The notes under the pieces: model-generated
What the model was told of the DNA's origin: nothing
What the model saw: the letters and a program-made list of their open reading frames with translations, nothing else
Database searches by the model: none
Shown: positions 1-64,000 of the stretch, in pieces
Layout of the letters: every line of letters starts with the position of its first letter
Position numbering within the stretch: position 1 is the stretch's first letter
Translations under genes and position numbers: made by a program
Assembly: GCA_021432635.1 (NCBI GenBank)
Contig: MU270028.1
Location: 1,178,323-1,242,322 of the forward strand
Reading direction: 5' to 3'
From: Thozetella sp. PMI_491
Taxonomy: Eukaryota; Ascomycota; Sordariomycetes; Chaetosphaeriales; Chaetosphaeriaceae
DNA: 64,000 nucleotides

Positions 1-51
1 AAATGCCTAAAGGGGAAGAACATTCCGAAGAACAGAGCTGCACTAGATTTA

Positions 52-223
52 TTAAGTCCATCGACCTATAATAGCTAAAGATGATAGGGTATTTGGATGC
101 TGTAGACCTAGGACGCGTCCCCTGGCCCGAGCACAAGCCTGCATCAATGCCAAAGCGTCTGCATGTCGACCTTGACTTTTCCAAGTGAAAGCCAGGTTGC
201 TCATGCTTATCAGCGTGTCGGGA
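52..223 (-). pseudogene. C-terminal TPR piece of the disrupted NLR gene
   Basis: Read on the minus strand, this piece encodes the usual end of a fungal NB-ARC/TPR protein: a TPR helix pair (SMSNLAFTWKSQGRHADAL), a final repeat with HPNTLSSLA, and a stop at 52-54. It has no start of its own and begins inside a TPR unit, at a CCC codon. The missing upstream part is found at 6841-9731 in the same orientation, and its last intact codons also end at CCC, so the two pieces meet in frame if the DNA between them is removed. I infer that this is the severed 3' end of that gene. Confidence 0.8.
220..223. repeat. Left copy of possible target-site duplication (GGGA)
   Basis: GGGA here and at 6841-6844 borders the AT-rich insertion. 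Both copies occupy the same position of the TPR repeat unit, as expected for a 3-4 bp duplication made on insertion. Four bases can match by chance, so this rests mainly on the exact in-frame continuity of the host gene. Confidence 0.5.
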
Positions 224-262
224 CGAGTTCTCAGAGCCCGCGTGACGCGGGCACTCGTTGAG
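224..262. repeat. GC-rich palindrome at the left end of the insertion
   Basis: An almost perfect dyad is centred on GCCCGCGTGACGCGGGC, with outer arms ACGAGT (223-228) and ACTCGT downstream. It is strikingly GC-rich next to an AT-rich core and lies exactly at the junction with the NLR gene, as expected of a transposon terminus or a subterminal transposase site. No second copy was seen at the right end. Confidence 0.5.
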
Positions 263-3200
263 AGTAATCAGTCTTTTTTTTTAATTATCTGTAAGTAAGA
301 CCTCTGGATACATAATATTGCAGGATGATTGTTCTCTTAGAGGAAGAAGAAGAAAGACATTGCGGATATCTCTAGCTTGAGACATTACGACGTAGAATTG
401 ACCGTGAGAAAACACCGGTTCTTGTAGATCTATCCCGATATATCCAAGCGATTAACCTTAAGCTTTGTTAATTGTTATAGCAAAGCAAAGGCGGAATGGA
501 AATTGAAACCAAGATATTATATAAGGGTAATTAGCAGGAGAGCTAAACAACTTGATTTTGGGGATGAATATAATTTCGCCTTTAAAATCGCCTGTTAAAA
601 TTCAAGCATAAACAACAGCCTTGCCAAGAGATATAATCACCAGCCGGGTACTATTATATAACCCACGTTTAGGAAAGAGGTTGTATAGTAGGATAACAGG
701 ACAGCTAATCTTTAACTCTAACTTTAAAGGAGGGATAGATAAGAAGTCTAAAGATGTTAAAAGCTCTGGTGATATCAGTGTATTAGCTTCCTTACTATTA
801 GGTTGCCTAGATTCCTTAATAGTATTAGTCGCTAAATAGGTATATATTTCTCTAGGTATCTATTGTATGATGTAGCTGTTGATATCTTTTACAGCTATAT
901 TTTTAACTGTTAAGATTAATCAATCGGCTAAGATGGTATAGTTATATAAAGCTTTTATAAGGATGTAAAATAGGTAGATCTTATCATATAGTTTAGGCAG
1001 TAAGAAGAAGCGGCTTATATTTAAAGATATTTAAATAATACTATAGAAGTCTAGATTATAAGTAATATTGTATAACTACTTAATATATTACTAATTTAGT
1101 AGCTTTAGAGCTATAACTCTTATATTTCTTTAGAGGTATTAGATAGAAATATAGTCCTATAGGTAAGATGTTTATATGTAGGAACTAATTAATTAAGCTC
1201 TACTTCTTATACATACCACTAGTAGGATTTAAGCGAAATCACCTCTAAATACTATAGGTATATCTCTAAATAAAGCATCTTAATTATAAATATCTTATAG
1301 TATTTAATTAATAGCTTTAAAGTAATACTTATATTATATAGGTATTTTATCCTAGATAATTAGCTTTATCTAATAAAAGAGTTTAGCTTTATTAGATAAT
1401 CTAGAGGCTAAATATATTAAGTCTTTTGCTAAGTTATTTACTAGTATTTTAAAGTAAAAATAGGCTGTTCTACTACCTGGTAGAAGGAGAGCTATAATTC
1501 TTAACGATGCTATATATAGTATAATATCGTCTTAAAAATAATAATATATAGTAAGGCCTTTATATAAAAATGTTTTACTATTATCTCTAGGCCCTTAGAT
1601 AAAGTAATAAGCTTTAAGAGGTTACTCATTAATTACTATGATAATTTCTTTAAGTATAATATACTAGTCGTTATTAAAAGCTAAGATAATACTACTTGCT
1701 GTTTACTCTTGCTTAAGTTTATTATATTAAAGCTTTTTATTAATAAGATTATTATTATAATATTTGCCTTAATTATACTAATAAGTTAGTAAGTTAAAAT
1801 CAGCTGCTTCTCTACCGTGATCCGCTAGAGTAGTTGTAATTATATAAAGGCTATAGTCTATCTATAGTTTAGCAAAGTCTAGTAATACTTTATAGTTCTT
1901 AGGTAGGCGTTAAGGTAAATCATTATAAAGTAATTGGTAGAAATATTTCTATAGAGCTAAAGGGTCTAAGATATCTCTATAAAGGAGATATAATATAAAG
2001 AGATTACAGAGGTACTAGCTAGTCTGTTATTAAGTTGCTTTATCAAAGCAAACGATCCAGTGTTTATTATCTTCTAAAAGACCAGCTGCTATATATACCT
2101 CTTTAAATATATCATAAGTAATACTGTCTATAGTTTATAGATTTTTATACGAAGTTACTCCTAGAATTATAGCTAGTAATAGTTATAAATACTATTTCTC
2201 CTTAGTTTATAGAGGTATATAAGTTATTTAGCTGATAGTAGATCCTATTTAACGTTTTTCCTATCTCTTTAATAATAGCTTAAATATATATTTTAATGGA
2301 AAGTCTATATATAATGTCTATTGATTATCTATATAAAGTTAATTATATTTAAAGAAGGTTATTAGTTATATATTACGATTTATAATGTGTTTAATATTAT
2401 TAGTTATAGTATCGTCTAAGAAATATATTACTTGCTTATAAGGAAGATATATAGGTAAAGAGATAATTAGTAGCTATTCCTTATACACTAGAAACTAGTA
2501 TAATCATATAATAACTTCTATAGGGCTAATATAGTAATATTATAGGTAAGTTTTAATTTTATCTATTACTACTACACTATATCTTTATATAGTGATTTTT
2601 ATTATTATAAGATCTAAACCTTTATATATATATTTAGTTATATATTTAATTATATAGATAGTAGAGTAGATTTTTATATTAATATAGGCATTATACTTTC
2701 TAGAAAGGTATAGGTTATATAGTACTACCCAGCGATTATCTACCTGAATTGTAAAGAGTCCTATTTGTTTTTCTATATAGTTATTTATATAGTACTATTA
2801 ATAAAGAGGATATCTATTCTCAAGTAATAGAGTAGTATTATTATATTCTTTAGGGTAGCCCTTAGAGCACTGTAATATACTATTAGTTCCTCTCTTTATA
2901 TAGGGCACTAAAGAATTAAAGTCGCTATAAAGGCTATAGATTATATAAGATAATACAATAACTCTTAAGATGTTATCTAGATCTTCCTTTAGAGTGGGTA
3001 ACTCTACTTTAATAACTTTATCTATTACATTAGGTTATTAGAGTTAAGTTTTAATTTCCTTACTTAAAAAGACTAAGATATACTAATAAGGAAGACTATA
3101 TTTTTAAAATTCTAATATCTATACGATTATATAAAAATAGCTAAATAAGCCCTATTTTATCTTATTAATTAAAACAGTACTCTTAAGCTAAAATACTCAG

Positions 3201-6200
3201 CCTATAATATCTAGTCAGTCCTAAGCAGTTTAGCTAGGTAGAAGATACTGTATAATCTTAGGCTAATAAGGATTATAAGTAAAGATAATAAAGAAGTCTA
3301 GTTTCTATATAACACATATAATAGCTATAACATTTTAGTAGCACTAATAGTAAAAATACTGTCTATTAATATGTCTAGCTAGTAAGATAACTCTATAACT
3401 AATACTTTCTATATCACTATCTCCACTTTTAATCTAATCTATTACTTAATTATATATATCTATATAAATCTTTGATTAGTTACAATAAAGCCAGCTTAGT
3501 AATATCTAATTAACTAAAGCCTATAGATCTATAACTAATTATTAGAAAAAATAGTTAAAAGTAAAGGAGATTAATATCTAAGTTAGACATAGATAAAGTA
3601 TATAAGCTAAATACTACTAAAGACTTAGCTTATCTTATTCTAATTTTTACTGATTTTATTTATAGAGCTATAAGCCCTAATAGAAACCTTGGTTACCCTT
3701 AGGAAAAATAAGTGGATATATAAGAGGTAAATATGCCATATATATAGAGTAAATACAATAGAATCCACTAACAGAGCCATCTCTACAACACTCTACTAGG
3801 ATAATATCTCTAGGTTAACTTCTTATATTATCTTTATATAGTATTAAAACAGCAACTTTATTAGCTATTAGTAGGTTCTCGCAACGTTGATCTGCCCTAT
3901 ACTTAACTACTAGTTATAGCTGTAGAGTAAGTATCACCTTTATCTCTATTAATAAAGCTATAAATCGTTCTTATACTATTATATAGATTTTAATAAAAGA
4001 GTTATACTAATTTAAGAAGTTTGAAAAGATAGTGATGAATTGTTTGTTAAGATATTTATTAGTATTGAGTTAGAGCTGAGTAGCTACTTTAGGATTATAG
4101 AAATAGGATAATATATATTACAGTTAAGCAAACGTTATGTCTTATATAGGTCTAGTAAGATAGTATAGAGTTCCTTAAATTTGAAAATCTAATGAACCTT
4201 ATATATTTAAAAGATAATGTGTTGTAGTTGTGTAGTATATAGAAGTAAATGTAAAGATATTATTATATTCTTGTATCTTTCTTCGGAAGGCTATGCCTTC
4301 CTTAGTTATACAGAGTAAGAAATTAATGAGGAACTATGGGAGTATAGAAAATAGTTTTAATATAATATTACCTTTTAAGTAATAGCTAGGAAAGATAGGT
4401 CTTATAAGTAGTAATCTCTATATAATAGTTAATCTTTTAATTTATACTAAATATAATAGGTTAACAAACTAGTATTTTTTCTTTTAACTAATATAAGGCA
4501 TTATAATAAGTATATTTCTTTTTTATTATACTATAATCATCGTATAAAATTATTAATAGGGTATTTAATAACACCTAAGTAGAAGGATTAGGTTTTACAA
4601 CTTAATCAGATAAAAGAGGATTTATATCTATAGCTAGATGTCTCTAAATGTTTCCTGCTTAGCTAATTTATATATGTTTATACCTTACACAGTAAGGTTT
4701 ACAGCTTTAAAAGTAACCTCCTCTAAGTCGATTAAATTAAAGACCTAAACAGTTTCTCTAATAATAATTATAATAGCAGTAATATTTAGTTATATTATTT
4801 TAAAGGTAAAAGAAGGCCTAGCTTCTTCTCTCTATATATAACTTCTTAATTATAAGCTCCTATTTTTAACTTCTAATTGTTTAGGTAATAATAACCTTAA
4901 CTAGAAAGTAATAGAATACTAATATATAGTATAGATATATATATGATTAAGCTAACCTAATAGCTATTTATTATAGTAGTAAGTATTGCTATACTAATAT
5001 ATATTTAAAGTTATAGAACTAATAGATAAAGCTAAAAAAAAGAGTTAAGTGTTATAACTAGAGAGAGTAAAGTAGGTATATAGGAATTATCCCTATTCGG
5101 AGATAATCACTATATTATTCCCTAAAACCTATAGAGTTAAGATTTAAAGATAAAATATCTGCCTCTTCTAACCTTTCCGCCTATCTAAAAATATTCCTTA
5201 TTATAGATCTTAGTATTTATAACACAATAATGCCTCTGATCTAAGCGCTAAACAAATATAATAGTGGGATTATAGGGTCTAAACTAGTAGTAATATTTTA
5301 TACTGATTTTATTTCTTACAAGATAATCCCTTTGGGTTGATGTTATATCTAGAATATAAACTTTAAAGCTAGAACGTTTTTAGCGTTTAATAGTCCCTTA
5401 TTTATTATTAACTTATACTAAGGACTTCTAAGCCTAAAGAATAGTAAAACAGATAGAATACCACTAATTCTTTCTACTTTTACTACTAATACTAAGATAG
5501 AGATATTATAAGATAACTAAGAAGGAAATTAGTTTGTTGTGACAGTAAGAGTCTATCCTAGCTTGCTTAGTTTTAAAGGTGTTAATAAGGACAACTTAGA
5601 AGATAACTCTAATAAAAGAACTGTTAACTATATAGTAGCACTCCCCTGTGATAATAGTATTATACTATATATATATCTTTAGCTTTATTACTTAATTATA
5701 TTAATACCTTCTAGAATTTATCCTTGTTACCTTAAGGATATAGACAATAGCTTACTATAACCACTTAAGCCAGGGCAAGCCTCTTTTACTGGACTAGTTA
5801 ACCTTAAAACCTATTATATAAATCCAGATATCTAGACTAAGTAACTACGACATATATTAGTATTTGTCAAGCTAGGTTTATATATCATTCCTAAAGGTAA
5901 TAGGTCACTATATAAAGGTGTCTATATCTTTTACATATTACTCCTTTTCCCTATAGATTAATAACTATAAAGTGTAATATTAAATTAGATAAAGACTGTA
6001 AAAATACCTTTCTACAAAGGATCTTGGATTTTATATACCAGCTAAGTGCTGGGTATTTTAAACCAAGACTTATTACAGGATACAGTCGCTACTGCTTTAC
6101 CAGTCAAAATCCCTGTTATCGTCACTAATAATTAGGAATTTATCCGCCAAGCATCTCTTACTACCACAACGTAAAGCAGCACGATAAAAGAACCGGCCAC

Positions 6201-6426
6201 ACCATCAAGAGAGTATATAGCTATAACAGAGTCTGCTCAGAGCGGCGTTAATAGTAAGAATTTGTTTTACTTAGCTTGTAAAGGTAAAGCTATTCGTGAT
6301 ACATCGCTATTAAAGGGTAAAGGCAAAGCATTATCATCGACTACTAGTAAGTCCTTATTCTATATCTTTAGATAATATTTAGTGTGACTAATAATATTAA
6401 ATATAGCTAAAGTACAAGGCAACTAG

Positions 6427-6534
6427 GTAGATATAGAGGTTATTCTAGATACAGACTCGCCTATTGACCTGGAAGAGATAGATAAGTCATACACACCGCC
6501 CAGGAAAAGTAATAAGCGTAAGAAGCAAAAATAA
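6427..6534 (+). pseudogene. Relic C-terminal coding tail inside the AT-rich element
   Basis: A frame bounded upstream by TAG (6424-6426) and ending at TAA (6532-6534) encodes an acidic stretch followed by a basic tail with TPPRKSNKRKKQK. Acidic-then-basic ends like this are common in fungal transposase and reverse-transcriptase polyproteins, but the fragment is too short to assign a family. It survives at the less decayed right side of the element. A chance frame cannot be excluded. Confidence 0.35.
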
Positions 6535-6840
6535 GGAACCAAGGATGCGAGCTGCAAGTGGAGGATTAGTGTAGATTGTTTGGAAGATCGTTAGCAGAAT
6601 TGATATCGCGATGTGCCTCTTTGAGCGACGTTCCTTCGGCGATATTATTCTAACAGATTCCACAACATGTTCCGTTAGGCACTTCCGCGTAATAATAGAC
6701 TCATACTAACAGTTAGTTAAGATAAGATGATGGAAGGTATATAATTTATATGGCGTTAGATTATCGTAGTAACACACTTTCCTGCCTTCTGAGAGCCAAT
6801 CGATTAGCGATAAGAGGGCTGCTGTTGAACGTAATTTATA

Positions 6841-6844
6841 GGGA
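6841..6844. repeat. Right copy of possible target-site duplication (GGGA)
   Basis: It matches GGGA at 220-223. It marks where intact TPR coding sequence resumes on the right of the AT-rich insertion. Confidence 0.5.
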
Positions 6845-7092
6845 TGGTCCGCCCCCAGCTTCCTCTTACGAGTCTCCATCACCTCTACCCCCAGCTTCTC
6901 AGCCTCCTCTAACCGGCCCTGACTGTGAAATATGAACGCAAGGTTGCCCATACTTATCAGCGTGTCGGGATGGTCCGCCCCCAGCTTCCTCTTACGAGTC
7001 TCCATCACCTCTACCCCCAGCTTCTCAGCCTCCTCTAACCGGCCCTGATTCCGAAATATCAACGCAAGGTTGCCCATGCTCGCCAGTGTCGA
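6841..7092. repeat. Two near-identical 126-bp TPR-coding units
   Basis: The blocks starting at 6841 and 6967 repeat with a 126-bp period (42 codons), each coding one TPR with KLGADHP and GRLEEAEKLGVEVMETRKR. High identity between neighbouring repeats is typical of fungal NLRs that vary repeat number and sequence by concerted evolution. The inserted element struck a third such unit. Confidence 0.85.
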
Positions 7093-9731
7093 GGGATCCT
7101 CCTCTCCCAGTACTTCTCTTTTCAGCTTCACAGCCTCTAGTTGGAGCCTCTCGGCATCCTTCCATTGACCCTTGTAATAGAAATATGCACTGGCACGGTG
7201 AAGAAGCGTCGCCTTTCCGGCCATTTCATATCTCGAGCCAGTACCCTCGGATTTCAACACAGCATTCGCATGCGGGAGTTAGCTGCAGCATCTTGTCCAG
7301 TTCTCAAAATTCCCGAACGGGTAAGTCTGAGACACGGCCATCAGTGCTTGCCTGGCGAATGAGCTGAATATCCCCCTCTTTGCCACCCATTTCTGTGTCA
7401 CTAACTGTACCAGCCGGTGCATATCCAAGTTCCCGTCTTTTGCTGCAGTGATAAAAGAAAATGCCTTGAGAATGCCAAGAGCTTTTTGGAGCTCTATTTC
7501 GCTATGCCGCTTTTGTTTCTGTTCACCTTCGCAGACTAAGAACTCTATCGGGATAGCTTGCCGGTCGAAGAAGCTCATCAGGGATAGAAGCTCACCCGCA
7601 AAGGCGTTCTGCCGTTGGATCTGTTCAAACGATAGGATCCACGTCTCCGCCACGGCACGGGGTATCTCAGAGTCTCTCCCGACCGTCTCAAACTCTTCAC
7701 TAAGCAGATCGACGAGATTCTGGTCGCTCCGTCCTAGGAGCTCGAGGTATTGGCTAACCGCCATGGAATTCGCTTCAATAAACGCAGCAGCCTGGGCGAG
7801 TGCAAGTGGAACGTGCTCCACCCGAGAAGAGAGGGTAAGCAGTTGGCTAGACGTGGCGTCTATTTCTGTAAGATTGGCGCGGAGTAGCTGTTCCGACTCG
7901 TGATCGTCCATCGCGTGGACCTCGATCGGCGGCTTTCCCTTAGCAAGCTTAATGCCCGCCTGCTTGTTTCTAGTCGTGACGAGAATTGACCCGTAAGTGC
8001 TCTCGGGGACGTACTGCCCAAATGACTCCTCTTGGCTGAGACTGCCAGTACTCTTCGCGCCTGGTACCGGGAAAAGGAGCTGCTCGTCGTCAGCATTATC
8101 AAGGATCATCGCCCACCACCCTCGGTCCTTCCGCTCTAGCCACCTCTTCACTAGCGGTAGCACATCGACCTTGGGATCGGTGTAGCCGGGGATACGGCAT
8201 TCTAGCGCGATAGAAGTAAACGATTGACGAAAGCGCTCAGCATTGCTTGCGTGAACCCAAAATACGGATATTTCTGGGTTCGTCTCCTGAAGCCAGTATG
8301 CATATTCGAGAGCTATGTGCGTCTTCCTGTTGCATGTCAGAGATGAAGAAATATGCGGGTGTGTTGACCTACCCGATGCCGCCGAGACCAAAAAGCGATA
8401 CTCTAGCTTGGGAGGCTGACTTGAGAGGCTGTTGTTGCAGCTTTTCCAGAATGAGCGCCCGGCCGACAAATGTTTCATTTCGGGGGTAGGGAACGTGGAC
8501 TGTAATTTGGTAAGAATAGATACTTAGTATAGTTAATACAAATCCACCTACACCAAGGTCCCGCCGGTTGCTCTGTGACAGGATGCGGCTCTGTTTTGTC
8601 TTCTGCTACCTTTTTTCGATCTCTCTCCGTAGCCAGCTCCTTAATCCATCGTCGCATTTCTCCGCATACCGCCAGGAATCCAGGATCGTCTGGACTAGCG
8701 AACTTGGCCATCTCCATGTGGTTTCCCCGAATTCCAATCGGAATATACCCTGGAAGTATCGCCGATTCCTGTGGCACGACCTATCAAAGTATTAGCCACG
8801 CAGAATGACCCTGAGTTGTTACATACCAAGCCGATTCCTTGCAGCGGAAGTTCTTTGTAGAAGCAGCTAATCTCAATTGGCGGTAGTCCATCCCCAACGC
8901 GCGCCTTAACCATCGTGTGAAAGCTGTCTTGAATACGCGCAAGCACTTCGGAATCGCGACGGAGAACCTCCACGATCTGGGCATTTCTCTGCTTCACAAC
9001 ACCGATTGACCGACATAGTAGCTCTGCCCCTCTAGCAAGCCCAGCCCCGTGATGCGGTGTTCCCAGAAAAATAATTCCACGAGTCGAGCGAAGGATGCTC
9101 TGGAGGTGTCTTTCCGATCGCTGTCTCGATATGACTAAGGCCTATCACCGGTATTAGCACGGCTACCAACACGTAAGGAAGAGTCCCATACATCCTCACA
9201 CACCAGCCCCCCTAAGCTGTGACACACAAATATAATCGGCCGTTCATTCTGCCTCCGTTAGCGAGGTCTCTTCATCCGTAGTCTTCTCTCATACCGTGTT
9301 ATCCTCATCTCGGTGTCTTGCGAGAGACGTCAGTAAATTCCACGCGTGATTTGCAATCCGGTTCTCCGACACAACACCTCGCCAGTCCGTCACATATGCA
9401 TCGTATCCGAATGTGAGTATACGCGCAGTCGGGACTTTAGACGGGAGAAGACTCTTCGGCCATGGTTCGGACACGTCGTGGGCGGTCCATGTCCTTTCGC
9501 GATCGCCGGTGAGGCCGTGAATAAAGACGATGCTGGGCGATAAACTGTCAGTAGGTCTCCAGCAATTGGAGGAAAGACATACTCAATTAGGCCAGTTTCT
9601 GGGTCGTGGACCGTCTTGATGCCGGAAGGAAAGACCTTTTTTGGCCTTGAAGTCGTGGTAATTGAGTGCGGGGGCTCGTCAGCCTGGTTGACTGCTGTAG
9701 CCTTTTGGCGCCATGGTGGTAGCCACCGCAT

Positions 9732-10742
9732 CTCGCTGGCGATAAAACCGAGTTCAGACTAAGATAGTACAGTAGATATCGCTTTTATTATTGTATTCTT
9801 CCAAATATGCCGACGTGGATTTTGAGCATTTGGGGAAAAAAGACACGATGACTATACTGTAGAGTAGAAGACAAGACACAATTTTGCGTGATATTTTCTG
9901 ACTTTTGACGTAAGGCTGCGTGCGGCTGAGATTGGCCCGAGAGACTACATAAGCAAACGCCGAGCATTGTGACGGCATCATGGCTGTAACTGCGTAGACT
10001 GTGACTTTCTGCCTCAGTGCAGTAGCTAGCCAATTATGGTCGACTTGCAGAGCACCATCCTCACACCGGCTCGCTCGAATGCGACAACCCCATCGCGACT
10101 TCAAGATTGCGATTGCCTGCAACACCGGGGCTGCGCTGTCAGCGCTATCGCCATGATCTTAGCTGACACGAAAACCATGATTCTGGAAGAAGGAGAAGGA
10201 TGCAAAGATAGACGTTTCGACGTTGGTAGTTATACTTGGTATTGTAGGGTTGGCAAATGAGTGGGGCATTTGGGTCAACCCCAAACCCGAACTAAGCTGG
10301 AGATAACCCCGGAATGGCCTAACTAGCGCAGCCGCTTTAGAGTGGACGATCACCAGCACCATTCGGATGTGAAACTGGGACGGTGTAATCCCTGGCCTCC
10401 ATCAGACTGACATTCATCAGGAGATGATACTCAGCTATAAATCTCAATAAACTTGGTTTAAATTGGTGTCGTGATACTATTCCATTGTAATAAAGCATCG
10501 CATGGCAAGAACCTCCCGAGTCGTTCTCATCTCTCTGTGGCTGGCTCGATCTCATGGACAGACTAGCAGGATCAATTCTTTAAACACCAACATACGTGAC
10601 TCGTCACAGAAGCTGTTCTCACACTAGTACTTTCGGTCATTCTGCCCCGCCCTCACAACTTTACTCCAACGACTCGATACATATTACCACTGACCACAAT
10701 ATGCCCAAGTTGCCGCCTAACCCGATATGCATAACGACAGGG
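9732..10742. other. Intergenic, no gene recognised
   Basis: This holds the upstream region of the NLR gene and the downstream region of the hydrolase gene. Small open frames on both strands overlap each other and none resembles a known protein. No RNA gene or repeat was recognised. Confidence 0.5.
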
Positions 10743-11633
10743 TCAAAATTGGTGACCCAGCTTGACCTCCATATTCGGGTGACGCTCGCTTAACGCCTTG
10801 AGTGCGAAGAGGCTTTGACGGCTAGGATCCCGATCTTTCAGATAGGTTCCTGGCTCCACACCGTTATCCCAGCCCCAGCGGGTGTGGCACACGTCGCCTG
10901 TCATGAGCACCGGACCTGCTGGCGTGCGAGCGACAAGAGCGATGTGTCCTGTTGTGTGGCCAGGGCTGTGAATGGCAAACAATGTGCCGTCACCGAAGAT
11001 GTCGATTACTCCTTCAAACTTATGGTCCGTATCCCTAGGTATGTCGAACTCTTGCAGCGGCGGCCGTCCAGCAAAAAGGCGATCGTTCGTACCTTGGACG
11101 GCCACATTCATGAACAACCCCGACTCTGCCTCATGGGGTCCAATATAGATAGGCACATCCTTCGGGATATCTGGCAGTCCTGAGACGTGATCAAGATGAA
11201 GATGCGTCATAAAAACTCCCTTAAGAGCTGTGCCTTCGGCGTCCATGATTTCCTTTGTACTTTGGTGAACCTTCATGTCACTTATACCAGCATATTTCCG
11301 CAAGACCCAACCAACTCCTACTACCGCAGGATCAGTCACAAAACGCCGTGATACACCTGTATCCACCAAAAAGAAGCCCTGAGAGGGGTGCCGTATAACG
11401 TGGGCGAAAATTTTGATTGGCTCACGGCGTTCTTTGAGGCCCGCTTGTACGGCCTTTGGGTCATTCAGGTTAAGCAATCCGGACAAGCTGGCCACCCAGT
11501 CAGCATCGATTGTCTTGACCTCGATTGGCCCTGGCTGATCCATCAGGCGCTCCATGACTCCCGACGTCACTGGATTGCCGAGTTTTGCCGGGGTAGTCGG
11601 GTGGTTCGTGGTTTTGAAGGTGAATGGACTCAT
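10743..11633 (-). CDS. Metallo-beta-lactamase-fold hydrolase
   Basis: A single-exon gene of 296 residues with the complete MBL zinc motif THLHLDH (H144, H146, D148, H149), a further ligand His in SPGHTTGH (H226), the bridging Asp in MTGDVCH (D247) and a late His (H294). This pattern is that of lactonase/glyoxalase-II-like MBL proteins, which hydrolyse esters, lactones or thioesters. No signal peptide is visible, so it is likely intracellular. The N-terminal extension before the core (about 70 residues) is common in fungal homologues annotated as N-acyl homoserine lactonase-like. The natural substrate cannot be read from the sequence. It is unrelated in orientation or content to its neighbours. 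Confidence 0.85.
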   Translation of the reverse strand: MSPFTFKTTNHPTTPAKLGNPVTSGVMERLMDQPGPIEVKTIDADWVASLSGLLNLNDPKAVQAGLKERREPIKIFAHVIRHPSQGFFLVDTGVSRRFVTDPAVVGVGWVLRKYAGISDMKVHQSTKEIMDAEGTALKGVFMTHLHLDHVSGLPDIPKDVPIYIGPHEAESGLFMNVAVQGTNDRLFAGRPPLQEFDIPRDTDHKFEGVIDIFGDGTLFAIHSPGHTTGHIALVARTPAGPVLMTGDVCHTRWGWDNGVEPGTYLKDRDPSRQSLFALKALSERHPNMEVKLGHQF

Positions 11634-11993
11634 GATGCTTCTAAGTCCTCTTCGCTGGTCTGCTTGTGCTTGTTGAGCTTGGTACTTTAGTGCTCTAGTA
11701 AGTGAAGAACCTACTGAAAGTAACCTCCGCCAACTTATTTCTCTTCCGTGCAGTTGTCTCCCGGTGACGTTAATTTAGGGTGATGGTGTACGAACGCAGG
11801 CCACATGCATGCGGTCTCAGTTTTGCTCGAACTTGTAGGTAGGCGATTTAGCCATAGGGTGCTCGATATCCCATTTATACTTTATGGCATCAAACTTCGT
11901 TTTGCTTCACGGAGCCGCATATGTGGCCGCGCAACTTCGGGACATCCGTACCGATGGATCCAGGGGGCAAGGTGGCAACGCAATTGTAGTGTA

Positions 11994-12148
11994 TTGGCTT
12001 TCTCAGCTTAAACCTAAATGGGTCGTAAGAGCGAGCCTTAAATTGCCATGACACGATCTGCTGGGGCCCAGGAATCGGTCGGATTAGCACTCGTTGCAAG
12101 TTGGCTCTCCCAGCCTAGTCCTCAACGGGTCGCAAGAGTGAGCCTCAA
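11994..12148 (-). repeat. Two inverted copies of a local repeat family
   Basis: Reverse complements of 11994-12040 and about 12099-12148 match the core of the direct copies at 12390-12625: CTCGCTCTTACGACCC, then TTAGG and CTGAGAAAGCCAA. The second copy is more diverged. They flank the dehydrogenase relic on its left, while the direct copies flank it on the right. Confidence 0.75.
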
Positions 12149-12159
12149 CACATTTGCCC

Positions 12160-12318
12160 TTAGGCTTCAGAGTGTACATATTCACTAGGCAGAGATGCAT
12201 ACGTTAACAAAGCTTCAATGTCCTTCGGCATGCGTGCAGAGGTCGAAGCGATAACATTCAGGGCGGCTTTGCTAGCGGCGTACGATTGGGAATCGAGTGG
12301 GTCCCGTCGCAAGTCGGA
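12160..12318 (-). pseudogene. Relic of a short-chain dehydrogenase
   Basis: The minus-strand frame reads RRDPLDSQSYAASKAALNVI followed by about 30 residues and a stop at 12160-12162. YAASKAALN is the classical SDR active-site segment (Tyr-x3-Lys) that precedes the C-terminal third. The N-terminal Rossmann half (TGxxxGxG) is absent upstream, where repeat copies and unrelated sequence follow. This is a truncated remnant, apparently caught between inverted and direct members of a local repeat family. Confidence 0.6.
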
Positions 12319-12389
12319 TTGAGTGATTGGGTGGTTAACTCGAGCGAACCCACTCGTGATGAGGACTGAGACAATGTTTGATTATGCTG

Positions 12390-12625
12390 TTACGACCCCT
12401 TAAGGTTTAGGCTGAGAAAGCCAACTCGTGGTCTGGTACAATATCATTAAACTTGCTAGGATCCCGCCTCTTCCTCGTGTAACCAAAGCTCGCTCTTACG
12501 ACCCCTTAAGGTTTAGGCTGAGAAAGCCAACTCGTGGTCCGGTATTAAACTTTTGCTAAGATCCCGCGTCTTACTAGTGCAGCCAACGCTCGCTCTTACG
12601 ACCCGTTAAGGTTTAGTCTGGTGGC
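12390..12625 (+). repeat. Three tandem direct copies, period 106/100 bp
   Basis: Copies start at 12390, 12496 and 12596. The core TTACGACCCCTTAAGGTTTA is identical in the first two and one base different in the third. The first two also share GGCTGAGAAAGCCAACTCGT and a variable spacer ending in CGCTC; the third is truncated after about 30 bases. The array ends about 190 bp before the start codon of the Zn2Cys6 gene. Confidence 0.85.
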
Positions 12626-12818
12626 TAGCTATTTAACGCTATTCCGATTATAGTTAGTTTCATCAAGCGAAACTTGGAAATTTCATTTGACACACACGCG
12701 TACCGTCTACCACCATACAACCTGCTTTTCACTAGCCTAAGAACTCTTTCCTGCCGTACGAATTTCCAGAATTCCACCGCTCGCTAGAGCAACAACGACA
12801 GACAAGGTCCCTCTAATC

Positions 12819-14458
12819 ATGGTCAACGCGGGCAGCCGGTCCAAGAGCTGTTTTACGTGTCGCGAGCGCCGTGTCAAGGTATAGGAACTCTTGGTTGTAC
12901 TTCGTACTACTGAGGTCTTTCTAGCTAACAATGTCCTCCCTAGTGTGATTTGCAAACGCCTTACTGCCAGCGTTGCACGCAGGCGGGGCGACTATGTCCT
13001 GGCTACCCGGAACCCTGGGACGTTATGCTTCGTATGCAGAACAAATATGCCGAGGATAAAGTACGGACGCGCGTTCAGAAAGCAAGGATAGAGAGAATGG
13101 AGCAGGCAAGAAGAGAAGCCGCCACTCTTCCACGAGCAGTCCACATCACTGCCGAGGTCCACAGCTGGAACCGCTTCTATCAAGATTATGCAATCCACTC
13201 GGGCATCACACTCTTCAACGTCCTCCCCAGGTTTTATACGAGCAGCTCGTCAACGTGTTTCCAGGAAGCGCTCCACGCCGTAACCTTGATTAGCTCGGCC
13301 CGCCAGCTTCAGCAATCTGGCTTGATGATGCGGGCAAGGCGGCACTATGGTGAAGCGATTACGGCGCTCAATTTCGCACTGGACGATACTGTCCTGACTG
13401 CTGACGACTCGGTTCTCGTAGCTCTGCTTCTGCTTTCACTCTTCGAGGTAAGATATGCTTGGCTGGTCTTGCTCTCATAATTACCTAGAAGAGGGCTCGA
13501 TCGCCGTCAGCAAGGTAGCATTTATGCTAACGGCATGTAGATGATCGTCCCAGAGTACTTTCGGAAGGACACGGACTTCCAATGCCATATCCATTTCCAC
13601 GGAGCACTGCTCTTACTTCGATGGCGAGCTGAGCAGGCACGGGGCTCTGAACTAGATGAAAGCTGTTTTATATTCCTTAGTCATATCTGTGTACGTGTCA
13701 ATCCTTGGGCCACTCACGGCCAGCATTTCACTAACATTAGTATTCAGTTGATGAGCATGTTTCTCGATAACGAGCCCTTCGATGTGAAGTGGCTAGCCTT
13801 AGAGAAATTTGCGGCTCCGTGGATAAAACGCCCTCTTCTAGAACCCATTCTTAGTTGGGCGGTCGATTTTAAGCGGCGTGCACGCGCTCAAGTCACGACA
13901 AGCCACCCTCCATCTAGAATCGAGGTGATACAGCTTATCAAGGATGGGATTGCCATTAGCGAAGATCTCGATGCCACGGCCGCCAGCGTCAAGTCCTCCT
14001 CAAATCCCGATCTGCCTTCTCATCAACAGCCAACGGCCTTTAATAACATGTTCGAGGTCTCGACCAAAACGACTAAGGCTATTGCAAAGAGTCTATATCA
14101 TACCGTGAGGTACCACGTCGTTGAACTAGTTTCTAGCCTCGTGGCTCTTGTTGAGGAAGGTGGCGGAACCCGCCACGAATTTGATTATCAGTTTGATCCG
14201 TCCATGAGGCATATGATCCTCGAGCAGGTTTGCAAGGAGATTTGTGCCGTTCTAGAGCCCGGCAATGGGCATAATATGGAACAAGACCAGACAGGAATTG
14301 CTTACCGAGCATATAGCATATTCTGGCCTTTACTCGTCTTACTATTCTCTTCGTCGGTGGGGAAGGAAAAGAGAGCATGGGCCCAGGAAAAATTACGATT
14401 CATTGGCGAGATAAGTGGACTTGGTCTAGCTACATGGGCTGCTGGAGGAAAACGGTGA
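12819..14458 (+). CDS. Zn2Cys6 transcription factor
   Basis: Three exons: 12819-12878, 12944-13447 and 13541-14458; GT-AG introns of 65 and 93 nt; 493 residues. The zinc cluster is interrupted by the first intron: CFTCRERRVK joins to CDLQTPYCQRCTQAGRLC, giving the full Cys-x2-Cys-x6-Cys...Cys-x2-Cys-x6-Cys. This intron position within the cluster is very common in fungal regulators. The rest is the loosely conserved helical fungal-specific regulatory domain, acting in the nucleus. The start at 12819 is the ATG just before the cluster, which places the cluster at the extreme N terminus as usual. The target genes are unknown. A repeat array and an SDR relic lie directly upstream, so the promoter may have been rearranged. 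Confidence 0.85.
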
Positions 14459-16277
14459 GCCATATGGAGTCCAATGGGGAATCAGTAATCGGAACTGTTA
14501 ATATCGACACGGGGCTCATACGCGATCCTCCCTTGGCTCGTGGGCGAGCTGGCGCGCTGCTCTTCCTCGGCTTCTTTTTGTGACTTAAGAGCAATTGAGA
14601 AAACTAGTAAATAGGCCCTTACAAACTTGACAGGGGACTGCACATCAAAAGATCCTAGCGAAGACTCATCGAAATAAAGCTGTAGCACTGCCAGAAATGC
14701 CGTATCAAGATCTAAAAACTTCATTCTACGTCGAGGCTCCCCACAAATAAGATGATTTGTCCCAACCGACTCAAGGAATAGAGAAGAAGAAAAAGCCACG
14801 GCTCGGTTGCACCCAGATCGTATAAATAGGCCACCACCAATGCAAAAAAACGTTGTATTCAATTTGGTGCCTTCTCAGCAGCTCGCATTCCTGACAATGA
14901 CGTTCCAGTTGGTAGAATGGAAATTGTTGATCTAATAGTGGGGGATTATAGTGCAATAACTACGGCATAGAATGCCCCGTTACAACCCAACAGCAATGAG
15001 TGCCCCAGAATCAATATCCCGAGCTGAAAGTGATTGAAGGCATCTAGTGCTGTGTAGACCGGTACCTTTTCAAAGAGCATGGAAGGACAAACTGCTGACA
15101 TTCGTACTACTCTCTCCCCTCTAACCGAGAAAATAAAAAATTAGTCATACAAGTTAGCTACTTCATGTTGGAACCCCCGCGGAGACTCCCCGATGTCGCC
15201 ATCATCTCGAAGCTACCGAGTTTTGCTTCCTTGTGCGTCCTTGGCGGGGATGTTCTGGAGCTATAAAATGGTGGGTCTAGGCTGCCACTTTCAAAAACCC
15301 ACCATCAAGCTCTGATAACACCCAACCCACGGCTACATGCTCTAAAATCCTTGCTTTAGGGCCGACTTTATTTTTGCTACTCCACATCACTACTCGAGAA
15401 CTCATGCGGCTCGGCTAGGGCTCGAACATCTAGGCCACCGAAGCCCAAATATCCGCTACCAACCATGCAACCTGTGGTCACACAGCCCAAGTTCCCACGC
15501 AGAGGTATTTACTACATATGTAACTATCGTAAAAAATATATGATATTTAACATGACAGCAAGCATCTGTGTCGTCGGTCCTAACCAACGCACCTTACCTT
15601 ACCTCACCTTTCTAAGCAGAATCTCGGCCTAGTGGCGGACGTAGGCTGCCTATATCTATTTCGGTCTAACATCATAGGTGCAGATTATAGGACGCCTCCT
15701 GGTGGCTTCGGCGTTCCCGGCAGCTTGGCTTCGGGGGCGGTTCGTGGGGTCTGCTCCTGCACTCCCTTGGCCATCTCTCTGATTGGGGCATGCGGGGGGA
15801 GGGTTAGTCATGCGCCATAGTGCTATCATGTAGCTTACCTCGCTTAATGCTGCAGTGGGCAGCTACACGACGAACCGCTCTCCAAGCTGAGCTTCCTGCG
15901 CAAAAGTCCATTAACTGTGGCTCCTTAGTTGGAAGACATGTGAATGCTGCCTGCTACTCGTGTCGTCTATTTCACGTTGTGTGCTATCCGGAGGCGTTGC
16001 CTGCATTCGCCATTGGTTCAGATCGGCGATAGGAGAGTGGAGCTGTTTGGTTCAGTACTACCAAGTGGAGGGAAGGCTATGATAAGCGACCTGAGCTAGC
16101 GGAGGTTCGAGACAAGAAGGTGTACTCTTCGATACCAAAGAGAATGTTCACGAGAGAGTATGGTCCTGCCGTAACTATATAAACCATGCGAGCCGTCATT
16201 GCTATAGCATCACGGAGATGTGCTCAGTAGCAGCAACAAGGCAAAGCCTGGCAGTCACGATCATCTTATTCAAGATC
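14459..16277. other. 1.8 kb intergenic, no gene recognised
   Basis: No protein-like frame was recognised on either strand. A TATAAAA box at about 15263-15269 is followed by a hairpin with 8-bp arms, TGGTGGGT (15269-15276) and ACCCACCA (15297-15304), but no coding frame follows. The right part should contain the promoter of the DUF3176 gene. Confidence 0.5.
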
Positions 16278-18722
16278 ATGGATCCATATTCCACTTCGGC
16301 CGCTGACTCTATGTCGAGTCTCCCTGGCCAATCACACCCGTCATCAGCCCTTCCACATGAGGACGTCATGGCCGTCAAACGACAGAATAGCGCCCACTCC
16401 TCGGATGCTGTCAGTGCCTCTAGCACCGTCGATGCTGACTTCGCCCAGCTTGCTTCCAATATGTCCGAGGCCACTTTGCATCAATTACCTTCTGGGGGTG
16501 CTCAGGCTAGTCTATCCGAGATTGCTACATCTATCCCTTCATCAACGACATCGGCTCCAACTAAAACACCACCTGGAAACAAAGAAAGTGATGAGAGGAG
16601 TGCCAGGACTAGGTTCTGGGGCTGGAGCATCTGGCTCGTGGAGCTTTTCTTTCTGTTCATAAGCTTTGCAGCTTTCTTCGGTATGAAATAGTGCAAAAAT
16701 GCATCTTAAAGCTCTGGTGTTAGACTATTAACACTACTTCTAGCTGTCGTCGTTGTCCTAAAGATTTTCGACGGGAAACCGCTGCCCAGTCTCTCCCTCC
16801 ATCTCACTCCTAACACGCTTATTGCGTTTCTGGCTACCATCTCGAAGGCGGCTCTGATGCTGCCTATCGCAGAGGCTATTAGCCAGTGCAAATGGGACTG
16901 GTTTAGAGACAAGAAGCCCATCTCCGACTTCCAGGTGTTTGATCAGGCAAGCCGTGGCATCTGGGGATCGATTAATCTGTTGGGTGTCACTCGATGGAGG
17001 TAGGCGCATCCATCTTCAGTAGCTTTTCTGCTGTCGTTTGGCCGCATGACTGACATTCGTAGGAGCATTGCCACCTTAGGGGCGACGGTTTCGGTGATTG
17101 GCATTGTCACCTTGCCGATGATTCAGCAGTCCCTGGACTACCCAACTCGCCTTGTCTCGGACGAATCCCAGCTAGCCATGACATCCGTCTCGAGCTACGT
17201 GGGCCCGACTAAGCCAGACCCCCAAAGCCCGGTCTCTGGATTTCCAATTGCCATGGCGCTCGACTCGCTGGACCTTCAGGATTCAGGTGTCTCTCTCAAT
17301 GGCCTGGACGCGCGTGATCCTTCATCGGGAGCCCTCCAGCCAATCTGCCCCACGGGCGACTGCACCTTTCCGGATATGAAGACGTAGGGCCGTGTTCTTT
17401 ACTCCGCCTTTACTACCGGGGTATACATCCGCTGACGTTCTCCAGTTTGGGCCTATGCGTGAAACATGCCGATATCTCCTCCGAGGTAGTGGTGACTCGC
17501 ATATCTAACAGCTCGTTTGATGACTGGTCCTGGGTCTGGGGTCTACCGTCGTCGGGTAACACGAGCTGGGTGGGAACAGATGCCTGGAATGTCACGATAC
17601 CAGCTGCGAACTTCCACATCGGGACTCCAGTTCCATATTTTCTCCTGGCCTTTCCGCTAAATCAGAGCATATCCTTCGCTAATGATGCGGATCTCATGCG
17701 CACTGCCGTCTGGGACGGCGTCATTATATTTCTCGCCGGCCCCAATATGACGATTCCCAGCTATGACGAGTACCCGACGCCCGTTGGCCATGGGGTAGAA
17801 GTTATCTATTATCCATGCGCCCAAAGTCTCTCGGTGTCCGTGGAGACAAACAAGGTTCACCAAAATTCCACAATCGTACCCACCCAGATCCTCGAGGCCC
17901 AGTCAGAGCCCATGTACAAGTACATCTGCCTAGACAAGGAGACGGGCGAACCTAGCACGACTCTTCAGTACCAGGAGTGCATGTACACGGGCAATCCCGC
18001 GCTTTCCACCGACACATACGTGGTGCTCGCCGATCCAGCTGACCCCAGCCAAAACTATACCGTTAGCTACGACACCCTGTTTGCTGTAAAGGGACGCATC
18101 GGAGACTACTTTATCAGCTCCTGGGCGTGGAATGGATTTGACGCCGTCTTCCAGGCAAACAGAAATTGCTTAATCCTGATTGCAGACATGGCAATGTGGA
18201 CTGGGAATGCGAGCTCCATAATCGAGACGATTGAAGCCAAGGTTGAGAGATTTGCAACCTCGGCGACTAGTTTGTATGTCATCATCATATCATTTGCCGC
18301 TTGAGGACTCCGACTGACCATCATGCTTGTTTAGATTCCGCGTGTGGCCGACAGTTGTTTCCGATTCGCACTCCATCAACGGAACTGTGTGGGCTATGCA
18401 AACTTACGTTCATGTTAGATGGGGCTGGATCAGTTTCCTAGCTTCCCAGCTAGTTGTGGGAGCTGTGTTCCTCATCTCTACTATCGTTGTGTCTTTCCGG
18501 CATCATGCCGCCGAAGTAATGGCAGCGAAGGAAGCGGGTGCTGGACACCAGAGCCCAGTCCTTAAGAGCTCTGCGTTCGCCGTTCTATTCGCACTTAGCG
18601 ATGAGAGCCGCCGGCTTACAGGCTCGGTCCAGACTGTATCAGGTATGAACTCACGTGCGGGCGGGCTGATGGGAAGAATGGAAGGTGGCGAAATGATAAT
18701 CACGAGAGATGGGGGCGTGTAA
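16278..18722 (+). CDS. DUF3176 family multi-pass membrane protein
   Basis: Five exons: 16278-16680, 16744-16999, 17063-17383, 17446-18273 and 18335-18722; all introns 61-63 nt, GT-AG, phases consistent; 731 residues. After a Ser-rich N terminus come a membrane segment (WSIWLVELFFLFISFAAFF), a second hydrophobic helix after KPLPSLP, then the diagnostic DUF3176 block with KWDWFRDKKPISDFQVFDQA and RGIWGSINLL. A third membrane helix follows, then a large Cys- and N-glycosylation-site-rich region (CPTGDCTFP), and a last helix near the C terminus. The family is fungal-specific and of unknown function; the topology suggests a plasma-membrane protein with an exposed glycosylated domain. An upstream in-frame ATG at 16218 exists, but the start at 16278 gives the usual N terminus. 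Confidence 0.85.
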
Positions 18723-19170
18723 TAACCACGATTATGTATTGACCTCTGGGCAAATGTCTGTCCATTACTCGTAGAAACTAGGCTTTTTGTCTATGTTACT
18801 ACTTGGGTAGTTTTATACTTATCTCCGAGGCGATCTTATACAACCATCTCACAAATATCAACAAGGTGCGCAGCTCGACGAATCGGATGGCTTAGGAGGC
18901 TAGGGTAACCATTAGCCAGAATCTTATCGTGTTGATTCTAACGAGCCTCACTACATCTAATACGTTAAGGTAGCTGTGCCCGACTTTCAGCAGCGATTCT
19001 GGCACGGCAAAAAAATACTAGTAAACGGTATGTCTGCCTGGGCCTACCTTTGCAAATAAAATGTGGGGCTCCAAAGCGGCAAAATGCGCAGATCTCACAA
19101 TGCGCAAAATCTACGAGGGGATTTCTCACCTTGGAACTACCTTGCAAGCACTCAACCTCGTTCTATCACG
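18723..19170. other. Intergenic region upstream of sirtuin gene
   Basis: No gene recognised. The sirtuin frame is open back to an ATG at 19063, so translation may begin there instead of at 19171. Confidence 0.4.
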
Positions 19171-20103
19171 ATGTCAGCCTATGCTCGCCGCCCCTTCTGG
19201 ATGCGTCACACCGCCAATGCAACAAGCCGAGCCCCAAGCCGCTCCGTCGAGGATTGTGTCTCGCACCTCCAGTCGAGCAATCGTATACTCGTTCTCTGTG
19301 GCGCGGGGTTGTCGGCACCCTCGGGACTCCCGACATTTCGAGGAGCAGGAGGGTTATGGCGCAATCACAAACCTACCGACCTCGGCACGCCCGAAGCGTT
19401 TGAGGAGAATCCGTCGCTAGTTTGGCTTTTCTACGCATGGCGACGCCACATGGCGCTCCAGGCGGCACCGAATGCTGGTCACTTCGCCCTCGCCGAGCTG
19501 TGCAAGAGCAAGCCGAACATGCTCTGCCTGACGCAGAATGTCGACGGCTTGCACGACAAGGCAGGCCATCCCGCCGCACAGCTTCGGAGACTGCACGGCG
19601 ATATCACCAACCTGAAGTGCTTCCAAGATTGTGGCTATACCGAGAAGGGCGTCACTATAGATCCTCTATGCGAAGCTCTTGCCCCGGCATCGGAGAAGTT
19701 CCCGCCGGATCAGACGCTTCCGCTCCTAGACCCCTCCAACCCACTGCCAAACATCAAGGGAGAGGACCTGCCGCAGTGCCCCGGGTGCCAGAAAGCGCTG
19801 CTCCGACCCGACGTTGTCTGGTTCGGGGAGCCGTTGGATGAGCCGATGTTGATGGAGATCGACCAGTGGATTTTCCAAGACACTGTAGACGCGATGATCC
19901 TCGTAGGGACCACGGCGGTTGTGCAGCCTGCCGCAAACTACGTTCGCCAGGCCCAGAAAGCCGGGGCTTTTCTTGTCGTCATTAACCCAGACGACGAGTC
20001 CATCCAAGGTCTGAGATCCAAAGACTTTTTCCTACAGGGGGACGCGAGTGAAATCCTGCCTAGGCTAGCTTCGGGTGTTATTGAAGGTGCTACTAGCGTG
20101 TAA
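19171..20103 (+). CDS. SIR2 family NAD-dependent protein deacylase, SIRT5-like
   Basis: A single-exon gene of 310 residues from this ATG (346 from the ATG at 19063). It shows GAGLSAPSGLPTFRG for NAD binding, TQNVDGLHDKAGH, the catalytic His in LHGD, and four zinc Cys (FQDC with the preceding Cys, and CPGC). The segment WLFYAWRR carries the Tyr-x2-Arg pair that in class III sirtuins (SIRT5, CobB) recognises acidic acyl groups, so a desuccinylase/demalonylase role is likely. The N terminus from 19171 is rich in Arg, Ser and Ala with no acidic residue in the first 20 (ARRPFWMRHTANATSRA), which suits a mitochondrial presequence. Reaction: removal of acyl groups from lysine using NAD. Neighbours give no functional hint. 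Confidence 0.9.
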   Translation: MSAYARRPFWMRHTANATSRAPSRSVEDCVSHLQSSNRILVLCGAGLSAPSGLPTFRGAGGLWRNHKPTDLGTPEAFEENPSLVWLFYAWRRHMALQAAPNAGHFALAELCKSKPNMLCLTQNVDGLHDKAGHPAAQLRRLHGDITNLKCFQDCGYTEKGVTIDPLCEALAPASEKFPPDQTLPLLDPSNPLPNIKGEDLPQCPGCQKALLRPDVVWFGEPLDEPMLMEIDQWIFQDTVDAMILVGTTAVVQPAANYVRQAQKAGAFLVVINPDDESIQGLRSKDFFLQGDASEILPRLASGVIEGATSV

Positions 20104-20345
20104 TATATGTGGGCATCCATAATATCCTCAACGAGGAGTTAGGCCAACCGACCATGTGGGATTAGTAATCTCACTGCATACCCAGAGTCCAGTATCTAAG
20201 ATACCCATGCGATCTTAGGGATGATGGATTCCATGAGTTTCGCTTATTCATCTCTGTGTTAAAAATCCTCGATTGTCATTATTTTACTGCGTCTTCGTGA
20301 GGCGCAACAGACTAGAGAGGTTATGACCTAGAGAGACAGCTGAGG

Positions 20346-22066
20346 ATGCCTGAATATGAGTTCTTTGTGTCTAGTCGCGTGCCGGGGCCGGCAGACGCGG
20401 CAGTCCGGAGTCACGCTATACGAACAGCCCTGAAACTACGGTCAAGAAGTGCCAAAGAGCTGTCAGGACACTCCACATATCCTGGACCGGAAACCTCGCG
20501 ACAGATAGAGCAGGCAAAGGGCAAGCTTAAAGGGCGTTTTAGGCTGAATAGCGTGGGTGAGTTACCACGGAAAGGGCGAAAAGGGACGACCACGACGGAC
20601 GTCGGCGTATTTGCGGGAGTTGGAGATGGCACCAACGTGGCGGATCCTAGCCACAGGCCTAAACTCCAAGAGCACGCGGTCCAGGTGGAGCGATTCGGCA
20701 ACAATGCCGTAGATCCATTCGCAGCTCTTCCCGCCCAGAACAACACAAGGATCGACACACTTGTCAAATATTGTAAGAGACCGTGGTGCTCTCCTGGCGA
20801 TGTATACAAATTACCTAACCAATCGGGAGCAGTCTTGACTCGATTCAATTTGAACATCAACACCGTGGACAAGGAGAGGACCTGGTTCTCCTGGGCTGCA
20901 GCTGACCCCCTGATCATGAGAGCTACGCTATCACTCGCTGCAGCTTTCTGGGCCGCAGGGGCCCCAAATATCAGCCCAGCACTCCAGTGGGAGGGCTTGC
21001 GGCAGAGGACGGAGGCGATAAGAGAGGTCAACTCTCAGCTAGCTGCGCAACCCGCCATCTCCGACACGCTGATCGCCACCGTTGCGACTCTATGCAATGC
21101 TGCTGTGAGTGTTTTGTCCCTCGCGTGCGAGATTCTTTACGGCCGGCCGCCCAAAAGAAGGCCGCTGCTTGGAGAACTCAGAGTTCGCTAATCTGAATAC
21201 AGGCAGTGGAGGGAAATTTCCATGAGGCACATATGCATATAAAGGCTGTTGAGCGGCTAGTAGGCCTCCGAGGCGGCGCATTGGCCTTCCGCGATAACTT
21301 TTGGGTAGCACGCGCTGTGACCTGGTAAGCAGCTTAGCCTCCCAGCGGAACACATTGCGGACGACGCCTTAACATTTGACCCTGCAGGACGGACATCCAA
21401 ACGGCGTCGGGGATTGGCAGAAGAGCTCTATTTCCGCTGATAGATAACTTGGAAGGAGTGCATCTCGCGGATAGCTTGGCATACGAGGCCTGTCACCCAA
21501 GTCTAAGCCACTTAGGGTCTATCGATACCAGTGCGGGGAGCTTACAGCGGATATTTCTTTTGCTCCGGCAGGCCCTCCTCTGCAAGACCTACTACACGTC
21601 TGCAGCCAGCAAAGTTCGAACTGTCCTCAACGCCGCAGAAATAGAGATTCTAAACCACCTTCATGATCATGCAGCGGCGCTGGAGCCAAAACGATTCAAG
21701 ATCGTGCTCTCCGCCACCCATGTATTCCTCTATGTGGCAATGCGCCAGTTTCCTTACAGCAGCCCGATGGTGAAGGTGCTCCTTAACCGACTAAAAAACG
21801 CACTCAGAATCACTGAGAGTGACCACGGCACCTGGCAGGAAGGTGATCCCGCACTGCTCTGGGCATTATTCGTAGGGGCCGCTGCGTCGCATGATGCTAC
21901 GGATGAGATGGGGGAGTGGTTTTCGTTGAGATTTCGGGTGATGACCAGCACCTTAGGCGTTGATTACCCACAGCAGATCGTAGATTACATTGAGAAATTC
22001 ATATGGGATGAAGGCTTTGGGCGGCCATTTCTCTACAAGTGGTTGAAGGTGGATAACTCTACATAA
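20346..22066 (+). CDS. Fungal-specific transcription-factor-like protein (no zinc cluster)
   Basis: Three exons: 20346-21104, 21203-21324 and 21388-22066; introns of 98 and 63 nt; 519 residues. The N terminus (EYEFFVSS, then HAIRTALKLRSR) is the signature of a large family of fungal proteins that lack a Zn2Cys6 motif but carry the helical fungal-trans-2-type domain (AADPLIMRATLSLAAAFWA, HIKAVERLVGLRGG). These are usually annotated as transcription-factor-like. A basic stretch around residues 28-37 could serve nuclear import or DNA contact. No pathway is implied by the surroundings. Confidence 0.75.
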
Positions 22067-22923
22067 TTTACCTTGGTTGACTACTGTAACTGTTTTCCAA
22101 AACAACCGAGTCTACAAGCATTCGCCCCTATGTGCTATAGATTTACGATATTTCAGACTGGCTGATTACCAGCTCTACTACAACTCCTCAGGTGCTTCTA
22201 GTTGGGCGGAGCCGTTCATAATAAACATATCTATTCATATTACAAAGCCAAAGCTCGGCTAAGAGAAGTCAGTCTCTCTTGATGGAAAAGATTTCTCCTA
22301 CTCGAAGTACGGTCAATAATAGAATACTACTTTCCTAACGGTACACAGCCGTTCTTAACCGAAAGCACAAGTTCTCCGATATGAATCTCGCCTTGGGTTA
22401 TAAGATCTTGTAACGTTGCAATGATCCACTATCCCACACTGGAATGGCCGATATCTCCGTGTGCTCCGTATAGCAAAATACTTCTGTCAACCTAGGTATA
22501 AGCTGCATCTACCACGATTGGAATTCTTAGACCCAAATGGGTTGGCATATCATCCTCGCTACTAGCCCCCCGTTTTCACTGGACTCCGAGCCTGCCTAAT
22601 GGCAGCCTTCGCGCATATTGCGGGGCGAGACTGCGGCTTTATGCTACTATAAGTTTGCTGCATTAGCCTTAGCGGCACTTTTGCTCAGCGATCCTGGCAC
22701 CACTTCTGCAGTCAGCCAAAAGGACAAATTCTGGCGTCATCTTTCTGGCGTCATGATTCTCCAGTGTGTGTGGTGCAGTCTTAGTGTTCAGGAATCTCGG
22801 ACATTAAAGTGGAGTATAGTTTCGTATAGGTATGAAGAGTACCATATATAAGCTTCATCCAAATGTGACAAGTCCTCACGCGACCTCCTCAATACCAAAT
22901 ATCTCTGAGGAAAGTATCCCAAC
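22067..22923. other. Intergenic, no gene recognised
   Basis: Short frames on both strands have no recognisable content. The right end holds the promoter of the oxygenase gene. Confidence 0.45.
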
Positions 22924-23760
22924 ATGGCAGGCAACGTAGAGCACAGCGCGATCTCACAGGCGGCAAAAGACATTGTTAACCGCGGCTATGCTATCGTTCA
23001 GTTGTCGGATCTGCAGTCTGGCATATTGCACCGTGCCATCGGGAGTGCGGCGGAATTCTTTCAAAGACCGCTCGAGGACAAGCTTCTTTACAGCAGGGCA
23101 GATCACAACTACGGTTTTCGACCGTTTGGTTTAGAGTATGGTATTACACCAGAGCGGCCAGACATGAACGAGTCGTTCAACTTCTGGTCCAACCGGAGGG
23201 ATCTCATCCCACATGCCCAAGACATCCCAGAACTCATGAGCGCTTGCCTCGAATGGCGCGACACACTCGCGCCACTAGTCAAAGGTATTCTTGACGACAT
23301 CGCGAAATCTTTCGGCGCAGAGACCGGCCCTAGCTTTGAGAAAGCCGCCTACCTGCAAACCAACTACTTTGCCCCTATGTCATTCGAGCGAGACATGCTC
23401 CAAGATAAACATGAAGACGTTCACCTGTTGACTCTCTTACACGCCACTACCCCTGGCCTGGAGATTTATGCCGAGGGCGAAGATTCGGAGACGGTGCTCC
23501 CGATATTGCCGGAGCGGAACCAAGTTCTCGTCATGCCTGGCTCCACGCTCACGACATTGAGCAGCGGGGCCATTAAGCCTATGTATCATCGTGTGCGTAA
23601 TCACGGTCTTAGTAGACGCCAGTCTATAATGTACTTCATCAATCCTGAGCTCGATGAGCCACTCTACAGCTGGATAGATGCTGAGAAAAGTGTTGACATC
23701 CGAGAGTACGTGCAGAACGCACCGCTGATGTTCGGGCTGCCGCGAGTTGAAGCGCTATAG
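22924..23760 (+). CDS. 2-oxoglutarate/Fe(II)-dependent oxygenase (isopenicillin N synthase-like)
   Basis: Single exon, 278 residues, somewhat shorter than the usual 320-360 of the family. Iron ligands are readable: H163 and D165 in KHEDVHLLTLL and H222 in YHRVRNHG, followed by the 2-oxoglutarate-binding RQS (R232, S234). The region PGLEIYAEGED and the jelly-roll ending MYFINPELDEPL fit the non-haem dioxygenase fold. Such enzymes hydroxylate or desaturate small molecules, often in secondary metabolism. It is followed by unrelated genes, so no pathway can be proposed. The N-terminal DIOX_N part is present but compact. Confidence 0.85.
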   Translation: MAGNVEHSAISQAAKDIVNRGYAIVQLSDLQSGILHRAIGSAAEFFQRPLEDKLLYSRADHNYGFRPFGLEYGITPERPDMNESFNFWSNRRDLIPHAQDIPELMSACLEWRDTLAPLVKGILDDIAKSFGAETGPSFEKAAYLQTNYFAPMSFERDMLQDKHEDVHLLTLLHATTPGLEIYAEGEDSETVLPILPERNQVLVMPGSTLTTLSSGAIKPMYHRVRNHGLSRRQSIMYFINPELDEPLYSWIDAEKSVDIREYVQNAPLMFGLPRVEAL

Positions 23761-24241
23761 TCCTATAAGATATATGAGCAGTCCATCACAATCAAAATAT
23801 TGCTGTTATCGCCTTGCGCCGGGTCACCTATGATGACGCCGCTGAGTCGTCAGATCTTCGCAGCATGATGCCTCTATGGAGCTTTTATTAATAGGATATC
23901 ATAGATTATAGTCCTCCGGCCACTGCGAGGTCTTCGAAAGATGGCACTGGAGAACACGACTGGACTACCGACAAGAGAGGTGATTCCTTCATGACGCCAA
24001 GAGACGCTATCCACTCACACATTTCGGAGATATGCTTAAAACGAAAACAGCGTGATTTAGCTGGGGTCTTTGACCTTTCGATTTTCGAGGCAATTGCGTA
24101 ATCCCCCTAACCCTGCTCCGCTACTTGCAGATCTTAACCCTAGAAGCGGGACCATTGGGTACGTCCCCTATTCTCCGACTGCCACCTTCCCATTCTGCTA
24201 CGTCAACTGGAAGGAGAAGGCAGTTTTAGAGTCCTCCGATG

Positions 24242-24268
24242 TTTTTTTTTTTTTTTTTTTTTTTTTTT
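24242..24268. repeat. Poly-T tract (27 T)
   Basis: An uninterrupted run of 27 T lies just 3' of the minus-strand kinase gene. In the orientation of that gene it is an A-run shortly after the stop codon, compatible with an old retroposed poly-A tail or a simple repeat. The rest of 23761-24292 shows no gene. Confidence 0.9.
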
Positions 24269-24292
24269 CGTGAATCACACTGCATCGATAAA

Positions 24293-25372
24293 TTACCTTT
24301 GGCGATGGCCCCTAGTTGTCCCAACTACACTCAGTAACTTCGTTTCCATGAGGTCGGGGTCAACACTATTGGCTACTTCGAGTATCCTTCGCTCATAGTT
24401 CAAGTTCCGCCGCACATAGTCGTTAGAGGGGTCGATTGACAACTGCTGCTCACTACTGGCAACAAGAACAACCGCACGGGCTACAATCAAGGGCCAAAGC
24501 GCCCGCAGCTCGTCATCGTTGAGGGGGTTTATGTTGTGATAAGCCACGACTGCTGGGAGAAAGGAAAATATATCTTCTCCAGCGCATTGAAGCAACCAGG
24601 AACAAGTGACTGCGAGATCACCTACAAGCCAGCCATACATCACGTCCCCGAAATCGATGACTGCCTCTGGTACTGGATGGCCAGATTCGTCGGTCCGACT
24701 CAAAACATTATCGCCAGTCAGGTCGTGATGAACAGGTTGAATGCGGAGACCTTCCTCCAGCGGATGTATGCGCCGGAGAGTGGCGGTCATTTTCGCGGAA
24801 AGTCGATTCCGCTCTTCGTGGTTTGTGATCGCCGAAAGTAGGTGATTGGCCACCGGACCAGCACGGCGCAAGTCCCACTGAAGGCTGCGATTAAGACCTG
24901 GGTGGTCAAAATCGGCGAGGCTAACCGTAAGCCGTGCTGTAAGGTCTCCGAGAGCGGATATAGAAGCCGCAGGTATATCCGTCCATTCATCGAGTTTCCG
25001 ACCATTGAGATACTCGAGCAAGCGGGTGCGGTATTTCTGACCACGAACTTCTAATAAGATGATTTCATCGCCATTGAGAGCTAGGATAACAGTAGGAACG
25101 CGTGGAGCCCCTGATTTAGTATGGAGATGACCCATTGCCAAGTTCTGCGCCTCTAGCTCTTCAATAGTATACTCGACTCGGCAAATCTTCAACACAAAAC
25201 GTGCTTTGCCTGTGTCGACGCGATAGTTTCGGTCTTGCTGGCTTCCAAGCTCCTTCAAAATTCCAGCCAGACCGTAATGAGTCGAAAGAATATCTTCAGC
25301 GTCCTTTTGTGTAACATCTGGTCTTGGAAGCTGGAGACGGGCGAAGACGGCATTATCAGTTTTGGACTCCAT
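24293..25372 (-). CDS. APH-type phosphotransferase, hydroxylysine-kinase-like
   Basis: Single exon, 359 residues. Kinase-like elements in order: FVLKI (K62), the catalytic loop VHHDLTGDNVL (H216, D217, N222) and the metal-binding IDFGD (D240), all in the positions usual for the aminoglycoside-phosphotransferase fold. Overall length and the MYGWLVGDLAVTC segment resemble hydroxylysine kinase and the APH domain that is fused to class III aminotransferases in some proteins; here it stands alone. Expected reaction: NTP-dependent phosphorylation of a small hydroxyl- or amino-bearing metabolite in the cytosol. The substrate is a guess. Confidence 0.8.
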   Translation of the reverse strand: MESKTDNAVFARLQLPRPDVTQKDAEDILSTHYGLAGILKELGSQQDRNYRVDTGKARFVLKICRVEYTIEELEAQNLAMGHLHTKSGAPRVPTVILALNGDEIILLEVRGQKYRTRLLEYLNGRKLDEWTDIPAASISALGDLTARLTVSLADFDHPGLNRSLQWDLRRAGPVANHLLSAITNHEERNRLSAKMTATLRRIHPLEEGLRIQPVHHDLTGDNVLSRTDESGHPVPEAVIDFGDVMYGWLVGDLAVTCSWLLQCAGEDIFSFLPAVVAYHNINPLNDDELRALWPLIVARAVVLVASSEQQLSIDPSNDYVRRNLNYERRILEVANSVDPDLMETKLLSVVGTTRGHRQR

Positions 25373-27120
25373 GAGGAAATAATTGTGATAATAATGAACG
25401 TCTCGATGGTTTCAAGATCATTACAGATAGAGCCATACTATCGAATAATCCATATATATATAGTAGGAAACTAAATGTAACGTAGCAGAAGTGTAAGCGG
25501 TAAAACAGGGCCAAGTATCGGATTAGGTCTAGGAAGCTGGCCGCACTTGGGGCGGAACGGAGGTAGAAGAGGCGGGCCAGTTTACGTGGCAGAGACACAT
25601 CGGCGGCACAGTTCGAAAATACCACCGCCTAGCAGTTAGTAGCCTGCATTAGTAAATCTAGTAAGCTGATCTACTCTTTAGCTTAAAATCTTCCGTCTAC
25701 TACCAGCTCATGTCAGCTAAAAAACGGGTGTATTAGATCCAAGTGTTGTATAGAATATATCTTACTAAAGGAATAGAGAGCATAGTATTTGCAGGATGAA
25801 TCTATGCTATAGCGATACAGGCCGTTGCTTTTAGGACGCAGCCTATGCGCCTCCCGGGATCTTGTTCCTAGCGTAGGGCTGTTAGACGATGCCGTTCAGG
25901 ACGCGGCGGCACGATGTAGCTTTAGCTAGTAGACTGAAGAAAAAAACATCAGAATGACAGCTCCAGGTGAAAAGCGGGCTATTCCCTATACAAACTCTCT
26001 TTGAGCTAGAAAAGGGACTTTGCTTCTCTTCCTTGGTTATCTTCCCTGCGCGTGCTAATGCATTGCTGCAAGGATATCGCTGCGCAAGCTGGTGAGCCGC
26101 CTATATTCAAGTGACCACGCACCGGAATATTCGGCCCATGGTCTGATTTCCTCTGGCATGCTTCGAGGCTGGGCGCACGTCAGTTACCGGGCGCTGTCTC
26201 ATCATCTCGTTATTACATATTACATACCTAGGTACTGTCAAGGCCCTGGTTTAAGTGCTGGGTTTGGTGATGTAACAGTTGCGTGATTGAGGGAAGGATT
26301 GTGGCCGGTGCGCGGCGTTTTAGTAGTACATTTTTACCCCACAGTACTCCGTACCATTGGGGATAGAGCAGGTGGAGCATGGGCAAGATATTTCCCTCTG
26401 ACGCTTTATAAATCTAACGGGAATTATTGTGAGTTTATAATAGATATAAACAAGTTATCCCCAGCCATTGCTTAGAAATCGCGATCGCCAGGTGCCTACC
26501 GTCCTCAGCGCGGCTCATGTGTTTAGGGTTCCAATTCTACATGGCGCCTCCTATTGCACCATGCAGCCGGCCGTGCGTCGGCCCCACTCTCGGCGCCTAT
26601 ATGAAGTGCCGACCCAAAAATTGCCAAATTGAGAAAATAGTTTACTCATCGAGTAGAAGCAGCAAGCTGCAAGCTAGCCGCTGAATAATAACGCACGGTT
26701 CAAACTCAACTATACGACACGACGTCTGCCAGTGCCACGATAGTGCGACCAACTGCTTAGCGATATCCAGCAACTCTCCACTTCTTTCCCATACTGGTAA
26801 TTTCGACAGCCTGAAACCGCCATGAGAGACGCCGAGCCATTCGTGGTGTTCAAGAGAAGCGGCGGGAATCCCGTTTCGCATTACGAAGCGTGGTGGCATG
26901 TAGTCAACCAAGATATCATACGCATGGGCTTCTACATACAATCGAATGTCTAGCCAAGTATAAAGGAGCTTGTCCTGCTTCTGGCAAACAGTTTCGATAT
27001 CATAGCCAAGCAAGAGACAGTATCTGAGCCCAGTCCACAAAAGACAACCTAGATTTTCCGATATCACTTTCTACCCTGACGACCAATAGCTATAGCATCA
27101 CAGACAACAGCATTTTCGCA
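25373..27120. other. 1.7 kb mostly non-coding region
   Basis: Only one frame of note lies here (26642-27067, minus, listed separately). The part around 25620-25830 is TAG/TTA-rich and may be decayed repeat. The last tens of bases form the leader of the reductase gene. Confidence 0.4.
26642..27067 (-). CDS. Hypothetical protein, possibly a gene fragment
   Basis: A 141-codon open frame that I do not recognise. It has balanced composition and a plausible protein texture (EHHEWLGVSHGGFRL, then a Leu-rich end), but no motif, signal peptide or repeat. The second residue run NLGCLLWTGLRYC is hydrophobic. It lies head to head with the reductase gene only 53 bp away, which leaves little room for two promoters and argues for a relic or a chance frame. 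Confidence 0.3.
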   Translation of the reverse strand: MISENLGCLLWTGLRYCLLLGYDIETVCQKQDKLLYTWLDIRLYVEAHAYDILVDYMPPRFVMRNGIPAASLEHHEWLGVSHGGFRLSKLPVWERSGELLDIAKQLVALSWHWQTSCRIVEFEPCVIIQRLACSLLLLLDE

Positions 27121-28188
27121 ATGGCAGCAACCAAACCCCTCGTCCTTCTCACGGGAGCCAGCGGCTTTTTGGGCTTCATTACTTTGCTTGACCTCCTTCA
27201 GTCTGGCTACCGAGTGCGTGCCAGCGTCCGCTCGCAGGCCAAGGCTGACAAGGTACGGGCGGCTCTCCAGCTCAAGGGGCAGGACCCAGCCTCAGACGCT
27301 CTCAGCTTTGTCCTCGTCCCTGATATGACGGTTTCCGGCGCCTACGACGCCGCGGCTCAGGGTGTTGACTATATCGTCCATGTCGCCTCGCCAATTCCAT
27401 CGTTTGGTGCTGATAACGGGCCCACCCCGGAGCAGTACGAAGCGCATTTTGTCAACACCGCTGTGGCTAGCGACCTGGGCATGCTCCACAGTGCAGCCAA
27501 GTCTGGCGGATCTGTAAAGCGCATCGTGCTCACGAGCTCTGCCGTGGGCATTATTCCGTTTGACTACTCCGAGGACAAGCCCGGTATGGACTACAGCGTC
27601 CCGTTTGGTCCCGATAGTCGCGTGCCGGACCCGAAGGGCCCGTTTGGAAGCGAGTTTGAGGCGTATTCTGCCGGGAAGGTCGCCGCGCTCAATGCCGCAG
27701 AGAAATGGGTAGCCGAGAACGGCGAGAAATTTGGGTTCGATCTTATAACCATCATCCCAGGGTGGATCTTCGGACGCGACGAGTTAATCGAGTCCGCTAT
27801 GGATATGCGTGCCGGTGGCAGCACCAACTCTGTCCTTCTCGGCCTGCTCCGCGGAGGCAAGAACGACGTTCCCTTCAATGGCAACGCGGTGCTCGGGACC
27901 GATGTAGCCCGGGCACACGTGCTAGCTCTGAGAAAAGAGGTCAAGGGAAACCAGTCGTTTATCGCATCCACGCGGATGGTATGGGAGGATTCGTTGAGGG
28001 TCCTGCAGGAGGAATTTTCTAAGGATGTCGCCGAAGGAAGACTCAGCATCGAAGGGAAGCAGCCTACGCAGCCAATGGAGTTCGATGCATCAAAGACGGA
28101 GGAGGTGCTCGGGATTCGCTTCGCGCCTTTTAGTGAGCAGGTCAGGCAGGTTGCAAGCCAGTATTTAGAGCTGCTTGCTAAGGCGTAA
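27121..28188 (+). CDS. NAD(P)-dependent extended SDR reductase (Gre2/CCR/DFR-like)
   Basis: Single exon, 355 residues, the usual size. It has the N-terminal nucleotide-binding motif TGASGFLG (residues 11-18), VRSQAKAD after beta-2 (Arg suggests NADPH preference), the catalytic Ser in LTSSAVG (S139/S140) and the YSAGK pair (Y182, K186). Family members reduce carbonyl groups of methylglyoxal, ketones or phenylpropanoid-type substrates in the cytosol. Codon usage is GC-rich and regular compared with the poor flanks, which supports an active gene. Confidence 0.88.
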   Translation: MAATKPLVLLTGASGFLGFITLLDLLQSGYRVRASVRSQAKADKVRAALQLKGQDPASDALSFVLVPDMTVSGAYDAAAQGVDYIVHVASPIPSFGADNGPTPEQYEAHFVNTAVASDLGMLHSAAKSGGSVKRIVLTSSAVGIIPFDYSEDKPGMDYSVPFGPDSRVPDPKGPFGSEFEAYSAGKVAALNAAEKWVAENGEKFGFDLITIIPGWIFGRDELIESAMDMRAGGSTNSVLLGLLRGGKNDVPFNGNAVLGTDVARAHVLALRKEVKGNQSFIASTRMVWEDSLRVLQEEFSKDVAEGRLSIEGKQPTQPMEFDASKTEEVLGIRFAPFSEQVRQVASQYLELLAKA

Positions 28189-29102
28189 GGCCACGTGCAT
28201 CAATAAGCAGATAGTCACCGTCCCTGAGGATTGTTTCCTAGATTTCCATTCAATATAAACCGCCCTTCACTTAATATGCCAACTACCCGTCGAGAAAACG
28301 TAGGTGGGGGAGGGATAAACGACGCCGGAGCAAATCCCTTGCCTCGGGCCTGGGCAACCACTGGGGCGGTCGATACAACGAAAGTGATGTGAATTCGCCC
28401 AGTAATTATAAACAAGCAGTCTGCAGTGTTCGATGATATCCCCCAAGTGCATCGCCCCCCATTAATATATCTACAGCCAGCGGCCATTACTAGGTTAACT
28501 TGCAATCTTGCGGGTTGGGCAGCTCTCGGAAGCTGAACAGGGGTTGCCCAGATTGAGGTGGCAACGACAATAGCCCCCAAATCCTACGCGACTCGGCCAA
28601 TTAGAGATAGGCGTGACTCAGAGGCATAATGACGTATAGGAAAACAGTATGCTCAGCGATTAAATTGCCATGATGGTGGTCTCGCCATAGTGGCATATTA
28701 TCCCTCACGATTCTGTCTTAGTCGCAGTCTACCAGCTTTCTATCTAATTTTCTAGGAAGTATCTACCTTACCTTACAGACGTGAACTCTAGCCGGCCGTG
28801 TAACAACGCCCTGCTGTCTCTGCTTACAGCATGTGGCACACAGCGTGTGGCGAGATGCAGTGGCTCACTCTTCGCCAATAAATTCTACCGAGCGCAGCCG
28901 CTAACTCCAAACAAACACTGGCTACTACGTCGACTGCCCGAAATGGAGCAAGTGCCACGCAACGAAATCCCCCTGGCCTCCCAGCCCCTGTCCCTTCATT
29001 TTGGGACACTAAGCTATATGAAGCAGGCCTTGGCACATTATTCGAGGTTTCTCCTCATTCCACGTCAATTTACCGTTCACAGCACATCCCAGCCCGAATA
29101 CC
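28189..29102. other. Intergenic, no gene recognised
   Basis: Frames on either strand up to 121 codons lack recognisable features. No upstream exon with a signal peptide was found for the following surface-protein gene. Confidence 0.4.
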
Positions 29103-29717
29103 ATGGCTAGCACAACCTCAGGAAACTTTGTCTTATTGCCCACTCCGCCGCTGACCTTCAGTGTCGACCCGTCACAATGCACCACGGTTAATGTGACACA
29201 ATATTTCAGCGCTCCAAGGGCGTCCTCTACACTTGTGCAAGAATTCGTATCATACTCGATCTCGCTGACGGAATCGGCTGCCGCGACCGCCACGGACTCA
29301 TACCCCGTGTTTCCCTCGTCTCGATGGTGCGACTTCACTACCTTTGCTCCGTCGAGCATGCTCTCCGACTACTCCGCCTACGCGAGCGCGGCCAGCTCGT
29401 GGAAGTCAGAGTACACCTCGGCGATCGTTTCGGCCTACAAAGAGTGCCCGGTGAAATGGATGGGAGCCGCTCTAAGAGATCCTAACGCTACAGTGGCTAT
29501 GAACCTCGCCGCCATTTTTGGCGAATGCTATGCCGAAGCGCAAAGCTCGGCTGGTACGACGACAACGCAGGCGACGGCTTCGGCGGGATCCACGGCGACG
29601 GGGGCTGGGACCACTTCAACAAATCCGCCGAATGCAGCTGGGCGGCAGGCCGGCGCGCGGGTGTGGTTGTTGATTACAGCGTCAGTGCTAGCTGCTGTTG
29701 TCACGAACTCTGTATGA
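29103..29717 (+). CDS. Ser/Thr-rich protein with GPI-anchor-like C terminus
   Basis: 204 residues. The middle part is a compact Cys- and Trp-containing domain (SRWCDFTTFAPSS, YKECPVKW, FGECYAEA) with conserved-looking Cys spacing; it is followed by a Ser/Thr/Ala/Gly linker and a hydrophobic tail (WLLITASVLAAVV), the layout of GPI-anchored fungal cell-wall proteins. The odd point is that the N terminus (MASTTSGNF) has no signal peptide. Either a short upstream exon was missed, or the start lies elsewhere. It sits upstream of a secreted LPMO gene on the opposite strand. The family is not recognised. Confidence 0.6.
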   Translation: MASTTSGNFVLLPTPPLTFSVDPSQCTTVNVTQYFSAPRASSTLVQEFVSYSISLTESAAATATDSYPVFPSSRWCDFTTFAPSSMLSDYSAYASAASSWKSEYTSAIVSAYKECPVKWMGAALRDPNATVAMNLAAIFGECYAEAQSSAGTTTTQATASAGSTATGAGTTSTNPPNAAGRQAGARVWLLITASVLAAVVTNSV

Positions 29718-30210
29718 TGGACGACAGACCAATTGGCCAATAATGATACATGACCATTCAATGGAGCCTCGTAGATTCCTAGCCCGAGTGAAAGCTATTG
29801 ACGTCCGTCGCTAGCTGAGCCCCCACTCAGGACTATTATCATCTAAGTCGTCGCGCTCCTCACCATCGTGGGCCTATGTGTCGCCAATGAACAGGCTAAA
29901 CTGTCGCGGTAGAAGAAAGTAGCTGCTCTCCAAATTTTCTGGAGCTTGCAGTGCTCGCAAACAGGAGTGCAGCCTGATTATTTGTTTTATTGAGACCTGA
30001 TGAATCTAGCAAGAATTGCCATAAAGTCTTCTCTCCAATCATAGCACTGACCCTTCGGCGCGGCTGAGTGAAACAGGAATGAGAGCTCAGTTATCCGCCT
30101 CCTGAGTATTTTCATGCATACTCTACTTTCCCGAGCTCCCAAGTTGCAGAAATGGCTTACTCTACATCACTTTTCTGGATTTGCACTGCTTCCACCTGCC
30201 TTATCCTCAC
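29718..30210. other. Convergent 3' intergenic region
   Basis: This lies between the convergent surface-protein gene and LPMO gene. No gene recognised. Confidence 0.4.
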
Positions 30211-31474
30211 TCAGCGCCAAGCTGCTGCCACGGTAACCGCCGACGCACATCCCGTCGGTACTGTGAAGGAGCGATTGGGATCGCTCTCCCAGGTGACCGA
30301 CCCATCTGTCCCAACATTGATGAACTTGTACTGGAATGTGGTCCCGGCGGCCAATGTGACTGTGTAGGTCCATAGGGGGTTCGAACTGGTGTACTGGGCC
30401 GCCGACAGCGCAGGGGCGCGCCCTGTATCCCAGCTTCCAAGCTCAGAGATGGAACCTGCTAGCTTGATGGTCTGCCCGTACACAGTTGTGACCACCTCGT
30501 TGAAGGTCACAGCCACGCTGGCCACTGGCGCACATGACGCAGTCGACGAAGTCACGCTAGTTGTCCGAGTAGCAGATGTTGTCAGTGTCGTGGACGACCC
30601 CGAACCACCTCCGCTACCTTTTCCTGCAATAGCGATGTCGGCGCAGGTAAGATATACCTGGCCAGTCTGGAACGAGTTCCACCTTAGCGACAGAAGGGTG
30701 TGATTCGATGCGTAGTCAGGTATTTTGATGTTCTTCGTCACCGTGTAGCCGCCGGCGATGGACGTGTAGCACGACCCCAGCGCCGCTCCGTCCACCCCTT
30801 GGCACGCCCTCCTGTCGTTGGCGGAGAAGGCGTTGCAAGTGAACCAGTCGTTCCGATAGCAGGCCTGCCCGGCCGTGCAGTCCGGGTTGTAGCCACAAGC
30901 CTGGCCATCGACGTCCGTGCACTTCAGCAGGCCGGCCTCGAAGCAATCTTCGGCCGCCTGTTTCTCAGCGTCTGTGGGCGTGTAACCGGGAGTGAGAAAC
31001 TTGTCGACTAGGGTCTGATTCTGGCAGATTCGATAACTGAACATGCCCCCGTGGTCGCCGTTGTTGTCTACACACCACTGCACCGACACGACATCGCCAG
31101 CAGTGTAGGTAGCTACGACGGAGGTGCCGTAGTCAGATGTCGGGGTGTTGTAGTCGACACTGACGCGAGCGTTGTAGCCGCATGGGCCACTACGCCCTAC
31201 TTGGGCGGCATCAAGGTCAGGCCATGCGCTCACGGGCTCGAGGATGGTGCATTCAGGGCACGAGTCTTTTCCGGCCTGGAATGATTGTAAGTTTCTCTGT
31301 TCGTCTTGCCATCTCGCTCCATCGTTTATCCTATACAGTCTTCGGAGACATATTCTACCAAAATATAAGAGGACGAACCTGGTAACCGAGCCGGGTGCGG
31401 CTGAATGGTATAGTCAAGTAGCCATGCCCGTACACCGACTCTGCAAAGAGAGCGAGGACGACGGCAAACTTCAT
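30211..31474 (-). CDS. AA13 starch-active lytic polysaccharide monooxygenase with CBM20
   Basis: Two exons (31379-31474, 30211-31275) with a 103-nt GT-AG intron; 386 residues. A 16-residue signal peptide ([16 protein letters not shown]) is followed at once by His17 in [14 protein letters not shown], so the mature N terminus is the copper-binding His. The second brace His is H107 in [23 protein letters not shown] and [14 protein letters not shown] are characteristic of AA13. After a [11 protein letters not shown] linker comes a C-terminal starch-binding CBM20 of about 110 residues ([20 protein letters not shown]). The enzyme oxidatively cleaves starch outside the cell, probably with amylases. 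It is a complete, canonical architecture. Confidence 0.95.
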
Positions 31475-32715
31475 AATGTAGACTCGGTACGGGAGATTCT
31501 TTCGAGAGACAGGTTGTTACGGACTCGGTAGGAGCGATGCGGTTTGAACTTGACAATGCCTGGATCCAAAGTCGCGAGTCCCGGGTGTTCTTTATACTTG
31601 TTTCCATGACACCATCACGCACCCCTATAGGCCCGGATTCTCGACTTTTGCTCAACCTTCGGCGCCGGCGTCGGTCGCACTCCCGCGCTTATGCAGAAAA
31701 TGTTGATGAGTACGGCCGAGCCGTCGACGGGGAGGGCTGCTTCCCATCTTTTTAGAGGCCGATTTCTCCGTCATGGCCTACGGAGGCGGGCATGGTCCCA
31801 CAAGCACCAAGATGTATGCGACGCTAGGCCCATTATTCAGGAGAGCAGAGACGAATTCTAGTCCCTGCCGGTCGTTCGTCGGTACATCTTGTCCTCGGGA
31901 TGCCGAAGAAGGGTTAGCATGCGCACTGCCGGGCCAGCTTCTATTCCACCCTGGGTCTATACGCCGGCAGTTATGCGGGGGGCCGGGCGGGTCTGGGGGT
32001 CTGGGGTAGCCGGGATGGTGTCAACAAATCCGGATCGTGTACCTCGCTAACAGATAATCACGTGGGTATTGGCAGGAGTCCCAGCATTTCGGCCCGCGCT
32101 GAGCGCGAGTTGCAGTGCTAGAGGAAAACTTGCCAATTCGGGGAGCGCTCCGGTCGGCGAGCAGCAAACCACCAAACGGGCCGAATTGCATCCGGCCCTT
32201 CAACCCAACGTTCTTGGCGAGGCTCGTCACGGAGAATTTCACACCGTGAAAGGCTGTGGATGAGAAAGATGTGGGGAGCTTTGCTATTGCATCATCCCGT
32301 CGCACATGCGGATTTTCCAGATCGTGGGGTTGGGGTTGAAGGGTCTCGGCCCTAGTGGGCGGCCGCCACAGCTCCTCAAGAGTGAGAACACGTCAGAGTA
32401 GCGCTGACCACTGCAAGGGGCCCCAGACATTGGGTGCCCGGCCTAGCCCGCGTATGTGACTGGAGATTTTGACGCCCTCATTTCGTGGACCAACCATGGC
32501 CTGTCGGGATACGCAGGTTGTGAAACTAGACATGTAGTAAGACGGCAAGGCCAGACAATTTCGCGATGCAGCTCGCGCTTTATCCGCGAGCCTTGTGTTT
32601 ATATCCTAGGCTGCCTGTCAATTCTCCTCCGATTCTTCTCCTTTCATCTTTCGCCAGATTTGCAACTCTCGGCGTCTTCCAGACATCCCAGCACACAATT
32701 TAGCCTCTACCGACT
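31475..32715. other. 1.2 kb divergent intergenic region upstream of LPMO
   Basis: No gene recognised. A G-rich stretch at about 31981-32010 contains two CTGGGG hexamers (31993-31998, 32001-32006) that fit the SYGGRG site of the carbon-catabolite repressor CreA/CRE1. They lie about 520 bp upstream of the LPMO start. Repression of a starch-degrading LPMO by glucose would be expected, but motif matches this short are weak evidence. Confidence 0.35.
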
Positions 32716-33186
32716 ATGCCTTTACGCGCCCACGATCGTATCCCTGCATTCTACTCCATCTTCTTTCTTTGGATTGATCCCATAGTCGCGCTATGGGGCA
32801 CCTACCTAAACCTCTTCCAGCCGGCCACGACTATGGATTCCATCGTGCCGCGGGCCATTGTCCCTTATGACCTGCGCTTCCAGGCTATATTTCAGCAGCT
32901 AGGCGGCTTTCTCCTCGGTTCAGCTTGGATACAAATCATATTGCAGCGGTACACGCGCGACGTGGGTGTTTGGAAGATTTTACATTCAGGTATTTTAATA
33001 GTGGACCTTGTGGTTCTGTACTCGACCTGGGACGCCCTTGGAATTCAGGGTAGACGCAGCTTGGGGCAGTTGCGGCCGGAAGACTGGGGCACTGTGACGA
33101 TACTCGGGAGCTTGGTCGTGATCAGATCATCGTTTTTGTTTGGCATTGGATTCCCAAAGGCCAGCGCGAGAGACAAGCGACTTTAA
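32716..33186 (+). CDS. Small four-helix membrane protein (DUF7704-like)
   Basis: 156 residues, single exon. The start IPAFYSIFFLWIDPI with a following WGTYLNLFQP, and four hydrophobic segments (about residues 11-30, 58-75, 86-104 and 126-146), match a small fungal integral-membrane family of unknown function. The C terminus is basic (KASARDKRL), probably cytosolic. No link to neighbours is evident. Confidence 0.65.
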   Translation: MPLRAHDRIPAFYSIFFLWIDPIVALWGTYLNLFQPATTMDSIVPRAIVPYDLRFQAIFQQLGGFLLGSAWIQIILQRYTRDVGVWKILHSGILIVDLVVLYSTWDALGIQGRRSLGQLRPEDWGTVTILGSLVVIRSSFLFGIGFPKASARDKRL

Positions 33187-33731
33187 CTGTTCAAACGTCG
33201 AGACAAGGTTATCTCTGCCAGCTATAGCGAGACGAAATAAGCATGCCACCAAATCTCAATCTAAGCACACAGACATAGACGTGTCACTAAAGGGTGAAAA
33301 TGGCGAGGCCTTGAGAATGCCATAGCCTCTTCTGATCCGACACCTTGTCATGCTCAATCGCACTCCACGGTAACCTTCTAGATGGTAACGTAATTAATGT
33401 TAATCAAGCGAGTTGTGCACTAGCAATACGCGTCTCGAAACAAAATAATTCTCAGGCCTCTTGGAGAAGCTTTGTAGTCAAAATTAAATCTCTAGACGGT
33501 CTCGCAGCATAGATAGACAGATATATACGATAGATTCCAAGAGGAAGGTATGGCTCAGAATAAATATAATAGTCTGTGGTCTATCATTTTCGTTAACTAT
33601 AAACTACAACAAACTGTCTCGGTGGTTTGAAGACTGTTTTCGGGGGGGGGGGGGGGGGAGAAATAAACCTCAGGCACGTATGGTGCGATATTTGTTTGAA
33701 CTGATCATGTGCTGGAGACCCTGATATCCCT
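33187..33731. other. Intergenic region 3' of RBR gene
   Basis: Convergent 3' region. Apart from the G-tract listed separately, no gene or repeat was recognised. Confidence 0.4.
33642..33658. repeat. G17 homopolymer tract
   Basis: Seventeen consecutive G lie about 75 bp downstream of the RBR stop codon. On the transcript strand of that gene it is a C-run. Such tracts can form quadruplexes and are hard to sequence accurately. Confidence 0.9.
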
Positions 33732-35104
33732 TCACCTGTAACTTCCCGGAATGGAAAGCCCTCCATCTAGCGACCGATCGTACTTGGAGTCGGTATCCCA
33801 CCCCAGCGTGTAATTGCTCGTATCCAGCTGATTTCGTAAAACAACTGTCGTTGGTCGCATCGCGCAGGTTGTTAAGTGGAGGGGCCTTCCCGACGCAAAG
33901 ATGACTTTGCAGCACCAGCAGAACTCCGTGTTGCAGTTTTTGCACTTTAGATGCGCACACCCACCATTCCTCTCAATTCTTGTCCTGCAGCCGGCACGTG
34001 GGCACAATTTAGTAGTGCGCAAGATTCTATCCAATGTTTCCGATTCTTTTTCGTGCCTTCGCCTGCGCTCTCTTTCTATGGCAGCCCTTGCGCCCTCTCG
34101 GTCGCTTTCGCGCTTTGCCAACTGGGATTGTCGCAGGTGCTCGCACATGCCCACGACTGCATCTCGACAGATAAAGCAATGCCATTTCTGACAGGAAGTG
34201 CAGTTCCATGCCGCATTTGCCTCTGTGGTTATTGCTATTTAGCTTTTCGATATTATGTATACTATCCTGGCCAGCACGGTGTCTCACCTCCTGGGGCATG
34301 GATCTGACCGTGTCCACATTCACACCAGCGGAAATTCGGGCTCTTCGAGATGCTCGCAGTCGAAACGCGGATGATATAGCTATCCACAGAATTAGTAGAG
34401 TTGTAGTAGCTGCAGCAGTGGAGAGATGCACCGATTGAAGCAAGCCTTGGAGACCTTTGACCGTAGATGCTGCAGCGAAACAATTTCTCTACACTCTGCA
34501 TCAGGACAGAATAGATCAGACGCTATGCCCTCGTTGATTTTGGACTCATAATAGATCTTCAGGCAGCCGTCACAGATATTTTGATCATGCTTGCATGCTG
34601 ACGTTGGGGGAACAGATTCGCCGTGGATGACTTCGATTGCTTCGGAGCACACCGTGCACTCAACTTGCTTCGTGCTCTCGACAAGAGCTCGAAATACCCT
34701 GTTCCTTGTCAGTAATCTTCACAAGATTACGCCTGGGTACGAGAAACTAACTCAAGCGGGAAATACTGGCCTAGCCGTGTCTCCACGACTTCCATATCCA
34801 CTGTCACTGATCTCCGACAGCCCTCGACCTCACATAGCCGGCATCCCTCTATCAGTTCAGTGACGAATGCCACCTCGCACTCTGTGCAGTTACCCCGGGA
34901 TCTTGGATATGTAGACTCTTTATCCCTGCTCGCTTGTCCTTGTTGATGGCCTGCTCGGCAATAGGTCGCTTCCCATTTGAAACGGGACAGGAACCGGCGC
35001 CCGCTCGGCTCCGAGCAGTTGCTGCACTTAGTACCAGCTGTGATAGAATCAGAAAAGGTTGCGCTCAATAACAAAGCAAACTTGTAAGTATCGATAGAGT
35101 CCAT
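33732..35104 (-). CDS. RBR (RING1-IBR-RING2) E3 ubiquitin ligase
   Basis: Four exons: 34752-35104, 34432-34698, 34288-34379 and 33732-34222; introns of 53, 52 and 65 nt; 400 residues. RING1 begins with CTVC (C132, C135) and ends with FCPDAEC. The IBR contains FRWCECGHGQIH, CTSC and CRD followed by the late Cys/His pair. RING2 has CPRAGCRTRIERNGGCAHLKC, in which the Cys of GGCAH (about C326) is the expected catalytic residue that accepts ubiquitin from the E2. An Arg/Glu-rich helix (ERERRRRHEKES) links IBR and RING2. The N-terminal 120 residues are Cys-rich and unassigned. The gene is divergent from a ubiquitin-like protein gene 643 bp away, which suggests co-expression. The 3' end after RING2 could hold a further exon. 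Confidence 0.88.
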
Positions 35105-35747
35105 TATTGCCGATGGAGACGCTTGGCTCTGCCAATTACGTATGCGTGGTCAATCTTGTATTTGAGCGAAATCTCTATTTTTCTACCATGGGTAGGTCAG
35201 AAGCCTAAGAAGTTTGCCTTGAAACAACGTAACAACCCACCTTTATGAGATCCGTATATATGGGAACCAACCCTCGCGCCACCCAATGCTATATGACATG
35301 TCAAGGCAACAGCGACGGGACAATGGTGACTCAGGAGGGGGACGAAAATGCGGATGCATGAAAATTAATATCTATGTTTCAGTGTTTCAAACCAATAGAA
35401 GATCGTACTTGCTTCTCTGTTGGTGATAGCCTTGCGAGGATGCATGAGGCCTACCATCCGTTAGTGATAGCCTTCGAGGATGCATAAGGCCTACCATCTG
35501 TTGGGCAGTTGTGGCTTTTCCGTTGGTCTCAGTGACGTTAGCTGCCCAATCACTGGCCATGGGTGTTCACCGAGCCGCCACTGCAGTATCCCACATGCTT
35601 CTAGCCAATGTCTGGCCAAGTTGGCGGGTCGCACAGAGGGCGGCCGGCAAGGTAGACTTGAGGCAAACTATTGTGGCCATTTCCTTCTTAAGGAGCAGGA
35701 CTAATCCTGCCCACATCCGTCTTCGAAAAGCGTATGGCTTACCCAAG
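35105..35747. promoter_or_regulatory. Bidirectional promoter between RBR ligase and Ubl genes
   Basis: The two start codons face away from each other across 643 bp with no other gene between. The spacer contains a 41-bp tandem duplication at 35419-35499. A shared promoter is an inference from layout. Confidence 0.5.
35419..35499. repeat. Tandem duplication of 40-41 bp in the divergent promoter
   Basis: Copy 1 is 35419-35459 and copy 2 is 35460-35499; they differ by three substitutions and one deleted base. The shared core GATGCAT(G/A)AGGCCTACCATC contains AGGCCT, a palindrome. Recent duplication of a potential regulator site. Confidence 0.85.
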
Positions 35748-36613
35748 ATGTCTTCAGCCGCTTCATCATCGCGTCCGCACGGCGACGACTATGTGCGCTT
35801 CTTGGAGGCCACTGCCAATACCAACGACGACGCCAATGCTGATAACGAAGCGCGCATCCAAACGGTAACTTCCAGTATGACAGTTGGAAAGGTCAGGGCT
35901 GAACTCACAGACGCAATGGGAATGCTTGACATAGATACGGATGCACTTATCATGGCCTTTGGGAAGATCGTGCTTGGCGACGGCAAGTTCTAGTTCTCGC
36001 TATCGGCTTTCCATCCGATGCTGACCGCCTTAGATGAGAAACTGCTTGAAGAATATGGCGTCGAAAATGTGACCATACCTCTCGATTTCGCGGCATAATT
36101 TTATCTAACTTAACTAGGGCGATACAGTTGTGTGGGCACGAAGCGTCACCCCAGTGGAGGATAGCGACCCAACCCTTAAAACATTATTCTTCATGAGTTG
36201 GGATTCTACTCAGTTCCACCTAAAAGATGTACCTCTGTCATTGTCAGTCAGCAACCTCAAGAAACGTGTGGCCTTGCACCGCGGATACGACCCTGAGACA
36301 ATTCGGTTTCTGTGGGCAAACAAGCAGCTAGAGGATGGTACGCTTGATACTCTAAACTTGGAGCTTTGCATCGTTGACTCGGCCCCACAGAACGTACCCT
36401 GGAGTCCTACAGTCTCAGAAATGTAAGGCTAATTTCTATTTCGTTGCATTCGTCTCTATCGCTGAAACGCCATGCAGGAATCGACTGTGCACATGGTCTC
36501 ACGAGTACTGGGAGGAGATAATCTTGACACTATCACTTAGGGAGCTAAAGAAGATACCTAGCCCTAAATTGACTCCATCACGCAAATCTCCATCTTCTGT
36601 ACGTTTTTTGTAG
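35748..36613 (+). CDS. Protein with two ubiquitin-like folds
   Basis: Four exons: 35748-35982, 36034-36068, 36118-36422 and 36478-36613; 236 residues. Intron 1 starts with GC (GCAAGT), not GT; see separate entry. The first fold runs from about residue 36 to 100 and ends EEYGVENGDTVVWARS, the usual last strands of ubiquitin-like domains. The second, about 111-175, has LKKRVALHRGYDPETIRFLW then ANKQLEDGTLDTLNL, directly comparable to ubiquitin's loop around AGKQLEDGRTL. Neither ends in Gly-Gly, so conjugation is unlikely; a scaffold or adaptor role is more probable. The tail (WSHEYWEEIILTLSLREL) is helical and unassigned. An in-frame ATG exists at 35511, but 35748 is preferred because homology-like sequence begins after it. 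It may work with the divergent RBR ligase. Confidence 0.75.
35983..36033 (+). other. GC-AG intron in the Ubl gene
   Basis: The 51-nt intron begins GCAAGT, has a GCTGAC branch-point-like element and ends CTTAG. Without removing it a TAG stop interrupts the frame at 35991-35993; no GT donor gives an open join. With it, the codons around the junction read GDDEKLLEEYGVEN, as expected for the domain. Confidence 0.75.
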
Positions 36614-37288
36614 CTATTGCCATTCTGTTTTCGAGCCTAAAACTGGCAAATAACTGCAAAGCTAAATCTATCTGGTCCTAGAATGAGATAGCTCCTTCCT
36701 CTCTCCTCTCTGATTGTCTAGTTTTTGTTATAATATAACTATGGTGAATGTAGGTGTCGTAGCTTGCTGTCGGTGGTGAATTTGTCGGCGGTTGTGATGC
36801 GATGAGATTTTACGTATCACTGCCCATCGTTTGGATACTCTGGGAGCGCAAGGTCGATGATCATCTCCCATATTTCGAGAGGGAAGGCGCCGGGACGAAT
36901 CGATTCCCCGTAATGCTTCTTGGGAGGATCTTTCGTGAGCTACGACGACTGCGAAATCATGAAAATTCTAATAATAATCGCACAACTCATCGGGGATTTT
37001 GATGGAACCCTAGACGCTTGGGGTTGACAGAGCCTTGTCTGATCTGACATTCTTATGCGAGGTTTGGCTCTTGGCTCTGGGAGTGACTCATCGGCCATGC
37101 AAGGGTTAGGGCTGAGGCTGGTTCTCTCCGTCAGAGCCTCGCCTACCTATACGTACAATATCGAGCTGTCGCGGCTTTTCCTCCTCCTCTTGGCACACAA
37201 ACTCCGAATTTCCTTGTGGTAGAGCCTCCTCGCCTAACTATACTGTTTTACTCTGTGTTTTATCACTCTGAAATATCTGGCTATCACT
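36614..37288. other. Intergenic, no gene recognised
   Basis: No recognisable frame. The last part is the leader of the small coiled-coil gene. Confidence 0.4.
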
Positions 37289-37589
37289 ATGACTTCTGTG
37301 GAAGACATCGCGTCTAAAATTGAGGAAATCACAGGATTGGTTAAAGGAGGAAAAGTCGAAGAGAGGGGAAAGTGGATAAAGGAGTACAAATTACTCCAGG
37401 ACGAGCTGAAGGTGGCTAAAGCCGCCGAGGAGGCATCCCGGAAGCAAACCGAAGAATCAACTAGCAACAACGACGCCCAAACTCCGCGTAAGCTTTCGGT
37501 ATCCAGTTGTTCGCCGTCGTTAGTCTTAACTAACCCATGATACTGCAGAATCAAATCTCCAAGAAAATGACGACGAGACTAAATCATAA
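37289..37589 (+). CDS. Small coiled-coil protein
   Basis: Two exons (37289-37487, 37549-37589), a 61-nt intron with GTAAGC donor and TAACTAAC branch region; 79 residues. The sequence is a charged amphipathic helix (EDIASKIEEITGLVKGG, KEYKLLQDELKVAKAAEEA) followed by a Ser/Asn/Gln/Asp-rich acidic tail. No family is recognised. The clean splice signals and helical periodicity support a real gene; otherwise a frame of this size would be ignored. Confidence 0.5.
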
Positions 37590-37825
37590 CCCTGACATTT
37601 ATTCGAGCTAGACCACGATTCATCCTCTGGTATGACGGTATGGAGGTTACATATTTGTTAGGCATAGTCAATAAAACCCCAAGATACAGTCGCGAATATG
37701 CTATATTCAACGTATACTCTGTGCCAAATACGCCTGAGGGAAGAGGCGCTATCGTTGAAACACTAGAAACACTATTGCCTAATCCCGCAGATCACACCTC
37801 GCTATAGGAGCCATCGTCCGCCCAT

Positions 37826-40082
37826 TTAGAACCCCGACTCCGTGATGGGCCGGATGGGGGTGATATTCCATCGCTCTGTAGGGCGCCCAATATTGGCCTG
37901 GTTCATAGCGACCCTGGGCCCACCTTCCATTGTGTCCAAGTACAGGTCCTTCCCGCCATACAAGTTATTCAGGTGCCACGATCCGTCGCCCCACGGAGCA
38001 ATCTCCCAGATCTGGCCGGAGAAGGGCCCAGCTGTTGCCAGGTGTGGTTTGGTCTTGTCATTGCCGTACACATCTAGCTGCCTAGATGCTCTGAGGAACA
38101 ACGTGCGGAGCGCATACGTGCCCGCTCCATTGGGTACGATCTGCCAAAATTGGCCGGAAAAGTTTCCAATTCGCGACATCTGGACCAGGCCCTCCGTGTT
38201 GCTTCCGCCGTCGTTGATTACATCAAGTGCGCTAGCAGGGGGTTCATGTTAGCAGAGCTTCTATCAATAGAGAGCAATCAAGATACGGAGATACTTACTA
38301 CCCGGCGAAGGTGTTCGTTAGGCGATACCACATCTTTGGGTCAAATGGGCCGGTTGGTGGAGGCGTGGTGGCTTTGACCGTGATGTTGACGCTCATCGTC
38401 GGCGCACTGGGGGGAATGTTGGTGACGGAGACGAAGGTGTCGGTCCCCGCGTATGACTTGGAATTCGGGTGAGAGGTCGCGTTGAGGACCGTATTGTTCG
38501 CGACACCGGGGAAGGGATCGCCTCCATCACCAAACGACGTCTTGGCCTCCAGCTGTTGGAAGCCATCGGCCTGCAATAGGCCGATCTTCGGATGCCATTC
38601 ATTGGTGTTACTGTCAACGGAATCATCGACGTGCCATACTAGCAGACCGCTTGCGGGAAGCGAGCCATCGAAACCTGTCAGTTGGCGATTCTCGAGGAGG
38701 AAGTATTCCTGACTGCTGGTATCACCATCCTTCCAGAGGCGGTGCGTCGTGCGGCAGGACTTCACATCTGGCAGAGAGATTTGATGGTTCTCAGTCTCGT
38801 TAGTCACATCAATCCAGCCTTGGTTCGCTTTGCACCCTACATGAGGTTAGCATATGGTAGGCCAGGCGTTAGAGTAGCAGACGAGGGGCGTTTACACGCT
38901 GACGGGTGCACTGGACGGTCTCCGCCACCACCCCAGCTCCCGTACGACATCAGGCACCAGTTACCAATACCGGCAGACGTACTGTCCGTGTCATAGAGGT
39001 CAGGCCATCCAAAGACTTCTGCTTGTTAGCATGCCTGGTCAAAAATAGGGAAGATGGATTGCCTACGTAAGTGGCCTAACTCATGCGCACTCACTCCCAC
39101 TTTAGCGTCTTGCGGAATAGTCAGGAAGCCATAGACTTTGACATCTTCCGGCAACCTGTGGTTAGCATTCTTCATCCTCGATTATTGAAACAACATGGTT
39201 TGGTATTGGCTCACTGTTTAGCTGACGCTCATTCGGGATTGTCCATTTCACGCTCCAGATGTCGTTGAGATTCCCTGTCTGCTCTGCACCAGATCCTGCG
39301 TGGACCACACAGAAAGCATCGATCTATAGTCACGTCAGTATGCCTACCGAACCATACCTGAGGATGACTTACGTAGCCGTTTCCATCATTGTCGTACTTG
39401 TCAAAGTTAACTTGGCCCATTGCAGCACTGACGGCCTCGTCGGCCATGGTCATGGAGTTTGGGGCGGGCCAGCCTCTTCCATAGTTTCCATTGGCGTAGT
39501 AGGCTTTATCGTGGCTCAGAGTGAACGGGCCAAGGACATCTCCGGCGAGGGAGATTTTGCCTCCGGAGACTTCTTCGTAGTACTCCTTGACTGAGCCTGT
39601 GGCCAACTGCCCGGTGGAGAAGAACAGCTTCTCGAAACGCTCCTTCGTTCCCGCCGGCATCTTGACATCCTGGAAGTCGACCAGGACTAAGACGGCGCTT
39701 TACAATGTTAGCTACTGAACAACCTGGATGAGATAGGCAAGAAGCCTGGGAACCTCTTTTTGCGCGAGTCTGACACTTTCGTATATATCACCCAGGTTTA
39801 TACCTACTTCAGCGGGCCCCTCAGCGGCGCTCTCTCCAATGCAGCACGAGTCATGGTCCGAATCGAGATAGATTCATGGAAGTGCGATTTGGGAAAGATA
39901 AGACCGTCATTAAGACCCGGGATATACCCAGTACCGTGGCCCGGGCCGAACTCGTTTATCTGAGTGCTAGTGGCAGCCTTGTTGTCGCCGCTTTGGACGT
40001 TAAGCAGGGCAGCATTCCGGCGGATAAGCAGGTCTGGATGCGGAGGAACCGCACACTGACTGTCTTCACAGCGAGGAGCCAT
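37826..40082 (-). CDS. M6 family metalloprotease with C-terminal ricin-type lectin domain
   Basis: Seven exons: 39808-40082, 39373-39697, 39215-39323, 39067-39144, 38896-39015, 38299-38836 and 37826-38231; 616 residues. Residues after the N-terminal proregion (VLVLVDFQDVKMPAGT) follow the immune-inhibitor-A-like M6 pattern: YDNDGNGY, VVHAGSGAEQTG, then the zinc site HELGHLLFGWPDLYD, which is assembled across an intron, and GNWCLMSYGSW. The C terminus (WYRLTNTFAGYALDV, FSGQFWQIVPNG, FSGQIWEIAPWGDGSWHL) is a beta-trefoil of the ricin-B type. A secreted protease targeted to glycans is the natural reading, yet no signal peptide is visible from 40082 or from the upstream in-frame ATG at 40103. Two acceptors (before 39144 and 39015) are atypical AAG sites, so those joins are less certain. 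Confidence 0.8.
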
Positions 40083-42115
40083 GTTGAGCAATGAGAAGGG
40101 CAAGGATCTGAACAGGTTTGAAGTGAATACTCGAGGTACTTGGAGAACTCACTTGTTCTACTAGTAGCTGATCAGAAAGTGATATATAGGTGTGTCAGTA
40201 GCAGGTATGAGGAGAAGAGTAGACCCAGCATGTTCTTTAGCGATGGCCAGGGACTAATTGGCTCATAAATAGTACTCAAAAGTGCAAATACGAGGTGAAG
40301 ACAACTTGCCAAGACCGCTGGGCACCCCGAGAGGTGAAACGTCAGCCGCCGGCGGCGCGGTTTTGGAGAATCTTTGCACAGCGCGCATTTGCATGTGGCT
40401 TCGACCTCTCAGACGGCGCACCGTAGTTCACCCAATTGACCTGGCCCTCGTATTGCACTTGTCAGCCTGCGTTGGTGCTACAGCAGTGCCAAGAGAATAA
40501 AAGCTCGAGGAATTCTTCAGCTGCCTACCGCTCAGCCAAGGAGCCAGCCACACTGGCAAACAACAACCCTATGACCTACTCATCCAAGGGTCGAATAGGA
40601 TAGCAGTGACACGTGGGGTATTATGGCGCCTTCGCCGTGGCGTAGCTGAGGTTGTTGGCTGGCCATAGCGTCCCCGCACACCCGCCCATAAGCCATTTTG
40701 GCTTCACTTGCTTACTCTACAGCGGCCTTAATGCCAGCCGCCGAATTGGTGCGCACATAGCCAGCCTCTAGCCAGTTAACCTGAAGCTACCGAAGCTGAT
40801 CTGAAACAGTCTCGGCATCATCGAATAACCAAGGCACAGCAATGTGCTATTAGTACCTGTCTTCACACTTATCTCTTCCCCCATCATTGGCTACCTTGTT
40901 ATGCGCTGACGCGTGCGCTACTCGAATAAGCGTTCCTATCGACTAGTCTCGCATTAGGAAGTACGCCTAACCAGTTAATCTCGACGACTTATCAACTGCG
41001 CAACAGAGAAAGGAACACCACAGCCACTTCCCAGGTCGGCTGATCAAAGCACTTGGGGGTCTAGTCTACCGTCACAATTCGGGGAAGGCCGTCGGCTTCT
41101 GTAGCGATGCGACAACGCGTTTATTGGTGCACCATACAGCCAACGATCTTTGGTGATTTGAAAATAGCAGACAATGGCAGCTGTCATGTTAGGACACGAC
41201 CCTAGACTCTACTCTGCATCAGTCGCTCCTCTAAGTCTCGATTTCTCTCGACTCTCTGACCTCGAGACCGCCGTAGAAATAACCAGTTCCTTGGAGGAGG
41301 GCCAAGCGCAATGCGTCCAGGACAGTGCAGTTTGCTATATAATTTCCAGGGAGTCTAATTCTGGAAGGATGGGAGTAAAAGTCAATTCGTCACCATATCG
41401 TTGAGGACGTCGTATAAGCAATATCCATAGCAACGCATTTTTCCAAACTTGGTAGGTCAACTACCGGTGCCTCGGGGCTAGGTGGTAGTCAACTAGAACG
41501 CTGGCGTGGAGACGATGGGTTCAACTCGACCCGGCTGAATTGCATAACCACCTATCCCGCGTCGTCTTTGCTACGCTTTTTCATGATTCCACGCATCTTT
41601 ACTCAGACGCGGCCATACACCCGTATTCCGGAAGGCAATTATAGGTACCTAATGCACTACCTAATGTACCTAGCCTAGCAGTGATCCACAATCTCGCAGC
41701 AGGCTTTGGAGTCTTTGGGACATTGCCCCGCACCAGCCGTTTTTGTACTGGATACCTAACTAGCCGGAGCTGGCCGGACAATGCGCACGCACGGTAGGCT
41801 ATACGGAACCGGGAGCTCAATCCTTTATTCATTTTCTTAGCTGTGCTGTGTCACATTCGAGAGCTAGGATCCTCGGACTGATTGAAAACTCCGGTAAAGC
41901 AAGGCAAAGGCACTTTGTGCAAGCCGGGCCTTCGGGTCCAATATTTATCCTTTCCGAGCTGAAACAGCCACACCTCAACATCTCCCATCAGTCAGCCTCG
42001 GTAGCCCCGGTACTTCTGCACTCACCACCCCGAGCGTTGGCCGTTACCCCTCAGAGATGTGACACTCCAGCGCCACAATCCCGGGCTCTCAGCTTCGTGT
42101 GTAAAGTCGGCAGCA
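40083..42115. other. 2 kb intergenic, no gene recognised
   Basis: Divergent region between the protease and phospholipase genes. Frames are short and unrelated to known proteins; no RNA gene was seen. Confidence 0.45.
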
Positions 42116-44104
42116 ATGGCGCACGATACAGCATCGTCAGCGCCTACCGATGTCGCCCCCTCCATCTTTGCCGACTCAGTCATTACCGACTCGGTCATCG
42201 CAGACTCAGTCATTACCGACTCGGTCCTTGAGCAGTTAGATGGGCCACATGACAAGAAAGAGCGCATCAAATGGCTACTGCGCAAGCTCAACCCCGTGTC
42301 GCCCCGGGCGAGAACCGATATCCGTATCATCCGGAACTATTTCAGGGCGGACAAGCACGCCAAGGAGGAAGTAAAAGACACGCACAAACACCCTGAGATC
42401 CTGCAGGTTGCCCATGTAAGAACAGGCGTCGGGTTGTGCCCGGAGGAAATCGCTTTCGCCGCGGAGAGGAAAGAGCACGTGCGCCGGCATTTCGCTCGCT
42501 ACCTTGATTTAGATCCCGAGACAGTCAATCCGGATGACATCCCGACCGTGGCTCTCGGCGGCAGCGGCGGGGGCTTCCGTTCCATGATTGGGTTCCTCGC
42601 ATACTCCGCCGAGATGAAGAAAATGGGCTTGTGGGAGCTATTGACATACGTGGCGGGCGTCTCGGGTTCCTGCTGGTCCATCGCAGCCTACTTCACCTTT
42701 GGAGATCTGAGCATGGAGAAAGTACTCGAACACTGCAAGAGGAGATTCCATCCCCATCACCCCCTTTCAGACGATGCCATCAGGGCTGTGTTATCCACTC
42801 CCGGCGCGGTCGACTTGCTCATTGGCCCGCTCGACATTAAAGATAACACTGGTCTCAATGTCGTCCCGATGGACTACTATGCCGTGCTCGTGAACGGCCA
42901 CATTTTCTTGCACGACGAAGAGGAGATGCCGGACGATGTCGCGCCGTCAGAGACCTCTGCCGGGTTCAGAGAAGAGTGGTTCAAATGGACCAACGCCCAA
43001 CAGCATCTCAAGAACGGCGCGGAGCCGCTGCCAATCCTCACGGCCATCCGACACGATCGGCCGTGGAAATATTGGGTCGACAAGGAGGACCCATTCCAGC
43101 CAGACGAACGTTATTTTAAAACCAAAGATCCTTCGTCGTACGCTTGGTGGCAATGGTACGAGATGACGCCCTTTGAGATTGGGTGCGATGAACTGGAGGC
43201 ATGGGTGCCGACATGGGCGTTTGGAAGGCCGTTCGACTCGGGGACATCAACGCTCGGGCTGCCCGAGCACTCGCTGGCTCTGCTGCTCGGGCTCTGCACA
43301 AGTGCTCCTGCTGGGTCGATGAGCTCTTACATCGCTGTCATCAAGAGGAATCTCCCAGGCAACTTTTTTGGCCGGCAGATTCATGACCTTGCTCTGCTCA
43401 TCTCCAGGTTATGGGGGAAGCATAGCACTGCTGTCTTTGAGGGGCACCACCCGCTGCATGCTTGCAACGAGCACAACTTTTGCTACCACCTGACCAAGGA
43501 ACGCCCGCCGGGGATCCAGAATTCACCACGGATCCACCTAATCGATTCCGGCATAGATAACAATTGCCCGACCTATGTCATGCTCCACCCTGAGAGAGAG
43601 GTGGATGTGATCCTCAATATGGATGCGTCCAGCGATGTCGAGAAAGACCAGCAGGAAAGGATTGACCAAATAGGCGGACGGAGGGGCATCAAATTCACAA
43701 GACGCTGGCCAGATGACACGCCATATGCACAGATATTCGACGGCGTGTTGTCTGGCAAGCCTGAGACGGTTGTGGACTCTTACGGAAAGACCGTACCGAC
43801 TCCACCAGGCCCGATATGCCGCCACGAGTGCTCTATGGTTTATATGCCTCTGCTGCCCAACGAAAAGGCGGTCCCGGGATTCAACCCCTGCAAGGAGAAG
43901 TTTTCCAGTTCTTACAACCTCGTGTGGACCCCTGAGCAAATCGAAACGTTAGTCAAGGTCTCAGTCGCGAATGCCAAAGCAGCGGAGCCAGTGGTGAAGA
44001 AAGTGCTGCGTGAGGCGTACGAAAAGAAGAAAGCGTTGCGAGAAGCCTCATCTGCGTCATCAACACAGGACGCCCATAGTCCTGGTTCATCTACTCCTGG
44101 ATGA
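42116..44104 (+). CDS. Cytosolic phospholipase A2 / lysophospholipase-type protein
   Basis: Single exon, 662 residues from this ATG (681 from an in-frame ATG at 42059; the later one starts directly with MAHDTASSAP and is preferred). The cPLA2 catalytic elements are present: oxyanion loop GGSGGGFRSM (148-157), nucleophile Ser in GVSGSCW (S183) and the catalytic Asp in LIDSGIDNN (D477). No C2 domain and no signal peptide are present, as in other short fungal cPLA2s. Expected reaction: hydrolysis of acyl chains from glycerophospholipids at intracellular membranes. The N terminus has four DSV(I/L) repeats and the C terminus a Lys/Glu-rich helix and Ser-rich tail. Confidence 0.9.
   Translation: MAHDTASSAPTDVAPSIFADSVITDSVIADSVITDSVLEQLDGPHDKKERIKWLLRKLNPVSPRARTDIRIIRNYFRADKHAKEEVKDTHKHPEILQVAHVRTGVGLCPEEIAFAAERKEHVRRHFARYLDLDPETVNPDDIPTVALGGSGGGFRSMIGFLAYSAEMKKMGLWELLTYVAGVSGSCWSIAAYFTFGDLSMEKVLEHCKRRFHPHHPLSDDAIRAVLSTPGAVDLLIGPLDIKDNTGLNVVPMDYYAVLVNGHIFLHDEEEMPDDVAPSETSAGFREEWFKWTNAQQHLKNGAEPLPILTAIRHDRPWKYWVDKEDPFQPDERYFKTKDPSSYAWWQWYEMTPFEIGCDELEAWVPTWAFGRPFDSGTSTLGLPEHSLALLLGLCTSAPAGSMSSYIAVIKRNLPGNFFGRQIHDLALLISRLWGKHSTAVFEGHHPLHACNEHNFCYHLTKERPPGIQNSPRIHLIDSGIDNNCPTYVMLHPEREVDVILNMDASSDVEKDQQERIDQIGGRRGIKFTRRWPDDTPYAQIFDGVLSGKPETVVDSYGKTVPTPPGPICRHECSMVYMPLLPNEKAVPGFNPCKEKFSSSYNLVWTPEQIETLVKVSVANAKAAEPVVKKVLREAYEKKKALREASSASSTQDAHSPGSSTPG
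42170..42229 (+). repeat. Four 15-bp coding repeats in the phospholipase N terminus
   Basis: Units at 42170, 42185, 42200 and 42215 encode ADSVI, TDSVI, ADSVI, TDSVL. A 30-bp higher order is evident: the pair of units is duplicated with 27 of 30 identical bases. Length variation between strains is likely. Confidence 0.9.
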
Positions 44105-44554
44105 TACATTACGGAAAGTCATTATAGCATGCAGCTGCGAGAACTCATTTAGGCTCGGTGTTTTCTGCGTAAAGAGAAGAGCGCAGGGATAAATCCAACC
44201 TCTTGGTTGGCTCATGCTAGAAACTGAGCCTTTGGCTTACAGGTCACCTAGACCGGCGATATCTCGAGTTGTAACAACCATGTGTCCAATACGAGTGCCG
44301 CCTTTCTCTGTTTTGTGCTACATTAGTCGGCGCTTACTTGGTTGCACTTTGAAGAGGCTGTTGGTACACAGCCACCACGGTTAAACAGCATAGTCCCGCT
44401 GGCCGGCTGGAACTGATATACCCTTCACGCAGTATCTACACGACCCGCAAGTTGCTAGCAGCATTATCTCCCGCAATTTGCTCAGAAAGCATGAGGAATT
44501 TCCCGAGATATTTTCCTTGCCGAAATCTGAGTGTAGATGAGTTGCAACTTCGTC
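44105..44554. other. Intergenic, no gene recognised
   Basis: This may contain further decayed upstream parts of the HET-type relic, but no recognisable HET core was found. Confidence 0.4.
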
Positions 44555-44888
44555 TAGTGTCGATCGTACACAAGAAAGTCGGGAGCGGTGTATGGATGAA
44601 GTCTTTCGATTCATCACGTTCATACAGTTTGGACTCATCAATAAAAAGCCCTTCGTCACCTCGACAAGAGATATCCGCATCGCTGAAGGAGTTCAATGCT
44701 TGGTACCAGGCGACCTCGTCGGCCTCTTCTCCGGAGGCACAGTCCCATTTAGTCTCAGGTCGCTAGAGGAGGACTTTTTCGGGGCGTGCTACACTACCAG
44801 ATTGATGGAATCTTCGAAGCAGTCCGAGTTTCTGAGTGGAAAAGAGTTGGTCGAATATGAGCTGATATATCCTGCAGTGAGGCCATGA
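44555..44888 (+). pseudogene. C-terminal relic of a HET-domain protein gene
   Basis: The frame ending at 44886-44888 reads RDIRIAEGVQCLVPGDLVGL, FSGGTVPFSLRS and FFGACYTTRLMES. This is the typical C-terminal module of fungal heterokaryon-incompatibility proteins (a test-for-display of GD.V..L.GG..P..LR...Y..VG..Y...(M)). The N-terminal HET domain (YEALSYTWG, RxWIDAICIDQ) is not present upstream on either strand. It is therefore a truncated remnant, separate from the intact HET gene at 52-54 kb. Confidence 0.65.
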
Positions 44889-45063
44889 ATGCCTTGTCTT
44901 CAAGGAAGCTATATTCATATGCCACCGGCGGAAACTTCATATTCCCTATTAGGACCCGGAATGTCACAAGATCCATACTGGAGTATGGAAACAAGCTGTG
45001 TCAATGGGTATCTACAACAACGGAAATTGTAAACCCTTTAACCCTAACCCAAAGGTGTGCAGA

Positions 45064-45647
45064 TCAATGCATAAGCCCTTCAAACTTTTGGGCCCCATCC
45101 ACGCCAGTAAACCAGGCAACGCGGCTCTTGGTGAACTGCTCAATCTGAGGCTTTAACTTGGTCTCATGAAGGGTAAAGTCGTCCACGGTACCAATTCTCA
45201 GGATGCTACATCCTGGCCATCCTGCGCCGACGCGGTACATGAGCGAGCCGCAGGTGGAGCAGAAGTAGTTAGTCATGAGCCTGCCGGCGGCCACGGTCTT
45301 TGCCTGGCCATAGGCGGTAAGGTTCTCGCGGCCGCGGAGATGCTTCAGATGTGTGTCGGCGACGGTGAAGTTGGACGCGAAAACGGAGGCCGTGATCTTG
45401 CGGCAGTCTGTGCAGTTGCAGACGAAGGTGTTGATCAAGCCGGGGCCTTGGGTAGGCTAATCGTGAGGCGAGGAGGTTAGCGGTCGGGATTGGATAAAGC
45501 GTATATAGGACGAGGGGCTAAGTTTACAAATGCGAGCTGCACAGCTCCGCAGAAGCAGGTTGCTGTAGCTTCATCTTCCTTGGACCAACCATCACTCGCA
45601 CCGCCGGCGAGGGGGAAATGGGCCCCAGGCTTGTCAGAGGTGGCCAT
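45064..45647 (-). CDS. GFA/CENP-V domain protein (glutathione-dependent formaldehyde-activating family)
   Basis: Two exons (45528-45647, 45064-45456), a 71-nt intron; 170 residues. Zinc-binding Cys sets of the GFA fold are all visible: TCFCGAVQ near residue 33, VCNCTDCRK after the intron, and YFCSTCGSLMY. Family members bind two zinc ions; a few act on the formaldehyde-glutathione adduct, but most fungal paralogues have unknown substrates. A cytosolic location is expected. It overlaps no neighbour and is adjacent to the HET relic. Confidence 0.85.
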
Positions 45648-46428
45648 GCTGTGTGGCTGCTGAGCCTGTTGGGTAAGTAGCTAGATAGGATAAAGGATTG
45701 AAAATATGTTTGTTGAGGGTAGATTTCTACAAGGGATAGATTGTCCTGTTCCTCTGTTTATCTGAAATATTTGATGGGCTGGCTCTAGAAGGAATGCCAG
45801 GTGTCAAATAAGCGGGACCTGAAGGTAGAGAGATACCAGAACGGCTAGAAAGTGGAATGGGACATGTGTCAAGAGAGCCGGGACATTGTGCCCCCGGGCC
45901 CACTTCAAAACCTGATGCAATTTCACGTTGATCATGGAATATATTTCCCAGGAAGTAGCTTGGTAAACAGGGCTGATTAGATTGACTGGCTTCTATCGTG
46001 GAAGACTCCGAGAAGGATGAGTCCGGTTTGGGAGTGGGGCCATCAGGGAGCGCTCCAGCCAATCGGAGCACTCCGACATTTTAGTAAACCACTATGCTCG
46101 TCTGTCAGGCTCCTCTAGCGCCTAGGTAAAGAATGTCACCAACTCCGAATATGGCATCAAGCGAAAAGGCAGTCATCCTGGACGAATATAAAACTCTTGG
46201 GCCTTCCTCATCTTCAGGTTCGAATTTCCATCATCATCCAACACATCCAATCTTCCAATACATCAATCATCCAATCCATCTACGCAATCTAACACATCCT
46301 TCAAACATCAAACCTCGCTTTCCTCAAACCGACAACTCACACAATCGCCTCCATCTCCACAATCTTGCTTAAATAGCACACTGTATTCTCTACCACAAGC
46401 CAGCCCGCTTCCATACACAACCACAGCA
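45648..46428. other. Divergent intergenic region; CA-rich leader of DJ-1 gene
   Basis: The part at 46220-46330 is rich in CATC/CCAAT-like pyrimidine-CA repeats, typical of long leaders of well-expressed fungal genes. No other gene recognised. Confidence 0.45.
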
Positions 46429-47222
46429 ATGGCTCCCGCTCGCCGCGCTCTCATCAGCATCACCTCCGCCCACGCCAGCCTCTTCAATGGCAAGGAGACC
46501 ACTGGTCTCTTCATCAGCGAGGCCCTGCACCCGTACAAGGTGTTGACGGCGGCCGGTTTCGAGGTGGACCTCGCCTCCGAGACGGGCACCTACACCCCAG
46601 ACTGGCTGTCGCTGCAGCCCGACTTCCTGAATGGCGAGGACCTGGCAATCTGGAACAACGAGAACCATGAATTCCGCAAGAAGCTCGACAACATGCCTAA
46701 GGCGTCGGAGCTTGATGGCTCCCGCTACGGTGTCTTCTATGCCTCGGCCGGCCATGCAGCTTTGCTCGACTACCCGACCGCCTCGTCCCTGCAGAAGATC
46801 GCGGAGCAGGTCTGGGCCAACGGCGGCATCGTCTCCTCAGTCTGCCACGGCCCCGCCATTTTCGCCAATATGATTGATCAGGCAACTGGTGAGCCATTGA
46901 TCAAAGGCAAGACCATCACTGGCTTCACTAGCGAAGCCGAGACTACCATGGGAATCGTGGAGGAACTCCAGAGCTGGAAGAGCGAGCTGGTCGAGGAGCT
47001 GGCTGCTCGGCTTGGTGCAAAGTGTAAGTCCCCGGCATTGTCTCCTGCCTAATAAGCTGCAATCTTGGGATAACCAGCTAATCATTTACTCTTCCAGATG
47101 AGCGAGCCCCTGGTATCTGGGATGACTTCCACGTGGTCGACGGGCGGCTCATCACGGGACAGAACCCTGCCAGCGCTGCCTCGACCGCGAGGGCCGTGGT
47201 GGAGGCTTTTGAGAAGCTGTGA
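46429..47222 (+). CDS. DJ-1/PfpI family, Hsp31-type glyoxalase III
   Basis: Two exons (46429-47023, 47098-47222) with a 74-nt intron (GTAAGT donor); 239 residues. The Hsp31 triad is readable: E31 in GLFISEALHPY, the nucleophilic C139 and H140 in VCHGPAIF. The segment FYASAGHAALLDYP precedes it as in glutathione-independent glyoxalases. Function: conversion of methylglyoxal to lactate and protection against carbonyl stress in the cytosol. GC-rich codon use and a pyrimidine-rich leader suggest strong expression. It is convergent with a Zn2Cys6 regulator. Confidence 0.9.
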
Positions 47223-47606
47223 AGCTTGACTAGTAGTTTTTCCTCCTTTCAAGGTTCCTTGGCATGCATCATAGAGGGGGACTTTGCCAATCTGGCTAGA
47301 GAATCTATATAGAAGTTCAGAGTAATTCATATGTCATTAAAATGGTCTTTTATTGAATCATTGTGTCTATAATTTAACCGAGTCGTAATAAGCGTGAGAA
47401 AGATTAACATAGGCCAAGACGACCTCAAGGATGAGGCGATGACACTCGCCCGTGCTTCCAGCACAACTTGTAGGCTTGTCATAAGAAATAAGAAATTCAA
47501 TGAACCAACCTTGCACCGGAGAAACAGATTCAGTCCACGGCATATCAATTCATCAGATAGTCCATTTCTAACACCTGTGTGCTAAATAACGCGGCAAACC
47601 GGCCAT
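47223..47606. other. Convergent 3' intergenic region
   Basis: AT-rich spacer between two convergent genes; nothing recognised. Confidence 0.4.
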
Positions 47607-49841
47607 TTATGCCTCTATCATAATGTTTTCAGTGCTAGGCCAAAGCATATTGAGCTCACTCCACTGGTCAATGTCAAACGCCGTATCAAACACGTCCTGT
47701 AAGAAACCCGTCGAAAAGTCCCCAAACCCTTGCCCACCGACCCCTGAATTCGCCGCCGTGTGATCCGTGGGCCATACAAGTGCCGCACCTAATTCTGCTG
47801 CATTCTCAATTTGATATTGCTGATTTGTTTCGTTGCTGTTTTGCAGAGAGGCTTGCCTTTCCTGACTTTGCTGGACAAGCAGATCGATCTTGGTCGCCAG
47901 CTTTTTAACGACACTAGATGCGCTGGTGGCAACAGCGAAACTGGTGCCAAATATGTCAAATACCGTCAGAGCAAGGTCGATGCTTTTCCTTGCTGCTGTT
48001 GTGGTTGGATTTTGGGGATACGCGAGAGCGAAACCGACGAGGGTCATCGCCCCGTTCCATTGCCACTGGAAGGCCTCGTGCCAGCCCGCCAGAATAGAGG
48101 TTGACGAAAGCACCTCGTGAGTAATGCTCGTCAGGGCCATGGCATGGAGGGCGCCCTTGACAGCTGACTCTTCGGCGAGGGCGCCAACGGGTGCGGGCGA
48201 AAAGGATATGAACGGACGGTAGAGGTTGGTGCTGAGGTGGTGGTACACCAGCTCCAGAAGGATGCGCTGGCGCTGAAGCCAGAGAGGCGCGAACGGCTCA
48301 ATGGCTAGCGATGATCCATCAGTGGAAAACGAGCGGCCGTTGTTCTGGCGCTTGGTCTGTAGCGCTGGGGGTAGCTCCGTCGCCCAGTCATCGAGGTCCT
48401 TCATGCAGGAGTTGAGGAAAGCCGCGTGCGCATCTAGAGCAGACGGGTTATCCCAAATCGACTCGGTGCCGGGATAGGTCATCTCCTTGCTGTAGAACGC
48501 GGTGTGAACCACCCGGGCGGTTTGGAAGAGGCGGGTGTGCTGGAGGCTGAAGCTCAGCCACGTCACATTGTCTCCGAGGGGTGCAAAATTGGATCCGGAC
48601 TGCATTGCAACGTCGAGTTGATCACTCGGGAGCCTCGGTCCCTCGTTGGACTGGGGGATGAGGAATGGGCGGCCGAGCTTCATGCCGATCTTGCTGTCCA
48701 GCATGTAGAGCGCCCACCACAGGCGCTTCCGCAGCTCGCGCTCCTTGAGCGGCATCGTCGCCGGAGGTTCCAGATGGAGGCCGAGCATGTACGCGGTCCG
48801 GACAGCGAGACTATAGGCGCTATCGGCCATGTTCTGGAAGGTCCCACAGCAGAGATAGATGGTGAACAGCAGGTGGCACTGCATGGTGGAGATAGAAGGG
48901 CTCTCCATCTCGTACGCCAGGAGCCTCTGCGAGCGAAGATAGTACCAACGGCCGGACACAGTCGGGTCGCTGCTATTATCCACGACGAGCATCTGCTTAG
49001 TGGCCGGCATCATCGCCACGCCGTACTGCATGGACAAGGCAATGGTGATGTCCGCGAGCGCGGACGGTCTCCTCCCGTTGCCGGCCGATGTCCATAGCGA
49101 TCGGTAGTGGGCCTTGAATTCGGTCTCATCCAGGATGGGAAACAAGGCCGTGTGGTATGATTGCCAATACAGCTCGAGGAAGTACTCCTCCTGCATCGGC
49201 GTCAGATATTCCCCATCTTCGGGATGTGCCGATCCTTGGTCCGGTTCCCGTTGCGGGGCCCGAGACTCGGCGATATTGTCGGACCTGCCAGCAGCCGATC
49301 CGTCGAGCAAGGTGGTCGTGGGGTTGAGGTCGAGCAGATGGTCGGCCGGCGCCGCCTGCTGACGAACGGGATTGAGGAAGGCGGACATGCGGCCGATGAA
49401 GTAGAACAGCGACGAGGCGCCATACCAGGTCTCATTGGGGGAGCGTGCCGTGCGAACATGGATGCCTTTCCAGAAACTCTGCGGGATGCCAAGATCCGAG
49501 TAGATAGTCGGAGCGGACGTGCTCTCGGAAGCAGAAGGAGTGGCGGTGTTGGATGGGGTGAGGCGCAGGTCTAGCGACTCGGATCTGTCCCGCTCTTGCT
49601 TCAGTTCGTGTTCGAGCTCGTTGACCTTTTGCCGGAGACGCTCGATCTCGCGGTAAGCCTGGGGCATCGAGATGGACTGGAGGGCATCGTTGCTGCACTG
49701 GGCGCCCCTGGTCCGGCAGTGCGAACAGGGGACCTGATTGTCACATTTAATTCGATGGCGCCTGCAAAAATCGCACGCCCGGACCACTTGCGCCCGCTTC
49801 GGACGGGCTCGAGGGGCCGGTGGATTCACCGGAGCGCTCAT
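47607..49841 (-). CDS. Zn2Cys6 transcription factor with fungal-trans domain
   Basis: Single exon, 744 residues from this ATG (the frame remains open to 50156, but residues before the ATG at 49841 are promoter-like). The zinc cluster is canonical: CDFCRRHRIKC, five residues, CSHCRTRGAQC, followed by a coiled-coil dimerisation helix (YREIERLRQKVNELEHELKQ). The central fungal-trans domain (YFLELYWQSYHTALFPILDE; AVRTAYMLGLHLEP; LRKRLWWALYMLD) is complete and resembles xylose/xylanase-regulator-like and alcohol-utilisation regulators. It is divergent from a zinc alcohol dehydrogenase gene across 581 bp and may control it. Confidence 0.9.
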   Translation of the reverse strand: MSAPVNPPAPRARPKRAQVVRACDFCRRHRIKCDNQVPCSHCRTRGAQCSNDALQSISMPQAYREIERLRQKVNELEHELKQERDRSESLDLRLTPSNTATPSASESTSAPTIYSDLGIPQSFWKGIHVRTARSPNETWYGASSLFYFIGRMSAFLNPVRQQAAPADHLLDLNPTTTLLDGSAAGRSDNIAESRAPQREPDQGSAHPEDGEYLTPMQEEYFLELYWQSYHTALFPILDETEFKAHYRSLWTSAGNGRRPSALADITIALSMQYGVAMMPATKQMLVVDNSSDPTVSGRWYYLRSQRLLAYEMESPSISTMQCHLLFTIYLCCGTFQNMADSAYSLAVRTAYMLGLHLEPPATMPLKERELRKRLWWALYMLDSKIGMKLGRPFLIPQSNEGPRLPSDQLDVAMQSGSNFAPLGDNVTWLSFSLQHTRLFQTARVVHTAFYSKEMTYPGTESIWDNPSALDAHAAFLNSCMKDLDDWATELPPALQTKRQNNGRSFSTDGSSLAIEPFAPLWLQRQRILLELVYHHLSTNLYRPFISFSPAPVGALAEESAVKGALHAMALTSITHEVLSSTSILAGWHEAFQWQWNGAMTLVGFALAYPQNPTTTAARKSIDLALTVFDIFGTSFAVATSASSVVKKLATKIDLLVQQSQERQASLQNSNETNQQYQIENAAELGAALVWPTDHTAANSGVGGQGFGDFSTGFLQDVFDTAFDIDQWSELNMLWPSTENIMIEA

Positions 49842-50422
49842 TTCGGAAGCTGCACGAGTCACGGGACCGGTGATGTGGCATGCAGTCGGGCGTGGAGCGG
49901 AAGAGATGTCACCGGAGCACTCCGGGCGCCCAAGATCAAGAGGAATCTTAGTAACGGACAAGCGGACCGTCGCTTGGCTGCGGGGTAGCTTTTGCGCACG
50001 TATGCGTGGCCGAAAGGAGTTGTCCGGAAAAGTGGACCGGAGATTTCCAACATCTTTGTCTCCACAACTTTGTGGGTCGGCGCCAGGAGTTGACCTGATT
50101 GGCCAGACCCCGAGTGTTCCCATGCAAATGGCACGTGAATGATGCAAGCAAGACATAGGACATGTAGAGAGCTCCTAGAGTATAAGTAGATATCATAAGA
50201 CTTTCGAGAAGACAGGTTCAGCATCACTGAACATCAATCAGCCTTACAACCACCGGCAAAGACAACTCTCTAAATCTTTCCAATCACCTCAATCTTCATA
50301 CTTGCCAGACACCTTCCTCAATACTTGCCAACTTCCACAGCTCAACATCAACACTCTTCCTACAACCTACAACACGGTTCCGCAGCCACACACCACAAGC
50401 ACTCTAGCACTCTACCGCCGCA
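49842..50422. promoter_or_regulatory. Divergent promoter between Zn2Cys6 regulator and alcohol dehydrogenase
   Basis: The two start codons face away from each other. The right third (50280-50420) is a pyrimidine/CA-rich leader for the dehydrogenase. Several CGG/CCG triplets occur, as needed by Zn2Cys6 factors, but I could not single out a convincing site. Confidence 0.45.
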
Positions 50423-51555
50423 ATGCCGTCCTTCACCGTGTTCAGGGGTTCTAAGAACGGAGACCCCAGGAAGACGATCACATCCCGCCCTGATCAGCTT
50501 GTCGGCGATCAGGTCCTTGTGAGGGTTACTGCCTCAGGCCTCTGCGGCACAGATCTCCACTATGTTAGTCAAATATTATGTCACCGAATTTGGCAATCAA
50601 ATACACGGATGCTAACATTACATAGCACCATTCCGACATGGTTCTAGGCCACGAAGGTGTTGGCGTCGTCGAGGCTGTTGGACCGGACGCCAAGTATCTG
50701 AAGAGGGGCCAGCGCGTGGGCTGGGGCTATCAGACCGACAGCTGCGGCCACTGCGCTGAGTGCCTCAAGGGAGAGGAAGTATTCTGCAAAGAGCGTGCCT
50801 TCTACGGCGAGGCCAACCTCGACCAGGGAAGCTTTGCTTCTCACGCCATTTGGCGCGAGGCTTTCCTCCACCAGATCCCCGACGGCATGAGCGACGAAGA
50901 CGCCGCGCCTTTGCAGTGCGGTGGCGCCACCGTCTTCACCACGCTGGCCGACGTCAAACCCAACGAGACCATCGGCATCATGGGCGTCGGCGGCCTCGGC
51001 CATCTGGCCATCCAATTTGCCGCCAAGATGGGCTGCCGCGTAGTCGTGCTGTCTGGATCTGATAGCAAGAGGGTACAGGCCATGGAGCTCGGCGCCCGCA
51101 AGTTTGTCGCCATGAACCAGGTGAAAAGCCAGGGGCTCAAGGACTGGTGGCCGCTCACCCGGCTGCTCGTCACCACTGCGGTTCAGCCTGACTGGTCAGT
51201 CGTGCTGCCCATGATGGCACCGAAGGCGCGCATCTATCCTCTCACCGTTTCGAGCGGCAACTTGGAGATCCCCTACATGCCGCTCATCCTCGAGGGTCTC
51301 ACCGTGCAGGGATCTGTCGTCGCCACCCGGGCTGTCCACAGGGACATGCTGGAGTTTGCTTCCATTCACGGAATCCGGCCGATCATTGAGAAGTACCCTA
51401 TGACCGAAGAGGGAATCAAGATTGCAATGGACCGGTTGACGAGGGGTAAGGTGTTCTACAGGGCAGTTCTCGTGCCCCAGCTCGAGGAGCGATCCAAGAC
51501 CAGCCGTGGCGAAATAGCCATCCCCACCAGGGAGCAGGAGGTCGCTGTATATTGA
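50423..51555 (+). CDS. Zinc-dependent alcohol dehydrogenase (NADP, CAD/Adh6-like)
   Basis: Two exons (50423-50563, 50626-51555), a 62-nt intron; 356 residues. Catalytic zinc ligands begin with C41 in GLCGTDLHY and GHEG (H56, E57); the structural zinc is held by C87, C90, C93 and C101 in DSCGHCAECLKGEEVFC. The dinucleotide-binding site is GVGGLGHLA with SGSDSKR after the second strand. The family reduces aldehydes to alcohols, often aromatic or medium-chain. The intron lies within the zinc motif, so the gene was split into two frames until joined. It probably responds to the divergent regulator. Confidence 0.9.
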
Positions 51556-52011
51556 GGCATGTGATAGATGAGATAATTGGCGCCAAGGCGGTTTGTTTTA
51601 GCGTACTGCATAACTAGATAATTGGTATAGAATATATTCCTTCGTGCACATTTCGAGTCCCACTGAGAGCGCGATGAAACCTCCAAACTACACGCTTGAG
51701 GAGCGGCCATTATACTATATCTAGGTTGATTATACCTACCAAGGTTAAGGAAATACCTAATCACTTAATGTCGCACAAATACGTTGGGAAGATAGTGAGC
51801 CTCTGGGTACAAAGTGAAGTGATCGTATTGATCTATATACTGACAGAGAGGGAGCTCTGCCGCTCTTATATAGCCACCAGCGAGCAGGTGGCTCCCTGCC
51901 CCCTGTGATGGGCCTGGCGTTGGCTGACCGCTGCTGGTCGCCAGCGGACCGGGTCTGGCAGGAGCTGGTGATATCACGTGCATTGAGAAAAGCGAGTACT
52001 GTGTACGATAC
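51556..52011. other. Convergent 3' intergenic region
   Basis: Nothing recognised. Confidence 0.4.
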
Positions 52012-53864
52012 TTAACAAATATGAATCGGTCTTATCTCAACAGTATAAACCTCGTCGATGTAGTCCCATAACGCTTGAAAAATATTAATCTGAATAGGTT
52101 CCTGGGAAATATCCGTTGTGTCTGAGGTGGTGGAAAGCACATGTCGCCTCAAGTCGGCGTATATATCGGGAAGATTATCCCTGATCTGGCCTAGGAATGG
52201 CGGAAATAGATAGGGCCTCGTTCCTCGGTCACTTGGAAAATAACTCCAAAAGGCGGTTTTCGGGATAATCTCCCAGCATCTGTAGATTGCCCTAATTTGA
52301 GGATATGCGGAAAGCTTATGTAGATTCCTAACGGAGTCCTGTACTGGTTCCAGATTTATGAGGCCCGATTCGATGGTCAACCACCCGAGCCTGGGAAACT
52401 CGCGTTTCAAAAATTTCGAGATTGGCGATATATGTTCCATACAGATATATGTCTCGTTGGACACTTGGCTGCATCATTGGGCTCGCATAATAAAAGGTGA
52501 TGATAAGCACGTCGGTCGAAAACCTCAGTCGAACTCGAGTTTCCATTTCTGAGCTCCAGCTCTAGAAAGCTGATTTCCCCTTGGCTTAAATCCGTCTTGA
52601 TCGGTTTGGGTAGAAAGTCTGTGGCTTCTTCCCACCTAATATCCCGTCGCTGTAGCGTCGATAGGGGGCGACTCCAATCCGGAACCCATGATGGGAGACT
52701 GGCTGATATTGTCTCGGTGCCTTCAGGTAATCCTCTAAAAGCTCTGATAAAAACTGGCCGAGTCCCAACCGTACTTATGAGATGAATCGCAGTTTTCGTG
52801 TATACTTCGCGAACAGACAAACGATAATCGGGCTGTATCACCTCGCGCTCCCCTTGAGAAAGAAGACCGCAAAGCGCGTAAACTTTGTCTCTAAGGTCTC
52901 CAGCCTCGCAGTTTGAAGCGAGATCAAGGAGCCTGAGCAGCTGGTCAGGTCTTGTATACGTTTTATAGTCGAAAAATAACACCGGCGGGAGTTCTATAGT
53001 TTGCTGTGCGGTATATTTGCCATCTTCCTGCTGGATTGGAACGTCGGTAAAGGGTATCCTAGGCACGGGCTTGACGGATACTGGCGAGGTAGGATCCGCA
53101 AGTTTTAAGGCGACAAACCGCTCCACGCTAAGCGTAGACCAGCTCGTAGTGAAATCTCCGCACAATAAAACTGCCTTTCTTGCGAGAGCGACTTCTTGAA
53201 GAACCCAGACGCGACGAAAGTATCGCCTAGAGAGCAAAAGCTCAAGGGCGTCCTTTCTCTTAGGAGATCTTATCGCCCATGATTGACTTTTACCATTGTC
53301 CAGGTCCATATGAGAAGCCAATTCGCGGAGGACCCAAGAACTGTCATGCTGCTCTTCGCCGATATATATGAGCACGGCTGCCGCCCTGGAATATATCTGC
53401 GGCATGAGGCTAACTTGGTGGCCTCGCTCGTCTATATTGTCCTGGTCAATACATATGGCGTCTATCCATACTCGTCTGGCAGTCCATCGCATGCGAGCCC
53501 TCTTCAGGGCATTGTGGCAATTTTGTGTGATTGAAAATGCCTTCGAATTCACCCGTATGGTCTGGCTTTTGGTGGTGTCGCCATCCTCGTCCGACCAGGT
53601 GTACGAAATTGCTTCATATGTTGATGGTTTGGCCATATCAACAACGATAAGACGGCAGGAAATCGGCTCTTTAAAATCTCCTGGGTCTAGATCCAATATC
53701 CGGTATTCGTTTCGCTGTCTGAGGGGAGGATGGGCAGGCTCATTTTCCACTGGCGCAAGAGGCTCGGGGATGCCTTCTATGGAGCCGCAGCTCAAGCACG
53801 ATGTCACGCCATCGAATTGATAAGGGTCAAATCGCGAACAGCTAGGATCGTGCCAGCTATCCAT
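52012..53864 (-). CDS. HET-domain (heterokaryon incompatibility) protein
   Basis: The main exon runs from 53864 to about 52511. The N terminus has a Cys cluster (CSRFDPYQFDGVTSCLSCGS), followed by a full HET domain: YEAISYTWSDEDGD (from residue 83), ITQNCHNALKRAR, RRVWIDAICIDQ, MPQIYSRAAAVLIYIGE and RRVWVLQEVALA. DLRDKVYALCGLL follows, as in most HET proteins. If a 47-nt intron (52464-52510) is removed, the frame continues to 52012 (601 residues); unspliced, it stops at 52407 (485 residues). The donor is weak, so the C terminus is uncertain. HET proteins trigger cell death on fusion of unlike individuals. The gene is divergent from the first enzyme of the metabolite cluster. Confidence 0.8.
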
Positions 53865-54550
53865 CGTGTGGGCTAGTCTTGGAGGGTCAAGTGGGAGTTG
53901 GTATTTAGGATGTTGATGTGTTGAATAGGAATTGGGCTCAAGAGGACAGGTATCCGATGCTGCATATCAAGCAATGTGGCTGTGCATCTGACGACTTTGC
54001 CTGTACGAGCCTGAATGCGGGGCACATCCTAACAAAGCGCCGCCGGTTGGTGGGGTTTTCAGTAGAACCAGAGGACTCTCAATGGTGCGACTATATCGCG
54101 GCAGTAAGCGGCAGGAGTTGGACACAATCGAGTGCTTTGCCGGGTTGAGAGTTGCATAGGGGCAAGGGACAGCATGCAGGTTGGCAATAAAATGATGCAG
54201 GTCAGCGCGGCATCGATGCAACTTTGTCAGCAGATGACGCGACCCCGTGCTCGGTCTCAACGCGACCAGAGTCTGGTCAAGACGTCACCAATACCCCCGT
54301 CCCATAGAGACGAGTACCGGTATTTCACGTCCTTGTCCTATGGGTCTCGCTCGTCACGCCGCTTGGCGCCTGCTCCCTCCCCTCTCGACCATGGGAATGC
54401 AACGATGGGTATGATTACTGATGGTGGCTGGGCTGACGTCTGGCGACTCTGAGACATAAAAACATGGCGTCGTCCCCATTGCGTCGTCCAAATTGCAGCT
54501 CATTGCAGCCCATAGAGGACGAATTGGCGAGCTGGCACACATAGTGAAAA
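53865..54550. promoter_or_regulatory. Divergent region between HET gene and FAD oxidase gene
   Basis: 686 bp with promoters for both genes. No repeat or other gene recognised. It marks the probable left border of the enzyme cluster. Confidence 0.4.
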
Positions 54551-56051
54551 ATGGCCATCTCAAAGTCGTGGATATACAGATGCTGGCTGGGCATTGTTCC
54601 CTATGTTCTGGCTCTAGCTAAGGGAGCCACTGCAGGACACCACCCGCTCCCGATCATCTACAAGGATGTAGCGATTCTAGGTGGAGGCGCAAGCGGCACC
54701 TACTCAGCAGTTCGCCTCCGCGAGGATTTTGGAAAAAGCGTCCTTCTAATTGAGATGGAGCCCTTCTTGGTAGGCATACCGCCCTGTATACGAAGGAGCG
54801 ATTAAGGCTAACGATGCGCAACAGGGCGGCCACGTCAATACCTACACTATCCCCGAAACTGGCGAGGCGTTCAACTATGGAGTCCAGTCCTATATCGACT
54901 ACAAGGGCGCCAAAGCCTTCTTTGAGCGATTTGGGATCCCACTGCAACCAAATGTTCTCTTCGCTAGCGACACTATATACGTGGATCCGAACACTGGCCA
55001 GTTGCTCACCAATGTCCCTCCTCCTCCGCCAATCAATGCCTCAGTAAGTGCGCTCCAGAAGTACCACGATTTGATCGCGCCCTGGGACGATATCATGCTG
55101 CCGGGATACTGGGACTTCCCTCCTGGAGATCAAATCCCTCCTGATTTACTGCTGCCGTTCCGGGATTTCGCTGCCCAGAATGGCTTGGAAGACATGGCGC
55201 CGATCCTCGCTGTCGTTTCTGGGCAAGATATAAATTCGACGAATCCAGTTCTGTTCGTTGCGAAGAACTTTGGCACCCCTGTAGTAGAAGGATTTCTTGA
55301 CAACACCTTCTTCGATGCAATCCCTTTCAACAACTCCTTGCTATACGGGGACGCGGAACGGCTCTTGGGAGACGACGTGGCGCTCACCAGCACTGTTGTG
55401 GAAGCAACTCGGCAAAAGGATCACGTCCGTCTTGTAGTGGAGAATTTTCAGACTAGAGCGAGGACCTTAGTAATCGCTAAGCGTCTTCTCATAGCTTCTC
55501 AGCCATCGCTCGATAATCTGGCAGTTTTTGGCCTTGACGACCAGGAGAAGACGGTATTCAACACATGGTCCTACGGAACGGTATACACAGCCGTGCTAAA
55601 AACGAACCTAATTCCCGACAACACCTCTATTTCGTTCGTCACTCCTGCGAACTCGACAAGCACACCGAAACCATACGGCTTCACCCTTACATGGAACGGG
55701 GTGTCTAGCTACTACTGGATCATCTTCTTTTCCCAGGTGAGCATGAGTGCGGATGAGGCAGAGGAGGCCATCGTCGGGCAGATGAATATTCTGTACGAAG
55801 GCGGTGCTTTTCCACCCATCGGGAGCAGCACTCCGAGCTCGGAAGTTGTTTCCATTTCGAACCACTCCAGTGTCGGGTGGGGTGAAGGTGTTCAACAGCA
55901 GCTACAAGCCGGGTTTATCCAGGATCTGTATGCCCTTCAGGGCCACAAGAATACGTGGTACACAGGAGGGCTCTGGTGCCCGGACTACTCTAGCAACGTC
56001 TGGGCTTTCACAGACACTCTCATACCGAAGCTCCTAAAGGGGATTCATTAG
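54551..56051 (+). CDS. Secreted FAD-dependent amine-oxidase-like oxidoreductase
   Basis: Two exons (54551-54769, 54825-56051), a 55-nt intron; 481 residues. An N-terminal hydrophobic stretch (LGIVPYVLALAKGATAG) is a signal peptide or anchor. It is followed by KDVAILGGGASGTYSAVRL, the FAD Rossmann motif (GGGASG, residues 44-49), and E68 in LLIEME for the ribose contact, then GGHVNTY. The overall layout resembles beta-cyclopiazonate-dehydrogenase-like flavoproteins, which act late in fungal indole or peptide pathways. Several N-glycosylation sites (NNS, NTS, NSTS) fit passage through the secretory system. First gene of the putative cluster. Confidence 0.82.
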
Positions 56052-56128
56052 GCACTAGACAATATTTATTTTGCCTATATTACAGAAGCCCTTCTATTGC
56101 TACACGACACGCCCCGTGCCTTCTGGCT

Positions 56129-57870
56129 TCACGTAGAAGCCTCCTTCCAGAAAGCTTTGACACTGGATAAAAACGCGGTGTCGGACCAGATGAACTGCTT
56201 TAAAATCTGGAGCAGTTCTGGCCATGATCCGTACAAGAATAGAAATCTAGTGGTGTAGTTTGAGCGTAAGAGCGAGATGTAGTCTGACCGTATGTTCCCA
56301 TTGGGCGCCGAAGCACCGCCGAGGTGAATTAGCCATACTAGCACATCGGGGTGGTCGTCCCACACCGGATCGTCATTTGACTGTTGTATCTTTTGAAGCA
56401 ATTGTGATGAAAGGTGAGACTGAGGTCTGGTGTAAGTAAAACTGGGAAGCAATAGGTCAATATGGAACATTCGTGCGGCTCACTTACGGGAATCACTGAA
56501 TCGGGCCACATCTTGCAGCGCAGCATTGTAGAGGACAGGTATGCAGCGAGATGGCAGCAGTCCAAGAAGGGCGACGTATCCGGCCAGCTCGACAGCCTGG
56601 ACTGTATAGATGCCTGTTGGTTGTCAATTTGTGCCATCGGCAATACCTCCTCGCATCCAAACCGAGCAGCGTCTCGTATACACTGAAGTCCATGAATATC
56701 CTTCAGTACCTCCACCAACTCATCGGTCAGTAGATGGGATCGATGCTGAAACCCGGGCGGTAGTATAAAGGAGTTAGGGGTGAAGGGATCTCGTATCCAG
56801 TGCATCTCTGCAAATGTGGTATGGTTGACAATCCGGCTGGAGCCTGCCAGGACCGAAGAATTTAGATCTTGCCTGCGGCATATCTTAGATCTAGACTCCA
56901 GGGGGTCGGTGTGTTGCTAGGTACTTACCAGAAGATTGCACGTTTGATTCCGTCCGTAAGATGTATATTCTGGGTCTGACAAAGTCGAAGCAGATTTTGT
57001 ATTGCATTCATGTGTAATTGGGTTTTTAAAGCCATCCTGAGGCGGGCCTGGTTGACAGAAAAATCAGTCTTGTACGCTTGAGTCTTCACAATCTTAGGAA
57101 ACAAGGAGACGGAAAGGAGGCAGACCTCTACGCCGGCTAACAGAAGAATTGCACCGATGGTTGATTCTGAAACGGCGCTTTCAGGAGATCCTAGCGTTAA
57201 CCGAATGTGATTTAGGGTTCGGCTGTGGTATGCGAGGAACTCGTGGTCGACCGTCCCGGTCATCGCGAAAGCAAATGTAAGCATAGCCGCATTGAGGAGG
57301 GCGGGGTCATCTAGACCCGTGCGGAAGATTGACCGATAGTTCTGTAGGACGAGCTCGTCCGCGAGGCTGAAGACTGGCCCTGCTGCCTTGCTGCTCTTTT
57401 CTAGATCGTCCGGTCAGCTTGGATGAGGCAGCGACGGCCAGATAGGGGACCATACGATGACTAACCCATGCCTGCAGGGTGGACGAATCCGCAGCAAGGA
57501 GGTTAAATGGATCGAGCCAAGCCGGAGACAAGGGGGTGAGCAGCGAGGTAGGTTGGCTAACCCGCGATTCGGTGCGCACTCGTCTGCTTGGGTTCTCTCT
57601 GAAAGGCACCACGCGAAAATTGTGACCTGCTTGTTCCTCAGCCCTTCGCTTATTCGCAAGGGCTCGCTTCACGGCATGTGACTTTGCCAGCCGTGCTGCT
57701 TTCCGATCCTTCACCCCGTCTGGGGGTTGGATGCAGATGAACTGAAAGTTGGCACCTACTACGGGGTTAGCAAGGCAGTGATCAGCCACATTCTGGGCTG
57801 TTCGGCCTGGGTTATTTCCGGTTCCGACGAAGTACCAACCTCCTGTCGCCATTTCGGCTCTTCGATCCAA
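56129..57870 (-). CDS. Fungal-specific transcription-factor-like protein
   Basis: Four exons: 57456-57870, 56929-57400, 56488-56872 and 56129-56419; introns 55, 56 and 68 nt; 520 residues. The core pattern FQFICIQPPDGVKDRKAARL then KSHAVKRALANKRRAEE is the conserved N terminus of the non-zinc-cluster regulator family also seen at 20.3 kb. The helical regulatory domain follows (VFSLADELVLQNYRSIF; LLNAAMLTFAFAM). The start is uncertain: residues before ANFQFIC look intronic (CTAAC and TAG just upstream), so the first exon may be wrong. Its place inside the enzyme cluster suggests a pathway-specific regulator. Confidence 0.72.
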
Positions 57871-58563
57871 GTAGCGGCAGTTGAATTTGAGCTCTTGTCC
57901 ACGTATTGCGTGAGCAGGTTGGGTAAGGACAGGACTCTGGAGTGATGCACTTGGGTCTCATTGCGGCAGGGAGTCGACGATGACAAATCGCGAGTAAAAG
58001 AGAAGCGACACAAAATAAGCCTTAATCGACATATGATTTTATTGTAAGTCAACTGGAGCTGGTCCATGCCGCGATGACGCTTAACGGGCATTAGTAAGGG
58101 GGGAAGTGGCTCTAGGCAAAGAAATTCGGTTGTCTAGCGCCAATGCTCTAAAGGCTAAGAGCCAATGAAAAATAGCTGGCGCACTATCACCAAGTTGGAA
58201 ATACGTTGTTTCCTGACTGGGAAAAGCGTTGCTCCCCAACCGGAAAGACGATCCTTCCCTTGAAGGAACCACGTTTCTTCCCGAACTGGTACTACGTTTT
58301 CTCCTGAATTAGATTCTAAAATTTGTATGCCATTACTCATCTATATTTCAAGCCGCCAAAATGCACGATATCTTCTCTGCATCTATATCATTGATTGATC
58401 ATCACATCTTAGCTGAGCTTCGTTTCCAGTGAGTATAAAGCCACAGTGCTGAAGACGTCAAGATGCATATTCCTTCAACGCCAGTCTTGCCATTCGACAA
58501 GGCTTCAGAAACGAGAGAAGAGATCCAACACCCTAGCTTTCAAAATATCCAGAAACTCTCCCC
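57871..58563. promoter_or_regulatory. Divergent promoter between cluster regulator and OYE gene
   Basis: 693 bp between start codons facing away from each other. It carries the five 23-bp repeats at 58191-58305. Confidence 0.6.
58191..58305. repeat. Five tandem degenerate 23-bp repeats with a dyad
   Basis: On the minus strand the units have the consensus GGGAAGAAACGTnTTTCC plus five variable bases. Each contains GGAA and TTCC arms around an ACGT-like core. All five are exactly 23 bp, which is not a multiple of three, so this is not a coding repeat. Dyad arms and regular spacing suggest an array of protein-binding sites. Confidence 0.8.
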
Positions 58564-59670
58564 ATGGCGGAATCTCGTCTTTTCAAGCCTTTGAAGATAG
58601 GCAACATCGAGGTGAAGCACCGGCTCGCCATGTCTCCAATGACCCGCCTCCGCGCTACTGAAGACCGAATCCCGACGCCTATGATGAAGGAGTACTACAG
58701 TCAGCGGGCTTCTGTCCCAGGAACATTGATTCTCACCGAGGGGACCTTCATCTCGTCCGCCTGTGGCGGCTTCCCCAATGGACCAGGAATTTGGAGCAAC
58801 GAGCAAGTCAAAGCTTGGCGCGAAATTACCGACGAGGTCCACCGCAAAGGATGTTACATCTTCTGCCAGCTATTTGGCATGGGCCGGGCCGCAACTGCCG
58901 ATGTCTCCGAAAAGGAAGGATTTCCCATTTTAGGGCCAAGTGCAATTGCATTCGAAGGCGGTGCGATGCCGCGGGAGATGACGATCGAAGAGATCAAGCA
59001 AGTTGTTCGAGATTTTGCGCACGCTGCAAAGAATGCCATCCTGGCAGGATTCGATGGGATTGAGTGCCACGTCGCAAATGGCTATCTGCTTGATCAATTC
59101 ATACAAGACGTCAGCAATCAACGCACTGACGAGTATGGAGGGAGCATTGAGGGCCGATCTCGCCTCGTCAAGGAGGTGATTGAGGCACTTGTTGAGGCAA
59201 TCGGTGCAGACCGTGTGGGACTGCGCTTGAGTCCCTGGAGCACCTTCCAAGGGATGAGAATGGCAGACCCCATCCCGCAACATGTGGACGTCATCAAAAT
59301 CGCTCGTCAAGCGAATCTTGCGTACCTTCACCTGGTTGAGTCACGAATTGCCGGCGCAAATGATTACAATAAATACGGTGACAGTGACCGGTTGGACTTC
59401 GCCTATGAACTCTGGGACCGGCCGTTGCTCATTGCTGGAGGCTATACTCCGGAAGAGGCAGCTAGGCTGGTCAACGTAGAGCGCCCGGAGAAGGATATCG
59501 TGGTCATGATTGGTCGGTACTTCATTTCAAACCCGGATCTAGTCTACCGCATCAAGCAGGGTATAAAGCTGAGTGCGTACAACCGCGAGACGTTTTATAC
59601 CAAGCAGTCATCTCTTGGCTACCTAGATTACCCGTTCAGCAAGGAATACCTGGCAAGCGTGAGCGCCTAG
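58564..59670 (+). CDS. Old Yellow Enzyme family FMN-dependent ene-reductase
   Basis: Single exon, 368 residues, full length. FMN barrel start LFKPLKIGNIEVKHRLAMSP, the substrate pair H169/N172 and proton donor Y174 in ECHVANGYLLDQF, then SNQRTDEYGGSIEGR and the phosphate-binding end IGRYFISNPDL. All catalytic residues of classical OYEs are present, so it should reduce activated C=C bonds with NADPH. In fungal clusters such enzymes (for example EasA in ergot alkaloid synthesis) often pair with a BBE-like flavoprotein, as here. The 5' region carries the 23-bp repeat array. Confidence 0.92.
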   Translation: MAESRLFKPLKIGNIEVKHRLAMSPMTRLRATEDRIPTPMMKEYYSQRASVPGTLILTEGTFISSACGGFPNGPGIWSNEQVKAWREITDEVHRKGCYIFCQLFGMGRAATADVSEKEGFPILGPSAIAFEGGAMPREMTIEEIKQVVRDFAHAAKNAILAGFDGIECHVANGYLLDQFIQDVSNQRTDEYGGSIEGRSRLVKEVIEALVEAIGADRVGLRLSPWSTFQGMRMADPIPQHVDVIKIARQANLAYLHLVESRIAGANDYNKYGDSDRLDFAYELWDRPLLIAGGYTPEEAARLVNVERPEKDIVVMIGRYFISNPDLVYRIKQGIKLSAYNRETFYTKQSSLGYLDYPFSKEYLASVSA

Positions 59671-59815
59671 TTATGTGGCACTCGGCAAACAAACATAGAG
59701 TGTAACTATATAGAAGGCAATTGATGCGGTTTCACACCAAAGGCCACGATGCGCAGCTTCACTCGCTTAGTGCTTTTGATATAAGACTTAACAGAAATCC
59801 GGATTCGAGCTACTC

Positions 59816-61815
59816 TTATGCCCCATCGCCTTCAGCACTTAAGACTCGGCACAGCTTACCGTTTTGAGACCCAGGATAGTCATCTTCCGTTCTCACCTCC
59901 CACGCTTCACTCCCGACTGTAGTCGGTGCCCAGAACAGGCCCCACGGGTCCCTTTGCCGTTTAATCCCCAGAAGTTTCCCGTACAGGTCGCCATAGAAAC
60001 TCTGCTGCCAGTTCGGCTCCCCAGGGTCTCCCTCGTTCATATACGCTCCGGAACCTGGAGTGACTGCCCTCCACAAATCCAGGTATTTCTTTGCTTTGGC
60101 ATCATTCTCCCTGACCTGTTCGGCCGTCAGACCCACTGCTTGCACCTCCATGAGCGCTGCGTGCATAGCGGTCTTGCGCCATGCTGGATTTACCGCACTA
60201 AAGCGACCTGGCCAGCCGGCTACCGTCTCGTCGGGCCGGTACTGCAGGTTGTGGAAGTTGTAGCCCGCCTCGACGCCAGGGCGGATGGCTGCCATGGTGT
60301 CGTTGAACAGCTGGTCGTCCTCCCAATTGGCACGAGGAAATAGGCGGCTATAGTAGCGCGTATTGATGATGTTATCGACGGGCGGGAGACGGAACGTGCT
60401 AGTGTAGGGCATTGATTGAAGGGGCCCTGGATTTGTGAGATTGATGCCCACGGCTCGGAGCTTGTCGTACATCGGTTGCATAAGAGCATACACTTCTTCT
60501 GGGGTCTTTTCTGGGACAGCGTAGGTTGAGGTGAGAGTGAAGCTATTGTTTCCAAGCGGATAGATGTAGCCAAACCCGAATCCACCAGCATCAACTACAT
60601 TGATTCCATGCCTGTAGTAGATTTTAGCAGCTTCCCAGAAAGTTGTAGTAGTATTGATGATCCCAGGTGCAAGTGCCGATGTCCCGTTGATAACTGTCAA
60701 ATTAAAAGCCGACGCCGTAAAGTTGATAGATGGGAAGGCCTTCATAACCACGGATGTCACAACGCCGTAGGTTCCTAAAGGATTGACCTATTAGTACGTA
60801 TCTTCGGCTTGCGCCGTTTTAATGCTTACCACCACCACCACCACGGAGAGCATAGAATAAATCGCTGTTCGTATAAGGGTCGGCCGTGACAAACCTTCCG
60901 TCGGCAGTCACGACATTGATTGACAGCCCTTGGTCAGACCCCAGTCCGTAGTGTGACGCCAGAATGCCATGCCCACCGGAACCAAACCATCCGCCATTGG
61001 CGCCCACTGTAGCACCCCCTGGGGCGACCACAGAGATGTTATGAAGTACCATGTACTGAAACAACTCCCATCCTTCAAGTCCGGAACCATAGCGTACCGC
61101 CATTCCACTGTACTCTCCTATGATATAGTTTGGTAGAAACTCGAAGTCTTTTAGGTGATGAGTCCAGATGCTCAAAGACCCAGCGCCGACCGATCTGCCG
61201 CCGAAATCATGCCCTGTATTCGTAATAAACAGTTAGCAGTGCCCCTCTGTAGACCTAAGGATTATATACTTATTTTATCACAAGGCGGAGATTTCGATTC
61301 CGGGCAAAGTTGACTGCAGCTTGTACATGCTTGACTGTCGTGGCGTTCACCACGTAGACGGGAAACCCTCCTTGTGTACAGTTCCCTGTCGTCTTTAGCT
61401 CAGCCATGCAGGTACCGCCTTCAGGCCATGGTGTGAGAGCAGTCAGGGGGTCGTCAAGGTAGTAGTGTGTGGTCCCAGCAACTTTGACCAGGTAGTCGCA
61501 CTGAGCAGCATCGTAATTTGGCCCAGTATAACATACTGAAGAGACCGGAGTCGGCTTCAACAAAGCACCATCGAGAGTTGCGTTGAATTGGCTCCAGACT
61601 GTCTCGGAGGGCCAGTCTGCCGATCCAGGAAAGGCTCGACATTCTGGACCCTTGCTCTGGTATTTTGCAGCAGTAACATCGCCAAAACTGACCGCGGAAA
61701 AGTCATCGATATCGGCGGCCGTAAGCTGAACATTTTCGAATGGGAAGGCGAATCCAAAAGCTGTCTTGGGCAGCGCCACGCCCGTAATGATAACTAGCAA
61801 GAACGTGGAATGCAT
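59816..61815 (-). CDS. Secreted BBE-like FAD-linked oxidoreductase
   Basis: Three exons: 61274-61815, 60830-61221 and 59816-60774; 630 residues. The signal peptide is HSTFLLVIITGVALPKTAFG. The FAD-binding PCMH domain follows: FPVYVVNATTVKHVQAAV, LRLVIKNTGHDFGGRS (its His is the usual covalent flavin site), APGGATVGANGGWFGSGGHG and LFYALRGGGGGTYGVVTS. The C-terminal berberine-like segment ends RDPWGLFWAPTTVG. The first intron has AT-AC ends (see separate entry); the second is GT-AG, 55 nt. Expected role: oxidation or oxidative cyclisation of a metabolite in a secretory compartment. Convergent with the OYE gene, 145 bp between stops. Confidence 0.88.
61222..61273 (-). other. AT-AC intron in the BBE-like gene
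   Basis: On the minus strand the 52-nt segment begins ATAAGT and ends TTATTAC, with TGCTAAC shortly before the end. Its removal joins LRLVIK to NTGHDFGGRS exactly. No GT-AG choice restores this conserved block: the nearby GT (61269-61268) lies after an in-frame TAA, and the only nearby AG acceptor gives the wrong phase and loses two conserved residues. Confidence 0.72.
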
Positions 61816-62911
61816 GTTTACTGCGTTTGCGCACGGAGAGCAGGGCCAACGCTTGGTATCCTTGACAGTTCGTGTATGCTTTTTAGGTGCAACATTTTGT
61901 GTTACCTCCGAAACCTAAGCGCTTCTTGTACGACTAGGTGCTTAAGTCGCAATGCAATCGCCTGCCTATCCTTATCAAGTTGAGTTGAATTGCCGTCAAT
62001 ATTATCCTCGGGCCTCCGGTCTGGGATGCATAGAGGTAAATATTAACAAGTGCCACTGCGGCAAGAGAGATGCCGACTAAGCGATTTCTGGACCGACTTG
62101 CTCCTATCGCTTGATGTCTTTGCCGTACCAGTGTCATTGGAGGTCAAAGCGTTTGAGGCCACGGGGTGTACAACGTCATGTATACTACATACAGTATCAT
62201 TGTGGCGCAAATGCACTAGACTTTTTAGATCGCGCGGTATTACCAACAGGGTTAACCATATGATCCGATTGGAAGGGAAAACGGCCCGAACTCTCCTACC
62301 CATCCGCATTCCATACCATACCGGCACGGCCGTGATTTTTTGAACTTCTTACAATTGAGCCCACGAGTCGTCAATGACGGGAGTGCTAGTTTGCCGCGGT
62401 GTTGTCGAATCTTTTCGCTTCTTAGTGGCTGCTGGAAAAACCTCTCGGCGTCTCCTAGTGTACTTGCGCGATGTGTTCATGTGCATGAAGAGCGCATTGG
62501 TTCCGCGCTATAGTTTCGCACAATGACCTCGAGTCTTAACTTGTCGCTCGACTATTTCGGTGAGACTTTTATTCTACGTTAAATCATTTGCCAAATTAAA
62601 AGAGAATTGGGCCACTCTAGCAGGGCCGCAGGAGGGGTACGGACATGCCGTCCCATTTTGTCTTCAAAAGGGGTTAACGATATTGGGGGCCACTCGCGTC
62701 GCCGTGCATGACTGGCCTAACCGAATAAGCGCGTGAGTTGACAATACGAGAAATTCTTGAGTGAATGTGTATATCACATCTCCGGCCCATGGCTTTAGGC
62801 AAATATTGCCATGACTGTCCTCCTAGCCGAGTCTAAAGCTATAGTTATCTCACCTCTGCAAACCTTGTGCGACCGCACGATCTGAAGACAGATACAAAAG
62901 ATTAGACACAG
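61816..62911. other. 1.1 kb intergenic region in the cluster
   Basis: Searched for a RiPP-type precursor (signal peptide plus repeats with KR sites) because a UstYa gene follows; none was seen. No other gene recognised. Confidence 0.45.
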
Positions 62912-63847
62912 CTAAATCCACACTTTATCATCTGCCCTATTTTTCTCAAGGTGACGGCGGATCTGACCGTAATCCTTGCAAACGTGCTTAGCATCCCAGC
63001 CATCACTCCCCGGGGAGTTTCTATCGGGGAATGTCGTCTGTCTTCCCTCCAGCGTCATGTCTCCGCAGCACAGAATGCTTTGACGAAGATACTCAAAGCA
63101 GTGTCGGGAGTGCCACCCGGCCGACTCTAGAATCCCATCTCCTGTCCCATTCGACATCATCATGGATGCGAAGAACTCCTCTAGTTTGTACTATTCGAAG
63201 CATGAGACAGGTTCTTTACGATAAATTGGGAGTTGATCTCACAAGGCAATGTAGCTGGTGGGTTACAGAAGTGGTGAAAACAGCACCATCGTACTCCGGC
63301 AGTGGCGTGGGAAGGTTGTCGTAGTTTTCTGAGTCCGCAATTCGAACATATCCTAAGCCCTCTTCAACAACCTCACAGTTATCAGCATTGTTTTCACAGT
63401 TCTTTCGTAATATAATCGTGAATTCTCACTCGGTACTAGGTTGAGCCAGTTATTTCGAACTCTGGTTGTAAACCATTCCGCCGGGTCATCTGGAGTAAAC
63501 GATAGGTCGGGAGCGAAAGATTTAATTCGGCGATTAACTAGATGATCATGGTTCTCGATTAATGTCTAAAGCCTCCCAGTCTGTCAGGCTTACTTACTCG
63601 CAGGGGCAAAGCCCGTGATGTCCCCGGCGAGTTCTAATTGAGGTCGTTTGTTCGTATAAACCGGCTGAATAATAATAATTAATAGAATAGACAATAATAA
63701 TGCGATATTGATTCCATGTCCTAGAAATGAAACCTTGCGAACTCCGTAGCTTCTCCTTCGCCATGCGCCGTCTTCGATAGGGTTACTTTGAGCAGACCGT
63801 TCTTCGGCTAGCATCAATGGTTCGTTATCTTCGGCTGAGTTATTCAT
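62912..63847 (-). CDS. UstYa-like (DUF3328) oxidase family protein
   Basis: Four exons: 63598-63847, 63430-63537, 63243-63361 and 62912-63190; introns 60, 68 and 52 nt; 251 residues. A single membrane helix (INIALLLSILLIIIIQPVY) follows a charged N terminus. Then come SFAPDLSFTPDDPAEWF and the two family-defining HxxHC motifs: HQLHC at the end of exon 3 and HSRHC in exon 4 (followed by FEYLRQSILCCGD), then DGWDAKHVCKDYGQI. UstYa proteins catalyse oxidative cyclisation or chlorination/dehydrogenation in fungal RiPP and other pathways. The second acceptor is an unusual GAAG. The frame is open to the window edge; the ATG at 63847 is the best start. Confidence 0.87.
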
Positions 63848-64000
63848 GAATGAATTTCGCCCGGTGAAGATCATAACTACCAAAAGAATCGTATATGTAG
63901 AATCATACACGCCTGGACTGAGGCAGCGAAGCGCGTAGTCTTGAGGTTGAATGGTAATACTAACTATTGTTTGAAGTGACGGGACTTGGCAGTCCACCAC

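Follow-up and report, generated by a model that had tools for sequence, protein, structure and literature searches.

The predicted oxidase gene and its product

A flavin oxidase gene in the 64,000-nucleotide stretch of Thozetella sp. PMI_491 DNA analysed here (the window) appears to be interrupted by an intron whose first two letters are AT and whose last two are AC. This raises the question of whether these termini mark the true intron, how they arose, and which spliceosome would remove it. The gene lies on the minus strand at 61815-59816 and has three exons (542, 392, and 959 nt). Its reading frame is intact, with a product of 630 amino acids, once the segments 61273-61222 (AT-AC) and 60829-60775 (GT-AG) are both spliced out. 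The features are as follows:

61274..61815, minus strand: exon 1, with the ATG at 61815-61813, ending in ...CTT GTG ATA AA
61222..61273, minus strand: AT-AC intron 1, 52 nt, phase 2, ATAAGT...TGCTAAC...TTATTAC
61268..61273, minus strand: 5' splice site ATAAGT, read from the sequence
61232..61238, minus strand: branch site TGCTAAC, whose presumed branch A is followed by 11 nt of intron
61222..61228, minus strand: 3' splice site TTATTAC, read from the sequence
60830..61221, minus strand: exon 2, starting with G AAT ACA GGG CAT GAT (NTGHDFGG)
60775..60829, minus strand: intron 2, canonical GTAAGC...TTTAG, 55 nt
59816..60774, minus strand: exon 3, carrying the BBE domain and the stop

The Pfam analysis of the spliced protein found the FAD_binding_4 domain at 56.3 bits (cut-off 26.4) and the BBE domain at 34.5 bits (cut-off 20.6), and the closest solved structure was that of MtVAO615 (6f72). 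These matches agree with the earlier note on this DNA, which had named a BBE-like oxidase, and the predicted product of the gene is a flavin oxidase of the BBE/VAO type.

The oxidase gene is adjoined on one side by an Oxidored_FMN protein at 58537-59667 and on the other by a UstYa-like stretch on the minus strand at 62912-63190 (PF11807, 45.9 bits, cut-off 25). The pieces neighbouring the UstYa-like stretch, up to position 64000, gave no Pfam match. HET-domain and Zn(II)2Cys6/Fungal_trans proteins are also encoded within the window; they are characteristic of filamentous fungi and point most probably to an ascomycete. The oxidase, the UstYa-like stretch, and the Oxidored_FMN protein may together belong to a secondary-metabolite cluster.

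The boundary of the AT-AC intron

On the minus strand, the letters run from exon 1 (...GTGATAAA) through the intron (ATAAGTATATAATCCTTAGGTCTACAGAGGGGCACTGCTAACTGTTTATTAC) into exon 2 (GAATACAGGGCATGAT...), and the predicted mRNA across the 61274/61221 junction reads ...GTGATAAAGAATACAGGG... When intron 1 is retained, the frame continues as ATA AAA TAA and meets an immediate in-frame stop.

For the examination of other boundaries, the GT-AG, GC-AG, AT-AC, AT-AG, and GT-AC splice pairs were enumerated with donors at about 61375-61196 and introns of at least 20 nt. Among the pairs enumerated in this stretch, the 61273/61222 pair alone rebuilt the block VIKNTGHDFGG. The earlier note had claimed that the excision of this segment restores the block, and the coordinates, splice ends, and branch site that it gave proved exact in both letters and positions. 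Every stop-free alternative pair in the scanned stretch lost conserved residues. All stop-free GT-AG alternatives deleted NTGHDFGG, and the few GT-AC or AT-AC alternatives that retained NTGHD lost or altered the residues preceding it. A stwintron was also considered and set aside, as 52 nt would be too short for a nested intron. The sequence, the frame, and the intron site of the paralogues described below all place the AT...AC termini at the true intron position.

Paralogues carry a GT-AG intron at the same site

The spliced protein was used to search the 72.3-Mb, 157-contig genome for paralogues. In the four closest, the same codon is interrupted in the same phase by an intron, with GT...AG ends in all four:

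C19: GTAAGC..CGTAG
C5: GTGGGC..CTCAG
C88: GTAGGT..AATAG
C67: GTATGT..ATCAG

Full gene models among these intron-bearing paralogues were built for C19 and C5 only. Meanwhile, C38, C65, and C1 have no intron at this site and read VIK/VIR-NTGHD straight through. Since the intron-bearing paralogues share the codon and phase and the intronless ones read through the block, the boundary of the intron is fixed independently.

In a ten-row tree, the target gene grouped with C19 and C5 (97/99) within a five-member intron-bearing clade (100/99), inside which the branching order of C88 and C67 was not resolved. The terminal branch of the target (0.22 vs 0.30 and 0.24 for its sisters C19 and C5) showed no acceleration. 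Because the target is nested inside a clade of GT-AG paralogues, AT-AC is the derived state. It requires a change of the first base from G to A and of the last base from G to C. A paired change of this kind had been proposed from known AT-AC introns handled by the major spliceosome; the GT-AG ends at the same site in the four paralogues support the proposal and add a direction to it. The comparison of terminal dinucleotides had been suggested for orthologues and was made here with paralogues in their place. Among the contigs of the genome collection scanned for relatives, two bacterial ones only were found (L043 and L044; 31% and 33% identity), and the scan of the viral-contig collection found none.

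The paralogues also differ at the exon 2 position that corresponds to the second FAD-linking Cys (VAPGGxTVG). This position is occupied by G in the target, C19, C5, and C67; C38 and C12 likewise have no Cys there, and the Cys is kept in C88 (GCPTVG) and C65 (ECPTVG). C36 and C1 gave no match to the pattern used for this residue. We take the His and Cys residues in question to have a flavin-linking role in BBE-like oxidases, and the G in place of the second Cys suggests a single covalent FAD link in the target, via His.

Splice site recognition and the spliceosomal RNAs of the genome

The 5' splice site of the target intron is of the U2 type, with G at +5 and with complementarity to U1. The U1 duplex at this site amounted to -5.1 kcal/mol over positions +2 to +8 (UAAGUAU), which falls within the range of the four paralogue 5' sites (-3.8 to -5.7 kcal/mol); with +1 set to G, the value for the target site was -8.2 kcal/mol. 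The lost +1 pair is partly offset because positions +6 to +8 pair with U1.

The genome-wide searches with the Rfam models, made without a U12-positive fungal control, found no U12, U11, or U4atac over the cut-off and no U6atac over its cut-off of 33 (best match 18.9 bits, E 0.56). U6, which served as the control for these searches, gave four matches over the cut-off. Three U1 candidates (L045-L047) scored 45-48 bits, below the cut-off of 69.5, yet the 5' ends of all three are standard (ATACTTACCTTG, with ACUUACC kept), and the U1 sequences of this fungus seem to be scored too low by the Rfam model. As U1 itself falls below the cut-off and a U12-positive fungal control was lacking, the negative results for the minor snRNAs are not absolute. 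A search for PDCD7 gave no match in any genome searched and therefore carries no weight for this one. The negative results for the minor snRNAs agree with a report that U12 splicing is missing from Ascomycota (PMC2846911). The earlier note had favoured a U2-type intron and advised a check for U11/U12 components. The U2-type 5' site, the GT-AG paralogues, and the outcome of this check, with no minor snRNA over the cut-off, all speak for its reading.

Occurrence of the intron motif in the window and in the genome

The motif ATAAGTN{22,52}YRCTAACN{3,18}YAC, which represents one form of the 5' site and branch site, gave three rows in the window vs 0.03 expected by shuffling. Two of the three are the target intron with two AC ends, and the third lies in AT-rich DNA. 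Genome-wide, the motif returned 66 rows and its reversed control 46, and nearly identical copies of repeats account for several of the 66. By itself, then, a match is weak evidence for an AT-AC intron. The canonical GTAAGT...YAG pattern had one match in the window. Positions 1-6000 of the window are AT-rich and RIP-like (24-31% GC vs 47-61% in the other 2-kb bins), and a chance ATAAGT...CTAAC...AC match lies inside them at 3708-3791.

The loci examined (L048-L102) cover 59 of the 66 rows; those outside (C101, C143, and C146, two rows each, and C147:1190) look AT-rich. From L048-L097, 59 distinct splice choices were scored (40 of them listed), and the target had the best two-sided open frame among them; the choices from L098-L102 were scored too. 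Ten candidates besides the target, mostly top-scoring ones, were read in translation and judged by eye, none of them against Pfam, and no second convincing AT-AC intron was found among these ten. The similar-scoring L079, L058, L056, L084, and L087 lie outside the ten.

By eye, in the protein frames, L048 (C2:264497) and L076 (C21:182816) resemble GT-AG introns whose start lies 4 bases further on, after AA, with GTAGCG and GTAAGG, respectively. Matches of this type are a trap for pattern-only scans. The frame of L080 continues without an intron, L073 joins an apparently wrong upstream frame, and L068 could also be read with GT-AG ends. On the opposite strand, L062 is overlapped by a reading frame that looks like that of an adenylosuccinate lyase. 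L071, L082, L064, and L097 have fewer than 40 open codons on one side.

Selection on the oxidase gene

A three-taxon codon model was used for the estimation of dN/dS over 621 codons and over the 442 codons after the intron. The omega on the target branch was 0.03. Forcing the target omega to 1 was worse than a single omega by 13.5 lnL units over the 621 codons and by 9.8 lnL units over the 442 codons after the intron. It should be noted that the exon-1 run reached its bounds and that the after-intron run assigned the short C5 branch an odd omega of 0.59. Since dS is saturated and the signal of selection may predate the change of the splice sites, dN/dS is of limited value here, and a recent lesion is possible.

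Alternative explanations

In the main rival reading, the two end changes belong to a recent loss-of-function allele, in which splicing is blocked or mostly blocked and the gene, otherwise intact, is dead or dying. With dS saturated, no trace would be expected of a young lesion; changes of the G>A type are common, and the window contains an AT-rich, RIP-like stretch, though away from the oxidase gene. We nevertheless regard such an allele as unlikely, since the two changes fall exactly on both end bases and lead to the sole pair known to compensate. By our own estimate, which counts 210 nonsense and 24 splice-dinucleotide routes at equal rates and ignores indels, two random disabling substitutions would give such a pair about 7 times in 100,000. 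The intact remainder of the reading frame and the target branch, which is not accelerated, also speak against a dying gene. This specific pair of end changes is a stronger argument for a live gene than the codon model.

In-frame GT-AG pairs exist on paper, and the two genomic matches that by eye resemble GT-AG introns starting 4 bases later give some reason to look for a canonical junction elsewhere in the gene. The use of such a junction is very improbable, however, as every GT-AG pair enumerated deletes NTGHDFGG, the internal GTATAT donor comes after the in-frame TAA, the ACAG acceptor breaks the frame with nearby donors, and the paralogues place the boundary at the 61273/61222 codon. The AT-AC ends would also suit a U12-type intron removed by the minor spliceosome, but this is extremely unlikely given the 5' site (ATAAGT vs ATATCC) and the branch site (TGCTAAC vs CCTTAAC; consensuses as quoted in PMC3033335), the U2-type ends of the paralogous introns, and the genome search, in which, with no U12-positive fungal control, no minor snRNA scored over the cut-off. 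As for an assembly or sequencing error at both intron ends, the sequence comes from a single assembly, but two independent substitutions exactly at functional bases would be needed, and the reading frame around the intron is clean, so that such an error is hardly credible.

Proposed splicing of the intron

We consider it highly probable that the segment is a U2-type AT-AC (AT-AC II) intron, formerly GT-AG, which the major spliceosome probably still removes. An ancestral GT-AG intron common to the clade of paralogous oxidases would have changed in the target gene at its first base (G>A) and last base (G>C). U1, and then U6, may recognise UAAGUAU without the +1 pair, and the strong branch site TGCTAAC would be used. 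In the second step, the terminal A and C would substitute for the usual interaction between the first and the last G. In a mutated yeast intron, AT-AC was the most efficient pair after GT-AG (PMC6726248, citing Parker and Siliciano 1993), and a natural AT-AC protointron is reported there to be spliced in yeast, a species without the U12 spliceosome (PMC6726248). Both the splicing of the target intron and its efficiency are inferred.

It is also conceivable, though rather unlikely, that the AT-AC ends are maintained as a brake that works through slow splicing, and that the intron reached this state by direct conversion from GT-AG in a lineage without the minor spliceosome. The enzyme would then be made only under efficient splicing, because retention halts translation just before the flavin-site block.

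Comparison with known AT-AC introns

The U2-type AT-AC intron proposed here has several known counterparts. SCN4A intron 21, a U2-dependent sodium-channel AT-AC intron, likewise has AT-AC ends and G at +5 and needs the major spliceosome (PMC2831892). For the sodium-channel introns, the authors proposed an origin from U12-type AT-AC introns, whereas the paralogues point to a direct origin from GT-AG for the target, whose genome has no minor snRNA over the cut-off. The same work derives the existing U2-type AT-AC introns from U12-type ones through a rare route and regards them as trapped, since a switch of the ends of a U2-type intron would require simultaneous changes at both (PMC2831892). In the target intron, both ends appear to have switched, as the sister genes in the same genome point to a GT-AG ancestor.

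AT-AC introns are also reported in C. elegans, though this species seems to lack U11, U12, and U4atac, and the authors suspect that at least 42 of the 59 are real (PMC3033335). These are introns of an animal and come from transcript alignments, whereas the target is known here from genomic sequence alone. The yeast SUT635 AT-AC protointron and the AT-AC mutants indicate that the major spliceosome copes without U12 (PMC6726248), but the yeast cases are noncoding or engineered, and the target intron lies inside a conserved protein-coding block.

In fungi, AT-AC accounts for 0.019% of the annotated splice-site pairs (PMC7072748). The RNA-seq of Trichoderma longibrachiatum gave AT-AC in 69 of 14305 junctions (PMC4324775), and AT-AC is among the non-canonical sites listed for Fusarium graminearum (PMC3577648). 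Unlike the present analysis, the excerpts of these two reports contain no paralogue comparison that gives a direction of change (PMC4324775, PMC3577648). Our literature searches, limited to openly licensed papers, found no description of the target intron.

U2-type AT-AC introns are a known, rare kind, and the added value of this case is the paralogue comparison, which points to a GT-AG ancestor. The target intron would be a natural counterpart of the yeast experiment with the first and last nucleotides. An annotation pipeline that rejects AT-AC introns would probably shorten the predicted gene or flag it as broken.
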